64,000 nucleotides of DNA, from NCBI RefSeq assembly GCF_000585395.1, contig NZ_KK073875.1, positions 248,001 to 312,000 on the forward strand. The letters are read 5' to 3'. Below the pieces are notes generated by a model. It did not search any database. It saw only the letters and a list, made by a program, of their open reading frames with translations, and had not been told where the DNA came from. Source of the DNA: Saccharibacillus sacchari DSM 19268. GTDB taxonomy: Bacteria; Bacillota; Bacilli; Paenibacillales; Paenibacillaceae. Shown one piece after another: positions 1 to 64,000 of the stretch (the stretch's first letter is position 1; each line of letters opens with the position of its first letter). A program made the position numbers and the translations under genes.

Positions 1-1
1 G

Positions 2-766
2 CGCTTCACGCTGTTCGTCGGCGGAATCGCGACGCTTGCCGCCTTCGTGCCGATGTTGTTTATCCGCGAGCAGCGCACACAGCCGGAGACCGCGAAGATT
101 TCCGAAACGCAGCAATCGCAGCCGAACGCCGAACAGGCCAAAGCCGATACGTCGGGAAAAAAAGCGCCCGACGGAAGTTCGCGCATCATCTTCTGGTTCG
201 TATTGGCGCAGCTTCCGATCGGCCTCGGTTCGGGACTCGTCGTCCCTTACCTGAATCTGTATTTCACGAACCGCTTCGGCGTCTCGATCTCCATGATGAG
301 CCTGTTAATCTCATTGGGGCAAATCATGACCATCGTGTCCATGCTAATCGGCCCGTCGTTATCCAAAAAGGTGGGGCCTGTACGCGCCGTCGTTATTTTC
401 CAACTCTTATCGCTGCCGTTCCTGCTGACGACCGGATTCACCAATATTGCGCTGGTTGCCTCGATTGCATTCTTGTTCCGCCAAGCGCTAATGAACGCGG
501 CCAATCCGATCCAGTCCGCCGTCATGGTCGATCGGATTCCGGACAACAAGCGCAGCATCGCCAATTCGCTGACCCAGACCGCGTTTATGCTCGGTTGGGC
601 GAGCATGGGACCGGTACAGTCGTTTTTGGTCACGACGTACGGCAATTATTGGGGGTACGCGATTACGTTCAGCATTACGGGCGCGCTGTATGTGACGGCT
701 TCGCTGCTTTATTACTTCAAGTTCCGCGAACGCCCGGCCCGGCGGATAGGCACCGCCGTGCATTAA
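2..766 (+). CDS. MFS transporter, C-terminal part (5' end outside window)
   Basis: The frame is open from the first bases, so this is the 3' part (about 254 residues) of a major facilitator superfamily permease. Several hydrophobic segments are visible, preceded by a polar, charged loop (about residues 20-60 of the fragment, rich in Q, K, P) that fits the central cytoplasmic loop between the two six-helix halves. A GSGLVVPYLNLYF stretch and the RxxLMNAANPIQSA helix are typical of drug/sugar MFS efflux proteins. The substrate cannot be inferred. The stop is followed by about 95 bases and then a strong hairpin. Confidence 0.85.
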   Translation, partial: RFTLFVGGIATLAAFVPMLFIREQRTQPETAKISETQQSQPNAEQAKADTSGKKAPDGSSRIIFWFVLAQLPIGLGSGLVVPYLNLYFTNRFGVSISMMSLLISLGQIMTIVSMLIGPSLSKKVGPVRAVVIFQLLSLPFLLTTGFTNIALVASIAFLFRQALMNAANPIQSAVMVDRIPDNKRSIANSLTQTAFMLGWASMGPVQSFLVTTYGNYWGYAITFSITGALYVTASLLYYFKFRERPARRIGTAVH

Positions 767-785
767 TGCACAGTGCTTTACTTAG

Positions 786-803
786 CTGCTCCATTTTTCT
801 TAG
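786..803. repeat. Remnant of the TAGGGCGTGTACGCAAA repeat end
   Basis: TAGGGCGTGTACGCAAAA just after the MFS gene equals the terminal inverted repeat of the complete element at 60374-60537. The rest of the element is absent, so this is a solo end. Confidence 0.5.
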
Positions 804-860
804 GGCGTGTACGCAAAAACACTCCGTTTCGGCTTCAACACTTTAATCGCGTCAATACAA

Positions 861-898
861 AAAGGGATGATACCGATCATGATCGGTATCATCCCTTT
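861..898. terminator. Perfect 18-bp inverted repeat, bidirectional terminator
   Basis: AAAGGGATGATACCGATC, a two-base loop AT, then its exact complement ending in CCCTTT and flanked by A/T runs on both sides. It lies between the convergent MFS gene and oppD and can end both transcripts. Confidence 0.85.
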
Positions 899-948
899 TA
901 CTTGATTTCTTGATCTAACGATATTTCTTATGCAGCGATATTGGCTGC

Positions 949-2010
949 TTAGGCCTCTACCAACACCGGAGTCTCGTAAGCGTTATCCAGCTTGCGCTGA
1001 CGACGCTGTACCGCTTCCGGCGGCGTCACCGAAGGAGCGTCGGGGTGCAGCAGCCAAGACTTCACGAAGTGGGTGTCGGAGACCTTGAACATCGGAGGTT
1101 CCTTCTCGAAGTCGATCTTCATCGCATAGTTGCTGCGGAGGGCGAACGCGTCGCCGACCGGAGGGTGCAGCAGATCCGGAGGCGTGCCCGGAATCGCCGT
1201 CAACTTCTCTTCGCCGTTGCTGTCCAGCGCAGGCATCGAGGAAAGCAATCCCCATGTGTACGGGTGGCGCGGATCGTAGAAGATCTCGGCAGCCGTTCCC
1301 ATTTCGACGATTTGGCCGGCATACATAACCGCGACACGGTCGGCCATCTTCGCCACGACGCCAAGGTCATGGGTAATGAAGATGATCGAAGTTCCGATCT
1401 TCGCTTGCAGATCCTTCATCAATTCAAGAATTTGAGCCTGAATCGTTACGTCGAGCGCCGTTGTCGGTTCGTCGGCAATCAGCAGCTTAGGGTTGGCAGC
1501 CAATGCCATCGCGATCACGACGCGCTGACGCATGCCGCCGGAGAATTCGTGCGGGTATTGGTTGAAACGCTTTTCATGGTTCGGAATGCCGACCAATTGC
1601 AGCAATTCCAGACCGCGCGCGCGAGCATCGGCCGCAGAAATTTTTTCGTGCGTGAACAGAACTTCCGTGATCTGCTTGCCCACTTTCATCGTCGGGTTCA
1701 GCGAGGTCATCGGGTCCTGAAAGATCATGCCGATTTCTTTGCCGCGCATTTTTTGCATTTGGTTTTGTGTTTTCTTAACCAAATCCTGGCCTTCGAACAA
1801 GATTTGTCCGCGCTTGTACTGACCTTGCGGTTCAGGTACAAGCTTCATGATCGCCTGCGAAGTTACGCTCTTGCCCGAGCCGGATTCGCCTACGATTGCC
1901 AGTGTCTCACCCTTGTCCAAATGGAAGTTAACGCCACGGATCGCCTGAACTTCGCCGGCGCGGGTTCTGAATGAAATCGCCAAATCTTTGACTTCGAGAA
2001 GTCTCTCCAT
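949..2010 (-). CDS. oppD: Oligopeptide ABC transporter ATP-binding protein (OppD type), orphan
   Basis: This 353-residue ATPase energises uptake of oligopeptides (OppD/DppD family) on the cytoplasmic face. Walker A GESGSGKS (about residues 40-47), the LSGG-type signature SGGMRQRV, Walker B LLIADEPT and the C-terminal oligopeptide domain with IPGTPPDLLHPPVGD are visible. The ATG at 2010 has AGGGAG 8 bases upstream; an in-frame GTG at 2019 would leave no space for it. The usual OppA/B/C/F partners are not adjacent: an MFS gene and glutaminase flank it, so it must work with permeases encoded elsewhere or is a leftover. Substrate specificity is not readable. Confidence 0.9.
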   Translation of the reverse strand: MERLLEVKDLAISFRTRAGEVQAIRGVNFHLDKGETLAIVGESGSGKSVTSQAIMKLVPEPQGQYKRGQILFEGQDLVKKTQNQMQKMRGKEIGMIFQDPMTSLNPTMKVGKQITEVLFTHEKISAADARARGLELLQLVGIPNHEKRFNQYPHEFSGGMRQRVVIAMALAANPKLLIADEPTTALDVTIQAQILELMKDLQAKIGTSIIFITHDLGVVAKMADRVAVMYAGQIVEMGTAAEIFYDPRHPYTWGLLSSMPALDSNGEEKLTAIPGTPPDLLHPPVGDAFALRSNYAMKIDFEKEPPMFKVSDTHFVKSWLLHPDAPSVTPPEAVQRRQRKLDNAYETPVLVEA

Positions 2011-2029
2011 TATCTCCACTCCCTATAAA

Positions 2030-2051
2030 GCCCGTTCACGGAGGAACGGGC
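2030..2051 (-). promoter_or_regulatory. GC-rich hairpin in the oppD leader
   Basis: GCCCGTTC and GAACGGGC form an 8-bp stem with loop CTCCGT, four bases upstream of the oppD Shine-Dalgarno AGGGAG. The loop contains CTCC, which could pair with the ribosome site, and the stem is followed by TTTAT, so it could be a weak attenuator or translation control hairpin. The structure is seen; the function is inferred. Confidence 0.35.
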
Positions 2052-2277
2052 CGATTGTCGCTTTTCGCATATCGTTCTCGCGAGTCGTTCGCAGCCGCGA
2101 ACCTCGCTTTTCCGAACGTTTTGGTATGATTCAGGAGAACATTGTTTTACGAAACCGTATGTAATATTGTAACTGCTTGCGTATCTGGCAGTCAAGCAGA
2201 CATTAGATGTTAGGTGTTTATGAAAAAGCAAATGATGTATGATGAAAAACAGATCAGAACGATAAGGAGGCTATGCC

Positions 2278-3225
2278 ATGACAAATAAAGAAGCACGCTT
2301 GGAGGAAGTCCGACAATTCCTGCCCCAATGGCTTGAGGAAAGCCGAAAAGAAGCCGCCTCCGGAGAAGTGGCTTCCTATATCCCCGAACTATCCAAAGCC
2401 TCCCATACCGCTCTGGGCATTCACTTGCTCGATATCCAAGGCGATTCCGCTTCTGCCGGAGACTGCGGCATGAGCTTTACGCTGCAAAGCATCTCGAAGG
2501 TATTCACCCTCATTCTTGCATTGATAGACAATGGCGAAGACGCCGTATTTGAACGCGTGGGCATGGAACCGACCGGAGACAACTTCAATTCCATGCTCAA
2601 ACTGGAGCTTGTACGCCCCGGCATTCCGTTCAACCCTCTGATCAACGCAGGCGCGATCACCATCTCGTCCATGATTAAAGGCGCTACGCCGGAAGAAAAA
2701 TCAGCGCGCATTCTTGACTTTTTCCGCCGTTTATCCGGCGGCAGTCCGCTCAAAGTCAACGAAGCCGTCTATCGTTCCGAATTCGAGACCGGCAACCTCA
2801 ACCGTTCCATCGCGTATTTCCTTGTGGAAAACGGCGTGCTGAACGGCAGCGTCGAAGAAGTGCTCTCCATTTACTTCCGTCATTGTTCGATCGAAGCGAC
2901 CTGCCGCGATCTCGCGCGCATGGCTTTGATTCTGGCGGGAGACGGTACCGATCCGCTCAGCGGGGAAAACCTGATCCCCCGCCGCTATGTTCAGATCGCC
3001 AAAACGTTCATGATTACATGCGGCATGTATAACGCCTCCGGCGAGTTCGCGATCAAAGCCGGACTCCCTGCCAAAAGCGGCGTCTCGGGCGGTATTTTGA
3101 CCTTCGTGCCCGGCGCTCTCGGCATCGGCGTAGTCGGTCCGGCCCTGAATGCAAAAGGCAACAGCAGCGCGGGCGTGCATCTGATCGAACGATTGTCGCA
3201 GCGCATGGACTGGAGCTTATTCTAA
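2278..3225 (+). CDS. glsA: Glutaminase A
   Basis: 315 residues, the usual length of the serine-dependent beta-lactamase-fold glutaminases that convert glutamine to glutamate and ammonia in the cytoplasm. The family motif SxxK appears as FTLQSISKVF (about residues 62-74), followed by the conserved INAGAI segment and the C-terminal KSGVSGGI box. The ATG is preceded by AAGGAGG at 8-base spacing. It stands alone between minus-strand oppD and leuA. No terminator is obvious after the stop, only a short repeat remnant. Confidence 0.93.
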   Translation: MTNKEARLEEVRQFLPQWLEESRKEAASGEVASYIPELSKASHTALGIHLLDIQGDSASAGDCGMSFTLQSISKVFTLILALIDNGEDAVFERVGMEPTGDNFNSMLKLELVRPGIPFNPLINAGAITISSMIKGATPEEKSARILDFFRRLSGGSPLKVNEAVYRSEFETGNLNRSIAYFLVENGVLNGSVEEVLSIYFRHCSIEATCRDLARMALILAGDGTDPLSGENLIPRRYVQIAKTFMITCGMYNASGEFAIKAGLPAKSGVSGGILTFVPGALGIGVVGPALNAKGNSSAGVHLIERLSQRMDWSLF

Positions 3226-3226
3226 G

Positions 3227-3239
3227 ACACGCCCTAGTC
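3227..3239. repeat. Short remnant of the GACACGCCCTAG repeat end
   Basis: GACACGCCCTAG directly behind the glsA stop matches the outer end of the repeats at 15954 and 60537. Only the end is left. Confidence 0.35.
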
Positions 3240-3258
3240 GCAAACTCCCCCTCGTCTC

Positions 3259-4830
3259 TTATGAGATCGTCGCTTCGTTTACGGTCTGCGCCCCGGCAGA
3301 ACGCGCTTCGCGTACCGCTCGGTTGCAGGCCGCCATATACGCTTCGGCCGCGGCTACGAGAATGTCGCGGTTTGTTGCCGCGCCGCGATGCAGCGCTTCG
3401 CCCAAGCGAACCGTTACCGTTGCTTCTCCCGCAGACGTCTCTCCGGCGGATACCGAATACAACTCCAGATCGGCAAACTCGATCGGCTCCGGAATCGCGC
3501 GTCGGATCGCGTCGACCGCCGCTTCAACAGGCCCTTCTCCGCCGCCTGTGTACACCGTCGTACTTCCGGTCTCGTTATTGCGGATTTTGCAAGAAGCCAC
3601 GCGGTGTGCTTCATTGCCCGTCACAATCTGTATTTCCTCCAGCGCATACGGCTCCAACGCCCGATCCACCGCTTGCCCCGCCAATTGCATCAACTCGTGG
3701 TCATGCACCGTTTTTTGGCGATCGGCCTTTTCCTTGAAAGCGGCATACAGCTCTTCCAACTGCTCGTTGTTCAGTTCTACGCCGAACTCCGCAACCCGGT
3801 GACGCAGCGCATGACGTCCGGAATGCTTGCCCAATACAATCATGCTGCGCGGAATGCCCAGACGTTCCGGGTCCATGATCTCGTACGTATTCCGATTTTT
3901 GAGCAATCCGTCCTGATGGATGCCTGCTTCGTGCTGGAAAGCATTGCGGCCGACAATAGGCTTATTGAACGCGATCGGCGATCCCATCATCCGGCTGACC
4001 ATTTGCGAGGTCGCGTAAATTTCTTCCGGGCGAATATTCGTCTTCACGCCGAAATGTTCCCCGCGCGTCGCCAACGCCATCGCCAATTCTTCGAGCGAGC
4101 AGTTGCCTGCACGTTCGCCTACTCCGTTAACCGTCACTTCGACATGCGTGACCCCTGCCTGAATCGCGGCCAGACTGTTAGCCACGGCCATGCCCAAGTC
4201 ATTGTGACAATGAGCGCTGAATTCCACGCGATCGCTTCCGCGCACGCCCTTCATCACCCGCGTGAACATGGCACCGTATTCTTCCGGCAGCGCAAAGCCT
4301 ACCGTATCGGGAATATTCAGAATGGTCGCCCCTTCTTCTATGACGGCTTCCAACACTTCGAACAGGAATTCATCACCGGTCCGCGTCGCGTCCATCGGGG
4401 AAAACTCGACTTCGTCTACAAACTGCTTCGCGTAAGACACCATCTCGCGAGCCAGGCTCACCACTTCCGCGCGCGTCTTTTTCAACTGGAAGTCCAAATG
4501 AATATTCGACGAGGAGAGGAACATATGCAAGCGTCTGCGCTCTGCGTCTCGGGTCGCGCGAATCGCCGAATCGATATCCGCTTTCACCGCGCGGGCAAAC
4601 CCGCAGATCTCCACGCCCTGAATCTCGCGCGAGATACGCTGCACCGCCTGAAAATCGCCGGGACTGGAGATCGGGAATCCCGGTTCGATCGTGTCCACGC
4701 CGAGCGCTGCCAACCGATGAGCTAATTTGATCTTTTGTTCGACATCCAGCGAAGCGCCAGGCGCCTGTTCGCCGTCTCTCAACGTCGTATCGAAAATTTT
4801 GATTTGTCTCATTCCTGTTTCGTTTTTCAT
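3259..4830 (-). CDS. leuA: 2-isopropylmalate synthase
   Basis: First committed step of leucine synthesis: acetyl-CoA plus 2-oxoisovalerate gives 2-isopropylmalate. 523 residues with the HMGL-like TIM barrel (DTTLRDGEQAPG at residues 14-25, metal-binding HCHND at 207-211) and the C-terminal LeuA regulatory domain that normally binds leucine for feedback inhibition. The ATG at 4830 has GGAGG 9 bases upstream. Other ilv/leu genes are not adjacent, so leuA is transcribed alone behind two leucine T-box leaders, giving both transcriptional and allosteric control by leucine supply. Confidence 0.96.
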   Translation of the reverse strand: MKNETGMRQIKIFDTTLRDGEQAPGASLDVEQKIKLAHRLAALGVDTIEPGFPISSPGDFQAVQRISREIQGVEICGFARAVKADIDSAIRATRDAERRRLHMFLSSSNIHLDFQLKKTRAEVVSLAREMVSYAKQFVDEVEFSPMDATRTGDEFLFEVLEAVIEEGATILNIPDTVGFALPEEYGAMFTRVMKGVRGSDRVEFSAHCHNDLGMAVANSLAAIQAGVTHVEVTVNGVGERAGNCSLEELAMALATRGEHFGVKTNIRPEEIYATSQMVSRMMGSPIAFNKPIVGRNAFQHEAGIHQDGLLKNRNTYEIMDPERLGIPRSMIVLGKHSGRHALRHRVAEFGVELNNEQLEELYAAFKEKADRQKTVHDHELMQLAGQAVDRALEPYALEEIQIVTGNEAHRVASCKIRNNETGSTTVYTGGGEGPVEAAVDAIRRAIPEPIEFADLELYSVSAGETSAGEATVTVRLGEALHRGAATNRDILVAAAEAYMAACNRAVREARSAGAQTVNEATIS

Positions 4831-4910
4831 CGTTAATCGCCTCCGAAAGTAAGTTGATGTTCTATTGCGCCACTGGGACGCGTTTTAAAACGCGCCTTTG
4901 TCGACATATA

Positions 4911-5220
4911 AAAAAAGCCCGTCGTCTCTAAATCAAGAGACGACGGGCTTAAGCCGCCGCGGTACCACTCTCGTTGATCTTCGATCCGCCCATAGGCTGC
5001 TCGAAGACCCGCTTGAACCCGGATAACGGTCGGGTGACCGGTCGGCTTACTTCCGCTTACGCTTAGGATCAAGCATGCTAAGCGGAGCTCGGCTTCCGCG
5101 CTTCCGGGCGAGTTCGGGGAAACGAACGCTGCGTCGCACCCGGTACCTCGTTAACGCCAAAGGTACTTACCCGCAGCTCTCTGTGCATCGTTTCCGATCC
5201 TACTACTCCCGTTCATTGCG
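4911..5220 (-). ncRNA. T-box leader 2 (leucine specifier), proximal to leuA
   Basis: Minus-strand leader with the conserved T-box AACGAGAGTGGTACCGCGG (4957-4974), followed by a terminator whose stem GCCCGTCGTCTCTTGATT/AGAGACGACGGGC (4913-4950) ends in a T run. Stem I contains the AGAGAG motif and a specifier loop GAACTCGCC, placing the Leu codon CUC at 5110-5112. Uncharged tRNA-Leu should favour the antiterminator and let leuA be transcribed. Confidence 0.9.
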
Positions 5221-5260
5221 CTTGTTCATTAAGTTGATTTGCGACTCTTCGGGTAAAATA

Positions 5261-5545
5261 AAAAGCCCGTCGTCTCTTGGTTCAAGAGACGACAGGCTGT
5301 GCTGTCGCGGTACCACTCTCGTTGATTCCGTTTGTCCCTGGGACAAAGCGAAATCCGCTCGTCGGCCCTCTCACGTGGGCGAGTCCGTTCAAACTTGGGA
5401 TTCCTTTGCAGCTTGAGGCTGCGGGAACCATTGGGCTTGACCGCTTCCGGGTGAGTTTCACCGAACATGCCGACTGCGTCGCACCAAATCCGCAGCTCTC
5501 TTGACGACCGCTTTCGGTTACTGATCCCGTTCATTGCGTTTTCAT
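5261..5545 (-). ncRNA. T-box leader 1 (leucine specifier), distal to leuA
   Basis: A second complete T-box unit directly upstream of the first: AACGAGAGTGGTACCGCG at 5306-5323, terminator stem AGCCTGTCGTCTCTTG/CAAGAGACGACGGGCT at 5261-5297 with a T tail, stem I AGAGAG motif, and a specifier loop GAAACTCACC with the Leu codon CUC at 5453-5455. Both units have the same specifier and nearly the same terminator, indicating a tandem duplication in series. Confidence 0.9.
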
Positions 5546-5561
5546 GTGTCAGTTTTGTGTC

Positions 5562-5591
5562 ATTCTAATCCTGTTCCCTGATCTTTGTCAA
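5562..5591 (-). promoter_or_regulatory. Sigma-A promoter of the T-box/leuA transcript
   Basis: TTGACA (5586-5591) and TAGAAT (5562-5567) with an 18-base spacer on the minus strand, just ahead of T-box leader 1. Confidence 0.6.
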
Positions 5592-5613
5592 CCCTGAATT
5601 TCCGGATTGAACA

Positions 5614-5907
5614 TCAGGGATATACGGTCGAGAAATGCTCGACGATCGGAAAAGGATCATAATAATCATGCAGCAACCTTTTCCATTCCAGATACTGCGC
5701 CGAGCCGCGAAAGCCTTCCGTATGCGCTTCGAGCGTCTCCCAACGAACCAACAGCAGATACTTCTGATCGTCTTCCAGACAACGTTGAAGCTCATGATTC
5801 AGGTATCCTTCGATCTGGCCGATATACGCCGAAGCAAGACGAAAATCACGTTCGAAATCTTCGGTACGACCTGGTTTGACCTGCAACATTGCCGCTTCCA
5901 GAATCAT
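5614..5907 (-). CDS. Antibiotic biosynthesis monooxygenase (ABM) family protein
   Basis: 97-residue single-domain protein of the ABM/dimeric ferredoxin-like fold. It has the family pattern: an N-terminal beta strand with KPGRTEDFE, a central helix, GYLNHELQRCLEDDQKYLLLVRWE and a terminal VEHF strand. Members include quinol monooxygenases and haem-degrading enzymes, but no haem or substrate residue can be assigned here. The start has AAAGGAG at good spacing. It is probably monocistronic, since it has its own promoter upstream and the leuA promoter follows its stop. Confidence 0.8.
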   Translation of the reverse strand: MILEAAMLQVKPGRTEDFERDFRLASAYIGQIEGYLNHELQRCLEDDQKYLLLVRWETLEAHTEGFRGSAQYLEWKRLLHDYYDPFPIVEHFSTVYP

Positions 5908-5934
5908 GGTTGCTCACTCCTTTGCATTTGGGCA

Positions 5935-5962
5935 AGTATACCAGAATTCAGGGTTGCGTCAA
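5935..5962 (-). promoter_or_regulatory. Sigma-A promoter of the ABM gene
   Basis: TTGACG (5957-5962), 16-base spacer, TATACT (5935-5940), minus strand, about 28 bases before the start codon. Confidence 0.6.
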
Positions 5963-6044
5963 CCGGTTCTCTATCTTAATAACCGCTCTTCCAGCCCGCG
6001 AACAGTCCACGAGAGCGAGACCTATCACTTCGATTAGCGGATAT

Positions 6045-6680
6045 TCAGTGTCCTTGCTCAAGAGACACGGAACTGTTATACCGGATTCTTTCCGCCCCCG
6101 CAAAAGCCATCCCGTCGAAACGGACGCGATACACGTCAGGCATAGAAAGCTGTTGCCAAAACGAATAGTCGTACTGCGGATCCCAACTGCCGAGCATCAA
6201 CGTCAACACATCACCATGCGTGCCGACCGCAATCCGTTTTCCCGCATGCTCCCGCAACAATTGCCCGATGACGGGCAACGCTCGCGAACGCGCCTGTCGA
6301 CTGCTCTCTCCGCCGGGCGGGCAGTAATCCGGATCTTCGTAACAACGGCGTTTTGCTTCAGCGAATCTTTCCGGACCGAGATCCTGTTCACCCGAAACCA
6401 GCCGTTCATGCAGGGCGTCATAAAGCTTTATCGTTTTTGCGGCATATTCGGCTAACGGGGCAAGCGTCTCCACGGCACGTTGATACGGACTGGATACAAA
6501 AACTTCGATCTTTTCTTTTTCCAACCGACGACATACAGCCATAGCTTCTGCTTTCCCGCTATCCGATAACCCGCGTTCCAGCTCTCGGCCATGCTCGTAC
6601 TTCGAATGAGCATGACGGACAAAGTACAGGACGGTTTCGGTATCAATGTCGTCCGCCCCGCGATCAGCGATGTTCAACAA
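6045..6680 (-). CDS. Histidine phosphatase family protein (phosphoglycerate-mutase-like)
   Basis: The catalytic RHA motif, in the form VLYFVRHAHSKYE near the N-terminus, and a second histidine in AVGTHGDVL mark a histidine-phosphatase-superfamily enzyme; the substrate is unknown. The likely start is TTG at 6680, 9 bases after GGAGG, giving 211 residues; an upstream GTG at 6713 has no ribosome site. The start overlaps the end of the HD-domain gene by 17 bases, so the two are translationally coupled. Two more members of this superfamily occur in the window (37274 and 47238). Confidence 0.85.
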   Translation of the reverse strand: MLNIADRGADDIDTETVLYFVRHAHSKYEHGRELERGLSDSGKAEAMAVCRRLEKEKIEVFVSSPYQRAVETLAPLAEYAAKTIKLYDALHERLVSGEQDLGPERFAEAKRRCYEDPDYCPPGGESSRQARSRALPVIGQLLREHAGKRIAVGTHGDVLTLMLGSWDPQYDYSFWQQLSMPDVYRVRFDGMAFAGAERIRYNSSVSLEQGH

Positions 6681-7713
6681 TGTCACCCTCCTCCCAAAAT
6701 ACATGATACTCACCCAGCAGCCCGCCTAACGCTTCAAGCTTCGGATAATCAGGCAACCTAGCCGGATCAACCGCACCCTGAATGCGCGGCAACGTCAGGT
6801 ATAGCTTATTTAGGCGATGTCGATAAGCTTCCGTCGGTCGCGCTTCGTCGCTCCGAACGACACGCAGCTCCTGCGGACGATACAAAAACCGATAGGTTTC
6901 TTCAGCCGTTGCCGGATGTCGCCTTAGCAAAGCAAGCAGTTCCTCGTCGGCCAAATTGCCCATCTCCGTTCCGCGCAGTCCGCCTTCGCCAATCAAACGT
7001 TGCGTCAGCGCTCGAAGCACCGCGACAGGGCCAATATTGTCCGCTGAAGCATGATAATACGCTTCGTGCACGATCAGCTTTATCATTTGCGCTGCCGTGT
7101 CGGCATCCGCTTCGAGATGGGGACCCGACAGCTTGAAGCCGCTCAGCAGTTCCGATGCCGGCCTTGGCAAAATGCCAAAGGCAGCCGCGCTTCGCACCCA
7201 CGAATCCAAATGATCGGCATGAAGCACGCCTTCGCGGCTTCGCAGCGGACTGGCTGCATTTCCTTCGATCAGATCAAGTACCGTCTGCCGATTCAACCCT
7301 CCCAGTGCGCGATGAATCTGTTCCGAAGACAGCACCTCCTCGGAATGCCGATGATGATCGAAGCCCTCCAATCCTTCCAGCGCGTGACTAAACGGCCCAT
7401 GCCCAACGTCATGCAGCAACGCGGCCGCTCGCAATTCCGGCCATTCCGGCGCAAAGTGTGCCACGCACGCAAATACACCCAGCGTATGCTGCAACCGTGT
7501 TGACGTATGCTGAGTATGCAAGGATGCCGGGCCCGCATGGCGCACATAATGCAACCGTCGCACGGCGTTCGTCCGCAGCAGCTCCATCTCGATTGCAGTC
7601 GGCGTAATGATCGTTCCCCACAATGGATCGCGCAAAGCGCCCGGACCCGCCATTTGACCATAAGTTCCGTCGGAACCTTTTTCATGCCTATTCGTTATTT
7701 CCGTTCTTTCCAT
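6664..7713 (-). CDS. HD-domain metal-dependent phosphohydrolase (YwfO-like)
   Basis: 349 residues. The HD-domain metal motifs are present: TRLQHTLGV (about 73-81), LLHDVGHGPFSH (about 99-110) and HADHLDSW (about 188-195). The layout resembles dNTP triphosphohydrolase-related proteins such as B. subtilis YwfO. These act on nucleotides, but the substrate cannot be fixed here. GAGAGGAG precedes the ATG. It shares a transcript with the overlapping histidine phosphatase downstream, which suggests phosphate-ester housekeeping as the common theme. Confidence 0.85.
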   Translation of the reverse strand: MERTEITNRHEKGSDGTYGQMAGPGALRDPLWGTIITPTAIEMELLRTNAVRRLHYVRHAGPASLHTQHTSTRLQHTLGVFACVAHFAPEWPELRAAALLHDVGHGPFSHALEGLEGFDHHRHSEEVLSSEQIHRALGGLNRQTVLDLIEGNAASPLRSREGVLHADHLDSWVRSAAAFGILPRPASELLSGFKLSGPHLEADADTAAQMIKLIVHEAYYHASADNIGPVAVLRALTQRLIGEGGLRGTEMGNLADEELLALLRRHPATAEETYRFLYRPQELRVVRSDEARPTEAYRHRLNKLYLTLPRIQGAVDPARLPDYPKLEALGGLLGEYHVFWEEGDIVEHR

Positions 7714-7908
7714 ACCCGCATCTCCTCTCCGCGAACTTGGCCCAAACTCTGTTTCATGCTTATTCGCTAAGTATAACGTTTCCAGCCCAGGCGGTAAAAT
7801 CCGGCAATTGTCGGTTTCTCGACTTCTTCTTGATCCATCGCATACAATCGGTATACGGGCTTTATACGCGAATGATGGATCATGTCATACTGAAGGAGTC
7901 TTATACCC

Positions 7909-8517
7909 ATGAAAAAATGGATCACCCTTACCGTGTACGCCGCTGCTTTATTGTTGATTCTGATCTATCGGCATGAACTTCAAGCACTGATGGAAAATGT
8001 GTCCTTGCCTCTTTCTACCGGATTTGCGCTTGCTTTTCTGTTTGCTTTTTTTCCGGTGCTGCCGTATAAGCTCCTGATCGGCTCGCTTGGTTTTTTGTAT
8101 GGGCCTGCGCTCGGCGCGTTAACGGCATGGCTCGCCGTCACTACGGCTTCTTTGCTGCAATATACCCTGGTACGCCGATTTTTCCGGGAACAAGGCCGCG
8201 CCGCATTAGCCAAGTTTTCAGGTCTGGAACGGGCCGGACAGCTGATGGAACGCCGACCGTTTTTGGTGATTTTGGCGGCTCGGCTCGTTCCTCTTCTTCC
8301 GCAAGCGCTGGTTAATTTATACCCGGCCTTTTTGAACATTCGACCTATCGTCTATATCGCCGCTTCGGCTCTGGGCAAAATTCCGGCTATGCTCGTTTTT
8401 GCTTTTGTGGGACAGAATTTATTTACGGATTTGCCGAAAACAATGACAGTGTTGGCTTTGTACGGAGGGTTTCTGCTAATGGTTTATGCGGTGTACCGAT
8501 TCGTTCTTCGTCGGTAA
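7909..8517 (+). CDS. TVP38/TMEM64 (DedA-related) family membrane protein
   Basis: 202 residues, mostly hydrophobic, with about five to six membrane segments. The VTT-domain pattern includes GFLYGPALGALTAWLAVTTAS in the first half and the RLVPLLPQALVNL re-entrant motif in the second. Family members are linked to lipid scrambling and envelope homeostasis. GAAGGAG lies 9 bases before the ATG. It precedes a small hypothetical gene on the same strand, 97 bases apart. Confidence 0.85.
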   Translation: MKKWITLTVYAAALLLILIYRHELQALMENVSLPLSTGFALAFLFAFFPVLPYKLLIGSLGFLYGPALGALTAWLAVTTASLLQYTLVRRFFREQGRAALAKFSGLERAGQLMERRPFLVILAARLVPLLPQALVNLYPAFLNIRPIVYIAASALGKIPAMLVFAFVGQNLFTDLPKTMTVLALYGGFLLMVYAVYRFVLRR

Positions 8518-8614
8518 AGGCGGCGGGCAAGCCCGTTTGCCGAATTCTTTTGCGGGGTAAATGGAGAATACGCAGATGATGCACGAAGCATCGTCGAAGG
8601 AAAGGGTGGTAACG

Positions 8615-8959
8615 ATGGAAAAACAAATTCAAGCACTGAACGAATGGTTGACAAGCAAAGTCGGACAGACCTTGCAGATTGAAAAGCAGGAAAGCGGCGA
8701 CACGGACATCGTTCATTTCGAGCTCCGCGAGATCGGTGAACGTTCACAAGACAATCCGGTCGACGATTATCTGGAGCGCGCGCTTCTGCTGCATGGGTCG
8801 GGAAGTATCGTGAACGGCGACGGCGAGTCTGTGCCTCTTCCCGGCGATACGTACGAGATTGTGCTGAACGAGCTTGAGATCGGGAAGCAAGATGACCGTC
8901 AGCTTTCTCTGAAAAATGACCGTGCGGATTATACGCTGAGTATCGACTTGCCGCATTAA
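8615..8959 (+). CDS. Hypothetical protein, small acidic
   Basis: 114 residues from the ATG at 8615, chosen because GGGTGG precedes it; an earlier ATG at 8561 has no good site. The sequence is hydrophilic with an amphipathic N-terminus (KQIQALNEWLTSKVG), many D/E residues and a C-terminal beta-like section. No signal peptide, membrane helix or known motif was recognised. It may share a transcript with the preceding membrane protein. Confidence 0.65.
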   Translation: MEKQIQALNEWLTSKVGQTLQIEKQESGDTDIVHFELREIGERSQDNPVDDYLERALLLHGSGSIVNGDGESVPLPGDTYEIVLNELEIGKQDDRQLSLKNDRADYTLSIDLPH

Positions 8960-9006
8960 CGGAACGATAGCACGCATAGCAGCCGCTCCATAGACACGAT
9001 TCAAAA

Positions 9007-9041
9007 AGCCCGCCTCTACTCGCTAACGAGTAAGACGGGCT
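9007..9041 (-). terminator. Terminator of abrB
   Basis: Inverted repeat AGCCCG...CGGGCT with an inner ACTCG/CGAGT stem, then a T run on the minus strand. It lies 39 bases behind the abrB stop. Confidence 0.75.
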
Positions 9042-9079
9042 CTATGATAATCGCTTAAAAGCGGATTGTATGAAAAGTC

Positions 9080-9343
9080 TTACTTGGCTTCCGAGCTTTG
9101 GTACAGTTCGATCAGTTCTTCGATTGCTGCTTTGCTGACCATTTTGCCTTTGAAGTATACGAGGTCTTCAGCTTCGCCGGTGAAGATACAAGTTGGAGCG
9201 TATTTTCTCAGGATGATGCGCTCTCCGTCAACGAAAATTTCCAGTCCGTCTTTGATGTCGATGCCCATCGTTCTACGAAGTTCAATCGGGATTACAACCC
9301 GTCCGAGTTCATCTACGCGTCTTACGATACCTGTTGCTTTCAT
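9080..9343 (-). CDS. abrB: AbrB family transition-state regulator
   Basis: 87 residues. The N-terminal swapped-hairpin DNA-binding domain is nearly canonical (MKATGIVRRVDELGRVVIPI, then ELRRTMGI), followed by the C-terminal multimerisation part containing CIFTGEAEDLVYFKGKMVS. AbrB-type proteins repress stationary-phase and sporulation genes. Abh is the closest alternative; sequence alone does not separate them. It has its own sigma-A promoter and terminator. Confidence 0.93.
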   Translation of the reverse strand: MKATGIVRRVDELGRVVIPIELRRTMGIDIKDGLEIFVDGERIILRKYAPTCIFTGEAEDLVYFKGKMVSKAAIEELIELYQSSEAK

Positions 9344-9432
9344 TGCTATAATTCCCCATTTCGATTAAAATGATAGTTGTCGACAAAAGATCGTCGTTAT
9401 TCGATATTATTCGACATTTTGTGCTTGCTTCT

Positions 9433-9461
9433 ACTGTACTCTCCTTTATATATCTTGTCAA
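9433..9461 (-). promoter_or_regulatory. Sigma-A promoter of abrB
   Basis: TTGACA (9456-9461), 17-base spacer, TACAGT (9433-9438), minus strand. The about 90-base leader after it is A/T-rich with repeated TCGA(A/C) words, a plausible autoregulatory AbrB region. Confidence 0.6.
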
Positions 9462-9507
9462 TATGGAAATTTATACTACGGTTAAATTTTTTAAATTTTT
9501 GTTAAAA

Positions 9508-9547
9508 AATAAAGTGAGACGCTTAATATGGGCGTTTCACTTTATTT
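9508..9547 (-). terminator. Terminator behind the GNAT gene at 9752
   Basis: AATAAAGTGAGACGC pairs with GCGTTTCACTTTATT (one G-T wobble), followed by a T-rich tail on the minus strand. Confidence 0.6.
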
Positions 9548-9621
9548 AGGCAGTCCGAATATCATTTTTCTGCTTTTTTCGCAAATCCAGTTTATATCAG
9601 GATTTGGAAAAGGTTTTCGTA

Positions 9622-9718
9622 CTTTGTCAACGTTAAAAGTAAGGTTACGCCCGTCTGAAACCCACCTAAAGCGTGCGTGTTTCAGCCAAACGTAATCCTC
9701 TGATTAAGAGTTGAAAGG
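9622..9718. repeat. Palindromic repeat family 1, copy 1
   Basis: 96-nt imperfect palindrome, mostly identical to the copy at 50438-50533, with the loop core ACCTAAAGCGTG and stems GGTTACGCC.../...ACGTAATCC. The right end AGAGTTGAAAG departs from the GTTGACAAG of copy 2, and another end-like CCTTGTCAACTCT follows at 9728-9740. It lies in the 409-base gap between abrB and the GNAT gene. Confidence 0.85.
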
Positions 9719-9751
9719 GTACCCGTACCTTGTCAACTCTAGCTGATTTCA

Positions 9752-10186
9752 TTAGGCACCAGTCTGTTCGATCAAGCTCGGACGGATCAGATGCAGCGTC
9801 GTTCCCGAACGGCCGGCTTCAATAAAGCCCAAACGCTGGTAATACTCGTAAACATCCGGTGCTTGTTCCGTAACGTCCACCACCAGTTCGCCTCGCTTCG
9901 CTACATGTTCGAGCAGCAGGTCGGAGATTCCCTGGCCTTGATAGTGAGGATGAACGACAAGCAGTTCCACTTTCGGCCCGTTCATTGCGATGAAACCCGT
10001 CAATTCTCCGCCGAAACGACTGCGTACTCCGTGCAGTTCCATCTTGTCGACAATGTTTTCCTGGAACAAATGGACATAGCCTTCAATATCGCCTGGATCG
10101 AGATCATACAACGTCCGATGCACCGAGATTAACCACATCTCTGTCAACCGGTCCTTGTGTTCTTCCGTACACGTAATGATTTGCAT
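9752..10186 (-). CDS. GNAT family N-acetyltransferase
   Basis: 144 residues from the ATG at 10186, which has AGGAGG 8 bases upstream; the longer upstream frame has no ribosome site. Acetyl-CoA-binding motif A appears as VELLVVHPHYQGQGISDLLLE (V-x-P-x-x-Q-G-Q-G-I), followed by the terminal YEYYQRLGF helix. The acetyl acceptor is unknown. The gene is followed by repeat copy 1 and then a terminator. Confidence 0.88.
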   Translation of the reverse strand: MQIITCTEEHKDRLTEMWLISVHRTLYDLDPGDIEGYVHLFQENIVDKMELHGVRSRFGGELTGFIAMNGPKVELLVVHPHYQGQGISDLLLEHVAKRGELVVDVTEQAPDVYEYYQRLGFIEAGRSGTTLHLIRPSLIEQTGA

Positions 10187-10434
10187 GCGTACATCCTCCT
10201 TTATCCGATTAGTCTTGCCTTTTCCAGTGACGCAATTTCTGTGCCAGTGGCGTCTTTCAACCGAGTGTCTTGTGGGCAAGCCTGTCGAGTAAACAAATTC
10301 TTCCGCGAACGCTTCGGGGATCGGCCCGAAAGTGCTCAAACAAAATGATATTTGAATAAATATAACACAAAAGTCGTTCGGCGTCTTGTGACGGTTTTGA
10401 CATAAATGATACGGCAATCATTCAAAATTTCAAA

Positions 10435-11472
10435 TTATTCTTCTACAGCCACGCCAAGGGCTTTATTTTTTTCTTTAAAACGATCATTGTGCGACGATAC
10501 ATAGGCAACCTTGGCCGCTTCCGGGTCGATATACAGTTTGGCGCTGTTTACGGCAAGCGCGGCATCGGTAAAAGCACCGGCGATCAGACGCAGTTTGCTA
10601 TCGTAACTCGCAAAATCCCCTGCTGCAAAAATGCCCGGAATATTCGTTTTGAGCTTGCCGTCGACGACCGCAACGCTGTCTTCCATATGCAGGCCCCATT
10701 CTTTTAACGGACCGTAATCGCTGGTGAGACCGTGATTGACGATAACGGCATCCACCTTCAGACGCTCGACTTGTTCCGATTCCATGTGCTTGATCGACAC
10801 TTCATCAATCCTCCGACCGTCGGAGCTGTGAAGTTCGCTGACCGCATGCAAACTCCGAACGTCGACCGACGATTCCTGCATCTTGAGCACATTTTTCTCA
10901 TGCCCCCAGAACTTGTCTCTTCGATGCACGATGGTCACATGAGCCGCGACGGGTTCAAGCTCGTTCGCCCAGTCTACTGCCGAGTTGCCGCCGCCAGAAA
11001 TTAATACATTCCGTCCGCGGAAAACGTCCATTTCCTGAACCGTGTAATGCAGATTGGTCACCTCGTAGCGATCGGCACCCTCAATCTCCAGTTTCGCCAT
11101 CTTCAAGATCCCGTAGCCGATGGCCAGCACGATAGTTTTGGTCCAGTGGCGTTCACCGGATGCTGTCGTCAGCACGAATGTTCCGTCCTCGCGGCGCGCC
11201 AGCCCGGTCACCTGCTGACCCAGCACGACCGTCGGATCGAAGGTACGCGCCTGCTGCTTCAGACCGGAGACCAGATTCTCGCACAATACCGGCGTCACTC
11301 CGCCTACGTCCCAGATCATCTTTTCCGGGTAGATCAGCATACGACCGCCCAGCTCGTCTTTCGCTTCGATTACCTTCGTCTTCATGTCGCGCATTCCGCT
11401 ATAGAAAGCCGCGTACATCCCTGCGGGACCTCCGCCGATAATGGTGACATCGTACAGTTCCAGCTCCTCCAT
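10435..11472 (-). CDS. Ferredoxin--NADP reductase (YumC/YcgT type)
   Basis: 345-residue flavoprotein of the thioredoxin-reductase-like FNR class. It has FAD motif [11 protein letters not shown] near the N-terminus, NADP motif [12 protein letters not shown] in the middle and FAD-closing [18 protein letters not shown] near the end. No CxxC redox pair occurs where thioredoxin reductases have one, which supports FNR. The ATG at 11472 is chosen over an upstream ATG because AAAGGAG precedes it. A near-consensus Fur box lies 23 bases upstream, so iron control is likely, as for the B. subtilis homologue YcgT. Confidence 0.9.
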
Positions 11473-11494
11473 CGTCGGTCTCCTTTGCTTGTTA

Positions 11495-11509
11495 TGATAT
11501 TGATTCTCA
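11495..11509 (-). promoter_or_regulatory. Candidate Fur box ahead of the FNR gene
   Basis: TGATATTGATTCTCA matches the 7-1-7 Fur consensus TGATAATnATTATCA at 12 of 14 informative positions. It sits between the expected promoter and the ribosome site. Confidence 0.55.
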
Positions 11510-11570
11510 TTTTCAAACATTTTAAACGATAAGCCCTTTGCTTCGCAAGTTGGTTTTTGTAAATTTGCTG

Positions 11571-11608
11571 CAAAAAAGCCCGCTTTCGGATCAAGCCACG
11601 AAAACGGG
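11571..11608 (-). terminator. Terminator of the ABC exporter operon
   Basis: CCCGTTTTCG and CGAAAGCGGG form the stem, with CTTTTTTG following on the minus strand, 26 bases after the stop at 11634. Confidence 0.75.
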
Positions 11609-11633
11609 AAAAGGAGTATAGGATCACAAAAGT

Positions 11634-13496
11634 TTAGCCGGATCGCTTAAATTGACTCGTATAAAGCTCGTAATAGAGGCCTTTGGCTGCAATCAATTCT
11701 TCGTGCGTGCCTTGCTCTTCGGCTCTTCCTCCATTCATGAAAAGAATCCGGTCAGCATCGCGGATGGTACTGAGGCGGTGAGCAATCACGAAGCTGGTAC
11801 GCCCCTGCATCAGACTGCGCATCGCTTCTTGAATATGCATCTCCGTTCGCGTGTCGATGCTGCTGGTCGCTTCATCGAGAATAAGAATAGCCGGGTCTGC
11901 CAGTACGGCACGAGCAATGGTGAGCAATTGGCGCTGACCATGACTGAGATTGGAGCCCCCCATGGTGAGCGGCGTATCGTAACCTTTCGGCAGTGCACGA
12001 ATGAAGGCGTCCGCATTGGCCAGCTCTGCCGCGCGCTCGATTTCTGCATTCGATGCCTCCAGGCGCCCATAGCGAATGTTGTCACGAATGCTCCCTGCGA
12101 AGACGTAGGCGTCCTGAAGAACCATCCCTACATTGCGCCGCAGATCATTTTTATCCAGCTCGCGAATATCTTGTCCGTCAATCGTAATTCGGCCCGAAGA
12201 AATCTCGTAGAATCGAGTCAGTAGATTAACGATGGTCGTCTTGCCTGCACCGGTCGGCCCGACTAACGCAATCTTTTGCCCGGGCTTGGCACGGAAAGTG
12301 ACGTCCTGCAAAATAGGCTGTTCCGGCTTATAGGCGAACGATACCCGTTCAAACGCCACTTCGCCGCGCATCGAACGTCCGTCAAGCGAAAGGCCTTTTA
12401 TTTCATATTCCGTGTCCAAATCCAGAATCTCGAACACTCGCTCCGCGCCGGCGACGCCCGATTGAATAAGATTATATTGATTCGCCAGATCGCTGATCGG
12501 ACGACCGAACTGACGGGAATAATTCAGGAAGCTGACAATAATCCCGACCGTCGTCCAATCTTTCCATACCATCCAACCGCCGACTGCCGCAATCAGAGCA
12601 AAGTTGACGTTGTTCAGCATATTCATGACCGGACCTACCAGGCCCGAGACGATTTGCGCTTTGATGGCTGCTTTATTCAGCTTGCCGTTGATGGCCCCGA
12701 ATTCCTTCTGCATCGCTTGTTCACGCCGGAAAATCTGCACCGTACGCTGACCGCCGACCGATTCTTCGATCAGGCCGTTCAGCGCGCCGAGATGCTCCTG
12801 CTGCGCTTTGAAGTTCTGCCGAGTCACGCCGCCGATCGTCCGCGTCGCAAGCATCACGAGCGGAATCGTGATCAGACTCAATAATGTTAGCCACACGTTC
12901 AGGCTTAACATCAAGATCAAGGAACCCACGACCACGATCAAGCTTGTGAGCATCTGCGTGACGGTCTGATTCAAGCCGTTCGATACGTTCTCGATATCGT
13001 TCGTATTGCGGCTCATCAGCTCGCCGTGCGTACGCGTATCGAAAAAGGAGACCGGAAGCTGCTGATACTTGCGAAACAGATCCCCGCGCAGCGATTGCAG
13101 CATCCGTTGGGCGACGCCGGTCATGACGTAGGCCTGAAGCCATGAGGAGACCGCTCCTCCTGAGTATAGGCCGAGCAGCAAAATACATAGCCCCAGCAGC
13201 CCTTCAGAACGTCCCGGCGCAATAAGTCGGTCAATCGCGACGCCCAGCAAATAAGGGCTGATCATCGTCACCAACGCCGCGACAGCAGTTAGCACATAGA
13301 CCAGAATCAAACCGGCACGCTGCTGATTCAAATAAGCCCACAACCGGCGAATCGTAGCTCCGGTATTCCGAGCGCGCTCCTTGGGGCCCGGAACACCGCG
13401 TCCCGGCCCTCCTGGTCCAGGCATAGCTAACCCGCCGGGAAGCTTATTGGGATCACGGCTGGATTCACGATGTTCTCCCTGTTCTTCTTTAGGCAT
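11634..13496 (-). CDS. Heterodimeric ABC exporter, half B (permease-ATPase fusion)
   Basis: 620 residues: a charged, Gly/Pro-rich N-terminus ([14 protein letters not shown]), six membrane helices (about 45-330), then an ATPase with GPTGAGKT (Walker A), LSHGQRQ (signature) and [10 protein letters not shown] (Walker B). The ATG at 13496 overlaps the stop of the upstream half-transporter by 8 bases, so the subunits are made in coupled amounts; a GTG at 13514 is the less likely start. It resembles YfiC/BmrD-type multidrug exporter halves. The substrate is unknown. Confidence 0.9.
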
Positions 13497-15225
13497 AAAC
13501 TTCGCTCCCTTCACTGACTTGGGAACGATAAATCTCCCGGTAGATCTCGCTATCTTGTATCAACTCATTATGCGTGCCGATTGCCGCAACAGCGCCGCGA
13601 TCCATAACGAGAATCAGATCCGCGCCTTGAACCGCCGAGATCCGCTGCGCGATAATCAGCTTGGTCGTTCCGCTCATTTCCCGTTCCAACGCACTGCGAA
13701 TTTTCGATTCCGTCGTCAGATCGACCGCGCTCGTACTGTCATCCAGAATCAGCACCGCAGGCCGCATCAACAGCGCGCGGGCAATCGCAATCCGCTGTTT
13801 CTGTCCGCCGGACAAATTAATGCCTTTTTGCCCCAGTTTCGTGGCGTAGCCGTCCGGCATGCGTTCAATAAACTCGTGCGCTTGCGCCGATTGAGCTGCG
13901 CGCTCCACTTCCGCGTCTGTCGCTTCCGGACGGCCGAAACGAATATTGTCCGCAATGCTTCCGCTGAACAAATTCGCTTCTTGAAGCACCACCCCAACCT
14001 TTTCTCGAAGCGAAGACAGTTCAAGCTCCGATACAGGCGCCCCGTCAACACGGACCTCGCCCGAACGCGGATCGTAGAGGCGAGGGATTAGGCTGATCAA
14101 AGACGTTTTGCCCGATCCCGTTGCTCCTAAAATCCCCAATGTTTGTCCCGGCAGCACAGTAAAGGAGATGTCGCGTAAAGCCAACTCGCCTTTTTCTTTT
14201 CCGTAACCGAAAGAAACATGCTCAAAGTCAACGCGTCCGCCCGTCTGGCTAGCTTGATGGGAATCGACCGGATTTTCAATATCGGGACGTTCGTCGAATA
14301 CTTCGTTCACGCGGTCGGCCGAGGCTTTAGCGCGCGAGATAAAGGTCAGAATCATGCCGATCGACAGCATGGAGGACAACATCTGCGTCACATAGTTGAT
14401 ATAGGCGACCAGTTCACCCACAGCCAAGTCCCCCGAACGATTCAACGCTCCTCCGTACCAGAGTACCGCGATGATGCTGATGTTCAGAATCAACGTCATA
14501 ATCGGCATATTCAGAGCCATAATGCGCATACCGCGCGTCATCACGGACGTATAATCGCGATTGACCTCACCAAAGCGTTCTTCTTCATAGTCCGAACGAA
14601 CAAACGCCTTCACCACGCGAATCCCGTTCAAATTTTCCTGCAAGCGGCCGTTTACGCTATCCAATCTTTTCTGCACGTCGGCAAACATCGGGAGCGAGAA
14701 GCGAACGAGAAAAAAAAGAAACACAAATAATAACGGAACCGATACGGCGAGAATCAACGTCAGCTTGGCATTGATCGTCACCGCCATGATCAAGCTGCCC
14801 ACGATCAGCATCGGCGAACGGACAAACATGCGCAGCAGCATCTGCACAAACGTCTGAAGCTGCGTGACGTCGTTCGTAATCCGCGTAATCAACGTCCCCG
14901 TCGGCAGATTGTCCAGATTGCGAAAAGATAAAGACTGCACTTTGCCGAACAGAGAACCCCGAAGATCACGGCCGAAATTTTGCGAAGCGATACTTGAATA
15001 AATGGTACAGCCGACGCCTCCGATTACACCCAATAGCGCAACGCCCAACATCAACAGCCCGGTTCGCTGAATTTCTCCCCCATCTCCTGCAGCGATTCCG
15101 TCATCGACAATCCGTTGAAGCAGCTTCGGCTGCATCAAATCCATACATACCTCCAGCACCATAAAAAGCGGCGCCAGCAACGCAGGAAGCCAATACGGCT
15201 TTAAGTATTTTCCCAAACGCCACAT
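13489..15225 (-). CDS. Heterodimeric ABC exporter, half A (permease-ATPase fusion)
   Basis: 578 residues with six N-terminal membrane helices and a C-terminal ATPase: GATGSGKT (Walker A), NLSGGQKQR (signature) and VLILDDSTSAVD. Aspartate replaces the catalytic glutamate after Walker B (LDDSTSA versus LDEATSS in half B), the usual mark of the degenerate site of heterodimeric exporters (YfiB/BmrC type). The ATG directly follows the stop of the small charged protein upstream, with no gap, which implies coupled translation. Confidence 0.92.
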   Translation of the reverse strand: MWRLGKYLKPYWLPALLAPLFMVLEVCMDLMQPKLLQRIVDDGIAAGDGGEIQRTGLLMLGVALLGVIGGVGCTIYSSIASQNFGRDLRGSLFGKVQSLSFRNLDNLPTGTLITRITNDVTQLQTFVQMLLRMFVRSPMLIVGSLIMAVTINAKLTLILAVSVPLLFVFLFFLVRFSLPMFADVQKRLDSVNGRLQENLNGIRVVKAFVRSDYEEERFGEVNRDYTSVMTRGMRIMALNMPIMTLILNISIIAVLWYGGALNRSGDLAVGELVAYINYVTQMLSSMLSIGMILTFISRAKASADRVNEVFDERPDIENPVDSHQASQTGGRVDFEHVSFGYGKEKGELALRDISFTVLPGQTLGILGATGSGKTSLISLIPRLYDPRSGEVRVDGAPVSELELSSLREKVGVVLQEANLFSGSIADNIRFGRPEATDAEVERAAQSAQAHEFIERMPDGYATKLGQKGINLSGGQKQRIAIARALLMRPAVLILDDSTSAVDLTTESKIRSALEREMSGTTKLIIAQRISAVQGADLILVMDRGAVAAIGTHNELIQDSEIYREIYRSQVSEGSEVYA

Positions 15226-15675
15226 TTAGTTCCCGGCCTCCCCGCGATCAGAAGCCTTCGATTGCCCCAATCCCGACTCGTCTTTTGTCATCTCGCCGCT
15301 CTCCGCTTCTTGCCGAGAATCATGAACGCCTTCTTGCTCCGACTCCCGCTGCTCACCATGCCGACTCCCTCGACCGTGCCCCCGGCGTCCTCGACGTTCC
15401 CCTTGACCACGTTCGCACCCTTCCGGTTTCTCGTGCAGTTCAAATACCTGAATAAACTCGCGAATAATCCCGTCTACTGCTTTCAATTCCCCTGCAATCA
15501 CAGGACGAATGCTTTCAAATCCATTCTCTTCAAGCTGCGCGGCCAACGTCTCTCTTTTCAGCTCCAGTCGCTCCAAAAAATGCAGCGCCCTTCCTCTGCG
15601 AAACGTCTGCGCCCCTTCCGCTCGCCCATCGGACTTTGCTTTTCTTCCCGGACCCCGTTCTTTATCTTCGTCCAT
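15226..15675 (-). CDS. Small charged protein coupled to the ABC exporter; function unknown
   Basis: 149 residues, not recognised as a named family. The ends are low-complexity and highly charged (C-terminal half rich in E, R, G, H, Q). The centre is an ordered helical block, FRRGRALHFLERLELKRE to VIAGELKAVDGIIREFIQVF, that looks like a helix-turn-helix-sized or coiled-coil unit. Its stop codon abuts the exporter ATG. This suggests a regulator or accessory subunit of the exporter, but that is inference. A dyad overlaps its promoter. Confidence 0.7.
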   Translation of the reverse strand: MDEDKERGPGRKAKSDGRAEGAQTFRRGRALHFLERLELKRETLAAQLEENGFESIRPVIAGELKAVDGIIREFIQVFELHEKPEGCERGQGERRGRRGHGRGSRHGEQRESEQEGVHDSRQEAESGEMTKDESGLGQSKASDRGEAGN

Positions 15676-15704
15676 ATCATTGCCTCGCCTTCATCATTAT
15701 CTGG

Positions 15705-15760
15705 TTGTATGCTTATGTATACAAATGTATTCACTATTTAATCAATTGTCAATATTGACA
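15705..15760. promoter_or_regulatory. Two dyads overlapping the exporter promoter (candidate operators)
   Basis: TGTCAATATTGACA (15747-15760) is a perfect 14-bp palindrome covering the -35 box. TTGTAT-N8-ATACAA (15705-15724) lies just downstream of the -10 box. Both fit a dimeric repressor of MarR/TetR size. No such regulator gene is adjacent. Confidence 0.45.
15724..15752 (-). promoter_or_regulatory. Promoter of the exporter operon
   Basis: TTGACA (15747-15752), 17-base spacer, TACATT (15724-15729), minus strand, about 48 bases before the first gene. Confidence 0.55.
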
Positions 15761-15858
15761 TAACGAAAAAGATAGCAAACTGTCTAAAACAGCAAGCGAA
15801 CAAGACCGAGAACGCTTTCTTGGTCTACCAAACGAGGAAAAGAAATCTCCATAAAAAA

Positions 15859-15892
15859 GAAACCCAGCGTTCCATATGGACGCTGGGTTTCT
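15859..15892. terminator. Hairpin terminator 2 behind fur
   Basis: AGAAACCCAGCG and CGCTGGGTTTCT form a 12-bp stem with A/T runs on both sides. Confidence 0.6.
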
Positions 15893-15895
15893 CGA

Positions 15896-15927
15896 AAATA
15901 GGGACGGCCTTCGAGCCGTCCCTATTT
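15896..15927. terminator. Hairpin terminator 1 behind fur
   Basis: AAATAGGGACGGC and GCCGTCCCTATTT form a perfect 13-bp stem with loop CTTCGA. It can work in either direction and is probably the end of the fur transcript after a long 3' region. Confidence 0.7.
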
Positions 15928-15953
15928 TACTTTACAATTCTATTTGCAGAAGC

Positions 15954-16148
15954 CTAGGGCGTGTCTTCAAACCTGCCAACGTGCATCTTTTACCGCCTTT
16001 TCGCCCTGCACCGAATTCGTACCTAAAGCGTGTACGATTCCGGCAACGCAGCGTCACTTTCCCTTGACGTGCCCCGGCACGCCTTCAGAAAAGTTCCTTG
16101 TTCAGCACGAAAATTCGGCAAAATCCTTATTTAAATCTAATTCAACTT
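15954..16148. repeat. Incomplete copy of the 164-bp inverted-repeat element
   Basis: It starts with TAGGGCGTGT like the complete element at 60374 and shares the inner segments around TGCATCTT, CCTTTTCGCCCT and GACGTGCCCCGGCACGCC, but the opposite terminal repeat is missing. It also carries CCTAAAGCGTGTACG, resembling both the loop core of repeat family 1 and a decayed element end. Instead of its own end it runs into the 3'-UTR repeat behind fur. Confidence 0.7.
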
Positions 16149-16193
16149 TTCCGAGTGAGACAGCGCCTTGAACGAATTTTCCCCGCAGCGCCT
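16149..16193 (-). repeat. Structured 3'-UTR repeat, copy C (half copy) behind fur
   Basis: The minus-strand segment from GCTGCGGGG through AATTCGTTCAA to CTGTCTCACTCGGAAA matches the 5' half of the copies at 26894 and 35855. It begins 14 bases after the fur stop codon, in the sense direction. Confidence 0.75.
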
Positions 16194-16207
16194 CAGCTTA
16201 TACTTAT

Positions 16208-16687
16208 TTACGAAGCGTTCTCCCGATGCCGATGGCAATCCCCGTGCTTACAAGAGGAGAATGTCCCGATAAAGTCAAGGCGATGGTCCGACACATTGAA
16301 GCCATATTCGCGCTTCACGCGCTGCTCCAGTTCGCTCAACCAGTCATCTTGAATTTCTTCCACTTCGCCGCAGATCGAGCAGATCATGTGATGGTGCATA
16401 TGCTCGTGATCCTCGCTGCGCAGATCGAAGCGGGCTACGCCGTCGCCGAAATTCATTTTTTCCACCAAATGAAGTTCGGTCAATAACTCCAGCGTCCGGT
16501 ATACCGTTGCCAAGCCAATCTCCGGAAAACGTGTCTTCACCCGCATATATACATCCTCGGCGCTCATATGGTCACGTTCATGCTCCAACAGAACACGCAT
16601 CGTCGCTTCGCGCTGAATAGTCGATTTATACCCTTTTGATATCATTTGCTGCTTCATCGATTTCAATTGTTCTTCCACGCTAATCAC
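16208..16687 (-). CDS. fur: Ferric uptake regulator Fur
   Basis: 159 residues with the winged-helix core (QREATMRVLLEHERDHMSAE, then GLATVYRTLELLTE) and the dimerisation/metal domain with HEHMHHHMICSICGEVEEI. This matches Fur of Bacillus more closely than PerR or Zur. The CxxC of the structural zinc site (CSIC) is present, but the second cysteine pair is changed to CKHGDC near a His-rich end. A Fur-like box upstream suggests autoregulation. A structured repeat lies immediately after the stop. Confidence 0.9.
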   Translation of the reverse strand: MISVEEQLKSMKQQMISKGYKSTIQREATMRVLLEHERDHMSAEDVYMRVKTRFPEIGLATVYRTLELLTELHLVEKMNFGDGVARFDLRSEDHEHMHHHMICSICGEVEEIQDDWLSELEQRVKREYGFNVSDHRLDFIGTFSSCKHGDCHRHRENAS

Positions 16688-16759
16688 TAGATTACAACCT
16701 CCTTTGAGCTTCTATGCTGTCTGTTCACCGCTCAGTCGGCTTTCCGCTTTAATGTTTAA

Positions 16760-16774
16760 TTAGAATGATTATAA
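16760..16774 (-). promoter_or_regulatory. Candidate Fur box upstream of fur
   Basis: TTAGAATGATTATAA matches the 7-1-7 Fur consensus at 11 of 14 positions in the A/T-rich region about 75 bases before the fur start. The rest of the 16688-17038 gap shows no gene that can be supported. Confidence 0.4.
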
Positions 16775-17038
16775 TTTAATAATAACGCAAATCGTTACAA
16801 TGCGCAAAGATTTTTATCACAGCTTCGGCAGCGATCTTTCATATTCCTTCTTATTTATATGGAGAAACGCGCAAAATAAGCGAAACGCAGGCGATGGAAA
16901 TTACTTCGATCGCGCGCGAATCGCTTTTGTTTTCTTCTAACGGACAAGATGATGGTTCGTTCAGCACGGATACCTTTTCCTATCGAACTTCATTCGACTT
17001 CGATATCTGCCCGGCACGTACATTGGTCCGCGACATGA

Positions 17039-18571
17039 TCAGCTTTTTGCCTCCAATGAAGACGGCGTGCCGACGGAGCCTCCCGCTTTTTTCGATGTGC
17101 TGGATTTGCCGAGACTGCCTTTTCGCTCCAAATGCTTCCGGAATGCGTACATGACCACCAAATGCAGCTTCGCCTGCGTATATTTGTACAGGAACCACGG
17201 CATCGAAGGCATATAATCATGAATGGCCACGACACAGTCGCTCGACCCCGGAATCATGAGAAACTCAAGCCGACCGTGATGAGCGTCTTTCGCGTTGGCG
17301 AACATGCCTCCGGTAATCCGGTATACGGCACGATCATGACTGCTTCGGGATGCGTCGTAACTCAGCTCAAGGATTGGCTTACTGAAGAAACGAATATAGA
17401 TTCGGCTCACGCCGTCCTCGCCGGTCTCCGTACGGATAAACGGCCGCAGCATCGCTTTGCCCAACCATTGGATATAATATTCGCCTGCCCAACGCGCATC
17501 CTTGCCTTCCGGCAGCGTGACGCGTTGTACGGAACGAACATCTGCTTTTGCCACCTTTTCTTCGCTCTGCGTCGGCTTGGACTCCTCGTTGCGCGAAGAT
17601 TCGCGCTGCTTGCGCTCGGCATCCTCCTGCTTCTTTTTCTCCTCTTCCAACGAATCTCTCGCCGCCTGCTTAAACGTGATTTTGCCGTCGCTGATTCCTT
17701 CAACCTTCAGGTCGGAATGGGCAACCATCGGATGAATCAGGCTTTCGATCAGCGGGTAGGCCATTTCGCGCGGCGCTCCCGTAACCAGCGTCACCCATAA
17801 TCTCGATAGATTGACCGTAAGCAGCGGAAGATCGATAAAGCGCCGTTTCACTTCAAGCACTTCCGCCATCTGCTGCATCATCTCTTTATAACTCATCACG
17901 TCCGGGCCGCCGACATCCACTGCGCGGCCTTTGACATCTTCGTTGCCGAGGCTGTTTTTGAGAGAATTCAGCACGTCATCCAATGCAACGGCATGGGTCT
18001 TGGTCCGCGTCCAGGTAGGGAGCGTCATGATCGGCAAGCGTTGCACCAGTTTATAAAGAATCGGGAAGGACGAGCCTTGCGGACCCACGATCAAACCCGC
18101 GCGAATCGTCGTAACCGGCACGCCGGACGATTCAAGAATACGCTGCACTTCCAATCGGCTTCGCAAATGGCGCGACAATTCTTCTTCCGGCACATCGTCA
18201 GGCACGATTCCGCTCAGATAAACGATTTGCTTCACGCCGTTCTTCCTCGCCGCACGCGCAAAATGATCGGCCAGAATCGCGTCCATGTCTTCAAAATCGC
18301 CTTGGGTAAGCTTGGCGGTCGGCATCATGGAATGGATCAGGTAAAAGGCGTAATCGGCTCCTTGGAGCGATTCCTGCGCATCATCCATGGAATAAAAATC
18401 GCAGCTTCTCCACTCCACGTGTTCTTCGTCTTCATGCGAGTCTCCGTGGCGCGACAGCGCGATTACGTCATAATCTTCTATAAGTTTCTGCATCAGGTTA
18501 TGACCGATATAGCCGCTGGCTCCGGTCAGAATCACCTTTGGACGTTGTTGATCATTCGTCTCTTTATCCAT
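17039..18571 (-). CDS. NAD(P)-binding SDR-type protein with C-terminal DUF2867 domain
   Basis: 510 residues from the ATG at 18571 (AAGAAGG 7 bases upstream). The N-terminal atypical SDR domain has TGASGYIGHNL (about 15-25) and the IVYLSGIVPDD region. A highly charged linker of about 45 residues (EEEKKKQEDAERKQRE) follows, then a DUF2867-like domain ending in a basic tail. Such proteins are annotated as NAD-dependent epimerase-like or quinone/lipid-related oxidoreductases; the substrate is unknown. The long charged linker is unusual. Confidence 0.85.
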   Translation of the reverse strand: MDKETNDQQRPKVILTGASGYIGHNLMQKLIEDYDVIALSRHGDSHEDEEHVEWRSCDFYSMDDAQESLQGADYAFYLIHSMMPTAKLTQGDFEDMDAILADHFARAARKNGVKQIVYLSGIVPDDVPEEELSRHLRSRLEVQRILESSGVPVTTIRAGLIVGPQGSSFPILYKLVQRLPIMTLPTWTRTKTHAVALDDVLNSLKNSLGNEDVKGRAVDVGGPDVMSYKEMMQQMAEVLEVKRRFIDLPLLTVNLSRLWVTLVTGAPREMAYPLIESLIHPMVAHSDLKVEGISDGKITFKQAARDSLEEEKKKQEDAERKQRESSRNEESKPTQSEEKVAKADVRSVQRVTLPEGKDARWAGEYYIQWLGKAMLRPFIRTETGEDGVSRIYIRFFSKPILELSYDASRSSHDRAVYRITGGMFANAKDAHHGRLEFLMIPGSSDCVVAIHDYMPSMPWFLYKYTQAKLHLVVMYAFRKHLERKGSLGKSSTSKKAGGSVGTPSSLEAKS

Positions 18572-18761
18572 ATGCGCACCTTCTTCGTATGAGATTTTCT
18601 CCGATGTCCGCAAGCCGGGTCCAAGGGTCAACGTTCTGCGTTTACCGCTGATGTTCATTACCCGCTTTCGCGAAAAAGAACCCGTTATGCCGACTTGCGC
18701 GTTCACGCGCGCAGCCGGGCATACAGGTTCTTTTCATCGTCAGAGCTTCTCGGTCTTCCGC

Positions 18762-19493
18762 TTAATCTTTCAGGCCGCGATAACGCCCCGTCGTAATCTC
18801 CCGCACATAAGGCTCCAAATCAGGCATATTAGCTTCCTGCGCTTGACGCACGGCCCGTTCAATATCGTAAGGCACGCGCGCAAAAGTCAGATCCAGCCGC
18901 GTCTTGCGCGTCTCGCCGGGATCGCCCTCCAGGATCGCGTAAGAAGCCTGCGTCATATCGAGCGGATTGCCCACGCTGCCGGCATTGAACAGCATGCGTC
19001 CCTCCATATGCTGCATGTAGGCGTTATGAATATCTCCATATCCCGCTACGTCGGCCTTCACAGGCTCTGCGCTTAAATCCGAAGATTCGAACAAACTTAC
19101 TTTGCGCTCATAATCGTCCCAAGGCTGTACCCGCTCATAGACGCTGCGCGGAGAAGCATGGAACAACCTCACATAGCGACCGCTTAACCTGAACTCGATC
19201 GAAAAAGGCAGCGACCGCAAATAAGCCATTCTCTCTTCGCCAAGCAGTTTCTGGTGCCACAGCAGCGTCGGGAACTCCGTCGGCTGCGGCAAAAACTCGT
19301 CCCAATTGCCGCGAACGACATGCCGGCAGTGGCGACGGATCAGATCGACGGCAAGATCCGAGCTCGGCCCTTTTCCCACCAGATCGCCCAAGCAATAAAT
19401 TTCCGTGATTCCTCGACTGCCGATATCGTCAAGTACCGCTTCCAATGCCGGAAGATTGCCGTGAATGTCGGATATAATAGCAAATTTACTCAT
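18762..19493 (-). CDS. Metallophosphoesterase (YfcE/MJ0936-like)
   Basis: 243 residues. Two-metal calcineurin-like motifs are in order: SDIHGNLPAL (D9, H11), CLGDLVGKGP, GNWDE and, later, GYGDIHNAYMQ with FNAGSVGNPLD. Family members hydrolyse phosphodiesters; the natural substrate is not known. The start overlaps the end of the upstream GNAT gene by 8 bases, so the pair is translationally coupled. Confidence 0.9.
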   Translation of the reverse strand: MSKFAIISDIHGNLPALEAVLDDIGSRGITEIYCLGDLVGKGPSSDLAVDLIRRHCRHVVRGNWDEFLPQPTEFPTLLWHQKLLGEERMAYLRSLPFSIEFRLSGRYVRLFHASPRSVYERVQPWDDYERKVSLFESSDLSAEPVKADVAGYGDIHNAYMQHMEGRMLFNAGSVGNPLDMTQASYAILEGDPGETRKTRLDLTFARVPYDIERAVRQAQEANMPDLEPYVREITTGRYRGLKD

Positions 19494-20085
19494 CGATAAT
19501 CCTCCGTTTTCTACATGGGTGAACCTTGGAAAACACCATCTCGTTCACCAGCGTCCCGTCTTCCTCGCGTTTCCAATTGCGCAGCACGCCTTCGAGAGTG
19601 AAGCCTGCACGTTTTGCCACCGCCGCGCTCCGTTCGTTTCGATCGTCGCAGCGGATCTCGACCCGGTTGGCGTTCAACTCGCGGTCGGCGAATTCGGTCA
19701 GGCCGCGTACCGCCTCTGTGACCAAACCTTGCCCTGCGTAAGAGGTTCGAATCCAATAGCCGATCTCGAATCTTCTTGCATTCCAGTCGAACCGATGCAG
19801 GCCGCTCGAGCCCAAAATTTTTCCCGTCCCGCGCTCGGTCATCAGCATCATCATATCCGTCCGTTCCAGAAAATGAAGCCTCCTGCGGCGCACCATCGCT
19901 TCCGTCGCTTCCGGTTCCGGCAGCACTCGGGCAAAAGGCATAAAAGGAACCAGCTCTTCCCTGCTTTCGCGAATCGCCGCATTCAGCTCCGCTCCGTCGC
20001 CGGGGCGCGTTGCCCGAACGATTAATCGCGGCGTCTCGAATTGTTCGGGAAAATCCAGCAGGATCGGATCGAAACTTTTTGTCAT
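19486..20085 (-). CDS. GNAT N-acetyltransferase, RimJ/RimL type
   Basis: 199 residues. The N-terminal FETPRLIVRATRPGDGAELN, the central LGSSGLHRFDW...EIGYWIRTSYAGQGLVTEAVRGL motif A and the terminal NERSAAVAKRAGF helix are typical of RimJ/RimL-like enzymes that acetylate ribosomal-protein or other N-termini. The actual target is unknown. It lies 15 bases after the methyltransferase gene, so 20101-19486-18762 form one operon. Confidence 0.9.
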   Translation of the reverse strand: MTKSFDPILLDFPEQFETPRLIVRATRPGDGAELNAAIRESREELVPFMPFARVLPEPEATEAMVRRRRLHFLERTDMMMLMTERGTGKILGSSGLHRFDWNARRFEIGYWIRTSYAGQGLVTEAVRGLTEFADRELNANRVEIRCDDRNERSAAVAKRAGFTLEGVLRNWKREEDGTLVNEMVFSKVHPCRKRRIIDE

Positions 20086-20100
20086 ATTCTTTACTCTCCT

Positions 20101-20910
20101 TTAGGCTCGCCGCCTCACCACAAGATGAAGATGCTCGGTCGCATCGCGATACTGCGGAGCTTCGCAAGTCTCAGAAGCCGCTCGCAGCAAATTCCCATAA
20201 ACGAGCGGGTCTTCCCGATGCAATCGATGCACTTCTCGGGCCAGTCCTGCCAGGAACCCTTCCGCCCCCGCATAAGTAATCAGTTCAAGTCCGGCTTCCT
20301 CGATCTCGCGTATGGCTTTGGACGGCGTCGTAAAATAACATTCCGTGAATCCGCGCTCCGCGTCCAGACTTTGCTCATCGAAGTACGCATACAAATCATC
20401 CGGATTGCGAAAGGTCTCGCTGAATTCCGACACGCCAGCCTTCAAGGTTCCCCAAGAATTGATATACGATAAAATAGCGGTGCCGCCCGGTTTCAAGATT
20501 CTTGCCGTTTGGCTTAGCACTTCCAATCGCTGCTCGCGTTCAATCAAATGATACAGCGGTCCCATCACCAGAGCGGCGTCAAACGATTCGCTGCGCAGCT
20601 TATTCATATTGATCGCATTCTCGCAAATATAGCCGTCCGCCGCAAGTCCCGCTTCCTCAATCTTGACACGGGCGATCTCCAGTTCCTTTTCCGACAATTC
20701 CAATAAAGTGACGCCGTAGCCTCGTTTCAACAGTTCAATCGCGTATCTTCCCGGACCAGACCCGATATCGCACACGGTTCCTTCACGCGGAAAATAACTA
20801 TCGATCAGCCACAATGTGCTCGCCATTTCCACAGCGTTATACGGATTGTTGAGTCGATCCCATTCTCGTTCTGCCTGCTCGTTATAATAGGTTTTGACAA
20901 ATTCGCTCAT
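20101..20910 (-). CDS. Class I SAM-dependent methyltransferase
   Basis: 269 residues. SAM-binding motif I GTVCDIGSGPGRYAIEL (about 44-60), acidic motif II end LLELSEKELEIAR, and motif IV/V ALVMGPLYHLIEREQRL are clear. The layout resembles the methyltransferase at 61503 (both have GPLYHL), so the two are paralogues of one small-molecule methyltransferase family. The acceptor is unknown. First gene of a three-gene operon. Confidence 0.9.
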   Translation of the reverse strand: MSEFVKTYYNEQAEREWDRLNNPYNAVEMASTLWLIDSYFPREGTVCDIGSGPGRYAIELLKRGYGVTLLELSEKELEIARVKIEEAGLAADGYICENAINMNKLRSESFDAALVMGPLYHLIEREQRLEVLSQTARILKPGGTAILSYINSWGTLKAGVSEFSETFRNPDDLYAYFDEQSLDAERGFTECYFTTPSKAIREIEEAGLELITYAGAEGFLAGLAREVHRLHREDPLVYGNLLRAASETCEAPQYRDATEHLHLVVRRRA

Positions 20911-20992
20911 TGCCTACTCCTCCGTTCGTCTGCTTGCCTGGTAAATATTTCTTCAGGGTAAACGAACGAGGCGATTCAAGCGGTAATCAAAG

Positions 20993-21673
20993 TCACAAAC
21001 CGTCGGTTCCGTTCCATTCGCGGTCGAACCTCTCCAGAAATTCTTCCATGAAAGCATGACGCTGCTCGGCGATTGCAAGACCGGAATCGGTATTCAGCAG
21101 GTCTTTGAGCTTCAACAATTTTTCATGAAAATGGTTGATCGCCGTATCTTTGCCGTTCCGATATTCTTCGGGCGTCATCTCCCGACGAACCGGGATATTC
21201 GGATCGTACATCGGACGGCCTTTTTTCCCGGAGTAGACGAAGGTGCGCGCGATCCCGATCGCTCCGATCGCATCCAGTCTGTCCGCATCCTGAACGACTT
21301 TGCCTTCGAGCGTCGTCATGGGCTTGCCTGCTCCGCCTTTGAAAGACAACGTCGAGATGATTTCCATGACATGCGCGGCCTCTTCTGCCGTTGCGCCGTT
21401 TTCCAGCATCCAGCTCTCCGTCCGCTTCATGCCCGTTTCGGGGTCGTCGACCAACTTCTCGTCTGCCAGATCGTGCAGCAGCGCGGCCAGTTCGCAGATA
21501 AACAGATCCGCTTTTTCGGCTGCCGCGATTCTTTTGGCAAGCTCGGTCACGCGATGGATATGCCACCAGTCGTGCCCGCTGCCTTCGTGCTCCAGTTCGC
21601 TTTTGGCGAGGGCGGCTGCGGCTCGAAGGATGTCAGCTTGTCGCGCTTGGGTAGAACGGTCGTCGTGCATCAT
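20993..21673 (-). CDS. HD-domain phosphohydrolase (YpgQ/YedJ-like)
   Basis: 226 residues with the HD pattern H...HD...D: GHDWWHIHRV (about 33-42), ALLHDLADEK (about 64-73) and VVQDADRLDAIGAIGIART in the second half. This matches B. subtilis YpgQ, a Mn-dependent (d)NTP pyrophosphohydrolase, and E. coli YedJ. AAAGGAG is placed 6 bases before the first ATG. It lies between clpB and the methyltransferase operon on the same strand, probably transcribed separately. Confidence 0.88.
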   Translation of the reverse strand: MMHDDRSTQARQADILRAAAALAKSELEHEGSGHDWWHIHRVTELAKRIAAAEKADLFICELAALLHDLADEKLVDDPETGMKRTESWMLENGATAEEAAHVMEIISTLSFKGGAGKPMTTLEGKVVQDADRLDAIGAIGIARTFVYSGKKGRPMYDPNIPVRREMTPEEYRNGKDTAINHFHEKLLKLKDLLNTDSGLAIAEQRHAFMEEFLERFDREWNGTDGL

Positions 21674-21791
21674 TTCATGCTCCTTTATTGCGTGATCTTA
21701 TTATTGTAGCTTAAAAGTGCTGTCGAGGGGAGAAAGTGCGGGCGCTTCGTGAAAATTGCCAGCCTATGCTTCCGCTGAAGATCAAGACGAA

Positions 21792-24452
21792 TTATTTGGA
21801 TTTCGGGATCAGATCTTCTTGATTGGGCAAAACCGTCACGTTCAATTTTCCGTTCGTCTCGTCCACCAGCAATTTGTCCCCGTCCTGCGCTTCTCCGGCG
21901 ATGAGGGCGCGGGCGACGCGGGTTTCCAGGGTGCGTTGGATAAAGCGTTTGAGCGGCCTTGCGCCGTAGACGGGATCGAAGCCTTCTTCGGCAATCAAGT
22001 TGGCGGCCCGGTCGGTGAGTTCCAGTTCGATGCGGCGTTCGGCCAAACGGCTGCGAAGTTCGCCTGCGAGCTTGATGACGATTCGCTGGATTTCGGATAG
22101 GCCGAGCGGTCGGAACAGCACGATGTCGTCGACGCGGTTCAAAAATTCGGGACGGAAATGGTTTCGCAATTCGCGCATGACCTGTTCACGCGCGGCCTCC
22201 GAGATTGCCGAAGAGATTCCATCATTCGCCGGCTCGCTTCCGTTAGCGGAGAACGCCAAAGCCTCTGCGGTCAGATGCGCGGAGCCGATATTGGAAGTCA
22301 TGATGACAATGGTGTTTTTGAAGTTCACCATTCTTCCGCGCGAATCGGTCAGGCGCCCGTCGTCGAGCAATTGCAGCAAAATATTGAACACGTCCGGATG
22401 CGCTTTTTCTACTTCGTCGAGCAGAATGACCGAATACGGCTGCCGTCTGACGGCTTCGGTCAATTGACCGCCTTCTTCATAGCCGACATAACCGGGAGGG
22501 GCGCCGATCAGGCGCGAGACGCTGTGCTTTTCCATATACTCGGACATATCGATGCGGATCATGTTTTCTTCGCGGTCGAACAGGGCTGCCGAAAGGGTCT
22601 TGGCCAGCTCCGTCTTCCCGACGCCGGTCGGGCCGAGAAACAGAAACGACCCGATCGGGCGATGAGGATCCTTGATTCCTGCACGCGCGCGCAGCACGGC
22701 ATCCGTCACCAGACTCACCGCTTCGTCTTGACCGACTACGCGTTCGCGCAGAATGTCTTCGAGACGCAGCAATTTCTCCCGTTCGCCTTCGACCAGACGG
22801 CTGACCGGAATGCCTGTCCATTTCGAGACGATATCCGAAATTTCTTCCTCCGTCACTGCTTCGCGCAGCATTCGATCTTCTCCGCTGCCGTGCGCTTCTT
22901 CTTCGGCCTGCTTCAATTCGCGTTCAAGCCCCGGGATAATGCCGTAGCTGAGTTCCGCCGACTTGTTCAGATCGTATTCCTCCTGCGCGTCCTCCAGATC
23001 CTTTCGCGCTTTCTCCAGGCTCCGCTGAAGCTCGCGGACGCGTTCGATCGAGGCTTTTTCCCGATCCCAACGATCTTTCATCACCAGATGCTTTTCTTTA
23101 AGATCCGCAAGCTCGCGCTGCAAATGTTCCAGGCGTCGCAGGCTGGCAGGATCGGTTTCTTTGCGCAGCGCGGCCTCTTCGATCTCCATCTGCATCATGC
23201 GGCGCGTGACTTCGTCCATCTCTCCCGGCATGGAGTCGATCTCGGTCCGGATCATGGCGCAGGCTTCATCTACCAGATCGATCGCTTTATCCGGCAGAAA
23301 ACGGTCCGAGATATAGCGATCCGACAGCACGCCGGCCGCGACCAGCGCGTTATCGTGAATTTTGACGCCGTGATGGACTTCGAACCGTTCCCGCAGACCG
23401 CGCAATATCGAAATGGTATCTTCAACCCCAGGCTCGCCGACCAGCACCTGCTGGAATCTTCGTTCAAGCGCCGGGTCTTTTTCGATATGCTCGCGGTATT
23501 CGTCCAGCGTCGTGGCACCGATGCAGTGCAGTTCGCCGCGCGCAAGCATCGGCTTGAGCATATTGCCCGCATCCATCGCGCCTTCGGACTTGCCCGCGCC
23601 GACAATCGTATGCACTTCGTCAATGAACAAAATGATTCGACCGTCGGCTTCCTTGATCTCGCGCAGCACGGCTTGAAGCCGTTCCTCGAATTCTCCTCGA
23701 TATTTCGCGCCCGCGACAAGCGAACTCATATCGAGAGAAAAGATCGTTTTGTCTTTCAGTCCTTCCGGCACGTCGCGGCGCACGATACGGTGCGCCAGTC
23801 CTTCCACGATCGCCGTCTTGCCGACGCCGGGTTCGCCGATCAGTACCGGATTGTTTTTCGTTTTGCGGGAAAGGATGCGAATAACGCGGCGAATCTCGGC
23901 ATCCCGCCCGATCACCGGATCGATACGGCCCGCTCGAACCTCAGAGACGAGATCCCGCCCGTATTTTTCCAAAGCTTCATAGGTCGCTTCCGGCTCTCGC
24001 CCCGTTACCCGCTGGTTGCCCCGTATCTCTTTGAGCGCCTCGAGCAGTCTATTCTGCGTAATCCCTTCCCCGCGCAGCAGTTCGCGTACGCCGCCGCGTT
24101 TGTCCTGATCAAAAGCCAGCAGGACGTGTTCAACCGCCGTAAACTCGTCGCGCATCTTCTCTGCTTCACGCTGCGCTTGTTCCAGCACGGCAAGCAGATC
24201 GGCCGAGAAGTAAGGTTGAACGCCTCCGCTAACCCGAGCTTTTCGCCGCAACAGTTCGTCCGTTTTGCGACCCATGTTTTCTTGCGAAATATTCGAACGG
24301 CTCAGCAGCCGGGGCAGCAGGCCGTCTTTTTGCCTCAGTAGGGCTTTGAGCAGATGCGGGGTGTCGATCTCCTGATGACCGCTTGCCGCCGCAAGCGATT
24401 GCGCATCGGTGATCGCTTCCTCCAGCTTTTGCGTCAACCGATTAAAGTCCAT
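21792..24452 (-). CDS. clpB: ATP-dependent disaggregase ClpB
   Basis: 886 residues, full length. N-terminal Clp repeats (about 1-150), AAA domain 1 with GEPGVGKT at 206-213, the ClpB-specific coiled-coil middle domain (about 410-530), and AAA domain 2 with GPTGVGKT and [10 protein letters not shown] near the end. ClpB extracts polypeptides from aggregates together with DnaK/DnaJ. It follows a dnaJ-type gene by 79 bases on the same strand, and hsp20 is nearby. No CtsR box or CIRCE element was seen ahead of the pair. Confidence 0.96.
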
Positions 24453-24531
24453 TTTTTTCTCCTCCAGACAATCATAACGGCATTTTTCGTATACGCTCCG
24501 TCACGCGTCATATTTTTCAACGAATCCGATC

Positions 24532-25470
24532 TCAAGATTTTCGTTTGGCCAGCTGCGGATTAAATTTCGAGAAAGCTTCCAAACGGCGGTACAACTCTTC
24601 TTCTTCTTTCGACGGATCGGGAATCGCGATCTCGATCTCGGCAAAAAAGTCGCCGTACGTGCCGTCCGATTTTTTCAGGCCGCGGCGCGGAATGCGCAGC
24701 CGCCGCCGAGCGGCGATTCCCCGCGGAATATTCATATTCACCGCGGCGCCGTCCGGCAGCACGATCCTCGCTTGTCCTCCGAGCGCGGCCTGCCAAGGAG
24801 CGATACGAAGCGCCGCAATCAGGTCTTCTTCCTCCAACGAGTAAACGGCGTGTTCCACGATCTTCAGCACGATCAGCAGCTCTTCGCCGACCGCCAAGCC
24901 GTTGCTGCCGTTTCCGGTCATGCGAACGGTCTGTCCGTTTCTTGAGCGTTCCGGCAAGCGCAACCCGATCTTTTTTCCTCCAAGCTCGATCCGAACCGTT
25001 TCGCCCTTGTAAGCTTGTTCGAGCGTGACTTCCAATGTGGATTGAGCAGGACGGCGCGGACCGGCTTCCGCCGTCGCCGAACCGAAGCCGCCAGGAATCC
25101 CCCCCATGCCGCCCATTCGCTCGTTGAAAAACATATCGAAAATGTCTTCATGCTGAAGATCGTTGATCCAGTCGAAATTGCTTCCGCCGCTGCCGAATTC
25201 AGGTTCTTGAGAACCGGATGATCGTCCGCGCGCGGCTCCTCCGAATCCGGACGCGGAGCGGCGGCGCGAAGCGTCATAATCGCCGCGTTTCTCCTCGCTG
25301 CCCAAAATCTCGTAAGCCGCCGCGATTTCTTTGAAGCGGGCTTCGGCTCCTTCCGCTTTGTTCACGTCGGGATGCCACTGCTTCGCTAATTTTTGATACG
25401 CTTTCTTAATTTCCGACTGGGAGGCGTTCGCGTCGACTCCGAGTACGTCGTAATAGTTTTTGTCCGGCAT
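24532..25470 (-). CDS. DnaJ-class co-chaperone without zinc finger (CbpA-like)
   Basis: 312 residues from the ATG at 25470, with AGGGAGG 6 bases upstream; the ATG two codons earlier overlaps the ribosome site. J-domain with HPD at 33-35, then a Gly/Ser-rich linker, then the two C-terminal beta-sandwich domains (STLEVTLEQAYKGETVRI, LRIPRRGLKKSDGTYGDFFAEIEI). The CxxCxGxG zinc repeats of DnaJ are missing, so it is a type II/CbpA-like protein. Its position before clpB suggests it feeds substrates to the DnaK-ClpB route, as DafA-linked J-proteins do elsewhere (inference). Confidence 0.9.
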   Translation of the reverse strand: MPDKNYYDVLGVDANASQSEIKKAYQKLAKQWHPDVNKAEGAEARFKEIAAAYEILGSEEKRGDYDASRRRSASGFGGAARGRSSGSQEPEFGSGGSNFDWINDLQHEDIFDMFFNERMGGMGGIPGGFGSATAEAGPRRPAQSTLEVTLEQAYKGETVRIELGGKKIGLRLPERSRNGQTVRMTGNGSNGLAVGEELLIVLKIVEHAVYSLEEEDLIAALRIAPWQAALGGQARIVLPDGAAVNMNIPRGIAARRRLRIPRRGLKKSDGTYGDFFAEIEIAIPDPSKEEEELYRRLEAFSKFNPQLAKRKS

Positions 25471-25642
25471 GGCCATCCTCCCTCTTACGGGCCGGGCAAA
25501 GCCCGCTTCTATTATTCTTTACCCCGATTTCTTTTCATTTTATATGAAGCCAGACAAGCTTGCACCTTTACCTCATTACGTATCGATTCGGCTTTTCGAC
25601 GCAAAATACCGTAAGCATTTTTAAAAAACGCACAAAACGATG

Positions 25643-25670
25643 CCATATGGATACGAAAACATCCATATGG
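25643..25670. promoter_or_regulatory. Perfect dyad between dnaJ-clpB and the divergent secreted-protein gene
   Basis: CCATATGGAT, 8 bases, ATCCATATGG: 10-bp arms without mismatch. It lies about 170 bases from dnaJ and 155 from the plus-strand gene, in an A/T-rich divergent region. It matches neither CIRCE nor the CtsR box. It may be an operator for an unknown regulator or simply a hairpin. Confidence 0.45.
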
Positions 25671-25824
25671 TCATACATTTTCCGTTTTTTTCTTCATAAT
25701 GACGTTTCGTTTTCAGTGATTGGTTTAATTACATGAGGAACAAATTCACGTTTTATCTTATTTATCGCGATAAGGACATCCGTCACCCAGACCTGCACCA
25801 CGATCGACATAAGGAGGAGTTCTT

Positions 25825-26880
25825 TTGAAACCTTATACATTACCCGGCATGAAAAAATGCGCGTCGGCGGCTTTGGCCTGCGGCATTCTCTTTAGCGGAA
25901 CATTCTACGGCGACGCATTCACCCCTTCTACATATGCAGCTGCCGATTCTGTAAACGTTCAAGCTTCCCAAACCCAAAGCGTCGACTGGAATAAACCCGA
26001 GAAAATCGCGATGCTTCAAAAATTGGCGATGAGTTCTTGGGCGGCCGGCGACTTTTACAGCGACCCGGACAACGCCCGTTATCAAGCCGTGAAAGCCGCT
26101 TCGGATCAATGTTACGCCCTGCTGCTCGATTCGACCTCTTCGACCTCCAAACTCAATGCCGCTTCTGTCACCCTCGATTCCGCCCTTACTTCATACATCG
26201 AAGAATACATTCGCGACGCTTCCCTTCTTGAACGGCAAACTTTCCAAATGGTCCGAATGCTGAACGCTTCGATCGGAACGACTCCCGGAACGTATCCGCA
26301 GTCGGCCGCCGACAGCATGTTCACGATCATCGATCAGGCTCAGGCAGTCGCTTATGACGAGACGGCAACGGTGCAGCAGTTCAGGCAGGAGTACCGCAAC
26401 TATATCGACGGTGCCGCGGCGCTGCGCGACGCGATGCATTTCGACCGCGCGGAAAAGCAGGATGCGCTCGGCGTCAAACGTCAGGAAGCCGAGCAGTTGG
26501 CGGCCGGTCAAGCCAACGACGCGGACGTTCAAAAGCTGTTGAACGATTTCCGCGCCCAAGCGAACGGGCTAGAATCCTTATTGGACGGCACGTCCGGCCT
26601 GTTGGCCGTGGAAGCTGCCGAACGCAATGTGCAAACGACCTACGACAAGCTTGCGGAAGCTGCGCTATTGTCCGCTGAATTGGCGCAGGCGCGCAAGATG
26701 CTCGATTCGCCGAAAGGCATCCGTTCGGGACAATATCCGAGTTCGGCCTTCGGCGAGCTGCGCAAAGCGATCAACAAGTCCGCGTTGACGCTGTCCAGAA
26801 CGTCCACGCAGGCTCAGCTGAAGGAAGCGCGTACAACGCTTGCGGAAGCGGTCGTTCGATTCCAATCCACGTTACGGTGA
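25825..26880 (+). CDS. Secreted helical-repeat protein (FIVAR-like), function unknown
   Basis: 351 residues. TTG start at 25825 with AAGGAGGAG just upstream; a Sec-type signal peptide follows (basic start, hydrophobic ACGILFSGTFYG, AxA-like TYAAADS near residue 38). The mature part is almost all helical with three FIVAR-like units. The clearest have the turn TPGTYPQSA...(about 154) and RSGQYPSSAFGELRKAI (about 298). Such repeats occur in cell-surface and polysaccharide-associated proteins. No anchor motif is visible, so it is probably released or wall-associated. A structured repeat and a terminator follow. Confidence 0.75.
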   Translation: MKPYTLPGMKKCASAALACGILFSGTFYGDAFTPSTYAAADSVNVQASQTQSVDWNKPEKIAMLQKLAMSSWAAGDFYSDPDNARYQAVKAASDQCYALLLDSTSSTSKLNAASVTLDSALTSYIEEYIRDASLLERQTFQMVRMLNASIGTTPGTYPQSAADSMFTIIDQAQAVAYDETATVQQFRQEYRNYIDGAAALRDAMHFDRAEKQDALGVKRQEAEQLAAGQANDADVQKLLNDFRAQANGLESLLDGTSGLLAVEAAERNVQTTYDKLAEAALLSAELAQARKMLDSPKGIRSGQYPSSAFGELRKAINKSALTLSRTSTQAQLKEARTTLAEAVVRFQSTLR

Positions 26881-26893
26881 GGGAGGGGAGATT

Positions 26894-27012
26894 CTGTTCG
26901 CTAAGGGAAGCTGGGAGTGCTGCGGAAGAAATTCGTTCAAAACGCTGTCTCACGCAGAAAGCTTGCAGCTTTCCGCGTTCAAAGGCGTTTTTCACTGAAT
27001 TTCTCCCTTCGC
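26894..27012 (+). repeat. Structured 3'-UTR repeat, copy A
   Basis: Starts 14 bases after the stop codon. Nested stems: GAAATTC/GAATTTC (outer), AAAACGC/GCGTTTT (middle) and GAAAGC/GCTTTC (inner, loop TTGCA). It is related to copy B at 35855; the middle stem differs by paired substitutions. Confidence 0.8.
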
Positions 27013-27067
27013 TTTCGCTTCTTTTATCAAAGCAGGGCTTTGGTGGGTTAGTTTTACAGATATAAAA

Positions 27068-27105
27068 AACGAAAAAAGACACCGTTGCCGGTGTCTTTTT
27101 TCGTT
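27068..27105. terminator. Bidirectional terminator between the secreted protein and hsp20
   Basis: AACGAAAAAAGACACC, loop GTTGCC, exact 16-bp complement. It serves both convergent genes. Confidence 0.85.
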
Positions 27106-27548
27106 CACTCTTCGCTTTCGATCAGGATTCGTTTGCTGCCCGGGCTGTCTTTTTTCGGGATGTCGAGCTTGAGCACGCCGTCTTTCAGCAGGGCTCGGAT
27201 ACCTTCGCGGTCGGCGTCTTCCAGGTAGAAGCGGCGGACGAATTCGCCGTAGCGGCGTTCGCTTAAAATAATCCGGCGCGTATCGTCTTGCGGCTTGCCG
27301 TCTCGACGAACGGCACGGATCGTCAGATAAGAAGCGGTATAATCGATATCGATGTCTTCCTTGTCGAAACCGGGAAGCTCCGCTTCGAGATAGTACCTGC
27401 CGTCTTGTTCATAAATGTCGGTCCGGAACGATAAGGCGCGTTCCCGAAACTTGTCCGCAAAATCCTCGCCGAACGTGCCGCCGAAAGCTTTTGCCATTTG
27501 ATCGAAAATTTCTTCCGCGTGTCTGCCGAATGGTCCTTGTTGGAACAT
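27105..27548 (-). CDS. Hsp20/alpha-crystallin family small heat-shock protein
   Basis: 147 residues. The alpha-crystallin domain spans about 40-145: FRTDIYEQDGRYYLEAELPGF, the GEFVRRFYLED strand, GVLKLDIPK and a short KRILIE end that replaces the common IxI tail. Holdase for unfolded proteins; its position close to dnaJ-clpB makes a joint protein-rescue role likely. The start has GAGAGGAG at about 9-base spacing. Confidence 0.92.
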   Translation of the reverse strand: MFQQGPFGRHAEEIFDQMAKAFGGTFGEDFADKFRERALSFRTDIYEQDGRYYLEAELPGFDKEDIDIDYTASYLTIRAVRRDGKPQDDTRRIILSERRYGEFVRRFYLEDADREGIRALLKDGVLKLDIPKKDSPGSKRILIESEE

Positions 27549-27712
27549 TTTCCATTCTCCTCTCGAAATCGGGTGTCGATGAAGCAGGCGTCTGAGTTCT
27601 TCGGAACAATTCGCAAAACCGGTCAGGGGCTTTTTGGCTCCAAGAACCGATCTTGTACGTATCTATACGGCCGCACAAGATTTTTTATTCGGATTTTTTA
27701 AATTATTTTTAT

Positions 27713-28207
27713 TCATTCGGACTTTGCGCTTTGCCGTTCGGAATCCGTACGCAGTTTTTTGGAAAATCCGATCGAGCCCGAATCATAGCCGCGGCTTCGA
27801 TAAAAAATATGGGCCTTGCTTCGTTCTTCTCTTATCCCGCTGTTCAGGCGCATATAAGAAGCGTTCCGGTCCCTCGCCCAATCTTCGGCTTCGGCCAACA
27901 AACGCCCGCCGATCCCGCTTCCGCGTTCTTGCTCCGCTACTACGAGCGCCATGACGCGGACTTCGCAGGTCGGCTGAAGCAGCGCCATTTCGCTATGGAA
28001 AGCGATCATGCCGATCAATTTCCTGTCCCGCTCCGCGACCCGTATCGCATAATCTTCGCGGCGGCGCAAAGCGGTCAACCGTAAAGACAGCTCTTCCTCC
28101 GAGACCGGATAACCCAGCTGGCCGAACAATTCGATCAATCGACCTGCATCCCCTTCGATCTCGTCTCGAATCGCATAGTCCGCACGACCGCTCGCCTTTT
28201 GGTTCAT
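27713..28207 (-). CDS. GNAT family N-acetyltransferase
   Basis: 164 residues. Motif A VRVMALVVAEQERGSGIGGRLL, then the NSGIREERSKAHIFYRSRGYDSGSIGFSKKL end seen in aminoglycoside/ectoine-like GNATs of Bacilli. The acceptor is unknown. AAAGGAGG lies 8 bases before the ATG. A short open frame ends 4 bases upstream of the start. Confidence 0.88.
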   Translation of the reverse strand: MNQKASGRADYAIRDEIEGDAGRLIELFGQLGYPVSEEELSLRLTALRRREDYAIRVAERDRKLIGMIAFHSEMALLQPTCEVRVMALVVAEQERGSGIGGRLLAEAEDWARDRNASYMRLNSGIREERSKAHIFYRSRGYDSGSIGFSKKLRTDSERQSAKSE

Positions 28208-28211
28208 TACA

Positions 28212-28334
28212 TCAGCCTCCTTTTGACTTTAACAAAACCGCGAACGCTTCATGTTGATCCATGACATGATTGGCGTACCGGGCCGTTTCGGCGTTCAACC
28301 CGTTCTTTTCCAAGACCGCCGCGGCTCCCCGCAT
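28212..28334 (-). CDS. Possible 40-residue ORF or gene remnant upstream of the GNAT gene
   Basis: MRGAAAVLEKNGL...FAVLLKSKGG reads like the helical end of a real protein and stops 4 bases before the next ATG, as in an operon. No ribosome site precedes the ATG, and the open frame continues upstream through a terminator, so it may be a decayed remnant. No family recognised. Confidence 0.25.
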   Translation of the reverse strand: MRGAAAVLEKNGLNAETARYANHVMDQHEAFAVLLKSKGG

Positions 28335-28399
28335 ATTCCATAGTCGGATCTGCCGTGCCAAAACATTCGGTTCGAAGCTTTCCGCATCCAGCTTAACCG

Positions 28400-28432
28400 A
28401 AAAAAAAGCTCGCGGACATGACCGCGAGCTTT
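28400..28432 (-). terminator. Terminator of the GNAT gene at 28463
   Basis: AAAGCTCGCGG and CCGCGAGCTTT with a T run on the minus strand. Confidence 0.8.
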
Positions 28433-28462
28433 CGATATTTCGGCTTTCCCGGTTTGTTCGCT

Positions 28463-28972
28463 TTACAAGACGGAACTGCGCTTTTGCCCGCTTTCGACGG
28501 AAAGTTTCAATTCCATCGGAACCGAGCAGGCCGTATAGCCGTTTTTCGCATAAAAGTCTTCGCCGCGTCCGCTGGGCCAAACGACGATAAAGTCATGGTC
28601 CAACTCGCGCGACCATTGCTCGATGACCTGCGTCAGACGGGTTCCTATGCCCAGTCCGCGATGTTGGGGGCGAGTATAGACATTCGTCATGTAGATAAAC
28701 GGTTGGGTCGCTTTTCCCGGCCGAGGCACTTTGCGAATCATTTCCAGATAGGCATGGGCGACAATCTCGCTGCCGTATTCCGCTACCCAGACGACCCAGT
28801 TTTCCGAACCGATCGCTTCTTCCAGAAACTCGTGCATCTCGTCGGTATAATCCCGCTTCTGCTCGTCCGTTACCGCAAGTTCCGGATGATCCTCCAGCGT
28901 ATAATCGTATCGCATCTCGGCCAACTGCATGATATCGTCAGACCCGGCCGTACGCATAATCAACTCGCTCAT
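28463..28972 (-). CDS. GNAT family N-acetyltransferase
   Basis: 169 residues from the ATG at 28972, selected because GGGAGCGG-ATTAGG precedes it. Motif A is MTNVYTRPQHRGLGIGTRLTQ; the end VWPSGRGEDFYAKNGYT is the usual GNAT C-terminal helix-strand pair. The target is unknown. It is followed by a terminator. It is one of six GNATs in the window (9752, 19486, 27713, 28463, 45420, 45855), none closely alike. Confidence 0.88.
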   Translation of the reverse strand: MSELIMRTAGSDDIMQLAEMRYDYTLEDHPELAVTDEQKRDYTDEMHEFLEEAIGSENWVVWVAEYGSEIVAHAYLEMIRKVPRPGKATQPFIYMTNVYTRPQHRGLGIGTRLTQVIEQWSRELDHDFIVVWPSGRGEDFYAKNGYTACSVPMELKLSVESGQKRSSVL

Positions 28973-29107
28973 CCTAATCCGCTCCCGTCTGTTATGGGTT
29001 GCCCGCCGAAGGCGCAATCGGACCATCAGCCCTTTTTATTCTACTAAAATTCCAGTCGTTAGGCAAAAAGGATTCGGCTGGAGAAGGTTTTCGGCTCGAT
29101 TATGGAT

Positions 29108-30364
29108 TTACTCGTAGCGCAACGCATCAATCGGATTCAATTTCGCTGCCTTGTTTGCCGGATAATAACCGAAGAAAATTCCGATAAACATCGAGAACAA
29201 CACGGTCCCCAAAATGATATACGGGGATAAGACGAAGTCCGCCCCCATCAGCTTGGAACCGATAAAGCCGAGAATCAAGCCCAACGTAATCCCGATCAAG
29301 CCTCCCGTCACGGACAGAACGACTGCTTCCGCCACGAATTGCGTGCGAATATGGGCGTCTTTGGCTCCCAAGGCTTTGCGAACGCCGATCTCGTGCGTCC
29401 GCTCCGTCACGGAAACCAGCATGATGTTCATGACGCCGATCCCGCCGACGATCAGAGCGATGCTGGCAACGGCCGCGACCGCAAGCGATAAAGTTTTCAT
29501 CATCGAATTAGTCGATTCCAGCTCGCTTTTCATATTGTAGGCGTACGATTCCCATTCTTTGTTTTTCTCGTACAGCTTGCTTAAATAGGCGATGATCTTA
29601 TCCGTGAATACATTCAGATCCGTCCCTGTACGGGGGACGACGGTTAACGACGTATAGCCTTTATACTGCGAATCTTTTTTGGCGGTGCTGACCGGAATAT
29701 AGCTGCTGGTCTCCAGATCTTTGTCAGATGCCATCGCGCCCATTCCGGACGGCTGGGTATACTGATAAACGCCGATAATCGTGAACTGCTTAATCGCTTT
29801 GTCCGTGTAGATAATCATATTATTGCCAATGGCTGCTTTATTCGATCCGTATAGCGCATCCGCGGTACGATCGGACACTACAATGACGTTGCGCGTCCCC
29901 TTGATATCCGCATCGCTGACATAACGACCTTCCGCCATTTTGACCTTATTGGCTTTGGCATACCCTACATTGACGCCAGTAATCGAGACATTGCTGTATT
30001 TGCGGGCTAGTTTGGCTTTCCCGCGTCCGGCATCTTCCGATAAAGACAAGGTCTCGATCTCCGGGAACCGACTCAACATCGTATCGATTTGCTCGTTGGA
30101 GATGCGGTCCGAATCTTTGGGAACTTTGGCTGTTGCCGTATCAAACTCTCCGCTCATTTCCTCCGCCCGCATCTGCATCCCGATCGACACATTGTTGATG
30201 CCGAACTCCGCGAATTGATTCGTTACCGACGAGGTCATTGCATTACCTACGGAGATAACGGCAATAACCGATGAAATCCCGATAATGATCCCCAACATAG
30301 TAAGAAACGAACGCATTTTGTTGGCACGCAGACTCTCCAGGGAAAGCAAAAGATTTTCAATCAT
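29108..30364 (-). CDS. MacB-type ABC transporter permease
   Basis: 418 residues: one N-terminal membrane helix (about 18-40), a large extracellular domain (about 45-285) and three C-terminal helices with the FtsX-like GIGVMNIMLVSVTERTHEIGVRKALGA. This is the YknZ/YvrN/MacB type, which drives export by mechanotransmission and not through a classic pore. The start overlaps the ATPase stop (ATGA). It is the third gene of an MFP-ATPase-permease operon. Confidence 0.93.
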   Translation of the reverse strand: MIENLLLSLESLRANKMRSFLTMLGIIIGISSVIAVISVGNAMTSSVTNQFAEFGINNVSIGMQMRAEEMSGEFDTATAKVPKDSDRISNEQIDTMLSRFPEIETLSLSEDAGRGKAKLARKYSNVSITGVNVGYAKANKVKMAEGRYVSDADIKGTRNVIVVSDRTADALYGSNKAAIGNNMIIYTDKAIKQFTIIGVYQYTQPSGMGAMASDKDLETSSYIPVSTAKKDSQYKGYTSLTVVPRTGTDLNVFTDKIIAYLSKLYEKNKEWESYAYNMKSELESTNSMMKTLSLAVAAVASIALIVGGIGVMNIMLVSVTERTHEIGVRKALGAKDAHIRTQFVAEAVVLSVTGGLIGITLGLILGFIGSKLMGADFVLSPYIILGTVLFSMFIGIFFGYYPANKAAKLNPIDALRYE

Positions 30365-31065
30365 GAAAGGGTGCCTCCCCTATTCGACCCAGCCTTGTCC
30401 GAGACGATCCGCCCGTCTTTAACAGTAACGACGCGGGGACATAGCTCTGCCAATTCAGTCGAGTGCGTGATGAATAAAATGGTCTTCTTCTCTTCCCGGT
30501 GGATGCGCAGGAAGATGTCCATGACCAGATTGCCGGTCTTGGAATCCAAAGCGCCTGTCGGTTCGTCGGCCAAAATAATATCCGGATTGTTCGCCAGCGC
30601 ACGGGCAATGGCGACCCGCTGCTTCTGACCGCCCGACAGCTCATTCGGCTGGTGATCCATCCGTTCGTCCATGCCCATCATGGTGAGCAGTTCTTTGGCG
30701 CGACGTTGACGTTCGGCTGGCTTGACGCCTGCATAGACCATCGGCAGCTCGACGTTTTTTAAAGCGCTGTTGCGCGGAATAAGATTGAACGATTGAAACA
30801 CAAACCCGATCTTCTGATTCCGAATCTGTGCCAGTTCATCCCGGTTCATCCGCTGGATCGGCGTGCCGCCTAACTCATATTCTCCGCTGCTCGGTTGATC
30901 CAGCGCTCCGATAATATTCATGAGCGTGGATTTGCCCGAACCGGATTGTCCGACGATCGCGACAAACTCTCCGGAAGCAATGTGCAAATCAATCCCGTCA
31001 AGCACCGTGATTTCATTGGGCGTACCTGCGAAATAGCGCTTGACCACATTACGAATCTCAATCAT
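30361..31065 (-). CDS. MacB-type ABC transporter ATP-binding protein
   Basis: 234 residues, LolD/MacB class. GQSGSGKST (about 39-47), LSGGQKQRVAIARAL and ILADEPTGALDSKTG are intact, as is the D-loop. ATP hydrolysis powers the permease at 29108. It overlaps both neighbours (8 bases with the MFP stop, 4 with the permease start). GGGGAGG precedes the ATG. Confidence 0.95.
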   Translation of the reverse strand: MIEIRNVVKRYFAGTPNEITVLDGIDLHIASGEFVAIVGQSGSGKSTLMNIIGALDQPSSGEYELGGTPIQRMNRDELAQIRNQKIGFVFQSFNLIPRNSALKNVELPMVYAGVKPAERQRRAKELLTMMGMDERMDHQPNELSGGQKQRVAIARALANNPDIILADEPTGALDSKTGNLVMDIFLRIHREEKKTILFITHSTELAELCPRVVTVKDGRIVSDKAGSNRGGTLS

Positions 31066-33652
31066 TGTAAGCAGCCTCCCCTTTGAGTTCGGGTGAAGCC
31101 GTAAGCAGGTCGCTTGCCTCCTGTGCAGCCGAGATAATTGTCATTCCTTGCGAAAGCTGAGGCGACTGAATCTCGACACTGATATCGTTTTGAATGCCTA
31201 ATGCAACCGGAAGCTCTTGCAGTTGACCATTCTGCAGAACATAGATCATATCTCCGCGATCCCCTGCTGTTACGGCGTCCAAAGGTACTGAAAATACGTC
31301 GTTCTTCTGATCCAGCACAATGGTCATCCGTGCGTTCATCCCTACGCGAATACGCGGGTCGGCCTTATCGATATCCACATTGGCCGCAAATTGCACGCTG
31401 GTATTGACCGCTGCCGCTGCTGTCGAATCTCCGGCAGTCGCATTCTTTACAGCAGATGCACCGACGTAAGCCAGCTTCGCCTTGAACTCTTCGTCGCCTG
31501 TACCATCCGTTTTGACGAAAGCGGGTTGACCGACCTGCATAGAGCCGATATCCGCTTCGCCGATCGCCGCGGATACCGTCAGCTTCGACGTATCCTCCAC
31601 CGTAAACATCAATCCTGCGGCAAATTGATCCACGGTCGCATTTTTAAACGTTACGGTTCCGGAAATCGGCGATGTGATCACCGTATCCGCAAGCTGCTTC
31701 TGTAATTTGTCCAAGCTTACCTGTTGCAGTTCGATACTGAGCTGAGCGGCATCGTCCGTTTTGGATTCGGCAATTTGCTGGCTCAACTGCGCGCTCTCGT
31801 AACTGTTTTTGGCCCTTTCCAGGGCCGATGCCGCGGTGGCAAAAGCTTCGCTTTGGTTTTTCAGCGCGCTTTCATAGCCGAGTTTTGTTTTCTCAAGGGA
31901 TTCTTGTGCAGCCGCAAGAGCTTCATTCGCGGTGTTCCCCGTATTTTGATAGGCTTGTTTGGCTTTATCCAACGTATCCCGTGCTGTCGTCAACGACTCT
32001 TCGGAACTGCTCACGGCGTTATCATACGCTTGTTTAGCTTTTTCCAGACTATCCTGAGCACCGACCAGGGACTCGGATGCCCCTTTAAGTGCCGCGTCGT
32101 ACGCTTGTTTGCTTTTCTCTAGTGCATCTCCTGCACTGGCCAATGCTTCTTGGGAACTGTTCCAGGTACCGTCAAAAGATTGCTTGGCTTTGTCCCATGT
32201 ATCTTTGGCGTTTATTTTGGCATCGGCAGCGCTTTTAAGTGCCGAATCATAGCTGATTTGCGCACGATCTACAGCCTGCTTGGCCTGTTCCAGCGCTTCG
32301 GCGGAACTTTCCACGGACTGTTTATAATCCAGATTGGAGCTGGTCACGGCATCTTGAGCTGATTTGATGCTGTCGCGCTGCGTTTGGTTGGCTACCGTAA
32401 GCGCGGCTTGCTTCTCGCTAATATTCGCGCTTGCTTGATCGACTGTACTTTTCAGCGCGGGATCGCCGGCAGGCAGATCAGCGGTTTTGCTGGCCTCGTA
32501 AGCAGCCGACGCCGCTCTATATTCCTGATCCGCATTTTGCAAAGCTATCGTCGCCTGGTTCACCTGGCTGTTGGCACCGCTTTGCGCTTGATTCAAAGCA
32601 TCGACTGCGCTGTTGTATCGATTCAATGCGGATTGCTCGTTAAGCGGCTTTCCTTTTTGCAGTTGGGCGTATTTGTTGGTTGCCGAAGTCAGTTCCGCTT
32701 TTGCTATTTTAACCGTCGGCGTACTTTCGATCGGAAGCTGCGATTCTTTATAAGCCCGCTCCGCAATTTCCAGATCTTTTTTTGCGGACTGTACGGTCGG
32801 CGTGAAGTTCCCCTGCGCGACCAACTGATCATAGGCACGCTGAGCGACCTCTACGTCTTTTTTGGCGGACAACACGGAGTTGCCCGAGTTCCCTTTGCTT
32901 TGAGCTGCCAGCGCGTCGTACTGACGTTGAGCGATATCCAGCTCTTTTTTTGCCGAAACCACTGTCGTACTCGATTGTCCTTGATCCTGACTCAGCAGTG
33001 TATCATATTGGCGCTGTGCTATTTCCAGGTCCTTTTTAGCCGACAGCAATGTGCTGCCTGCCGCTCCTTCTGCTTGTTCACGCGTAATGGCAAGCTGACG
33101 CTCGGCGGTCTTCACGTCTGCTTGGGCCGACAATACCGCGGTACCGGGATTTTTCTCGGCCTGCGCCTTCGTGTCATCGTATTGGCGTTGAGCCGTCTGT
33201 ACTTCAAGCGCAGCCGAGTCTACGCTGCCCTTCGCGGTCGCGATGGCGTTTTTATTGTCCGTACCTGCGCTTTTCAGCGATTCTTTGGAGTTCTGCAAGT
33301 TCAATTCGGCCGACTTGATATCCAAAATCAGATCCGCGGTAGCGAGCGTAGCCAGCTTTTGCCCGGCTTTCACCACGTCGCCCTCCTTCACCAAAACTTC
33401 GGTTAATTTGAGCGAAGAAGGGGCATAGACGTTCCGGCTATTTTGACTGCGTACGCTGCCCGACACCAGCAATGTACGAGTAATCTCTCCTTTTTCCAGT
33501 GACGTTGTCTGCAGGTTCTCCAAGCTTTGTCCTTCCGCGCTTTTGGCGCTTAGCATCGAAGACCAAATCCACCATGCGGCGATCGCCAGGAACAAAAGCG
33601 TAATCCATATCCATTTATGCTTAAAAATTTGTCCGATTCTATTCATTTTCAT
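31058..33652 (-). CDS. Giant membrane-fusion (HlyD/MacA-type) protein with repeated helical hairpin
   Basis: 864 residues, about twice the usual length of Gram-positive MFPs. One N-terminal membrane anchor (about 12-33), lipoyl half 1 (VYAPSSLKLTEVLVKEGDVV, about 75-94), then about 560 mainly helical residues, lipoyl half 2 (ITSPISGTVTFKNATV, about 659-674) and beta-barrel domains. The insert has 29-residue repeats of the SAKKDLEIAQRQYD type at about 174, 203, 232, 261 and 288, and exact 25-residue repeats of the type ESLEKAKQAYD from about 502, 527, 552, 577 and 602. It probably forms a very long hairpin that carries substrate away from the membrane. Ribosome site AAAGGA; first gene of the efflux operon. 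Confidence 0.9.
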   Translation of the reverse strand: MKMNRIGQIFKHKWIWITLLFLAIAAWWIWSSMLSAKSAEGQSLENLQTTSLEKGEITRTLLVSGSVRSQNSRNVYAPSSLKLTEVLVKEGDVVKAGQKLATLATADLILDIKSAELNLQNSKESLKSAGTDNKNAIATAKGSVDSAALEVQTAQRQYDDTKAQAEKNPGTAVLSAQADVKTAERQLAITREQAEGAAGSTLLSAKKDLEIAQRQYDTLLSQDQGQSSTTVVSAKKELDIAQRQYDALAAQSKGNSGNSVLSAKKDVEVAQRAYDQLVAQGNFTPTVQSAKKDLEIAERAYKESQLPIESTPTVKIAKAELTSATNKYAQLQKGKPLNEQSALNRYNSAVDALNQAQSGANSQVNQATIALQNADQEYRAASAAYEASKTADLPAGDPALKSTVDQASANISEKQAALTVANQTQRDSIKSAQDAVTSSNLDYKQSVESSAEALEQAKQAVDRAQISYDSALKSAADAKINAKDTWDKAKQSFDGTWNSSQEALASAGDALEKSKQAYDAALKGASESLVGAQDSLEKAKQAYDNAVSSSEESLTTARDTLDKAKQAYQNTGNTANEALAAAQESLEKTKLGYESALKNQSEAFATAASALERAKNSYESAQLSQQIAESKTDDAAQLSIELQQVSLDKLQKQLADTVITSPISGTVTFKNATVDQFAAGLMFTVEDTSKLTVSAAIGEADIGSMQVGQPAFVKTDGTGDEEFKAKLAYVGASAVKNATAGDSTAAAAVNTSVQFAANVDIDKADPRIRVGMNARMTIVLDQKNDVFSVPLDAVTAGDRGDMIYVLQNGQLQELPVALGIQNDISVEIQSPQLSQGMTIISAAQEASDLLTASPELKGEAAYND

Positions 33653-33730
33653 GTTCGATCCTTTCTTGTTGGGTTATCGAATACACACCCTAAAAAGTTA
33701 CCGAAGCAACCTTAAGAACCGCCAATGCCA

Positions 33731-33784
33731 ATTCTTAATAATTCTTAAGTGGAGTTCAGATTTGACCGACAAACAAGGTAGAAT
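33731..33784 (+). promoter_or_regulatory. Direct repeats and -10 region between the efflux operon and its two-component genes
   Basis: ATTCTTAA occurs at 33731-33738 and 33741-33748, a 10-base direct repeat typical of OmpR-family regulators. TAGAAT (33779-33784) is a plausible -10 box for the regulator gene with no good -35, as expected for an activated promoter. The link is inferred. Confidence 0.4.
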
Positions 33785-33845
33785 GAACCAGATGATAAAA
33801 ACAGACTTAACGATAAAAATCAGCTCCGCGCATGGAGGAACTCCT

Positions 33846-34547
33846 GTGAATGATCCCAAAACCATTTTGATCGCCGACGATAATAACGAGATTCGAGAAA
33901 TTGTTCGTGTCTTATTGGAAAGCGAGAACTACGAAGTGATTGAAGCCGTGGACGGCGAAGATGCGGTGAACAAGGTCACGGAACAGGTCGACCTCATTAT
34001 TCTCGATATCATGATGCCCGTGAAATCCGGCTTCAAAGCGTGTATCGATATTCGGGAGAAAACGAGTGCCCCTATCCTTTTCCTCACTGCCAAAACGCAG
34101 GATTCGGATAAGTACATGGCCTTTTCCGTCGGAAGCGACGATTATATGTCCAAGCCTTTTTCCTATACGGAGTTGGTCTATCGGGTCAAAGCGCTGCTGC
34201 GGCGATACTATGTGTACCGGGGGAAAGAAAAAACGGCTGCTTCCTCCAACCTGATCCAAATTCGCGACTTGTCGATCAATACGGACTCCCATGAAGTGAC
34301 GATAGACGGCAAAGAAATCGTACTGACCGATATCGAATATCAAATCCTGCTGCTCATGGCGCAAAACCAACGCAAAATCTTTTCCGCGCAAAATCTGTAC
34401 GAAAGCGTGTGGGAAGAACCTTACTTTTACAGCTGCAACAATACCGTGATGGTTCATATCCGTAACTTACGAAAGAAAACGGAACACGATCCCCAGGAGC
34501 CCAAGCTGATCAAGACCGTATGGGGAAAGGGGTATCGCATTGAGTAG
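33846..34547 (+). CDS. OmpR/PhoB-family response regulator
   Basis: 233 residues from a GTG start at 33846 with GGAGGA 6 bases upstream. Receiver domain with acidic DD at 11-12, phosphoacceptor D54 (LIILDIMMPVKSG) and K103 (SKPFS), then a winged-helix output domain ending TVWGKGYRIE. It overlaps the kinase gene by 8 bases. It is divergent from the MacB-type efflux operon, which it most likely controls, like the Yvr system of B. subtilis (inference from context). Confidence 0.93.
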   Translation: MNDPKTILIADDNNEIREIVRVLLESENYEVIEAVDGEDAVNKVTEQVDLIILDIMMPVKSGFKACIDIREKTSAPILFLTAKTQDSDKYMAFSVGSDDYMSKPFSYTELVYRVKALLRRYYVYRGKEKTAASSNLIQIRDLSINTDSHEVTIDGKEIVLTDIEYQILLLMAQNQRKIFSAQNLYESVWEEPYFYSCNNTVMVHIRNLRKKTEHDPQEPKLIKTVWGKGYRIE

Positions 34548-35847
34548 GCCTTCTTTTCGCTTAAAATTGAAGGTCCAGTTGACCGCAGCCTTGGTCGTAG
34601 CGGTCGTGCTGGCCTTTCTGCTGTTCATTGCGCTGCAATCGCTCGGCTCTACCTTACTTGATCGTCACTTCGGCCAACCTTCTTTCGTGGCGCAGCAGAA
34701 CCAGAAGATGATCGCCGAGTTGTCGGAATTCGTTTCGCAAAATCGTTTAAGCATCCATGACGATCAACGATTGAACGACTGGTCGAGTAAAAAAAAATAT
34801 TTGACGGTCTATGTCTATCAGGATAAAAAGCTGGTGTACTCCTCGGATGGATTCTATGTGCAAGCTGAAGGAGAAAGCGCCGAGCCTTTTGTCTCTGACG
34901 AATCCCTGTATAACGTTTCGTTTACGGACGCCGATGCTCAGGTCTTCATCGAGTCCTTCGCGGAGTACCGCTATTACACGATGGTCACTTTTGCCTCTCT
35001 GGCTGTCGCATTCGCGTTCTTCCTATGCGCGGTGCTGCTGTTGATTAACGTCAAGACCTCGTACATCGAAGTGTTGGAAAACGAGATCAAAATTCTGGAA
35101 GGCGGCAATCTGGAGTACCCGATCACGATCAAAGGGAAAGATGAGTTGTCGTCTTTGGCGCAGAGCATCAACGAGATGAGAAAGTCTTTTATCGAACGGT
35201 TGGAAAACGAGGAGCTGGCCCGAAAAGCCAACAACGAGCTGGTGACCGCCATGTCGCACGATTTGCGCACTCCGCTTACCGCGTTGATCGGCTATCTCGA
35301 CATTATCCAATATCGCAAATACAAGTCGGACGAACAGCTTTTCAAATATATCGCGAACAGCAAAGACAACGCCTACCGGATCAAGCATCTGTCCGATCAA
35401 TTGTTTGAATACTTTTTGGTGTCTTACAGTCAAAACGATCTGCTGGAGTTGGACGAATACGACGGGCTGCCTTTGCTCGATCAAATGATTGGCACGCATG
35501 CTCCTCTGTTGATGGATGAAGGGTTTGAATTTGAGTTCATTCCCTGCAACGAGCCGTTCACGCTGAGCATCCACGTCATTTCGATGCAGCGGGTGTTTGA
35601 TAATTTATTTTCCAATCTGCTCAAGTATGCGGATAAGTCGGAGCCTGTCACGATCGTGTGTACCTTGCAGGAGAGATGGCTGTATATTCACGTTAAAAAT
35701 CGGATCAAGCAAGGCAGCGTCCATGCGGACAGCAACAGTATCGGGATTAAAGTGTGCGAGCAGATCGTGCAGAATCACGGGGGGAGCTTTGATGTGGTGA
35801 GGACGGAGAAAATGTACAGCGTGGAGGTTAGTTTGCCGGTGGGGTAA
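34540..35847 (+). CDS. Sensor histidine kinase
   Basis: 435 residues from a TTG start. Two membrane helices (about 11-33 and 148-170) frame a roughly 110-residue extracellular sensor; HAMP-like segment, then H240 in MSHDLRTPLTALIGYL. The ATPase part has an N-box (NLFSNLLKYA) and a G2-like SIGIKVCEQIVQNHGG, but the DxGxG G1 box is replaced by KNRIKQGS, as in a known subfamily of Firmicute kinases. Partner of the regulator at 33846. Confidence 0.92.
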   Translation: MSRPSFRLKLKVQLTAALVVAVVLAFLLFIALQSLGSTLLDRHFGQPSFVAQQNQKMIAELSEFVSQNRLSIHDDQRLNDWSSKKKYLTVYVYQDKKLVYSSDGFYVQAEGESAEPFVSDESLYNVSFTDADAQVFIESFAEYRYYTMVTFASLAVAFAFFLCAVLLLINVKTSYIEVLENEIKILEGGNLEYPITIKGKDELSSLAQSINEMRKSFIERLENEELARKANNELVTAMSHDLRTPLTALIGYLDIIQYRKYKSDEQLFKYIANSKDNAYRIKHLSDQLFEYFLVSYSQNDLLELDEYDGLPLLDQMIGTHAPLLMDEGFEFEFIPCNEPFTLSIHVISMQRVFDNLFSNLLKYADKSEPVTIVCTLQERWLYIHVKNRIKQGSVHADSNSIGIKVCEQIVQNHGGSFDVVRTEKMYSVEVSLPVG

Positions 35848-35854
35848 CTTAGAT

Positions 35855-35973
35855 CCTGTTCGTAAACGATTTTGCCTGGCGCTGCGGGAGAAATTCGTTC
35901 AAGTCGCTGTCTCACTCGGAAAGCCTCCGGCTTTACGGCTCAAAGGCGACTTTCACTGAATTTCTCCCTCCGC
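35855..35973 (+). repeat. Structured 3'-UTR repeat, copy B
   Basis: Starts 7 bases after the kinase stop. Outer stem GGGAGAAATTC/GAATTTCTCCC, middle AAGTCGC/GCGACTT, inner GAAAGCC/GGCTTT. The middle stem differs from copy A (AAAACGC/GCGTTTT) by compensatory changes. Confidence 0.82.
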
Positions 35974-36067
35974 TGGCTTTGCTCGCCGTTACTCAAAAGA
36001 TCAAAATTACGGGTTTTATATTAGGGAAGAGATTCAAGATATAGACCTTCAATAAACGAAAGAAGTA

Positions 36068-36101
36068 AAAAAACGACGCCGATGTTCGGGCGTCGTTTTT
36101 T
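36068..36101. terminator. Bidirectional terminator
   Basis: AAAAAACGACGCC, loop GATGTTCG, GGCGTCGTTTTTT. It ends the kinase transcript and the small gene at 36158. Confidence 0.8.
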
Positions 36102-36157
36102 GATGAAGCTATGTTTAGGGGTGTTGCCGCAACGAAATCATGAAGATTTCGGGCGGG

Positions 36158-36319
36158 TTACTTTTTGTCGTCTTCGTCGCCGGCGGCTTTCGGAGAAGGT
36201 TTGTTGTCCCACTCGTCGGCCTGCGTTTCGACGTTGGCTCCGTTTTCTTTGCGCGTTTTTTCCATCAAAGTATCTTCGCCGGCGCTTTGTTGATTCGGAT
36301 CTTGGTTGGAATCTGTCAT
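36158..36319 (-). CDS. 53-residue acidic hydrophilic protein, unknown function
   Basis: ATG at 36319 preceded by GAGGAGG 8 bases upstream and followed by 53 codons to TAA at 36158. The product begins MTDSNQDPNQQSAGEDTLME, is rich in D, E, K, N and Q, and ends DEDDKK, with no hydrophobic core. It is probably intrinsically disordered, like small stress or spore-associated proteins. A terminator follows 57 bases downstream. No family recognised. Confidence 0.7.
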   Translation of the reverse strand: MTDSNQDPNQQSAGEDTLMEKTRKENGANVETQADEWDNKPSPKAAGDEDDKK

Positions 36320-36452
36320 GTTGTTTCCTCCTCAAAAGGTTCTGAATGATTGTTTCGACAACATATCATTACCCGTTATGCGAAGAAAAAAACAAAGGTT
36401 TTCAAAATGACGGATAAAAGACAAACAACGGATGCAAGATAAGTCTTCGCGA

Positions 36453-37232
36453 TTAGCGAACGGATAGCCAGGCTCGGCCGCCGCGCCATTCTACGCCGAC
36501 GGGCATTTCGAAGAAATCGGACAGGTTGCCGTCGCTTAAAATTTCGTTTGAGCGGCCTTGGGCGAAAATTTCTCCGCGGCGGATCAATAGCGAGTGGGAG
36601 AATACCGGAGAGATCTCTTCGGTGTGGTGCGTGACGAGCAGCAATGTAGGCGCGTCGGGACGCGAAGACAAGGCATCGATGCTTTGCAGCAGCGCTTCGC
36701 GGGAGATGAAGTCCAGACCGTTGCTGGCTTCGTCCAGAATCAGCAGCTTCGGGGAAGCCATAAGGGCGCGCGCGATCAGGAGCTTCTGTTTCTCGCCTTG
36801 CGAACAGGTCTGATAAGCGCGTCCGATCAGGTGGGAGCAGCCCAAGTCGCGCATGAGTTCTTCGGCCTTTTCGCGGTCTGCCTGCTCAATCTCCGCATAC
36901 AGCCCGATCGAGGCATGGCGACCGCTGATGACGATCTCCAGCGCTTGCTCGTTCGGACGGATTTTCTCTTGTAGCGATGAGCTTACCCAGCCGATCGATT
37001 TACGCAATTCCCGCAAGTCGATCGTGCCGAATCTATGTCCAAGTACCGATATTTCGCCGCTCGTCGGCCACATATATCCGTTGATCATGTTCAGAATGCT
37101 TGTTTTGCCGGAACCGTTAAGTCCCAGCACCGCCCAATGCTGGCCTTCTTCGACGGTCCAGTTGATGTCTTGCAAAATCATGTTTTCTCCGCGTCTCCAG
37201 GAGACGTTTTGCAATTCGATAACCGAGGCCAC
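36453..37232 (-). CDS. ABC transporter ATP-binding protein (YlmA-like)
   Basis: 259 residues from a GTG start at 37232 with AAAGGAGG 7 bases upstream. Walker A GLNGSGKTS, signature CSQGEKQK (LSGGQ variant) and LLILDEASNGLD are seen. No membrane partner is adjacent. It resembles B. subtilis YlmA and the ModF-type soluble ATPases, whose role is unclear. It is followed by a gap of about 130 bases to the small acidic gene; the histidine phosphatase lies upstream on the same strand. Confidence 0.88.
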   Translation of the reverse strand: MASVIELQNVSWRRGENMILQDINWTVEEGQHWAVLGLNGSGKTSILNMINGYMWPTSGEISVLGHRFGTIDLRELRKSIGWVSSSLQEKIRPNEQALEIVISGRHASIGLYAEIEQADREKAEELMRDLGCSHLIGRAYQTCSQGEKQKLLIARALMASPKLLILDEASNGLDFISREALLQSIDALSSRPDAPTLLLVTHHTEEISPVFSHSLLIRRGEIFAQGRSNEILSDGNLSDFFEMPVGVEWRGGRAWLSVR

Positions 37233-37273
37233 ATTCTTTCCTCCTTTAAAGCAGTATATCGTCCCGTCTTCGA

Positions 37274-37888
37274 TTAACTCCGCAAATGCTCCTGCGCGTT
37301 CATAAACACGATTCGCTTGCGAGAACCGTCGATGCGCCAAAGGTGGATTCCCGTATCTCCCGTAGCCAGAGAAATCTCCGATTGAAACGGCAGATTCGTT
37401 AAGCTATGGAACAACATATTAATCATGCCTCCATGCGAAACGATGCAAATTCGATGCAGGTCCGATTTGTTTTTTTGGGCAAAAAGCAGCTTCGACAAAA
37501 AAGCTTCCGCCCGGGCACGAAACTGAATTTCCGATTCGGCCTCGGCAAATGTATCATGCGGCTGACGCCCCGTGCTCGGCAGCGGATAACGAAGCCGCGC
37601 TTCGTCGCGCTTGAGACCCGCCAGCAATCCGTTGTTCCATTCCATAAGATCTTCATCATACGCGACCGAGAGTTTGCACTCTTGAGCGATCGCTTCGGCT
37701 GTGCGCGCAGCGCGCTTCAGCGGACTGGCCAGGATCTCATGCGGACGATACCGCTTCGCGATCCAGGCTGCGGCAAGACCTGCCTGACGCTCGCCGAGCG
37801 GCGTCAGTTCAAAATCCGCCCGGCCTTCGTGGCGGTCTTCCAAATCCGCCTGCGACTCGCCGTGCCGCACGACCAACAATTCTATCAT
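37274..37888 (-). CDS. Histidine phosphatase family protein
   Basis: 204 residues. LLVVRHGESQADLEDRHEGRADF is the cofactor-dependent-mutase-like N-terminus with the RHG catalytic box, and IVSHGGMINMLFH is the second catalytic histidine. Substrate unknown; alpha-ribazole or sugar phosphatases are among the relatives. The ATG at 37888 is preceded by GGGGGATGG; a TTG at 37906 is possible. Confidence 0.88.
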   Translation of the reverse strand: MIELLVVRHGESQADLEDRHEGRADFELTPLGERQAGLAAAWIAKRYRPHEILASPLKRAARTAEAIAQECKLSVAYDEDLMEWNNGLLAGLKRDEARLRYPLPSTGRQPHDTFAEAESEIQFRARAEAFLSKLLFAQKNKSDLHRICIVSHGGMINMLFHSLTNLPFQSEISLATGDTGIHLWRIDGSRKRIVFMNAQEHLRS

Positions 37889-38036
37889 CAGTGTTCCATC
37901 CCCCAATATGCGCTATAATATGCGATCTATCCTTATTGTCGTCCTTTTTTCCGGTTCAATCAATCGGTAGATTCTATCATGAATTTTTCATGCTATGATT
38001 TTTAATTATAGGAAATATTCATCGACCTGTTCGGCG

Positions 38037-38654
38037 TCAATCCACCCATACCGCACGCTCCGGATTACGCAAGTACTCGAACATGGTTTTGACTTGATGC
38101 TCCGTGTTGCGCTCGATCGAAAGCGGCGGCAAGTCTTCTTCGCCGAAAAACCCGACCTCGCTCGTCTCCATCGTCGCGGTGGCCTCTCCGCCTGTGATTT
38201 CGCAGTGGATAAACATTTTATACACATGAAAAGGCGAAACCGGATGATCGTGGAATTTTTTATCGAGAACCGCCAGCAACCTGCCCGCCTCTGCCGCATA
38301 TCCCGTTTCCTCAGCAATTTCTTTCACGACATTCTCCTTGGCTGACAGACCGATATCTGCCCAGCCTCCGGGTAGAGACCACGCACCATCCAGACGTTCG
38401 CGCACCAGTAATACTTTATTCTCTTGGAAAATGACGCCCCGTACATCTACCTTCGGTGTCGCATACCCAGTCTCTCCCGCGAACAGCTCGCGCAGTTGCG
38501 CGGTCTCAACGCCCGTATACTCGTGCATAATTTCCAAACTGATCGTTCTCAACATTTCAAAGCGCTCCAGATCATAGACATCTCTGGAGTATTCCAATCC
38601 CGCTTGGCTAATCGCCTGAATTTGTTTAGCCCACTCCAGCCACTTCGGTTGCAT
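38037..38654 (-). CDS. Nudix hydrolase with N-terminal Nudix_N domain (ADP-ribose pyrophosphatase-like)
   Basis: 205 residues from the ATG at 38654 (GGAGGAAGG upstream). The first about 60 residues (WAKQIQAISQAGLEYSRDVYD) form the helical Nudix_N part. The Nudix box runs GGWADIGLSAKENVVKEIAEETGY (G-x5-E-x7-REUxEExGU with K for R). Expected to hydrolyse nucleoside diphosphate-X compounds such as ADP-ribose or CDP-choline. Confidence 0.9.
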   Translation of the reverse strand: MQPKWLEWAKQIQAISQAGLEYSRDVYDLERFEMLRTISLEIMHEYTGVETAQLRELFAGETGYATPKVDVRGVIFQENKVLLVRERLDGAWSLPGGWADIGLSAKENVVKEIAEETGYAAEAGRLLAVLDKKFHDHPVSPFHVYKMFIHCEITGGEATATMETSEVGFFGEEDLPPLSIERNTEHQVKTMFEYLRNPERAVWVD

Positions 38655-38757
38655 GATACCTTCCTCCTCGTACACAGTTACATGTCATTCCTGTTCGTTC
38701 GAGATCCGTGAATGAAATCCCTCTTCTCCTTCACGGTGTTTGCGTACATTCGAATAT

Positions 38758-38794
38758 AAAAAAGGCTCACCGAAAATTTTCGGAAAGCCTTTTA
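38758..38794 (-). terminator. Terminator of the HD-GYP gene
   Basis: AAAAGGCT and AGCCTTTT enclose an inner CCGAAAATTTTCGG stem; T run on the minus strand just after the stop. Confidence 0.7.
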
Positions 38795-38805
38795 CAACTC
38801 TTCGT

Positions 38806-39834
38806 TTATAGGAAAACTTCTTCAACCGCCAGATTTCGCTCCCGCGACAAGTCGTGGAATTGATCGCCAACGCGCACGAGCGGCTTGAAGATGTCGGACG
38901 GATTATTCAAAATAATCGTGCCTGTATCTCCGCTGCTCAGACGAACGTTTTTGCCGATCAGATTCGACATCAGATGTTGCACGAGTGCCTGTACCGGCTT
39001 TTCGTTCAACTTGCCGAAGCCCAGTTCGCTCACTTCGCGCAAAATATCGAGCAATGGACGCTTCGGCTCGCCCTTCTTGCCTTCGGACAATCTCAAGTAT
39101 GTATCGGCAACGGCTACAATTTGCGAATAAGGGTGAATGTCCGGTTTGGTCAATCCCTGCGGATAACCCGAACCGTCCTCGCGTTCATGGTGCTGAAGCG
39201 CCACAAGGGCCGTCGTTTCGTCATTCATCGAATTTTTGATCACGTCATGGCCCAGTTTCGCATGCTTGCGCAGTTCTTGCATATCGTATTCGGTCAAATA
39301 ATCCGTCCGATTGCGAATCGTCGGCGAAATTTTGCTTTTCCCGATGTCGTGCAAATAACCGGCTTTGCTGACCGCGTAACACTCTTCGCGCGAATAACCC
39401 AGCCAGGTCGCCATATAATACGACAACATGCCGACTTGCATCGAGTGGTTATATAAACTCACGTCTTCGCGTTCGAGCACCAGCAGCAGCGACACGATGT
39501 CGCGATGTTCGTCGACGGTACGCAGCAGCGGTTCGAGCTGAAGATCGACCGTGGACTCCTCGAACTTCCCGCTGGTCAAAGCTTCCAAGAAAATAGACTG
39601 GTACCCGCGAATGGCAAGCTCGATATGACTCTGCATAACGGCGCTAAGCACGCCCGGTCCTGTCTCGGAACCACGAGGTTCGATCTCGACATAGTCGATT
39701 TTGTGCCGGTTCAGCAGATCGGTCTCCTCGATCTTCACGACTGTTCCTCTTGGCAGTACGTGCAAACCCGCCGGGTTAAATGCATCTTCTTTCAGCATAT
39801 CGCCTTGTTGAAGATCCGTTACATGGATTCGCAA
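38806..39834 (-). CDS. HD-GYP domain protein, probable cyclic-di-GMP phosphodiesterase
   Basis: 342 residues from a TTG start (GAGGGGG 7 bases upstream). N-terminal about 110-residue domain without a recognised sensor, then HD-GYP: HD at 162-163 (LHDIGKSK), HHE at 215-217 and GYP at 223-225. All metal and signature residues are present, so it is likely active against cyclic di-GMP. The remaining about 80 residues (NVRLSSGDTGTIIL...LVRVGD) form a small beta domain. Monocistronic. Confidence 0.92.
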   Translation of the reverse strand: MRIHVTDLQQGDMLKEDAFNPAGLHVLPRGTVVKIEETDLLNRHKIDYVEIEPRGSETGPGVLSAVMQSHIELAIRGYQSIFLEALTSGKFEESTVDLQLEPLLRTVDEHRDIVSLLLVLEREDVSLYNHSMQVGMLSYYMATWLGYSREECYAVSKAGYLHDIGKSKISPTIRNRTDYLTEYDMQELRKHAKLGHDVIKNSMNDETTALVALQHHEREDGSGYPQGLTKPDIHPYSQIVAVADTYLRLSEGKKGEPKRPLLDILREVSELGFGKLNEKPVQALVQHLMSNLIGKNVRLSSGDTGTIILNNPSDIFKPLVRVGDQFHDLSRERNLAVEEVFL

Positions 39835-40131
39835 TGGACAACCCCCTCGATGTACTTACAACTTCCTTTTATAAAAAATATCGGATGCAAATTTTTTTTC
39901 ATTAGTAAGCAGGCGCGAATGACGACTTTAGTCGGGTAAAAAGAGCGATAAATAAGGCAAAGTGACTATTCTTTCATGAATTAAATGGAAAAATGTAGAC
40001 ATTAATAAAAGAAAATATAAGCAGCAATAGCCTTAAAAAAACGTTATCATCTTCCGATAATTGGAATATACTAGTATCTGGTTAGACTTAAACCATTGGA
40101 TTGTGCTCGTTGACCACAAGGAGGACGCCGC

Positions 40132-40851
40132 ATGCTGCAAGCTTGTTTGAACGGTTCCCGGACCCGAGAAGACCACCCGGCGGTTCCTTATACATCGGAG
40201 GAAATCGCAAGCGACGCCGAAAAGTCGGTTCGTGCCGGGGCTGCCGAGCTGCATATCCATATTCGCGACCGGGAAGGCAAAGAAAGCCTTGCGGCGGACG
40301 ATGTCGCTCGCATTCTTTCGGCAGTGCGCGAACGAGTGCCGGGCGTCCCCGTCGGAATATCGACCGCCTGGTCGATATTGCCGGATAGCGCGGCGCGCAT
40401 GCAGCTCCTGCGTTCTTGGCATGTCGTTCCGGACTATGTCTCGATCAATATTCATGAGCCTGATGCGGAATGGATCATTGCAACAGCGCTATCGCGGGGA
40501 ATCAATGTCGAAGCCGGCCTTTGTTCCGAAGCGGACGCGGAACGCTTCGTGGCCATGCCCGGCTGCGAATCATGCTTGAGGGTGCTGATCGGGATTCATG
40601 ATCCCCATCCCGGGCGGGAGTCTTCCATGGTGCGCAATATCCGCAAAGTGCTGAAGCGCGCAGGGTGTACGTTGCCTATTCTGCTGCACGGCTCCGATGC
40701 GACCATGTGGCCCATGTACATAGAAGCAATGCTGCAAGGGTTTGGCGGCCGAATCGGACTTGAAGACGGCAGCATGCTGCTTTCCGGCCTCGCCGCCAAA
40801 GATAATGAAGAATTGGTCCGGACGGCGAAGCTGATCGAAGGGCGTTTTTGA
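40132..40851 (+). CDS. BKACE/DUF849-family beta-keto acid cleavage enzyme
   Basis: 239 residues, shorter than the usual about 270-310 of the family. The N-terminal LQACLNGSRTREDHPAVP, zinc-binding LHIHIRD (H43, H45 of the HxH pair), and GLEDGSML near the end are the BKACE signature elements. These zinc enzymes condense beta-keto acids with acetyl-CoA; the substrate here is unknown. The ATG has AAGGAGG 7-8 bases upstream. The 297-base region in front holds no supported gene. Confidence 0.85.
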   Translation: MLQACLNGSRTREDHPAVPYTSEEIASDAEKSVRAGAAELHIHIRDREGKESLAADDVARILSAVRERVPGVPVGISTAWSILPDSAARMQLLRSWHVVPDYVSINIHEPDAEWIIATALSRGINVEAGLCSEADAERFVAMPGCESCLRVLIGIHDPHPGRESSMVRNIRKVLKRAGCTLPILLHGSDATMWPMYIEAMLQGFGGRIGLEDGSMLLSGLAAKDNEELVRTAKLIEGRF

Positions 40852-40897
40852 AACGTCGGACCGTCGCGCTTGATTCGATTATATACGCAAAACAAAC

Positions 40898-40938
40898 AGC
40901 CGTGCTTCTCTTTACGAGAAACACGGCTTCTTTTTTAT
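40898..40938 (+). terminator. Terminator of the BKACE gene
   Basis: AGCCGTGCTTCTC and GAGAAACACGGCT (one mismatch), followed by TTCTTTTTTATT. Confidence 0.8.
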
Positions 40939-40956
40939 TCGAGATCGCGCTTTGAC

Positions 40957-41859
40957 TTATTCTTTGATGTTGCCGGATTGCTTCAGGCGCTTCGCGATTT
41001 CTTTGAACTCGTCCGCGGAAATGCCCGGCGCAAACTCTTCGTCGAGCGGCGGCGCTTCCGGAATCGGTACGCCTTTCGGCACGCCGTGAATGACCTCGAG
41101 CGCCGATCCGTCTTCCGGGTGGGTCCCTTTCCAGATCTGATCGATCGTCGTAAAATCGTTATCGCTCCACGTGTACAGCTTCGTATGCACGCCTTTTTCT
41201 TCATACTTCCGGGATTCGTTGAATTTCCGGTTATCCAGCGAAGGGATCGGAATCAACTTGGTCACATTGACGCCGGTTGCCACTTCGAGCGCTTTGGCAT
41301 AGGCGACCACGTGAACGCCGCCGCGTACCAACAGGAAGCCGACCACGGCTCTGGCGGCAGGATGATCGGTCATTTCGTATACTTTCATCTTGTGCGTGCG
41401 CGCTCCGCATTCCAAGAAGAAATTATGCAGCAGGTCCTCCACCAGATTACCGCTGTTGAAAACGTTGGCGCCGGTCCACGGATTCCCCATGGAATCGAAC
41501 GGCATTGCCCCTTGCGCACCGGCCAGGAACGGATAGGAGAAGCGGGCGTCTTTTACGGATTCGAGCGGATTTTTATCCGGGTCGCCCGGCGAAGTCGATC
41601 CTTGCATAATTTTATTGATACCGTGGCTGACCAATTCAACGTGCCCTAGTTCTTCTGCGGTGATACTCATAACCAGATCGTAGAACGGGCGAAGCTTGGA
41701 CTTGGAGCGGAAATTAAACGATTGATACAGATAGTTGTTCAACGTGGACATTTCGCCGAACTTGCCTCCCAACAGCTCGTGCACCGCGGCGGCGGCGTTA
41801 GGGTCCGGCTTTTCGACATCGGGAATTTCGATCATGATCTCTTCCATGCGTTTGAACAT
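40957..41859 (-). CDS. Manganese catalase
   Basis: 300 residues, the usual size of di-manganese (non-haem) catalases, which split hydrogen peroxide. The four-helix metal core shows E ligands in KFGEMSTLNNYLYQSFNF (about 33-50) and ITAEELGHVELVSHGIN (about 66-82), plus HNFFLECGARTHKMKVYEMTDHPAAR further on. GGGAGGAAGG precedes the ATG. A sigma-B-like promoter sits upstream, matching the general-stress control of B. subtilis YdbD. Confidence 0.93.
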   Translation of the reverse strand: MFKRMEEIMIEIPDVEKPDPNAAAAVHELLGGKFGEMSTLNNYLYQSFNFRSKSKLRPFYDLVMSITAEELGHVELVSHGINKIMQGSTSPGDPDKNPLESVKDARFSYPFLAGAQGAMPFDSMGNPWTGANVFNSGNLVEDLLHNFFLECGARTHKMKVYEMTDHPAARAVVGFLLVRGGVHVVAYAKALEVATGVNVTKLIPIPSLDNRKFNESRKYEEKGVHTKLYTWSDNDFTTIDQIWKGTHPEDGSALEVIHGVPKGVPIPEAPPLDEEFAPGISADEFKEIAKRLKQSGNIKE

Positions 41860-41907
41860 TCAAGCCTTCCTCCCAATCGTAGATGAAGTGTACAGCTATG
41901 CAATATT

Positions 41908-41930
41908 AAACCCCGGGGATTTTTTCAAAC
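41908..41930 (-). promoter_or_regulatory. Sigma-B-like promoter of the Mn-catalase gene
   Basis: GTTT (41927-41930), 13 bases, GGGTTT (41908-41913), close to the GTTTAA-N13-GGGTAT consensus. Not all Paenibacillaceae have sigma B, so this is a candidate only. Confidence 0.4.
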
Positions 41931-42022
41931 AAAAAACGAAATAAATCGATCCATTATTCACACTTTTTTCAAAAATGGATCGGCGAGTTTTCGGATGAGC
42001 GGGCAAACAGGCCTGGAACGGC

Positions 42023-42062
42023 AAAAAGCTTCGCGCCCCCTGTATAGGGAGCGCGAAGCTTT
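42023..42062 (-). terminator. Terminator of the PTS permease gene
   Basis: AAAGCTTCGCGC and GCGCGAAGCTTT form a perfect 12-bp stem; T-rich on the minus-strand side. Confidence 0.8.
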
Positions 42063-42121
42063 GAATATAGCATACATCCATCGACGGCCGAATCGCACTG
42101 CCGAGACGAACGATGAACTTT

Positions 42122-44041
<1,920 letters not shown>

Positions 44042-44152
44042 CTATTGGATGATGACATGCCTGTTACCGATCGACCGCCGAGTTCGCTTTGCTGAGTTTT
44101 ATCCCGGAACCAACGAGCGCCGGCTGCCCGTTGCTTTCCCAGTAAAACGCAG

Positions 44153-44240
44153 AAAAACCTGAACTCGTGACGGAACAGACGGTTTTCGTGCAAAAAAACT
44201 TCTGCCAAAAAACGTTCGTTCTCTCACCAGCTCAGGTTTT
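44153..44240 (-). terminator. Conditional terminator in the PTS leader
   Basis: AAAACCTGAGCTGGTG (44225-44240) pairs with CACGAGTTCAGGTTTTT (44153-44169) on the minus strand. The 5' arm overlaps the RAT site, the hallmark of LicT/SacY antitermination. Confidence 0.75.
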
Positions 44241-44262
44241 GCCTGCATGACCAGTTACACCC
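44234..44262 (-). promoter_or_regulatory. Ribonucleic antiterminator (RAT) site of the PTS gene
   Basis: GGGTGTAACTGG...GCAGGCAAAACCT on the minus strand closely matches the LicT RAT consensus GGATTGTTACTG...GCAGGCAAAACCT. Binding of LicT would block the overlapping terminator. Confidence 0.85.
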
Positions 44263-44300
44263 TGTATCCGATAAAAATATGAAATTCGCCGCGCGGGACG

Positions 44301-45143
44301 TTATTCTTCGCCGCGCGTCGTGATGCGTTGAATATGAATCGTCAGATAGACGTATTCGTCTTTGCTGAGCGATTGATGATACGTGCTTTGCAAATAATCG
44401 TCGATCTTTTTAGCGCATTCGAACGCTTTGACATAACTTTTACGCACTTGTTCATACAAGAAATCTTCGCCGCTGTCTTGTACCTCATGACGCAGCAGCC
44501 GCATCGAAAAGTATTGCAAGTGCGTCAGGAACCGCGAGTAGCTGAGCGAAGATTCGTCGAGCACGATACCGTAATGGTAGGTGACGATATTGAGGATATG
44601 ATGGACGATCTCCGTCATCTCCATCGTCAGCCGCATCTCCGCGCCGTCCGTGCGCGCGTTGACGATATGCAGCGCGATAAACCCCGCTTCGTCTTCCGGC
44701 AGCCGAACGTCCAGCTGCTCTTCGATCATCTTGAGCGCATCCTGTCCGATCGCATACTCTTTTTTATAAAAACGCTTGATTTCGAACAACATCGCGTTTT
44801 TGAAATCGATGCCTTTGCTGTGCCGATCAATGGCGTACGAGATATGATCGGTCAGCGACAGATAAATATTATCGTTCAATTCTTCGCCGAGTACCCGGCC
44901 CGCGTGTTCGACGATCGACTTCACCGTCTCCAGATGCGCAACCGGAATATCGTTCAATAATTCGGTCAAGCGTGCGGTCAACTCGTTGGTATTCAGCATA
45001 AAAATTTTATCGATCTTATGTTCGTCAACGGCGTCTCCGATCACTTTGTTAAAAGAGATGCCCCGCCCCATAACAATGACTTCTTTGCCCTTCGCGTTGC
45101 GGGTCAATAGCACATTGTTATTCAACACTTTTTCTATAATCAC
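44301..45143 (-). CDS. licT: BglG/LicT-family transcriptional antiterminator
   Basis: 280 residues. The N-terminal RNA-binding CAT domain (VIIEKVLNNNVLL...VMGRGISF, 1-56) is followed by two PRD domains with conserved histidines (VAHLETV, TDHISYAIDRH; LRHEV, YVYLTIHIQRI) phosphorylated by the PTS. GTG start at 45143 with GGGAGTGA upstream, aligned to LicT MKIAKVINNN. It is preceded by its own RAT/terminator, so it should stimulate its own expression and that of the PTS gene when the sugar is present. Confidence 0.93.
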   Translation of the reverse strand: MIIEKVLNNNVLLTRNAKGKEVIVMGRGISFNKVIGDAVDEHKIDKIFMLNTNELTARLTELLNDIPVAHLETVKSIVEHAGRVLGEELNDNIYLSLTDHISYAIDRHSKGIDFKNAMLFEIKRFYKKEYAIGQDALKMIEEQLDVRLPEDEAGFIALHIVNARTDGAEMRLTMEMTEIVHHILNIVTYHYGIVLDESSLSYSRFLTHLQYFSMRLLRHEVQDSGEDFLYEQVRKSYVKAFECAKKIDDYLQSTYHQSLSKDEYVYLTIHIQRITTRGEE

Positions 45144-45212
45144 GATTCTCACTCCCGACTGCCATCGCACATTTAAGATTGCTCGTTACGAAGCTTTTGA
45201 GCAATTCAGGGA

Positions 45213-45300
45213 TAAAAAAAGCCTAAGTTAATGCAAATATCATCAAGTCGGATGGTCAAAAAGACCCCCAGAGTTAATAATATTTGAGTTAACTTAGGCA
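45213..45300 (-). terminator. Conditional terminator in the licT leader
   Basis: TGCCTAAGTTAA (45289-45300) pairs with TTAACTTAGGC (45221-45231), followed by TTTTTTT on the minus strand; the 5' arm overlaps the RAT site. Confidence 0.8.
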
Positions 45301-45325
45301 TTGCCCGCATTACCGGTCACAATCC
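45296..45325 (-). promoter_or_regulatory. RAT site of licT
   Basis: GGATTGTGACCGG...GCGGGCAATGCCT on the minus strand is a RAT variant with several changes from the PTS copy, some of them paired across the stem. Confidence 0.7.
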
Positions 45326-45338
45326 TGTTGTCTGCCCC

Positions 45339-45368
45339 ATTGTAGCACAGCGTATAAAGCGATTACAA
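45339..45368 (-). promoter_or_regulatory. licT promoter with cre-like site
   Basis: TTGTAA (45363-45368), 18-base spacer, TACAAT (45339-45344). TGTAATCGCTTTAT (45354-45367) over the -35 box matches 12 of 14 positions of the CcpA cre consensus, which suggests glucose repression. Confidence 0.45.
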
Positions 45369-45419
45369 GACGAAAGCTTGATTTTTTTGAAAAAAGGACA
45401 ATGGACGAGGGCAAGCCCC

Positions 45420-45854
45420 TCAGTCCAATCTTCGGCGAAACCCGCGCACATTTTCCGTATAGCCGAGCGATTCGTAAAACGCATGAGCTTCCTTGCGGAA
45501 CCCGCTTGATACGAGCAGCGCGTAGCCGCAACGGCGTTCGCGAGCGACCCATTCCGCTTCTTGCATCAGCAGCTTGCCTACCTTTTTACCGCGAAAAGCT
45601 TCCGATACGATCACATTCTCGATAACCATAAAAGGACGGCATTCGCCGATTAAATCTTCGCAAATCACGCCCATGAGGCTCCCTGCCAACCGTCCGTCTT
45701 CAAAAGCACCCAACAAGCTGTAATTGTCGTCGGACGCAATCTTGTCAAAGGTTCCTCGCATCGCTTCGGGCGACGATTTTTCTTCAACCAATTCCCCGTA
45801 AAGGACGGCAAGCTGCGGCAGATCGCCGACTTGCAGCATACGAATTTCGATCAT
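45420..45854 (-). CDS. GNAT family N-acetyltransferase
   Basis: 144 residues. Motif A is IENVIVSEAFRGKKVGKLLMQEAE, with GYALLVSSGFRKEAHAFYESLGYTENVRGFRRRL at the end, a common Bacilli GNAT pattern. The target is unknown. The ATG follows the stop of the preceding gene without a gap, GGGGG lies upstream, and it is the last gene of a five-gene operon. Confidence 0.88.
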   Translation of the reverse strand: MIEIRMLQVGDLPQLAVLYGELVEEKSSPEAMRGTFDKIASDDNYSLLGAFEDGRLAGSLMGVICEDLIGECRPFMVIENVIVSEAFRGKKVGKLLMQEAEWVARERRCGYALLVSSGFRKEAHAFYESLGYTENVRGFRRRLD

Positions 45855-46385
45855 TTAATTGTCCCCCAAAACCGATTTTTCGAAAAGCAAGCTCTCGTCG
45901 CGCGGATGTCCGGGATTGCGAATGCCGACGCGCGCGAACCCGCATTTACGTTCATAAAAAGCATGATTGCGCAGCGAATAGCCCGGTGTCTCCAGCCTCC
46001 AGAGCCTCGTGTGCGGATACATCGATTCCAAAGTCGTCCAGGCTGCAAGCGCTACGCCTTGTCCCTGAAAATCCGGATCGACGAAGAACAGCTCCAACTC
46101 GCGGATTCCGTCCTCCGGTTCCCGAACGGCAATTGCTCCGCTCAAAATTCCGTTAGCCTCGATCCGGTAAGACGGCAAGTTTTGCTCAAAAGCCAATGCT
46201 TGCAGCAAAGAACCATCCGCATAGCCGTGCGGCCCATCCTCGGCAACACCCGTATGCCGGAACGAATCGTCGTCGAATGATCGCTTCGCGATAGGGGCCA
46301 GCAGCTGAATGTCCGATGCCTTAAGCGGCAAGAGCAAGACAACAATCTTCGTATCCGCCGTCTGATGAAGCTCCTTTCCGTTCAA
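45855..46385 (-). CDS. GNAT family N-acetyltransferase
   Basis: 176 residues from a TTG start that overlaps the preceding stop (TTGA), with AGGAAG upstream. Motif A is ELELFFVDPDFQGQGVALAAWTTLE; GYSLRNHAFYERKCGF closes the domain. The target is unknown. It sits between a membrane protein and a second GNAT in the same overlapping operon. Confidence 0.85.
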   Translation of the reverse strand: MNGKELHQTADTKIVVLLLPLKASDIQLLAPIAKRSFDDDSFRHTGVAEDGPHGYADGSLLQALAFEQNLPSYRIEANGILSGAIAVREPEDGIRELELFFVDPDFQGQGVALAAWTTLESMYPHTRLWRLETPGYSLRNHAFYERKCGFARVGIRNPGHPRDESLLFEKSVLGDN

Positions 46386-46780
46386 GATTGAACTTCCTTC
46401 ATGGTGGGAATATCTTCTTCTTTGGCCCGCGGTTGATCTGCGGGGAAGGTCGGAAGCTTCGGACCCCCGTTCCCTTGACTCGGAGTCGGACGAACCGGGG
46501 AAGGCATTCGTTCCCGATTAGACTCCGGGCGGAAAAACTCGATAGCCAGAATCACGATGCCCGCGGCAAACATTAACACGCCGATGGCAAACGGAAGTCC
46601 AAGTGCCATGCTTTGCTTCAAATCGGCTTCGTAAGGCCCTCCGCCGAAGATCGCATACCATACCCGAGTTCCGTCCCATGAAGACATATTCGGCACGAAC
46701 AGCACGGCTGCGATGAATATGAAGCCGACGATCCAGGTTCCCGCGAGCGTAAGCACAGAGCCGATTATGATTTTTTTCAT
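46382..46780 (-). CDS. Small two-helix membrane protein, unknown function
   Basis: 132 residues. Hydrophobic segments at about 5-28 and 61-84 frame a short extracytoplasmic loop (NMSSWDGTRVWYAIFGGGPYE). The last about 45 residues are Pro-rich and charged (SPVRPTPSQGNGGPKLPTFP) and probably cytoplasmic. It overlaps the neighbours at both ends by 4 bases. No family recognised. Confidence 0.75.
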   Translation of the reverse strand: MKKIIIGSVLTLAGTWIVGFIFIAAVLFVPNMSSWDGTRVWYAIFGGGPYEADLKQSMALGLPFAIGVLMFAAGIVILAIEFFRPESNRERMPSPVRPTPSQGNGGPKLPTFPADQPRAKEEDIPTMKEVQS

Positions 46781-47241
46781 CTATTCTCCTCCTTGCTCGA
46801 ATTCGTATCCGTCTTCCGGCTCCATAGATGCAATACGCTGATATCGGCGACCCAACACGCAACAATCCCTGCCGCGTAACGTAACAGATCGACCGCCAGA
46901 AACCCGCGTCCCAACACTAGCGCGCCGAGCGTCGTGGAGCGGAGCGCATCGATCCACTCCGCCCGATACAGCTGGCTGAATTCGATTCCGAAGCTGAACA
47001 ATACAGCACCGAGCGCGCATGTCCATGTTCGATAATCGGGCAGCAGTAGGCGAAAAAGCAAATAAACCATGGCTGCCCATAATGCGTCTCCGGCGTGATC
47101 GGCCCAGAATTCAGGCAGTGTCTGCGAGTAAGCCCGCGAAGCTAATCCCAGCAGCATGACCACGGTCATCGCGATTAGGTAGACGGCACGCCTTCGTAGA
47201 CCGAATCGCTTGCGATGCCGAGTTTTGCGTTCGCTTCTCAT
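46777..47241 (-). CDS. DUF2809 family membrane protein
   Basis: 154 residues from the ATG at 47241, which overlaps the stop of the upstream gene (ATGA). Four hydrophobic segments; the DUF2809 core DHAGDALWAAMVYLLFRLL, FGIEFSQLYRAEWIDALR and LGRGFLAVDLLRYAAG is clear. Function unknown; the family is near VanZ-like proteins in topology. The N-terminus is strongly basic. Confidence 0.85.
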   Translation of the reverse strand: MRSERKTRHRKRFGLRRRAVYLIAMTVVMLLGLASRAYSQTLPEFWADHAGDALWAAMVYLLFRLLLPDYRTWTCALGAVLFSFGIEFSQLYRAEWIDALRSTTLGALVLGRGFLAVDLLRYAAGIVACWVADISVLHLWSRKTDTNSSKEENR

Positions 47242-47771
47242 CCCTCTCGCACCTCGTACTCGACGATCTCTCCTTGGGCGATGTCGGCACGCCCGACTAA
47301 TGTACCGAATATCGTACCGTGTCCGGCAACGATCACATTCGAGTATTTCCGATACCGGTCCAGTACGCCTTCGATCCGGCGAAGAAGGGAATCTCGGCTT
47401 TCCCATAATTTCCGTTCGCCCGTCGGATGCGTTCCGCCGCAACGATTATAATCGTCGCGCAGCTCGCGCATCCGCTCCTCGGTATTGTATTCGAACGTTA
47501 GATCAGGCTGCCATTCTCGCAAATCGTATTCGACCGCGATATCCAAATCCAATCGCCGCGACAGGATTGCAGCCGTCTGCATCGCCCGGGTATACGGCGA
47601 AGAAAGAATAAGCTCGGCGCGGCCGAGCCTCGGATCTTCTGCCGTCTCCAGAATCTGACTGCGTCCATGCGGCGTCAAAGGCACCAAGTCTCGTCCGTTG
47701 CCTTTGAGATTAAGCGGTTTGTACGTATGCCAATCCGGCTCGCCATGCCGAATCAAATAAAAAATCGCCAA
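47238..47771 (-). CDS. Histidine phosphatase family protein
   Basis: 177 residues. FYLIRHGEPDWHTYKPLNLKG carries the catalytic RHG; ELILSSPYTRAMQTAAIL and IVAGHGTIFGTL complete the phosphoglycerate-mutase-like active site. Substrate unknown. First gene of the operon 47238-46777-46382-45855-45420, whose members all overlap or abut. Confidence 0.88.
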   Translation of the reverse strand: MAIFYLIRHGEPDWHTYKPLNLKGNGRDLVPLTPHGRSQILETAEDPRLGRAELILSSPYTRAMQTAAILSRRLDLDIAVEYDLREWQPDLTFEYNTEERMRELRDDYNRCGGTHPTGERKLWESRDSLLRRIEGVLDRYRKYSNVIVAGHGTIFGTLVGRADIAQGEIVEYEVREG

Positions 47772-47789
47772 CTTCCTCGCACCTTTCCT

Positions 47790-47930
47790 TTAAAGCGTTC
47801 CCGGCAAAATCAAATTTGCAGTAACCGGATTTTCCCCCAACTCTCTCGACCAGATCCAAAGTTGCCCGATATGATGAATCTCATGCGCGATCATATGACG
47901 CATCACGTCGCCGCATGCAAAATTCTCCAT
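47790..47930 (-). pseudogene. DinB-family gene remnant (C-terminal third only)
   Basis: 46 codons from an ATG with GGAGGG in front to TAA. The peptide RHMIAHEIHHIGQLWIWSREL and ENPVTANLI is the conserved C-terminal part of DinB/YfiT-type proteins with the metal-ligand HEIHH, but the first about 100 residues are missing and an in-frame stop lies just upstream. It is probably a decayed gene; expression of the fragment is possible because a ribosome site is present. Confidence 0.65.
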
Positions 47931-48083
47931 TCGATCCCTCCGCGGTCAGGCATGCTTTCACTGTACCTCCCCTTCATTAAAAATGGAAGCGCCGTTCGTC
48001 CCAAAATACTCTTGCCTTCGGAGTTTTGCGTTTTGCATATTTTTTACACAAGTATGTATGTGATTTCATATTCATCAATATAC

Positions 48084-48099
48084 TTGAACATGTGTTCAA
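48084..48099. promoter_or_regulatory. Dyad upstream of the alkaline phosphatase gene
   Basis: TTGAACA-TG-TGTTCAA, 45 bases before the start codon. It could be an operator. No clear PhoP box series was recognised in the 210-base gap. Confidence 0.4.
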
Positions 48100-48143
48100 T
48101 TATTTCCGTTCCGAAGGATACATACTCAGAGGAGGATTTTACG

Positions 48144-49523
48144 ATGAATCGCTTGTTAAAAAAAGGACTGCCTGCCGTACTTGGTTTAACGCTCGCTGCA
48201 ACTCCCGCATGGATCGGCGCAACGACTCCGACAGCTCCTGCCGCGCCAACCGCAACTCAAGCTCAAGCAGACGGCACGGTTAAAAACGTCATCTTTCTGA
48301 TCGGCGACGGAATGGGCCCTTCCTATACGGCCGCATACCGTTACATGATCGATAAAGCCTCTACGCCGACGATGGAAAAAACCGTATTCGATCCGTACCT
48401 TGTCGGCATGCAAACCACGTACTCTGAGGACGAGCATCAGAACATTACCGATTCCGCTTCGGCAGCGACCGCGATGTCGGCAGCCGTCAAAACCTATAAC
48501 GCGGCAATCGCCGTCGATAACGACCAGACGGAAGTCAAGACGGTTCTGGAACAAGCCAAAGAAAACGGAATGTCCACCGGACTCGTCGCGACTTCCGAGA
48601 TCACGCATGCGACGCCGGCCGCTTACGGCGCGCACGATATCAGCCGTAAAAACATGGATGCCATCGCCGACGACTATTTCGACGAAATGATCGGCGGACA
48701 GCACAAGATCGACGTTTTGCTCGGCGGCGGAAAAAGCAATTTCGCGCGCAAAGACCGCGATTTGACTGCCGAATTCAAGAAAGCGGGCTTCGGCTATGTC
48801 ACGGACCGCAAAGGGCTTCTGGCCAATAAAGACGAGCAGCTGCTGGGCTTGTTCGCCGACGGCGGTCTGGATAAAATGATCGATCGCACATCCGCTACGC
48901 CTTCCCTGAAGGAAATGACGAATGCCGCCCTCGACCGCCTGAGCGACAACGACAAAGGCTTTTTCCTGATGGTCGAAGGCAGTCAGATCGACTGGGCGGG
49001 TCATGATAACGATATCGTCGGCGCGATGAGCGAGATGGAAGACTTCGCGGGCGCGTTCCAAGCCGCAATCGATTTCGCGAAAAAAGACGGCAATACGCTC
49101 GTTGTCGCTACGGCGGACCATTCGACGGGCGGACTCAGCCTCGGCGCAAACGGCGAATACAATTTCAACGTCGCGCCGATCAAAGCGGCCGTCCATACCC
49201 CGGACTATATGGCAGCCAAGATCACGGCCGGCGAGTCCGTCGATAAAGTGCTGCTCCAGAACATCAAGCTGAAGCTGACGGCCGCAGAACGGGCCTCCGT
49301 GAAAAAAGCAGCCGAAAGCAAAGACGCGACGACGATCGACAACGCGATCGAAGCGATCTTCAATACCCGTTCGTTCACCGGTTGGACGACCGGCGGACAT
49401 ACGGGAGAAGATGTTCCGGTCTATGCTTACGGCCCGAGCAGCGAGCGGTTCGCCGGTCTGATCGACAATACGGACAATGCGAAGATCATTTTCGAATTGT
49501 TGAGCGGAAAACCGACGCGGTAA
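48144..49523 (+). CDS. Secreted alkaline phosphatase
   Basis: 459 residues from the ATG at 48144 with GAGGAGG upstream. Signal peptide 1-about 42 (LLKKGLPAVLGLTLAATPA, cleavage near AQADG). The PhoA-family metal/active site has FLIGDGMG at 51-58, catalytic S104 in TDSASAATAM, VEGSQIDWAGHDND and TADHSTGG, then GHTGEDVPVYAYGP. It releases phosphate from phosphomonoesters outside the membrane. It is the only gene of its transcript, with a terminator after it. Confidence 0.94.
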   Translation: MNRLLKKGLPAVLGLTLAATPAWIGATTPTAPAAPTATQAQADGTVKNVIFLIGDGMGPSYTAAYRYMIDKASTPTMEKTVFDPYLVGMQTTYSEDEHQNITDSASAATAMSAAVKTYNAAIAVDNDQTEVKTVLEQAKENGMSTGLVATSEITHATPAAYGAHDISRKNMDAIADDYFDEMIGGQHKIDVLLGGGKSNFARKDRDLTAEFKKAGFGYVTDRKGLLANKDEQLLGLFADGGLDKMIDRTSATPSLKEMTNAALDRLSDNDKGFFLMVEGSQIDWAGHDNDIVGAMSEMEDFAGAFQAAIDFAKKDGNTLVVATADHSTGGLSLGANGEYNFNVAPIKAAVHTPDYMAAKITAGESVDKVLLQNIKLKLTAAERASVKKAAESKDATTIDNAIEAIFNTRSFTGWTTGGHTGEDVPVYAYGPSSERFAGLIDNTDNAKIIFELLSGKPTR

Positions 49524-49567
49524 CAAATCGATAACGGATTCAACAAAATCAATATTCGAAAGCCGGC

Positions 49568-49600
49568 AGCACGTAATCCTCGCGGTTACGTGCTTTTTGC
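49568..49600 (+). terminator. Terminator of the alkaline phosphatase gene
   Basis: AGCACGTAA and TTACGTGCT with TTTTTGC following. Confidence 0.75.
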
Positions 49601-49643
49601 GCGCATGGAGCATCAACATGCCTCAGCTGATCCGCAGTTGCTT

Positions 49644-50267
49644 TTAGCGACGGCGTTTGGCGCGGACGGCTTTTATCCCGATGAACGCCGCAATCAGCAG
49701 GGCGAAAAAGCCGCCGAATCCCCACAGAATGAAGGAAGCCCCGGGCGGCGTTCCCCAGTCTCCGCTAGGGGTTCCGGGGGAAGAGCCTGCAAGAAGTTCA
49801 ATAGGTTCGCCTAATTTTTTCACGGCTGCGGGATCGGTCGTCCCCTGATAAGCTTCGTTGCCGGAGCACAATGTGGTAGTAGGCATTCCGTTGCCTTGCT
49901 TGGCAAACACCAAATATTTTTCTCCCTGCACGAATTCCATGCCGCAAGATGCGGAAAATGCCGCACTATAAAGCGTCGTCGTTTCGTAAACTTCGCCTTT
50001 CCAGGCTTGATCGACTTCGAACACGTAATATACCGGATCGGCGCTTGAACGAAGGCCGCTTAAATCGGGCGGCGTTTCTCGCCGTTCCGCGACGGTTCCG
50101 GCAAAAATGCGGTCCGCATAAGCCATGGAGCTGTTCGTATCCGACATCGCGCAGCTGCATGCGATAGCCGGTTTTGCAGCAATCGTAAGCCCGGCTCCCA
50201 ACGTCGTAACGGTGATCATTAAGATCAGCAGCAAAGACAGGACTCCTCGGCGTCTGCTGGCGTGCAT
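49644..50267 (-). CDS. TIMP-like (netrin/NTR fold) secreted membrane-anchored protein
   Basis: 207 residues from the ATG at 50267 with GGAGGG 8 bases upstream. Signal peptide ending near AIACSCA; the mature start CSC, AYADRIFAGTVAERRE and YYVFEVDQAWKGE are the pattern of bacterial tissue-inhibitor-of-metalloproteinase-like proteins. More cysteines (SASCG, TLCSG) probably form disulfides. A C-terminal helix (ILWGFGGFFALLIAAFIGI) and a basic tail anchor it. Function in bacteria unknown. Confidence 0.8.
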   Translation of the reverse strand: MHASRRRGVLSLLLILMITVTTLGAGLTIAAKPAIACSCAMSDTNSSMAYADRIFAGTVAERRETPPDLSGLRSSADPVYYVFEVDQAWKGEVYETTTLYSAAFSASCGMEFVQGEKYLVFAKQGNGMPTTTLCSGNEAYQGTTDPAAVKKLGEPIELLAGSSPGTPSGDWGTPPGASFILWGFGGFFALLIAAFIGIKAVRAKRRR

Positions 50268-50437
50268 AACGGGTTCCCTCCTCGATCTTTTTCTCATTAC
50301 TTTCTAAGCGCAAAAAGAAGGACGCAAGTTGCGTCCTCCCGAAATTTGTTGCTTGTTCGATTACCACAAAGAGGCGAGATAAGTACGGACATAGTCCGGG
50401 TCTCGATACAATTGATCGCTGTTCAACACGCTAGCAC

Positions 50438-50533
50438 CTTGTCAACGCTAAAAGTAAGGTTACGCCTGGCTGAAACACACCTAAAGCGTGTGTATTTCAG
50501 CCAAGCGTAATCCTCTGATTAAGAGTTGACAAG
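50438..50533. repeat. Palindromic repeat family 1, copy 2 (inserted in a gene)
   Basis: 96 nt: CTTGTCAACGCT at one end and AGAGTTGACAAG at the other, inner arms GGTTACGCC-TGGCTGAAA and TTTCAGCCA-AGCGTAATCC, loop CACACCTAAAGCGTGTG. It is flanked by CTAGCA on both sides (50431-50436 and 50537-50542), a likely 6-bp target duplication. Confidence 0.9.
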
Positions 50534-51027
50534 CTACTAGCATCTTCCGTATTCCATAAGTTGAAAGTTCGAAGTTCATACACGCTGCCCTCTTCGATCG
50601 TGCGCCTACCGTTAATGATGATTCGGCCGTATTGCCCTTTTCCCAATACAAAAGCCAACTCATCAAGCAGACCGCTTCGATCATCCGTGCGAACCGGCTT
50701 TCCGAACGATGGATCATAGCCGAAACGCACCGCTATATATTCTGCATGCCGCTGCGGCAACAAACCAGGAAGTTTTGCATGTCCGATCTTAATGTCGGCA
50801 GCAGGCATAGGCAGCCATTCGCAGGTGTCGTCCATCTGCTCGATTCCTTTTACCGTTTGATGGAAAATAAGCCGATGCATCAGTATCCGCTCTTTTTCCA
50901 GTGGATAAGGATTCGTCGGGATTGCTGCAGGAAGAGGAAAAGCAGCAGGTTGACGAGTACGCAAAGACGCATAAGGCTCGCCGCGTGTATTTTTCATCCA
51001 GCGGATCAATACGGTTTGTACGATCAT
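50497..51027 (-). CDS. Unknown protein, C-terminus replaced by repeat insertion
   Basis: 176 residues as it stands; the last about 12 (SLSTLNQRITLG) are encoded by the repeat. Removing the repeat and one CTAGCA restores an open frame that continues through VLNSDQLYRDPDYVRTYLA to a TAA at 50361-50363, so the ancestral protein had about 187 residues. The body (e.g. FGYDPSFGKPVRTDDRSGLLDELAF) was not assigned to a family. The start lies 4 bases after the VanZ stop. It may still work without its tail. Confidence 0.75.
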   Translation of the reverse strand: MIVQTVLIRWMKNTRGEPYASLRTRQPAAFPLPAAIPTNPYPLEKERILMHRLIFHQTVKGIEQMDDTCEWLPMPAADIKIGHAKLPGLLPQRHAEYIAVRFGYDPSFGKPVRTDDRSGLLDELAFVLGKGQYGRIIINGRRTIEEGSVYELRTFNLWNTEDASSLSTLNQRITLG

Positions 51028-51030
51028 ATC

Positions 51031-51549
51031 TTATCTCCTCCGCTCTTGGCCTGAGCGGCTGCGGGCATTGGCGGAACGGGTTCTTGCATGTGCGCGCCCG
51101 TTCCTTTTTTGCTCGGGACCGGCAATCAACCGATAGCCGATGTAACCAAGGCTTGCGCCGATACTGTTCAGGATTACATCGTCGACATCGGCAACTCCTG
51201 CTCCAAGCACGCCTTGTGCCAGTTCCAGAATCACGATGAATAACAGAAAACGAGTCAAAAACCCGAAGTAGTTCCGGCATTTTCCGAAAAGTATCGGAAA
51301 CAACACCCCGAACGGAACAAATACCGCCACATTACCCGCCAAATTAATCAGCGGAGCCCGCAGATTATCCCAGCTTGCCGAACGGGCGAACAACTGAATG
51401 GTCTCGAACGGTACGATGTTATAACGAAAATCGCCGCTAATATGAGCCGAACGGCCGAAGCCCCAGAACATCCAATAGAGCAGCAGCCCTCCGTAACCCA
51501 GCAAGACCAGGCCGGCCAACACTTTAACGACGATTACTTTGGCTTTCAT
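51031..51549 (-). CDS. VanZ family protein
   Basis: 172 residues with four to five membrane segments. The VanZ pattern NIVPFETI, LINLAGNVAVFVPFG, LELAQ and DVDDVILNSIGASLGYIGY is clear. VanZ-type proteins are linked to glycopeptide (teicoplanin) resistance, but most copies, like this one without vanHAX, have unknown roles. The C-terminal tail is strongly basic (RARTRSANARSRSG type). Cotranscribed with the gene at 50497. Confidence 0.9.
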   Translation of the reverse strand: MKAKVIVVKVLAGLVLLGYGGLLLYWMFWGFGRSAHISGDFRYNIVPFETIQLFARSASWDNLRAPLINLAGNVAVFVPFGVLFPILFGKCRNYFGFLTRFLLFIVILELAQGVLGAGVADVDDVILNSIGASLGYIGYRLIAGPEQKRNGRAHARTRSANARSRSGQERRR

Positions 51550-51615
51550 GCAGCAAAACTCCTTTTTGACGCTCAGCCGGAATGCCTATCCGCTCTGCGT
51601 TTCCGACTCCCTTTT

Positions 51616-52500
51616 TTAATCGCTGCTGCCCGGAAGCCGTTCTTTCAGCTCCAGCCATACGGCAGCCATATCCAATTCTCCTTTACCGCTTTGCACGGCA
51701 TCCGCATAGGTGCGGTCCACCGCTTCCGCAAGCGGCAAATCCAGTCCTTCACGCTTCGCTTCCGCCGTCAGCAGCCCCAGGTCTTTCGACAGTAGGCTGA
51801 CCATGAACGCAGCCGGGAACTCCTCGTTCATCCACATGTCTTTTTTGGCGGCCAGCATCGGCGTATTGACCGCGGATTCCCCGATCATCTCGATCAACTG
51901 CTCGCGCCGCAACCCGGCATGCTCCCCGGCCAGCAGCGCTTCGGAAATCCCCTGCGCCATCACGCCGAGCAGCAGATTGATCGACAGTTTGGCCGAACTT
52001 CCGGCGCCGACTTCCCCGAAAACAATCGTCTTTTTCCCCAACGCGTCGAAGAAAGGACGACACTGTTCTATCGCGGCTTCCGCACCTCCGGCCAGAATGA
52101 CCAACTGGCCGTTAACCGCCGGAGCGACCGATCCGGATACCGGAGCGTCGACGTAGATCCCTCCGGCCGACTGTATCCGCCGCGCGAATTCGCGTGCTTC
52201 TCCCGGTGCGATCGTGCTCATGTTTACGACGACGGTATTAGGCTCCAACCCTGCAAGCAGCCCTTCTTCCCCTTCCAGAACAGCTTCTACCGCCGTTCCT
52301 TTGGTCAGCATGATAAAGACCGCTTCGGCTTCTTCCGCCGCCTTTTTCGGCGAAGAAACGATCTTGCCGCCATCGTCCGCGAGCGGCTTCGCTTTTGCCG
52401 GAGTCCGATTGTAGACGTTAACTTCATGTCCGGCTTTCAACAAATTCCGAGCCATCGGCAGCCCCATATATCCGGTTCCGATCCACGCCAATTTTGTCAT
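51616..52500 (-). CDS. NAD(P)-dependent beta-hydroxyacid dehydrogenase (3-hydroxyisobutyrate dehydrogenase type)
   Basis: 294 residues from the ATG at 52500 (GGAGTG upstream). Rossmann motif WIGTGYMGLPMARNLLKAGHEV, substrate loop VDAPVSGSVAPA, catalytic lysine in GSSAKLSINLLLG, and the C-terminal helix LGLLTAEAKREGLDLPLAEAV. It oxidises a 3-hydroxy acid or reduces a semialdehyde such as tartronate or succinic semialdehyde; the substrate is not fixed by sequence. Confidence 0.92.
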   Translation of the reverse strand: MTKLAWIGTGYMGLPMARNLLKAGHEVNVYNRTPAKAKPLADDGGKIVSSPKKAAEEAEAVFIMLTKGTAVEAVLEGEEGLLAGLEPNTVVVNMSTIAPGEAREFARRIQSAGGIYVDAPVSGSVAPAVNGQLVILAGGAEAAIEQCRPFFDALGKKTIVFGEVGAGSSAKLSINLLLGVMAQGISEALLAGEHAGLRREQLIEMIGESAVNTPMLAAKKDMWMNEEFPAAFMVSLLSKDLGLLTAEAKREGLDLPLAEAVDRTYADAVQSGKGELDMAAVWLELKERLPGSSD

Positions 52501-52598
52501 GTTCCTATGCACTCCTTTTCCGCGATTCATGATGGGTTGTTTCGGCTTTGCATGCAGTATCTCTTCTACAGCATACCCGAATCGGAAGCCGGAGTCAT

Positions 52599-52650
52599 GT
52601 CAGGCGCATTCCCGGACGATCCGTACCGGATCGCCAGAAATGCGCCTGAC
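52599..52650. repeat. Large nested hairpin behind the ABC permease gene
   Basis: GTCAGGCGCATT and AATGCGCCTGAC form a 12-bp stem around an inner GATCCGTACCGGATC stem. T run only on the plus side, so it is not a clear terminator for the minus-strand operon; it may protect the transcript end. Confidence 0.5.
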
Positions 52651-52665
52651 TTTTTCAGATCTTAT

Positions 52666-53433
52666 TCAGTTCAAATCTTCCCGGATTTTATGCCGAACGG
52701 CTATTGCCGCGAACACAACGATAAAGACGAACGCCACCAGCAGCGTCTGCATGAATTCGCCGGCGTCGTTGAAGTCTTTGACGGCAACCAGCGTATTGAC
52801 CAGCCAATACTGCGAAATATTCACTCCGTTCACCAACGACTCCAAAGCACCCAGCAGCATGCCCGGAATGTTCAAAGCCAGCACGAATCCGATGATGACG
52901 CCGGCTAACAGATTTTTGCATAACACCGTTATGCATAACATCAAGATCGCGAATGCCCAATGCAGCAAAAATTGTCCGATCAGCAATTTGACGAAATAAC
53001 CGGTATCTCCCCATGTCGTATTGTCGAAAAACAACCCGCGACCGATCCAATCGGATACCAGCATCGTCAAAAAAAGCAGTCCGACGAATAGCGCCGAGAT
53101 CCATATTTTAGCCAAGATCGTGTAGATTCGCGCCCGGCGCATAGACATGTAATTTTTTCCGAAGCCCGATTGATATTCGCTCATATAAAAGTAAACGACG
53201 AACACCGTAATATAGAGCAGCATCCAGGAAGGCGGCTGGGACAGCGTGTACTGAATAAATTCGCTCGCGTCAAGGCTGCCGACCGCGACGCCTCCGCCTG
53301 CTTCCATCTCCTGCGAATACTGCCTCATCATGAAAATGCCGAAAATCTGAAAAGCGCAAAACAACAACAGCAGCATATACATCGTTTTATTGCGGATAAA
53401 ACGGTACGCGTCCATTTTCAAAAGATTAAGCAT
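52666..53433 (-). CDS. ABC-2 type permease (BcrB-like)
   Basis: 255 residues from the ATG at 53433, which overlaps the ATPase stop by 8 bases. Six hydrophobic segments; N-terminal MLNLLKMDAYRFIRNKTMY is typical of ABC-2 permeases, followed by a roughly 55-residue extracytoplasmic loop before helix 2. With the ATPase at 53426 it forms a bacitracin/lantibiotic-resistance-like exporter. Last gene of the kinase-regulator-ATPase-permease operon. Confidence 0.88.
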   Translation of the reverse strand: MLNLLKMDAYRFIRNKTMYMLLLLFCAFQIFGIFMMRQYSQEMEAGGGVAVGSLDASEFIQYTLSQPPSWMLLYITVFVVYFYMSEYQSGFGKNYMSMRRARIYTILAKIWISALFVGLLFLTMLVSDWIGRGLFFDNTTWGDTGYFVKLLIGQFLLHWAFAILMLCITVLCKNLLAGVIIGFVLALNIPGMLLGALESLVNGVNISQYWLVNTLVAVKDFNDAGEFMQTLLVAFVFIVVFAAIAVRHKIREDLN

Positions 53434-54352
53434 GCCGCTCACCCGCCTGTTCGGTTCGCGCCAGGAAATATTGCTCCAGACTTTGCTGATGCTTGTGAAT
53501 CGAATCGATCTCGATCCCGTGTTCGATCAACGTTTTCGAAATCTGCCGAATCTGCGCGCCTTTCTCATACACATACACCGTATTGTTATCCGATACTTTA
53601 TAATCCGTAATCTTCAATTCGCGCTCCAAAACGGGAATCGCCGCCTCGATCGCTTCCAATCTCAGCTCGATCCGCTCTTCGCATTTGTGCAGAAGGTCGT
53701 CAGCAGAAATCACTTCGACCATTTCGCCTTGATGGATAATGACGTATTTGGTCGCAATCTTGGACAGTTCCTCCAAGATATGGCTGGAAATCAGGATCGT
53801 CAATCCGTCTTTGTTCAGTTCCCGGATCAGCGCGCGAATCTCGACGATCCCTTGCGGGTCCAATCCGTTAATCGGCTCGTCCAACAGCAGCACGTCGGGA
53901 CTTCCAAGCAGTGCGGCCGCGATGCCCAGCCTCTGCTTCATGCCCAACGAAAAACTTTTCACTTTGGCCGAACCGCTGCTTTCCAATCCGACCGTTTTCA
54001 GCAGCCGAGCGATTTGCGCGTTCGCGTCCGGCAGACCGTAAGCGATCGCCAACAGCTTCAAATTTTCAAAAGCGGAATAATGGGGATAAAGCCCCGCTTG
54101 CTCGATCAATACGCCCATGCGTTCGAAAAAAGATTGCCCGTCGGCCGAAGCGCGATTGAAAAAATGCAGTTCGCCCGAGGTCGGATGAACCAGCCCGGCG
54201 ACCATTTTGAGCAGCGTCGATTTGCCTGCCCCGTTTTTTCCGATCAACCCTACGATTTCGCCCCGATAGATCGAAAGATCCATGTTTTTGACTGCGATTT
54301 TGCTTCCGTATGCTTTGGTCAAGTTTTTCATCTCGATGATCGTATCCGGCAT
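53426..54352 (-). CDS. ABC transporter ATP-binding protein (BcrA-like)
   Basis: 308 residues. Walker A GKNGAGKST, signature FSLGMKQRLGIAAALL, Walker B LLLDEPINGLDPQGI, then a C-terminal extension of about 80 residues that is characteristic of BcrA/antibiotic-export ATPases. AGGAGGTGAGG precedes the ATG. Membership of an operon with a two-component system suggests self-regulated resistance to a cell-envelope antibiotic (inference). Confidence 0.92.
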   Translation of the reverse strand: MPDTIIEMKNLTKAYGSKIAVKNMDLSIYRGEIVGLIGKNGAGKSTLLKMVAGLVHPTSGELHFFNRASADGQSFFERMGVLIEQAGLYPHYSAFENLKLLAIAYGLPDANAQIARLLKTVGLESSGSAKVKSFSLGMKQRLGIAAALLGSPDVLLLDEPINGLDPQGIVEIRALIRELNKDGLTILISSHILEELSKIATKYVIIHQGEMVEVISADDLLHKCEERIELRLEAIEAAIPVLERELKITDYKVSDNNTVYVYEKGAQIRQISKTLIEHGIEIDSIHKHQQSLEQYFLARTEQAGERHA

Positions 54353-54437
54353 GACCTCACCTCCTGATTCCTATTGAACAGGATGAACGCCAAAAGATCG
54401 CCAACAAAAAGCAAAGAAATGTCAAAGACGATTCCCC

Positions 54438-55139
54438 TCAACCGCTCAAACGAAATCCGATTCCCCATAAGGTATCGATATACGGCTCGGGGTCGTACGT
54501 CTTGATTTTGTTGCGAATATTGCTGATATGCACGGTGATCGTTTTGTCTTCGCCCAAATAAACGTCATCCCAAGCCAATTCGTACAAATCCTGCTTGGTG
54601 AATACGCGCGTCGGATGTTTGACCAACAGTTCCAGAATTTTGTACTCCTGACGGGTCAAAGCAAGCGGCGTACCGTTGATGCAGGCGCTGTACGCGCCGC
54701 AATCGAGCGTCAGGTTTTTATGTCGGTACGCTTGAGGTGCGGGATCGGCGCTGCTCGCGCTTTTTCCGATATGTACGCGAATGCGGGCAATCAACTCTTC
54801 CAACTCGAAAGGTTTGGTCACGTAATCGTCCGCGCCGAGCGCAAACAAATTCAGTTTATGGTCCAAATGGTCTTTTGCCGTCAATACGATCACCGGAACA
54901 GCCAATCCCGCCTCGCTTCGAATCTGCCGCATGAACGCTTCGCCGGACAATCCGGGCAGCATCAAATCCAACACGATAAGTCGATAAGATTGCTGATCCA
55001 GCCGCATCAAACCTTCCGTTCCCGAATACGCCGAGGTGCACAGGAAGCCCACGCGGGTCAATCCGTCCCGAATGATCGAATTGATCGACTCGTCGTCTTC
55101 TACGATCAAGATCTGTTGATTTTGTCCGTCTTTCTGCAT
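54438..55139 (-). CDS. OmpR/PhoB-family response regulator
   Basis: 233 residues from the ATG at 55139 with AAAGGA upstream. Receiver with IVEDDESI, phosphoacceptor D58 (IVLDLMLPGLSGE), TAKDH and TKPFELEEL; winged-helix DNA-binding domain ending DTLWGIGFRL. It lies immediately behind the kinase stop and upstream of the BcrA-like exporter, which it probably regulates. Confidence 0.94.
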   Translation of the reverse strand: MQKDGQNQQILIVEDDESINSIIRDGLTRVGFLCTSAYSGTEGLMRLDQQSYRLIVLDLMLPGLSGEAFMRQIRSEAGLAVPVIVLTAKDHLDHKLNLFALGADDYVTKPFELEELIARIRVHIGKSASSADPAPQAYRHKNLTLDCGAYSACINGTPLALTRQEYKILELLVKHPTRVFTKQDLYELAWDDVYLGEDKTITVHISNIRNKIKTYDPEPYIDTLWGIGFRLSG

Positions 55140-55143
55140 GAAA

Positions 55144-56049
55144 TCATTCCTTTCGCGCTTTGACAAAGATGAGCCTTATGACGAACATGCCCTGCTCGCT
55201 GTCGGCTTCCGCATGTCCGTGCATGTTCTCCATCAACGACTTCACGATCGATAAGCCAAGCCCGGAGGAACGAACGCCGCGCGAAGCGTCTTCTTTGTAA
55301 AAGCGGTTGAACACGCGCTCCGTATCCACTCGTTCTCCTTTTCTCAGCCGATTGGCAAAACAAATCCGCACGCGTTCTGCCTCTTCTTCGCATACGACCG
55401 ATAACGTTCCTGTCCCATGCGCGAAATAGTTGCTTAAAATATTGGCGAACACGCGGTCTAACGCATGGACATTGCCGTTCACCCGAACGGACGACGCCGG
55501 AAGCCGAAGTTCGGGTTCCGTCCCTTGCCGGGAAAAATCGTCGAAAAAAGCAAACAAATTATGCTGGAGCGAAGCCAAAATATCGAGCGGTTCCTGTTGG
55601 ATCAGGTACTCCGGATTTTGCAGCTTCGTATATAAAAACAGTTCGTCGATCAGCTTGGACAGCTGCCCGATACGGGATTTGGCCTGCTCCATATAACGAT
55701 CTTTGTCGGAGAATTCTTCAGCCTGCCGCGCCAACTGAAGATAACCGTCAAGCGCGGTCAAAGGCGTGCGGATATCGTGCGACAAACTGACGATCGTCGC
55801 ATTGATTTCTTCGTTTTTGCGGGCATACTGCCGGTCTGCCTTTTTTTGCTGGTCGAGCAGTTGATTGCAGCCTCGGATAAGCGTCATCATCTCTCTCGAT
55901 CTGAGTTGGGTGTTTACCTGCTTGAAGGAACCGTTTTGCATGATGAAATGCAATTGGTTGCCGATATCCCGAATCTGAGCTTTATAATGCAGCAGATAGA
56001 TCGTCTGCGCAACCAACAGAACCGCAAGCACCGTCAACAAAATGTTCAT
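55144..56049 (-). CDS. Sensor histidine kinase, small, without extracellular sensor
   Basis: 301 residues: a single N-terminal membrane helix (about 3-20), a short linker, then H91 in SLSHDIRTPLTALDGYL. ATPase: N-box VFANILSNYFAHG, F-box VFNRFYKED, G2 SSGLGLSIVKSLME; the G1 DxGxG is replaced by ANRLRKG. With no external domain it probably senses within the membrane or through the adjacent exporter. It is the first gene of the BcrA-like operon. Confidence 0.92.
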   Translation of the reverse strand: MNILLTVLAVLLVAQTIYLLHYKAQIRDIGNQLHFIMQNGSFKQVNTQLRSREMMTLIRGCNQLLDQQKKADRQYARKNEEINATIVSLSHDIRTPLTALDGYLQLARQAEEFSDKDRYMEQAKSRIGQLSKLIDELFLYTKLQNPEYLIQQEPLDILASLQHNLFAFFDDFSRQGTEPELRLPASSVRVNGNVHALDRVFANILSNYFAHGTGTLSVVCEEEAERVRICFANRLRKGERVDTERVFNRFYKEDASRGVRSSGLGLSIVKSLMENMHGHAEADSEQGMFVIRLIFVKARKE

Positions 56050-56132
56050 CAGGCGTCACCCTTTCTTTTGTGCGGTATCGGGTTTTTGCAATCGCTTTTT
56101 CAAACCAATCCGCGTGCATCTTTATCGCCTTC

Positions 56133-56636
56133 TCATAACGGAATTTCGACCGACGCCAGCGGCGTAAGGATCGTCTCCTCTAATGTGATATCAGCGCGAT
56201 CGAACAACTCATACCGAAGCGTCTTCGATGTACCGGGCTGCTTATCGATCGATTCGGGAATCATAATATAATACAGACTTGTCGTTTCCGGTCTGAGAGC
56301 GGGGTAACGCGACAAATCGCCTTTGGGCAGCATATGGAAAAAAACATTCACGTCGATTCCGATGCGGCCATTTTCCGGTTGTTCATCTGTAAATTCGATT
56401 TCGAACTCTCCTAATTTATAGCGGGCACTGTACTGTTGCATGATTCGCAGCTTGAGGTCCTCGGCAATCCGTTCTGCTTGTTCATGGCTTAGCGTTGTGC
56501 CTTCAAAACGAAGAGTCGGCGTTTGCATGTCCGCATTGACGTTCCGTTCGAATTGAGCCGTCAGCTCCGTCACCGCCGGGCCCGAAACCGATAACGTCAA
56601 GGCGGCCAAAGCCGCAATCACTCCCAAGCTTCTCAT
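56133..56636 (-). CDS. Secreted or membrane-anchored protein of unknown function
   Basis: 167 residues starting with a signal-like helix (SLGVIAALAALTLSVSGPAV). The rest is a mixed alpha/beta domain with LSHEQAERIAEDLKLRIMQQYSARYKLGEFEIEF. No cysteines and no recognised motif. AGGCGG-type ribosome site. It precedes the kinase/exporter operon by 83 bases on the same strand and may be part of it. Confidence 0.65.
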   Translation of the reverse strand: MRSLGVIAALAALTLSVSGPAVTELTAQFERNVNADMQTPTLRFEGTTLSHEQAERIAEDLKLRIMQQYSARYKLGEFEIEFTDEQPENGRIGIDVNVFFHMLPKGDLSRYPALRPETTSLYYIMIPESIDKQPGTSKTLRYELFDRADITLEETILTPLASVEIPL

Positions 56637-56728
56637 GATTCGTTCCGCCTTTCAAAGATTCCTTTTATTTAACGACAGGCATTCCATCTAATAAACGGTA
56701 GTTATAGTCAAAAGTTGGGCCTGTGCAT

Positions 56729-56785
56729 TAAAAAAGAAGCTTCCGGGCAAAGGAAAACCTTACGCCGCAGAAAGCTTCTTTTTTA
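56729..56785 (-). terminator. Terminator of thrC
   Basis: TAAAAAAGAAGCTT and AAGCTTCTTTTTTA, 14-bp complementary ends, 14 bases after the stop. Confidence 0.75.
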
Positions 56786-56798
56786 AAATGACCCGATC

Positions 56799-58217
56799 TT
56801 AAGCCTGACTGACCTTACCGCCCGCGAAAAAAGCTTCGAGCTGACGCGTCACTTCGGCTTTGTCGTTATCGATTACGGTCTGGTACTGGTCTTTGGCGAT
56901 CAATTCCGCGATTTCGACCGGGAATTCCTGCGTGATATCCAGCAAACGGATCGCTTCGTCGAATTTCGCCGGATGCGCCGTCGCGAACGATACCGTCACT
57001 TCGCCTTCTTCGGTAAACGCTTCGGAAGCCGCTACGCCGCAGGCCGTATGCGGATCGAGCAGGTAACCCGTTTCGGAACGGTACTTGCCGATCAGCTGCA
57101 GATTCTGCTCGTTGGTCGCGCCCAGCGCGTGAAGTTCCGATTGCACGCGCTGAAGCAGTTCGCCTTCCACGACGATCTTCCGACCTTCCGCAAGCTGCTG
57201 CATGTACTTCGACACTTCGACGGCATCTTCATCCAGCAAATAATACAAGTAACGCTCGAAATTGCTTGCCACTTGAATATCCATAGACGGGCTGTGCGTT
57301 TTGCGGAACTCGCCAGGTTGGTATTCGCCCGTGGTCACGAAGCGTTCCAGGATATTGTTTTCGTTGGTCGCGATGATCAGCTTATTGATCGGCAGGCCCA
57401 TCTTTTTCGCGAGGAATCCCGAGAAGATATTGCCGAAGTTGCCGGACGGCACGCTGACATTGATCTTTTTCGAGTCGTCGCCGACCTGCTTTTCCGCTTG
57501 GAAGTATGCATAGAAGTAGTAAACGGTCTGCGCCAAAATACGTACGAAGTTGATCGAGTTGATCGCGCGCAGATGGTGTTTGCTTTTAAACTCTAGATCC
57601 GAGAACAGCTCCTTGATGATCCGCTGACAATCGTCGAAGTTGCCGTGTACCGACAGGTTCAGCACATTCTCGTCATTGACGGTCGTCATTTGAAGTTCCT
57701 GCACTTTGCTGACTTTGCCGTGCGGGTGCAGAATACAAATCTTGATGCCTTCTTTGCCGCGCACGCCCTGGATCGCGGCCGCGCCGGTATCGCCGGACGT
57801 CGCGCCCAGAATATGAATGATCTCTCCGCGCGTCTTCGATACGTAAGAGTAAAATTCGCCCATGAATTGCAGAGCCACGTCTTTGAAAGCAAACGTCGGT
57901 CCGTGGAACAGCTCCAAAATGTACAAGGAATCGTTCAGTTTGCGCACCGGCGTCACTTCCGGATCGCGGAAGGTCGCGTAGCTGGCGTCTACTAATTGCT
58001 TCAGGTCTTCTTGCGGAATCTCGTCATTGGCATACAACGAGAAAATCTCGATAAATAGCTCGCGGAACGGAAGTGTTTTCCAACGATCCAGCGTTTCTGC
58101 CGATACGGTCGGAATTTGCTCCGGGACCATCAGTCCCCCGTCTTCGCCCAAGCCCATCAGGACGGTATCGATAAAGCCTTTCGGTTCCACTTGACCTCTT
58201 GTACTGATGTAGTTCAT
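56799..58217 (-). CDS. thrC: Threonine synthase, long (class 2, E. coli/yeast-like) form
   Basis: 472 residues. Converts O-phosphohomoserine to threonine with PLP. The N-terminal YISTRGQV, PLP lysine K112 in FHGPTFAFKDVALQFMGEF, GATSGDTGAAAIQG phosphate-binding loop and SVPSGNFGNIFSGF identify the long class, in contrast to the about 350-residue ThrC of B. subtilis. No hom or thrB is adjacent, so it is transcribed alone with its own terminator. Confidence 0.95.
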   Translation of the reverse strand: MNYISTRGQVEPKGFIDTVLMGLGEDGGLMVPEQIPTVSAETLDRWKTLPFRELFIEIFSLYANDEIPQEDLKQLVDASYATFRDPEVTPVRKLNDSLYILELFHGPTFAFKDVALQFMGEFYSYVSKTRGEIIHILGATSGDTGAAAIQGVRGKEGIKICILHPHGKVSKVQELQMTTVNDENVLNLSVHGNFDDCQRIIKELFSDLEFKSKHHLRAINSINFVRILAQTVYYFYAYFQAEKQVGDDSKKINVSVPSGNFGNIFSGFLAKKMGLPINKLIIATNENNILERFVTTGEYQPGEFRKTHSPSMDIQVASNFERYLYYLLDEDAVEVSKYMQQLAEGRKIVVEGELLQRVQSELHALGATNEQNLQLIGKYRSETGYLLDPHTACGVAASEAFTEEGEVTVSFATAHPAKFDEAIRLLDITQEFPVEIAELIAKDQYQTVIDNDKAEVTRQLEAFFAGGKVSQA

Positions 58218-58321
58218 CGTAAAGCCCCCAATTATGTCGAGAATATTTCAATAATCATACCCCGAAACCGACATGCGATGACAGTCTTTTTTTGCATTTT
58301 CGCCTAAAAAAATTCGATCAT

Positions 58322-58852
58322 TCAACGCGGAGACGTACTGCTATCCGAACGTTGTCCGTCTGTGGCGTACCCGTTTTCCAGTATGCTTTTGAGTTGCCGT
58401 TGCCGATAATTTATAAAACTTAGCATGTAACGCCGAAGCACGAGAGCATCGAACAACCGGCCTGCAGGCCCGAACGGCGAAGCGAACTCCAGAATGTCGC
58501 GCACCAGCGTCCCTTCTTCGCACCGCTCGAATTCATGTCGGTGCATCATATGGCGAAACGCGCCTTTTTGCATCCGGTCAACGAAAAGATACGGCTTGTC
58601 CAGTTCTTCGACGAGCGAAGTCAGCTGTTGGCGAATCCCGAAATGCACGGCCTCGAACACGACGATTTCGTTTTTCTCCATCAGTCCTTCAAGTCGGCCG
58701 CCCGGAAGCGTCCGTTCGCGGGTACGCGGCCAAACCGTTTGCGGATGCAGTCCCACGTCTCTCGCCGCGTCGAAACAGACTTCGATCGGAGCATGAATCA
58801 TAATCTCTTTCGTAATCGCTACAATGGACACCAATCCCCCAATGACGGACAT
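58322..58852 (-). CDS. SRPBCC (START-like) family protein
   Basis: 176 residues. The core KEIMIHAPIEVCFDAARDVGLH, then FRHMMHRHEFERCEEGTLVRDILEF and PFGPAGRLFDALVLRRYM, is the coenzyme-Q-binding/cyclase-like SRPBCC pattern that forms a hydrophobic ligand pocket. Ligand unknown. The ATG at 58852 has no good ribosome site; an in-frame GTG at 58831 right after GGGGGA is an alternative. Confidence 0.8.
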   Translation of the reverse strand: MSVIGGLVSIVAITKEIMIHAPIEVCFDAARDVGLHPQTVWPRTRERTLPGGRLEGLMEKNEIVVFEAVHFGIRQQLTSLVEELDKPYLFVDRMQKGAFRHMMHRHEFERCEEGTLVRDILEFASPFGPAGRLFDALVLRRYMLSFINYRQRQLKSILENGYATDGQRSDSSTSPR

Positions 58853-58914
58853 TCTTTTTTAAAAAAACATTGAAAAAGAAGTCGGCATATCGCCCAACTT
58901 CTTCATCGGTTCGT

Positions 58915-59523
58915 TTATTCGTAAATATAATACGTGCGGCCGCTCTCGATTCCGAGTACGCTGCGAACAAAGTAGTTGGCAACGCGTTCGGCGGGAACCG
59001 GGTTGAAGCCTTTGAAGAAATCCGCATACTTCTCCGCCGACTCCGTAAGCAGCCCCGGACTTACAGAGTTCAATCGAATACCGCGAGGAAGCTCAAGCGC
59101 CGCCGCCTGCACGAACGCGTCGATCGCTCCGTTGACCATCGAGCTGGAGGCGCCGCGCGGAATCGGGTAGTCTTTTAAAATGCCGCTGACCAGCGTGAAG
59201 CTGCCGTTGTCCTTCAATTTATGCTGGCCGAGCAGTACCGTGTTCACCTGACCCAGCAACTTATTGTTGATGCTTTTGAGATTATTTTCCGGGGTAAGAT
59301 CGGGAACGGCGTCGTAATGCGTCGACCCCGCCGCGATAATGACGTGATCCAGCTCCCCAACTTCGTCGAACAGTGCGGAAATGCTGGACGTGTCGGTCAT
59401 ATCCACCTTATAATCGCCCGTCGAACGCCCTGCCGTGAACGTCTCGATATTGTGCTCTTTCAACTTCGCCACGATCGCGCTTCCGAGCGTTCCTTCGCCG
59501 CCGATCACCAATGCTTTTGCCAT
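58915..59523 (-). CDS. Short-chain dehydrogenase/reductase
   Basis: 202 residues from the ATG at 59523 (AGGAGA upstream). Cofactor motif VIGGEGTLGSAIVAKL, IIAAGSTHYD, and the end LPRGIRLNSVSPGLLTES. The usual catalytic YxxxK is changed: the expected stretch reads SSSMVNGAIDAF, so Tyr and Lys are missing. This resembles the atypical SDR group annotated as short chain dehydrogenases of unknown activity. Upstream DUF2625 gene ends 44 bases away. Confidence 0.88.
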   Translation of the reverse strand: MAKALVIGGEGTLGSAIVAKLKEHNIETFTAGRSTGDYKVDMTDTSSISALFDEVGELDHVIIAAGSTHYDAVPDLTPENNLKSINNKLLGQVNTVLLGQHKLKDNGSFTLVSGILKDYPIPRGASSSMVNGAIDAFVQAAALELPRGIRLNSVSPGLLTESAEKYADFFKGFNPVPAERVANYFVRSVLGIESGRTYYIYE

Positions 59524-59567
59524 GTCTAAATCTCTCCTATTCCTATTTCTCTCGCTTTCGCAATCGG

Positions 59568-60245
59568 TTACGAACCGAACAGCTGCTTCCTCATATCCTG
59601 CTGCAAGTCCCATAATTCCGCGACCGGAACCGGATTTCGATCCGTTTTGTTCACGTCCCGACCTTCCTCGGACCACAGAAACGGATAAATCATCATCGCT
59701 TGTCCGCCGTTCAGCATACGCGCATCCTTTTCCCAGCCGGTCCACCGAAATGTCGCGTAATACTGCTGCAGATCGCCGTTTAACGCCCAATGAAGAAAAT
59801 CGGTATAGCCTTTCTCCGTATCTTCCCATTCCAGCGTATCCGGCGCAAAATAATAAATGTTCGGCGAATGATCGTTAAACGCGCCGTTATTCACCGCAAA
59901 AAATCCGCCCGCGATATCGTACGCCACAATCACATAGCCTTCCGGTTTAAACTTCAATGCAATCGGATCGGGTCCAAGAGCATTCCAGGAACGAATATCG
60001 CCCGCGATCTTCGGATGACCCGAGCCGAGTACGCGCAGCCATCCGCCATCTATTAACAATCCTCCGGTATTCAGCACAACCGCGCCCAACGTCGCCTTGT
60101 CGCTCATTTGCAGATCAACCAGCGTCTGTTCGGCCTGCGGGCGATCTCTTTCCAGCACGACGACTTCATTACCCGCCGACTTGATCGCTTCTTCAGTCGG
60201 ATTCCATGCCGAATTTTCGGACAACAATTCATGCAGAGCTTTCAT
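59568..60245 (-). CDS. DUF2625 domain-containing protein
   Basis: 225 residues from the ATG at 60245 with AAGGAGG 10 bases upstream; an upstream in-frame region overlaps a repeat element and is not coding. The DUF2625 pattern GAVVLNTGGLLIDGGWLRVLGSG, FFAVNNGAFN, IYYFAPDTLEWEDTEKGYTDFLHWALNGDL is clear. Function unknown; SUKH-like immunity proteins have a similar layout. Probably cotranscribed with the SDR gene. Confidence 0.9.
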   Translation of the reverse strand: MKALHELLSENSAWNPTEEAIKSAGNEVVVLERDRPQAEQTLVDLQMSDKATLGAVVLNTGGLLIDGGWLRVLGSGHPKIAGDIRSWNALGPDPIALKFKPEGYVIVAYDIAGGFFAVNNGAFNDHSPNIYYFAPDTLEWEDTEKGYTDFLHWALNGDLQQYYATFRWTGWEKDARMLNGGQAMMIYPFLWSEEGRDVNKTDRNPVPVAELWDLQQDMRKQLFGS

Positions 60246-60373
60246 GTCGGATCTATCCTCCTTGCCTTTTCGATTTTTATATTCTAAAAGAAAAAGCCCG
60301 CCTGGCTCAAGCGGCTTACCGGCGCTGCGCGATTCAAGGCCGACCCGACATGCAAACGCCTGCTGCTTCGGAT

Positions 60374-60537
60374 TAGGGCGTGTACGCAAACTCAACGCCA
60401 TGCATCTTGACCTGCCTTTTCGCCCTCTGCGGCGTCATTTCCCTTTGACGTGCCCCGGCACGCCTTCAGAAAAATTCCTTGCCGAGAACGAAAATTCAGC
60501 TCAATCTGCTCCTGGCGGAGTTTGCGTACACGCCCTA
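60374..60537. mobile_element. 164-bp element with perfect 20-bp terminal inverted repeats
   Basis: TAGGGCGTGTACGCAAACTC at the left and its exact complement at the right, no coding capacity, with an inner CGTGCCCCGGCACGCC palindrome. A related incomplete copy lies at 15954 and end remnants at 786 and 3227. It looks like a non-autonomous (MITE-like) element; no transposase of this family is in the window. It lies in the 370-base divergent gap between DUF2625 and the excalibur gene. Confidence 0.8.
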
Positions 60538-60615
60538 GATTCAACTTCAATTTGTTCCCAATAATGCCGATAAAAATATTGTATGCCATCATCCCAGAAT
60601 AAGGAGGAATACATC

Positions 60616-60882
60616 ATGAAAAAGAGCCTTACTTATGTTTTGAGCTTCGCCCTGCTGCTTGCGGTCGCTGTTCCCGTATCTACCCAAAGCGCCAGCGCTG
60701 CCGCCAAAACGTATAAAAACTGCACGGAGCTGAACAAAGATTACAAAGGCGGCGTCGCCAAATCGGCATCTGTCAAAAACAAAGGCGGCAAAACCAAGTA
60801 CAAACCGTTCGTTTCCGCCGAGCTGTACGAAGCAAACAAGAAAAGCGATCGGGACAAGGACTTTATTGCTTGCGAAAAATAA
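60616..60882 (+). CDS. Secreted excalibur calcium-binding domain protein
   Basis: 88 residues from the ATG at 60616 with AAGGAGG upstream. Signal peptide MKKSLTYVLSFALLLAVAV to about residue 29 (AxA in ASAAA). The mature about 55 residues are the excalibur domain: YKNCTELNKDYKGGV, ending in DRDKDFIACEK, a variant of the DxDxDGIACE calcium loop in which Gly is replaced by Phe. Often linked to nucleases or surface proteins; here it stands alone. Confidence 0.88.
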   Translation: MKKSLTYVLSFALLLAVAVPVSTQSASAAAKTYKNCTELNKDYKGGVAKSASVKNKGGKTKYKPFVSAELYEANKKSDRDKDFIACEK

Positions 60883-60903
60883 AAGACTTAGTCTTGAAAA
60901 AAC

Positions 60904-60935
60904 GCCGCCTGGATCTTATTTCCGGCGGCATTTTT
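60904..60935 (+). terminator. Terminator of the excalibur gene
   Basis: GCCGCC and GGCGGC with an inner GGA/TCC and ATTTTTAT tail. Confidence 0.7.
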
Positions 60936-60946
60936 ATGGGATAAAG

Positions 60947-61432
60947 CTATATCCAGCGGGTTGCTTTTCGTTTGATGATCGGCACTTGATGAGATTCGGC
61001 CCAACTGACCAATTCGCGTACCCGGCGTTCATTCTCCGTTCCCTCTTGGAACTTGAACGAAAGATCGTTAGGCACGATCAAGGAGCCCTTGGGCTTAATG
61101 CTGATCGACGGATTGTCTTCCCACGAGATGTAGATTCGCTTAATCGCTTCGCTCATCAATTCGCGCCGGCGCAGTTTGATCCTGTCTTCGCCCAAACGCA
61201 GCATATAAGCGGGTCTTTGCGATTGCCACACTGCGGCTATAGCAAAAGCTAGCATGAACAAGGTCATGAATAACGCAAGCCAGATTAACTCCTGCCCTGC
61301 CCAACCGCCTACCCAACTTTTGTAATGCTGATAAGCCATCGTGCCCCATAGCCCGCTTTGAATGCCGCAAGCCACAGCCAACGTCCTCGATTGCGTACTT
61401 CGTACTTGGTGAATTCGCTTATTCTCCTGCAC
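60947..61432 (-). CDS. Two-helix membrane protein with C-terminal PH-like part, unknown function
   Basis: 161 residues from a GTG start with AGGAGAG upstream. Helices at about 18-36 and 48-69, then a cytoplasmic beta-rich section (MLRLGEDRIKLRRRELMSEAIKRIYISWED) that resembles bacterial PH-like membrane domains. No named family. It is convergent with the excalibur gene. Confidence 0.7.
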   Translation of the reverse strand: MQENKRIHQVRSTQSRTLAVACGIQSGLWGTMAYQHYKSWVGGWAGQELIWLALFMTLFMLAFAIAAVWQSQRPAYMLRLGEDRIKLRRRELMSEAIKRIYISWEDNPSISIKPKGSLIVPNDLSFKFQEGTENERRVRELVSWAESHQVPIIKRKATRWI

Positions 61433-61502
61433 GGCAATCTCTCCTGTTCACTTTGATCTATACCTTATAAACGTGTAGAAAGCGTCAGACGTTACGAATA
61501 AA

Positions 61503-62306
61503 TCAAGCCAAAGTTTTCCGCGCTACGATCAGCCCGTGATTACTGCTTCCCAGTCTCGACGGTTCGCGGCAGACAAGGAAATGATGTTCGGTCCAGATCC
61601 GATATTGCTCTTCGCTCATTTTCCCGACAGCATCGCTAATCACAAACCCGTTACCTTCTACCGCCACATGCTCCCGTACATCAAATCCGGCAAATCGCAG
61701 CTCCGTTTCCGCTTCGCCCGGCGTATGGAAATAAGCGGCAGAAAGAAAAGGATCGCGCTCGTCCGCGCCGAACGTACCTTGCTCGGCCACCCGGCTTAGC
61801 CAAGGCGCCTCGGGCTTTTTCGCGCCTGAAGCAATCAAATATTCCGCAATGAAAAAACGATTGATGTAAGCCGTTGCCAACACGCCTCCCGGCTTCAGCA
61901 CCCGCATGCACTCTTTCAGGCAGTTTTGCCGATTCTCGGCTGTGCGAAGATGATACAACGGTCCCAGACAAAGCACGGTATCGAAGCTTTCGTCCGCATA
62001 TCGCGATAGATCCGTCGCATCGGCGAGCTCCGCAGTCATGCCCGATATGCGTTCCTTAGCAATTCGTTTCCGCATCGCGTCCACATGTCCCGGCGTTACG
62101 TCCGCTGCGGTTACGCGAACGCCGCGTGCCGCATAATAAAAAGCATAGGCTCCCGTACCCGCTCCGATGTCCAATAAATTCTCGACCGACTGCAAATAAG
62201 GTTCCAGCACATGCGTCGTCGTGGCGAACTCCAATTGTCGCACGCGATCTCTGCCTAGCCGGTTGCCTTCGTCGTATCCTTCATAATATCCGATCACTTT
62301 TTCCAT
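61503..62306 (-). CDS. Class I SAM-dependent methyltransferase
   Basis: 267 residues from the second of two adjacent ATGs (spacing to AAAGGAGG is better). SAM motif I LLDIGAGTGAYAFYYA (about 44-59), TAADVTPGHVD, DTVLCLGPLYHLRTAENRQ and LKPGGVLATAYINRFF. Similar in layout to the protein at 20101. Acceptor unknown. It lies 17 bases behind PhzF, third gene of a TetR-PhzF-methyltransferase operon. Confidence 0.9.
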   Translation of the reverse strand: MEKVIGYYEGYDEGNRLGRDRVRQLEFATTTHVLEPYLQSVENLLDIGAGTGAYAFYYAARGVRVTAADVTPGHVDAMRKRIAKERISGMTAELADATDLSRYADESFDTVLCLGPLYHLRTAENRQNCLKECMRVLKPGGVLATAYINRFFIAEYLIASGAKKPEAPWLSRVAEQGTFGADERDPFLSAAYFHTPGEAETELRFAGFDVREHVAVEGNGFVISDAVGKMSEEQYRIWTEHHFLVCREPSRLGSSNHGLIVARKTLA

Positions 62307-62325
62307 CATGGCCTCCTTTCCAAAG

Positions 62326-63237
62326 CTACTCGCTCTCGTTCAGCATAATTTGCATGTCCGTTACAAACGTCGCGCCGCCGGATACCCGTATGTCTATTCC
62401 GCCATCCGACAATCGCTCGGCTTCAACCTTGACGCGCCCGTCGCGCCCCATCTCCAAGCCTTGTTCGACAATAAAATCGGTACGCGGCAAATGAGCCTCC
62501 ATATACGTCAGCGCATAAGCGCCCATCACCCCTGTTGCCGTCCCGGTCACCGGATCTTCGATCATGCCCGAATGCGGCGGACAAAAATGGCGGGCGTGCA
62601 TACGTGCCTGCGGATCAAAGGTCTCCAGGCAAAAAGGATGCAGCGAAGCTTGCGGATTTTGGGTCAGCATGCCCGGAAACGATGCGTTGTCCGGAACCAT
62701 GCGCGAAAAAGCTTCCAGACTTCGGATCGGGATCAGTACCGTCCACGATCCGGTGCTGCCGTAGACGATCGGATAACGCTCATCCAAGTCGGACATAGAC
62801 AAGCCTATCGAAGCCAAAAGCGCATATTCGTCCCCTTCAAACGGAATGAATGCCGGGTTTCCCTGGCGCATGCGCATGGATAACGACTTCTCATCGCCAT
62901 TTTCGCCATACGTTAATTCAACAGGCAGCACGCCGATCCGCGTCTCGATCGTCGCTGCATCTTGATGTAAAAGTCCTCGGGTGCGAAGCGCGTACAACGA
63001 AGCCATCGTTGCATGCCCGCACAGGTCCATCTCGTACCCCGGCGTAAAATAACGCAAGCGAACATCGGCCGCATGGGAGCGGCAAACGAAGGTCGTTTCG
63101 TTAAAGCCGACCTTGGTCGCGATCTCCTGCATTTGCGCGTCGGTCAAATGATCGGCATCCAGCATGATTCCCGCAGGATTGCCTTTGCCGGGAATCGCGG
63201 AAAAAGCCTCATAGTGAAATACGGTAACAGCAGTCAT
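62326..63237 (-). CDS. PhzF family isomerase-like protein
   Basis: 303 residues. The diaminopimelate-epimerase-like fold is marked by GNPAGIML, catalytic E47 in GFNETTFV, MDLCGHATMAS and the second-half IEDPVTGTATGVMGAY. True PhzF acts in phenazine synthesis, but most family members have unknown roles and no phz genes are here. The ATG overlaps the TetR stop (ATGA). Confidence 0.92.
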   Translation of the reverse strand: MTAVTVFHYEAFSAIPGKGNPAGIMLDADHLTDAQMQEIATKVGFNETTFVCRSHAADVRLRYFTPGYEMDLCGHATMASLYALRTRGLLHQDAATIETRIGVLPVELTYGENGDEKSLSMRMRQGNPAFIPFEGDEYALLASIGLSMSDLDERYPIVYGSTGSWTVLIPIRSLEAFSRMVPDNASFPGMLTQNPQASLHPFCLETFDPQARMHARHFCPPHSGMIEDPVTGTATGVMGAYALTYMEAHLPRTDFIVEQGLEMGRDGRVKVEAERLSDGGIDIRVSGGATFVTDMQIMLNESE

Positions 63238-63824
63238 GATTCCGCCTCCTCGAATAAGGTCAATGTTGCCGAGATGGTCGATTCGATAAAAGTCGGGTTG
63301 GGCAGCGTCTTCAGCATCACGGTCAACCCGATCACCGATGCCAGCAGCGCATTTCCCAAAGCTTCGGCATCCTGACCTTGCGCAAGCTCGCCCGATTGCA
63401 GCCCTTCGTCAATCTTGCTGCGGAATAATTCGGCAAGACGAAGTTGATGCGCCCAAGCTTTTTCCGTCCATGCCGCTTCCTGCGGAGCCAGCTCGTCGAG
63501 GGTCAACACTGCCAGGCAACCGAGCGCGGGATCGCCCGCGCTGCCTCCCTCGGCCAAATCATAGAGCAGACTTCTAAACGCGGGAATGACGGCATTCTCT
63601 CGTTCCAACACCCGCTTGATATACGCCAAGTGCTTGGCCGTATAGCGATCCAACGATCTGCTGAACAATTCGCGCTTATCGCCGAACGCTGCGTAAAGGC
63701 TCGGCTTGCGAATATTCATTTTTTCCGTTAATTCGCTTAAAGACGTCGCTTCGTATCCTTTTTCCCAGAACACGCGCATAGCGGCATCAAGCGCTTGTTC
63801 CTCATCAAAAGCTCGCGGTCTCAC
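63234..63824 (-). CDS. TetR/AcrR-family transcriptional regulator
   Basis: 196 residues from a GTG start at 63824 with AGGGGG 7 bases upstream. Helix-turn-helix ATSLSELTEKMNIRKPSLYAAFGDKRELF in the first 50 residues; the rest is a ligand-binding helical domain with a C-terminal AefR-like pattern. Two palindromes in the divergent gap are likely binding sites. It probably represses its own operon and the gene starting beyond 64000. Confidence 0.92.
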   Translation of the reverse strand: MRPRAFDEEQALDAAMRVFWEKGYEATSLSELTEKMNIRKPSLYAAFGDKRELFSRSLDRYTAKHLAYIKRVLERENAVIPAFRSLLYDLAEGGSAGDPALGCLAVLTLDELAPQEAAWTEKAWAHQLRLAELFRSKIDEGLQSGELAQGQDAEALGNALLASVIGLTVMLKTLPNPTFIESTISATLTLFEEAES

Positions 63825-63862
63825 GCTGATTCCCCCTAATGAAATACCGAATGTTCGCAAAT

Positions 63863-63882
63863 ATTATACCGATCAGTATAAT
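63863..63882. promoter_or_regulatory. TetR operator candidate 1
   Basis: ATTATACCGATCAGTATAAT, 7-bp arms, 39 bases upstream of the tetR start. Confidence 0.6.
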
Positions 63883-63908
63883 ACAAATGCCGAGCGAGGG
63901 TAAAGGGG

Positions 63909-63938
63909 TTGACACTTGGGAAACTGAAGGGCTATAGT
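63909..63938 (+). promoter_or_regulatory. Promoter of the divergent gene beyond the window
   Basis: TTGACA (63909-63914), 18-base spacer, TATAGT (63933-63938). GGAGG at 63990-63994 shows that the gene starts just after position 64000. Confidence 0.65.
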
Positions 63939-63955
63939 AATCCGGTGTCGTTACA

Positions 63956-63967
63956 TACCGATCGGTA
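63956..63967. promoter_or_regulatory. TetR operator candidate 2
   Basis: TACCGATCGGTA, a perfect 12-bp palindrome just downstream of the divergent -10 box, sharing TACCGATC with operator 1. Confidence 0.6.
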
Positions 63968-64000
63968 CAAAATAAATCCACAGAATGTCGGAGGTTATTT

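Follow-up and report, generated by a model that had tools for sequence, protein, structure and literature searches.

A MITE-like element of Saccharibacillus has very probably cut off and replaced the end of a bacterial gene before the split of two species

In a stretch of 64,000 nucleotides from Saccharibacillus sacchari DSM 19268 (contig NZ_KK073875.1, positions 248,001 to 312,000 of the forward strand; hereafter the window), a 102-bp MITE of the genus has very probably inserted at a CTAG site in a protein-coding gene, duplicating 4 bp and cutting off the gene's last 22 codons. The grounds for this reading are observations of several kinds, namely unlinked copies of the element, conserved ends, a 4-bp duplication across the family, sites filled in one species and empty in the other, an insertion shared between species, a cut-off tail that matches those of homologues, and purifying selection. 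We refer to the following features, with positions counted along the window:

50435..50536, no strand assigned: MITE-like element, 102 bp, placed by a flank-identity test over 92 copies, by the genome copies and by its fold; the family's terminal inverted repeats have the consensus TACCTTGTCAAC...GTTGACAAGGTA
50431..50434, no strand assigned: left copy of the target duplication, CTAG, 4 bp; TCAG at this place in S. endophyticus
50537..50540, no strand assigned: right copy of the target duplication, CTAG, 4 bp; identical in S. endophyticus
50497..51027, minus strand: interrupted gene in its present form, an open reading frame (ORF) of 176 aa, from the ORF call and homologues
within that ORF, minus strand: last 12 residues SLSTLNQRITLG and the stop codon at 50497-50499, derived from the element
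50361..50429, minus strand: cut-off former 3' end, encoding VLNSDQLYRDPDYVRTYLASLW and a stop; the tails of the three closest homologues match it
9615..9724, plus strand: the window's second member of the element family, intergenic by gene prediction

At the core of the element lies a near-perfect palindrome of 96 nt (50438-50533), which splits the 3' end of the minus-strand gene and is present, as read directly from the sequence, just as a preliminary description had it. The same description placed CTAGCA on both sides, and both 6-mers are there (50431-50436 and 50537-50542), but neither abuts the palindrome, from which they are separated by 1 and 3 bases, respectively. Since the two CTAGCA copies lie 106 bp apart, the insert shifts the reading frame. 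The present minus-strand ORF enters the repeat and terminates inside it, ending in SLSTLNQRITLG, so that the protein has indeed been given the short, element-encoded tail proposed for it.

The insertion point lies directly ahead of the stretch that encoded the old protein's final 22 residues. Reading the frame past the insert leads from NTEDAS into VLNSDQLYRDPDYVRTYLASLW and a stop at 50361-50363, which confirms that the old frame can be recovered, in frame, as far as that stop; the tail string first given for it had the correct frame and stop but omitted the final SLW. Searched up to E 1, Pfam gave no match to the product of the interrupted gene; NCBIfam gave a single weak one, under its cut-off. 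As for the neighbours, 51031-51549 encodes a VanZ-like family protein (1.8e-22), and 49644-50297 has a weak match to the TIMP family, under its cut-off.

Homologues of the interrupted gene were found at E <= 1e-3 in 8 of 59 genomes, its own included, and at 18 loci among the named genomes. In a pairwise tail test, made post hoc after a profile test and on 6 chosen of the 17 named homologues excluding S. endophyticus, the three closest homologues apart from S. endophyticus, all with an uninterrupted frame, matched the cut-off tail better than shuffled tails: P. hunanensis (ending in LRSSPDYQYKQMASLW and a stop, p 0.0006), Saccharibacillus sp. O23 (KEPDKRREWLESLW and a stop, p 0.0002) and S. alkalitolerans (REPDRRCDWLEPLW and a stop, p 0.010). 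For the more distant CPCC 101409, S. qingshengii and P. tyrfis, the match was non-significant (p 0.18, 0.64 and 0.60). The profile, built from 14 homologues with P. hunanensis not included, did not distinguish the old tail from its shuffled versions, scoring 147.0 bits for the joined frame and 146.1 for the present ORF against a mean of 146.4 and a maximum of 151.3 in the shuffles. Judged from these alignments, the ancestral frame appears well supported by the near relatives and not by the distant ones. The expectation that orthologues would carry the old tail was borne out by the three closest uninterrupted homologues and found no significant support in the three more distant ones.

S. endophyticus carries the same element at the same site, with 1 difference in the 96-mer, an identical right CTAG and a left 4-mer TCAG (left 6-mer TCAGCA), and its orthologue has the same new tail. 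As the insertion is common to S. sacchari and S. endophyticus, it predates their split, across which the gene-body dS is 0.19; the description of the insertion as recent does not hold, since S. endophyticus has it at the same site. An orthologue ending in SLSTLNQRITLG had been named beforehand as evidence against the insertion, and S. endophyticus literally supplies one, but it does so because it shares the insertion. An unusual conservation of the element between the two species (1 change in 96) was considered and dropped, as other shared copies have changed, by eye, about as much as their flanks.

Between these two insertion-bearing genomes, dN/dS is 0.18 over the 163-codon gene body (19.5 synonymous and 12.5 non-synonymous changes). 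Because both carry the insertion, this value argues that the protein with its new tail has been constrained, at least much of the time, and we infer that the protein with 12 new residues still works. The cut-off tail has 3 changes in 69 bases between the species, too few to judge constraint. In S. endophyticus, the interrupted gene has a TGA stop at codon 10, a tryptophan codon in S. sacchari, with the remainder conserved; this stop is perhaps bypassed by a start just downstream, or it may be the first step of decay in a gene that is dying in this species. The codon-10 stop, together with the matches in only 8 of the 59 genomes, would fit an interrupted gene that is a pseudogene and a new tail of no consequence, a reading that we hold possible, though on balance unlikely, in view of the gene-body dN/dS of 0.18 measured across two insertion-bearing genomes.

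The MITE explanation draws much of its force from the other copies of the element. In the 6,075,237-bp genome, the 96-mer matched at E <= 1e-3 in at least 41 places including this copy (of the 42 matches, one on the reverse strand duplicates another of these places, which leaves this copy and 40 more); the count scored 40 of 109 first-look candidates, so that the genome probably contains more copies. Allowing at most one mismatch, a 15-base end pattern occurred at least 59 + 64 times, against 1 + 6 for the reversed pattern. The profile search of the window returned two copies, this one and the one at 9615-9724. With so many places, and with no room for a transposase gene in a 102-bp stem, the earlier proposal of a non-autonomous repeat inserted in a gene is borne out.

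Element matches were present in 9 of 16 Saccharibacillus genomes, and a family-wide draw of 295 genomes matched the same 9 and 0 of 279 outside the genus. Plasmid and phage sequences held no match at E <= 1e-3, and an 18-base end pattern matched viral contigs 7 times, each time singly, which is judged by estimate to be chance. As far as searched, the element family is confined to the genus Saccharibacillus. By title, and largely outside subscription papers, the literature on Saccharibacillus repeats and transposition and on Paenibacillus miniature inverted-repeats showed no such family.

By a rough gene call, 15 of 21 profile hits in the stretches compared between S. sacchari and S. endophyticus lie between predicted genes, and 6 of the 21 rows (4 sites, two of them in both genomes) overlap a predicted ORF, at 151538/154163, 392032/150987, 298430 and 77603. 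The element is 102 bp long in 69 of 92 copies; some are far shorter, at 43 bp between the ends or about 22 bp, and have apparently lost the stem between short direct repeats. The remnants of about 22 bp (e.g. TACCTTGTCAACGCTAAAGGTA; loci L136, L137, L143, L144 and L145) have 4-mers on both sides and look like a stem deletion between AGGTA repeats. A longer copy of 139 bp (locus L205, 3312-3450) is flanked by CTCT on both sides, a duplication other than CTAG. At S. sacchari 392032-392232, two family-like elements of divergent types stand side by side, and this arrangement is common to S. endophyticus.

The stem itself is more stable than chance would give. As minus-strand RNA, a 110-nt stretch is predicted to fold at -64.4 kcal/mol (z -12.5), and as plus-strand RNA at -47.5 kcal/mol (z -7.6), with folds as good in 0 of 200 shuffles in either case. 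Across 81 full-length copies, 26 of the 40 stem pairs carry changes in both arms, where shuffling gives a mean of 11.6 and a maximum of 18, cells changed on both sides number 158 against 41 in shuffles (max 59), and 92% of the stem cells are paired against 86% when shuffled, comparisons that flatter the covariation because the copies are related. Counted in the orientation of the gene's sense strand at this site, GU-type cells outnumber AC-type cells by 301 to 94 of 3240, or by 144 to 94 once the commonest state of every pair is left out, hinting at RNA-level constraint or at a mutational strand bias. Template switching in quasi-palindromes matches arms without selection, and the matching of the arms may reflect selection on the hairpin or mutual correction of the palindrome arms. 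A search against Rfam returned microRNA-family matches only, far under their cut-offs.

The covarying arms, the stronger minus-strand fold and the excess of GU-type over AC-type cells could mean that the element is kept for a working RNA hairpin (e.g. a 3'-end stabiliser or terminator), with the gene fusion a side effect. We consider this improbable, because kinship of the copies inflates the covariation counts, template switching could match the arms without selection, and the sites differ between sister species. Still less probable, in our estimate, is a genus-restricted hairpin moved by a transposase family new to MITEs, one giving 4-bp CTAG-like duplications, in which an RNA function at transcript 3' ends would keep the stem paired, so that insertions in gene ends would be tolerated or favoured as ready-made protein ends.

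For the MITE explanation, the length of the target duplication was derived from the family as a whole. In 38 aligned copies, conservation extends 3 bp past the palindrome and the flanks are CTAG-like, with (C)TAGTAC before CTTGTCAAC and GTACTA(G) after GTTGACAAG in the consensus. CTAG is its own reverse complement, so one copy cannot separate a target duplication from an inverted repeat. We compared left/right flank identity within copies with that of randomly dealt flanks, over 72 length/offset combinations and 2000 shuffles, in 92 copies with distinct flanks, this one included (105 before similar flanks were dropped); the end patterns were picked by the analyst from copies already seen. The best of the 72 combinations was 4 bp at offset 3, with a mean identity of 0.652 against 0.555 (z 6.0), and all four bases were equal in 21 of the 92 copies against 9.4 by shuffling (p 0.0005, the lowest value that 2000 shuffles can return). 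The remaining 71 of 92, which have no identical flanking 4-mers, count against the MITE explanation.

Within the 4-mer, the outer positions have z values of 5.8 and 4.6 and the inner two, mostly TA, of -0.4 and 1.8, while the bases just outside show no left-right association (z -0.3 and 0.0). The next-best placements, 8 bp (z 5.3) and 6 bp (z 5.2), enclose the same 4-mer in a longer span and match fully in 0 of 92 copies. CTAG is the commonest 4-mer: 42 of the 92 copies have it on one or both sides, with 23 occurrences at the left flank and 29 at the right. The element is TAC...GTA with a duplicated CTAG-like 4-bp target. A target duplication therefore exists, as had been claimed, but the flank test gives it 4 bp and not 6; the CA after the left CTAG is the element's own first two bases, and its match in the right flank is by chance. 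A 6-bp duplication (CTAGCA) from a recent insertion has in its favour the CTAGCA flanks on both sides in S. sacchari and is nevertheless very improbable, as the positions beyond CTAG are unassociated between left and right over the 92 copies (z 0.0 and -0.7), the symmetric 6-bp placement (k6 b2) owes its z to containing the 4-mer, and the left 6-mer differs in S. endophyticus despite the shared insertion.

Movement of the family was assessed by comparing 452 kb of S. sacchari with 400 kb of S. endophyticus, about 361 kb of which lay in alignments longer than 1.5 kb. Among the 10 S. sacchari profile hits, 5 are filled in both species (148951, 151538, 298430, 392032 and 392159), 2 are present in S. 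endophyticus in altered form (156192 and 156320), 2 are missing from it (422600, and 257615, whose site is occupied by other sequence) and for 1 (428171) no position could be assigned. S. endophyticus has 11 hits: the same 5 shared ones, 1 partly retained in S. sacchari (118925, second piece) and 5 absent there (46640, 125706, 134843 and 144795 in the first piece, 77603 in the second). The cleanest pair is S. endophyticus 144795, with CCAG on both sides of the filled site and a single CCAG at the empty one. Against the explanation we count 125706, which has GTAG on both sides yet an empty site unlike the prediction, and 46640, whose flanking 4-mers are unlike (TTTA/CTAG); the empty sites for 422600, 134843 and 77603 showed no clear single copy of the duplication. 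These filled/empty differences indicate that copies have been gained by movement, or lost, after the two species separated, and that some are older than the split.

A prokaryotic MITE is described in a review (PMC10969869) as having terminal inverted repeats of about 4-30 bp and a length of less than 500 bp. Such elements are also flanked by a target duplication, at least when young, and share their ends with the autonomous element that supplies the transposase. The present element is 102 bp long with conserved ends, has a 4-bp target duplication (21 of 92 exact against 9.4, and the clean CCAG pair), and is multicopy and interspersed, without a transposase of its own, at no fewer than the 41 places counted. 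The search for a transposase with the element's ends, which covered DDE_5, DDE_Tnp_1, rve, DDE_Tnp_1_4, Y1_Tnp and PF13546, found none. DDE_5 was detected in 0 of 1 genomes (its own) and in 0 of 16 genus genomes, and neither 20 end-like stretches of the own genome nor 20 of relatives yielded an autonomous partner among the matches listed.

Transposase loci were checked for DDE_Tnp_1 (29), rve (21) and DDE_Tnp_1_4 (2), a total of 52, two of which are DDE_Tnp_1 places again. With up to 3 mismatches allowed per end, 7 loose end pairs turned up at 5 loci, each pair differing at 4 to 6 of its 24 bases and lacking equal outside 4-mers. A control motif, the ends read backwards, gave 32 pairs at 12 loci, so that the pairs are attributable to chance. 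At one of these 5 loci, L211, the right-hand end resembles an end of a family copy that adjoins the gene there, with no convincing left partner. A MITE of a DDE_Tnp_1 or rve element was thus rejected, no transposase at these loci being bordered by the same ends with equal 4-mers, as was an IS701-derived MITE, PF13546 being found in 0 of 16 genus genomes. Two loci of the own genome, L206 and L214, encode a DDE_Tnp_1 transposase of 393 aa; the inverted repeats of L206 are about 19 bp long, start with TTCACTGAATTTCTC and are unlike the ends of the 102-bp element.

REPIN/RAYT repeats are palindromic, high-copy and non-coding, as is the 102-bp element, and the Y1 transposase mechanism is not expected to give a 4-bp target duplication. 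Mobilization of a REP/REPIN-type palindrome by a Y1 (RAYT) transposase would accord with the high copy number, the palindrome and the mostly intergenic positions, but is highly unlikely here, as Y1_Tnp was matched at E <= 1e-3 in 0 of the 9 element-bearing genomes (two hits fell in an element-free genome) and the element has a target duplication that misfits this mechanism.

Under the MITE explanation, a DDE-type transposase would act in trans on the 102-bp non-autonomous element, which would have entered the CTAG site ahead of the codons for the last 22 residues. Repair would have duplicated 4 bp at the target, and translation would now enter the stem and stop there, leaving 12 new residues. 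Among known systems, RUP and Correia/NEMIS duplicate TA; the 102-bp element differs from them in its 4-bp CTAG-like duplication and in having no known partner transposase. RUP (Streptococcus pneumoniae) and Correia/NEMIS (Neisseria) are likewise short. Like MITEs in general (PMC10969869), they have terminal inverted repeats and many copies, are mostly intergenic but sometimes within genes, and are presumed to be moved in trans. ERIC/RU-1 and the Rickettsia palindromic elements (RPE) are likewise small repeats found in coding regions and fused to host ORFs (PMC2759123 and PMC10969869), but RPEs are described as in-frame inserts, whereas the 102-bp element causes a frameshift and terminates the protein. 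IS701-family elements duplicate 4 bp (PMC2266710), as the 102-bp element does, although the end consensus in that paper does not match the element base for base.

The present case, in which a MITE very probably truncated and re-tailed a gene, is well supported, and its mechanism is a known one (PMC10969869). For palindromic families, it carries a lesson, in that a frequent CTAG target mimics the palindrome and a lone copy cannot give the duplication length, because CTAG is its own reverse complement. It also documents, at the level of sequence and against a species tree, a bacterial protein whose end was rewritten by a small mobile repeat; the target, its duplication and the former tail can all be seen, and a sister species shares the insertion.
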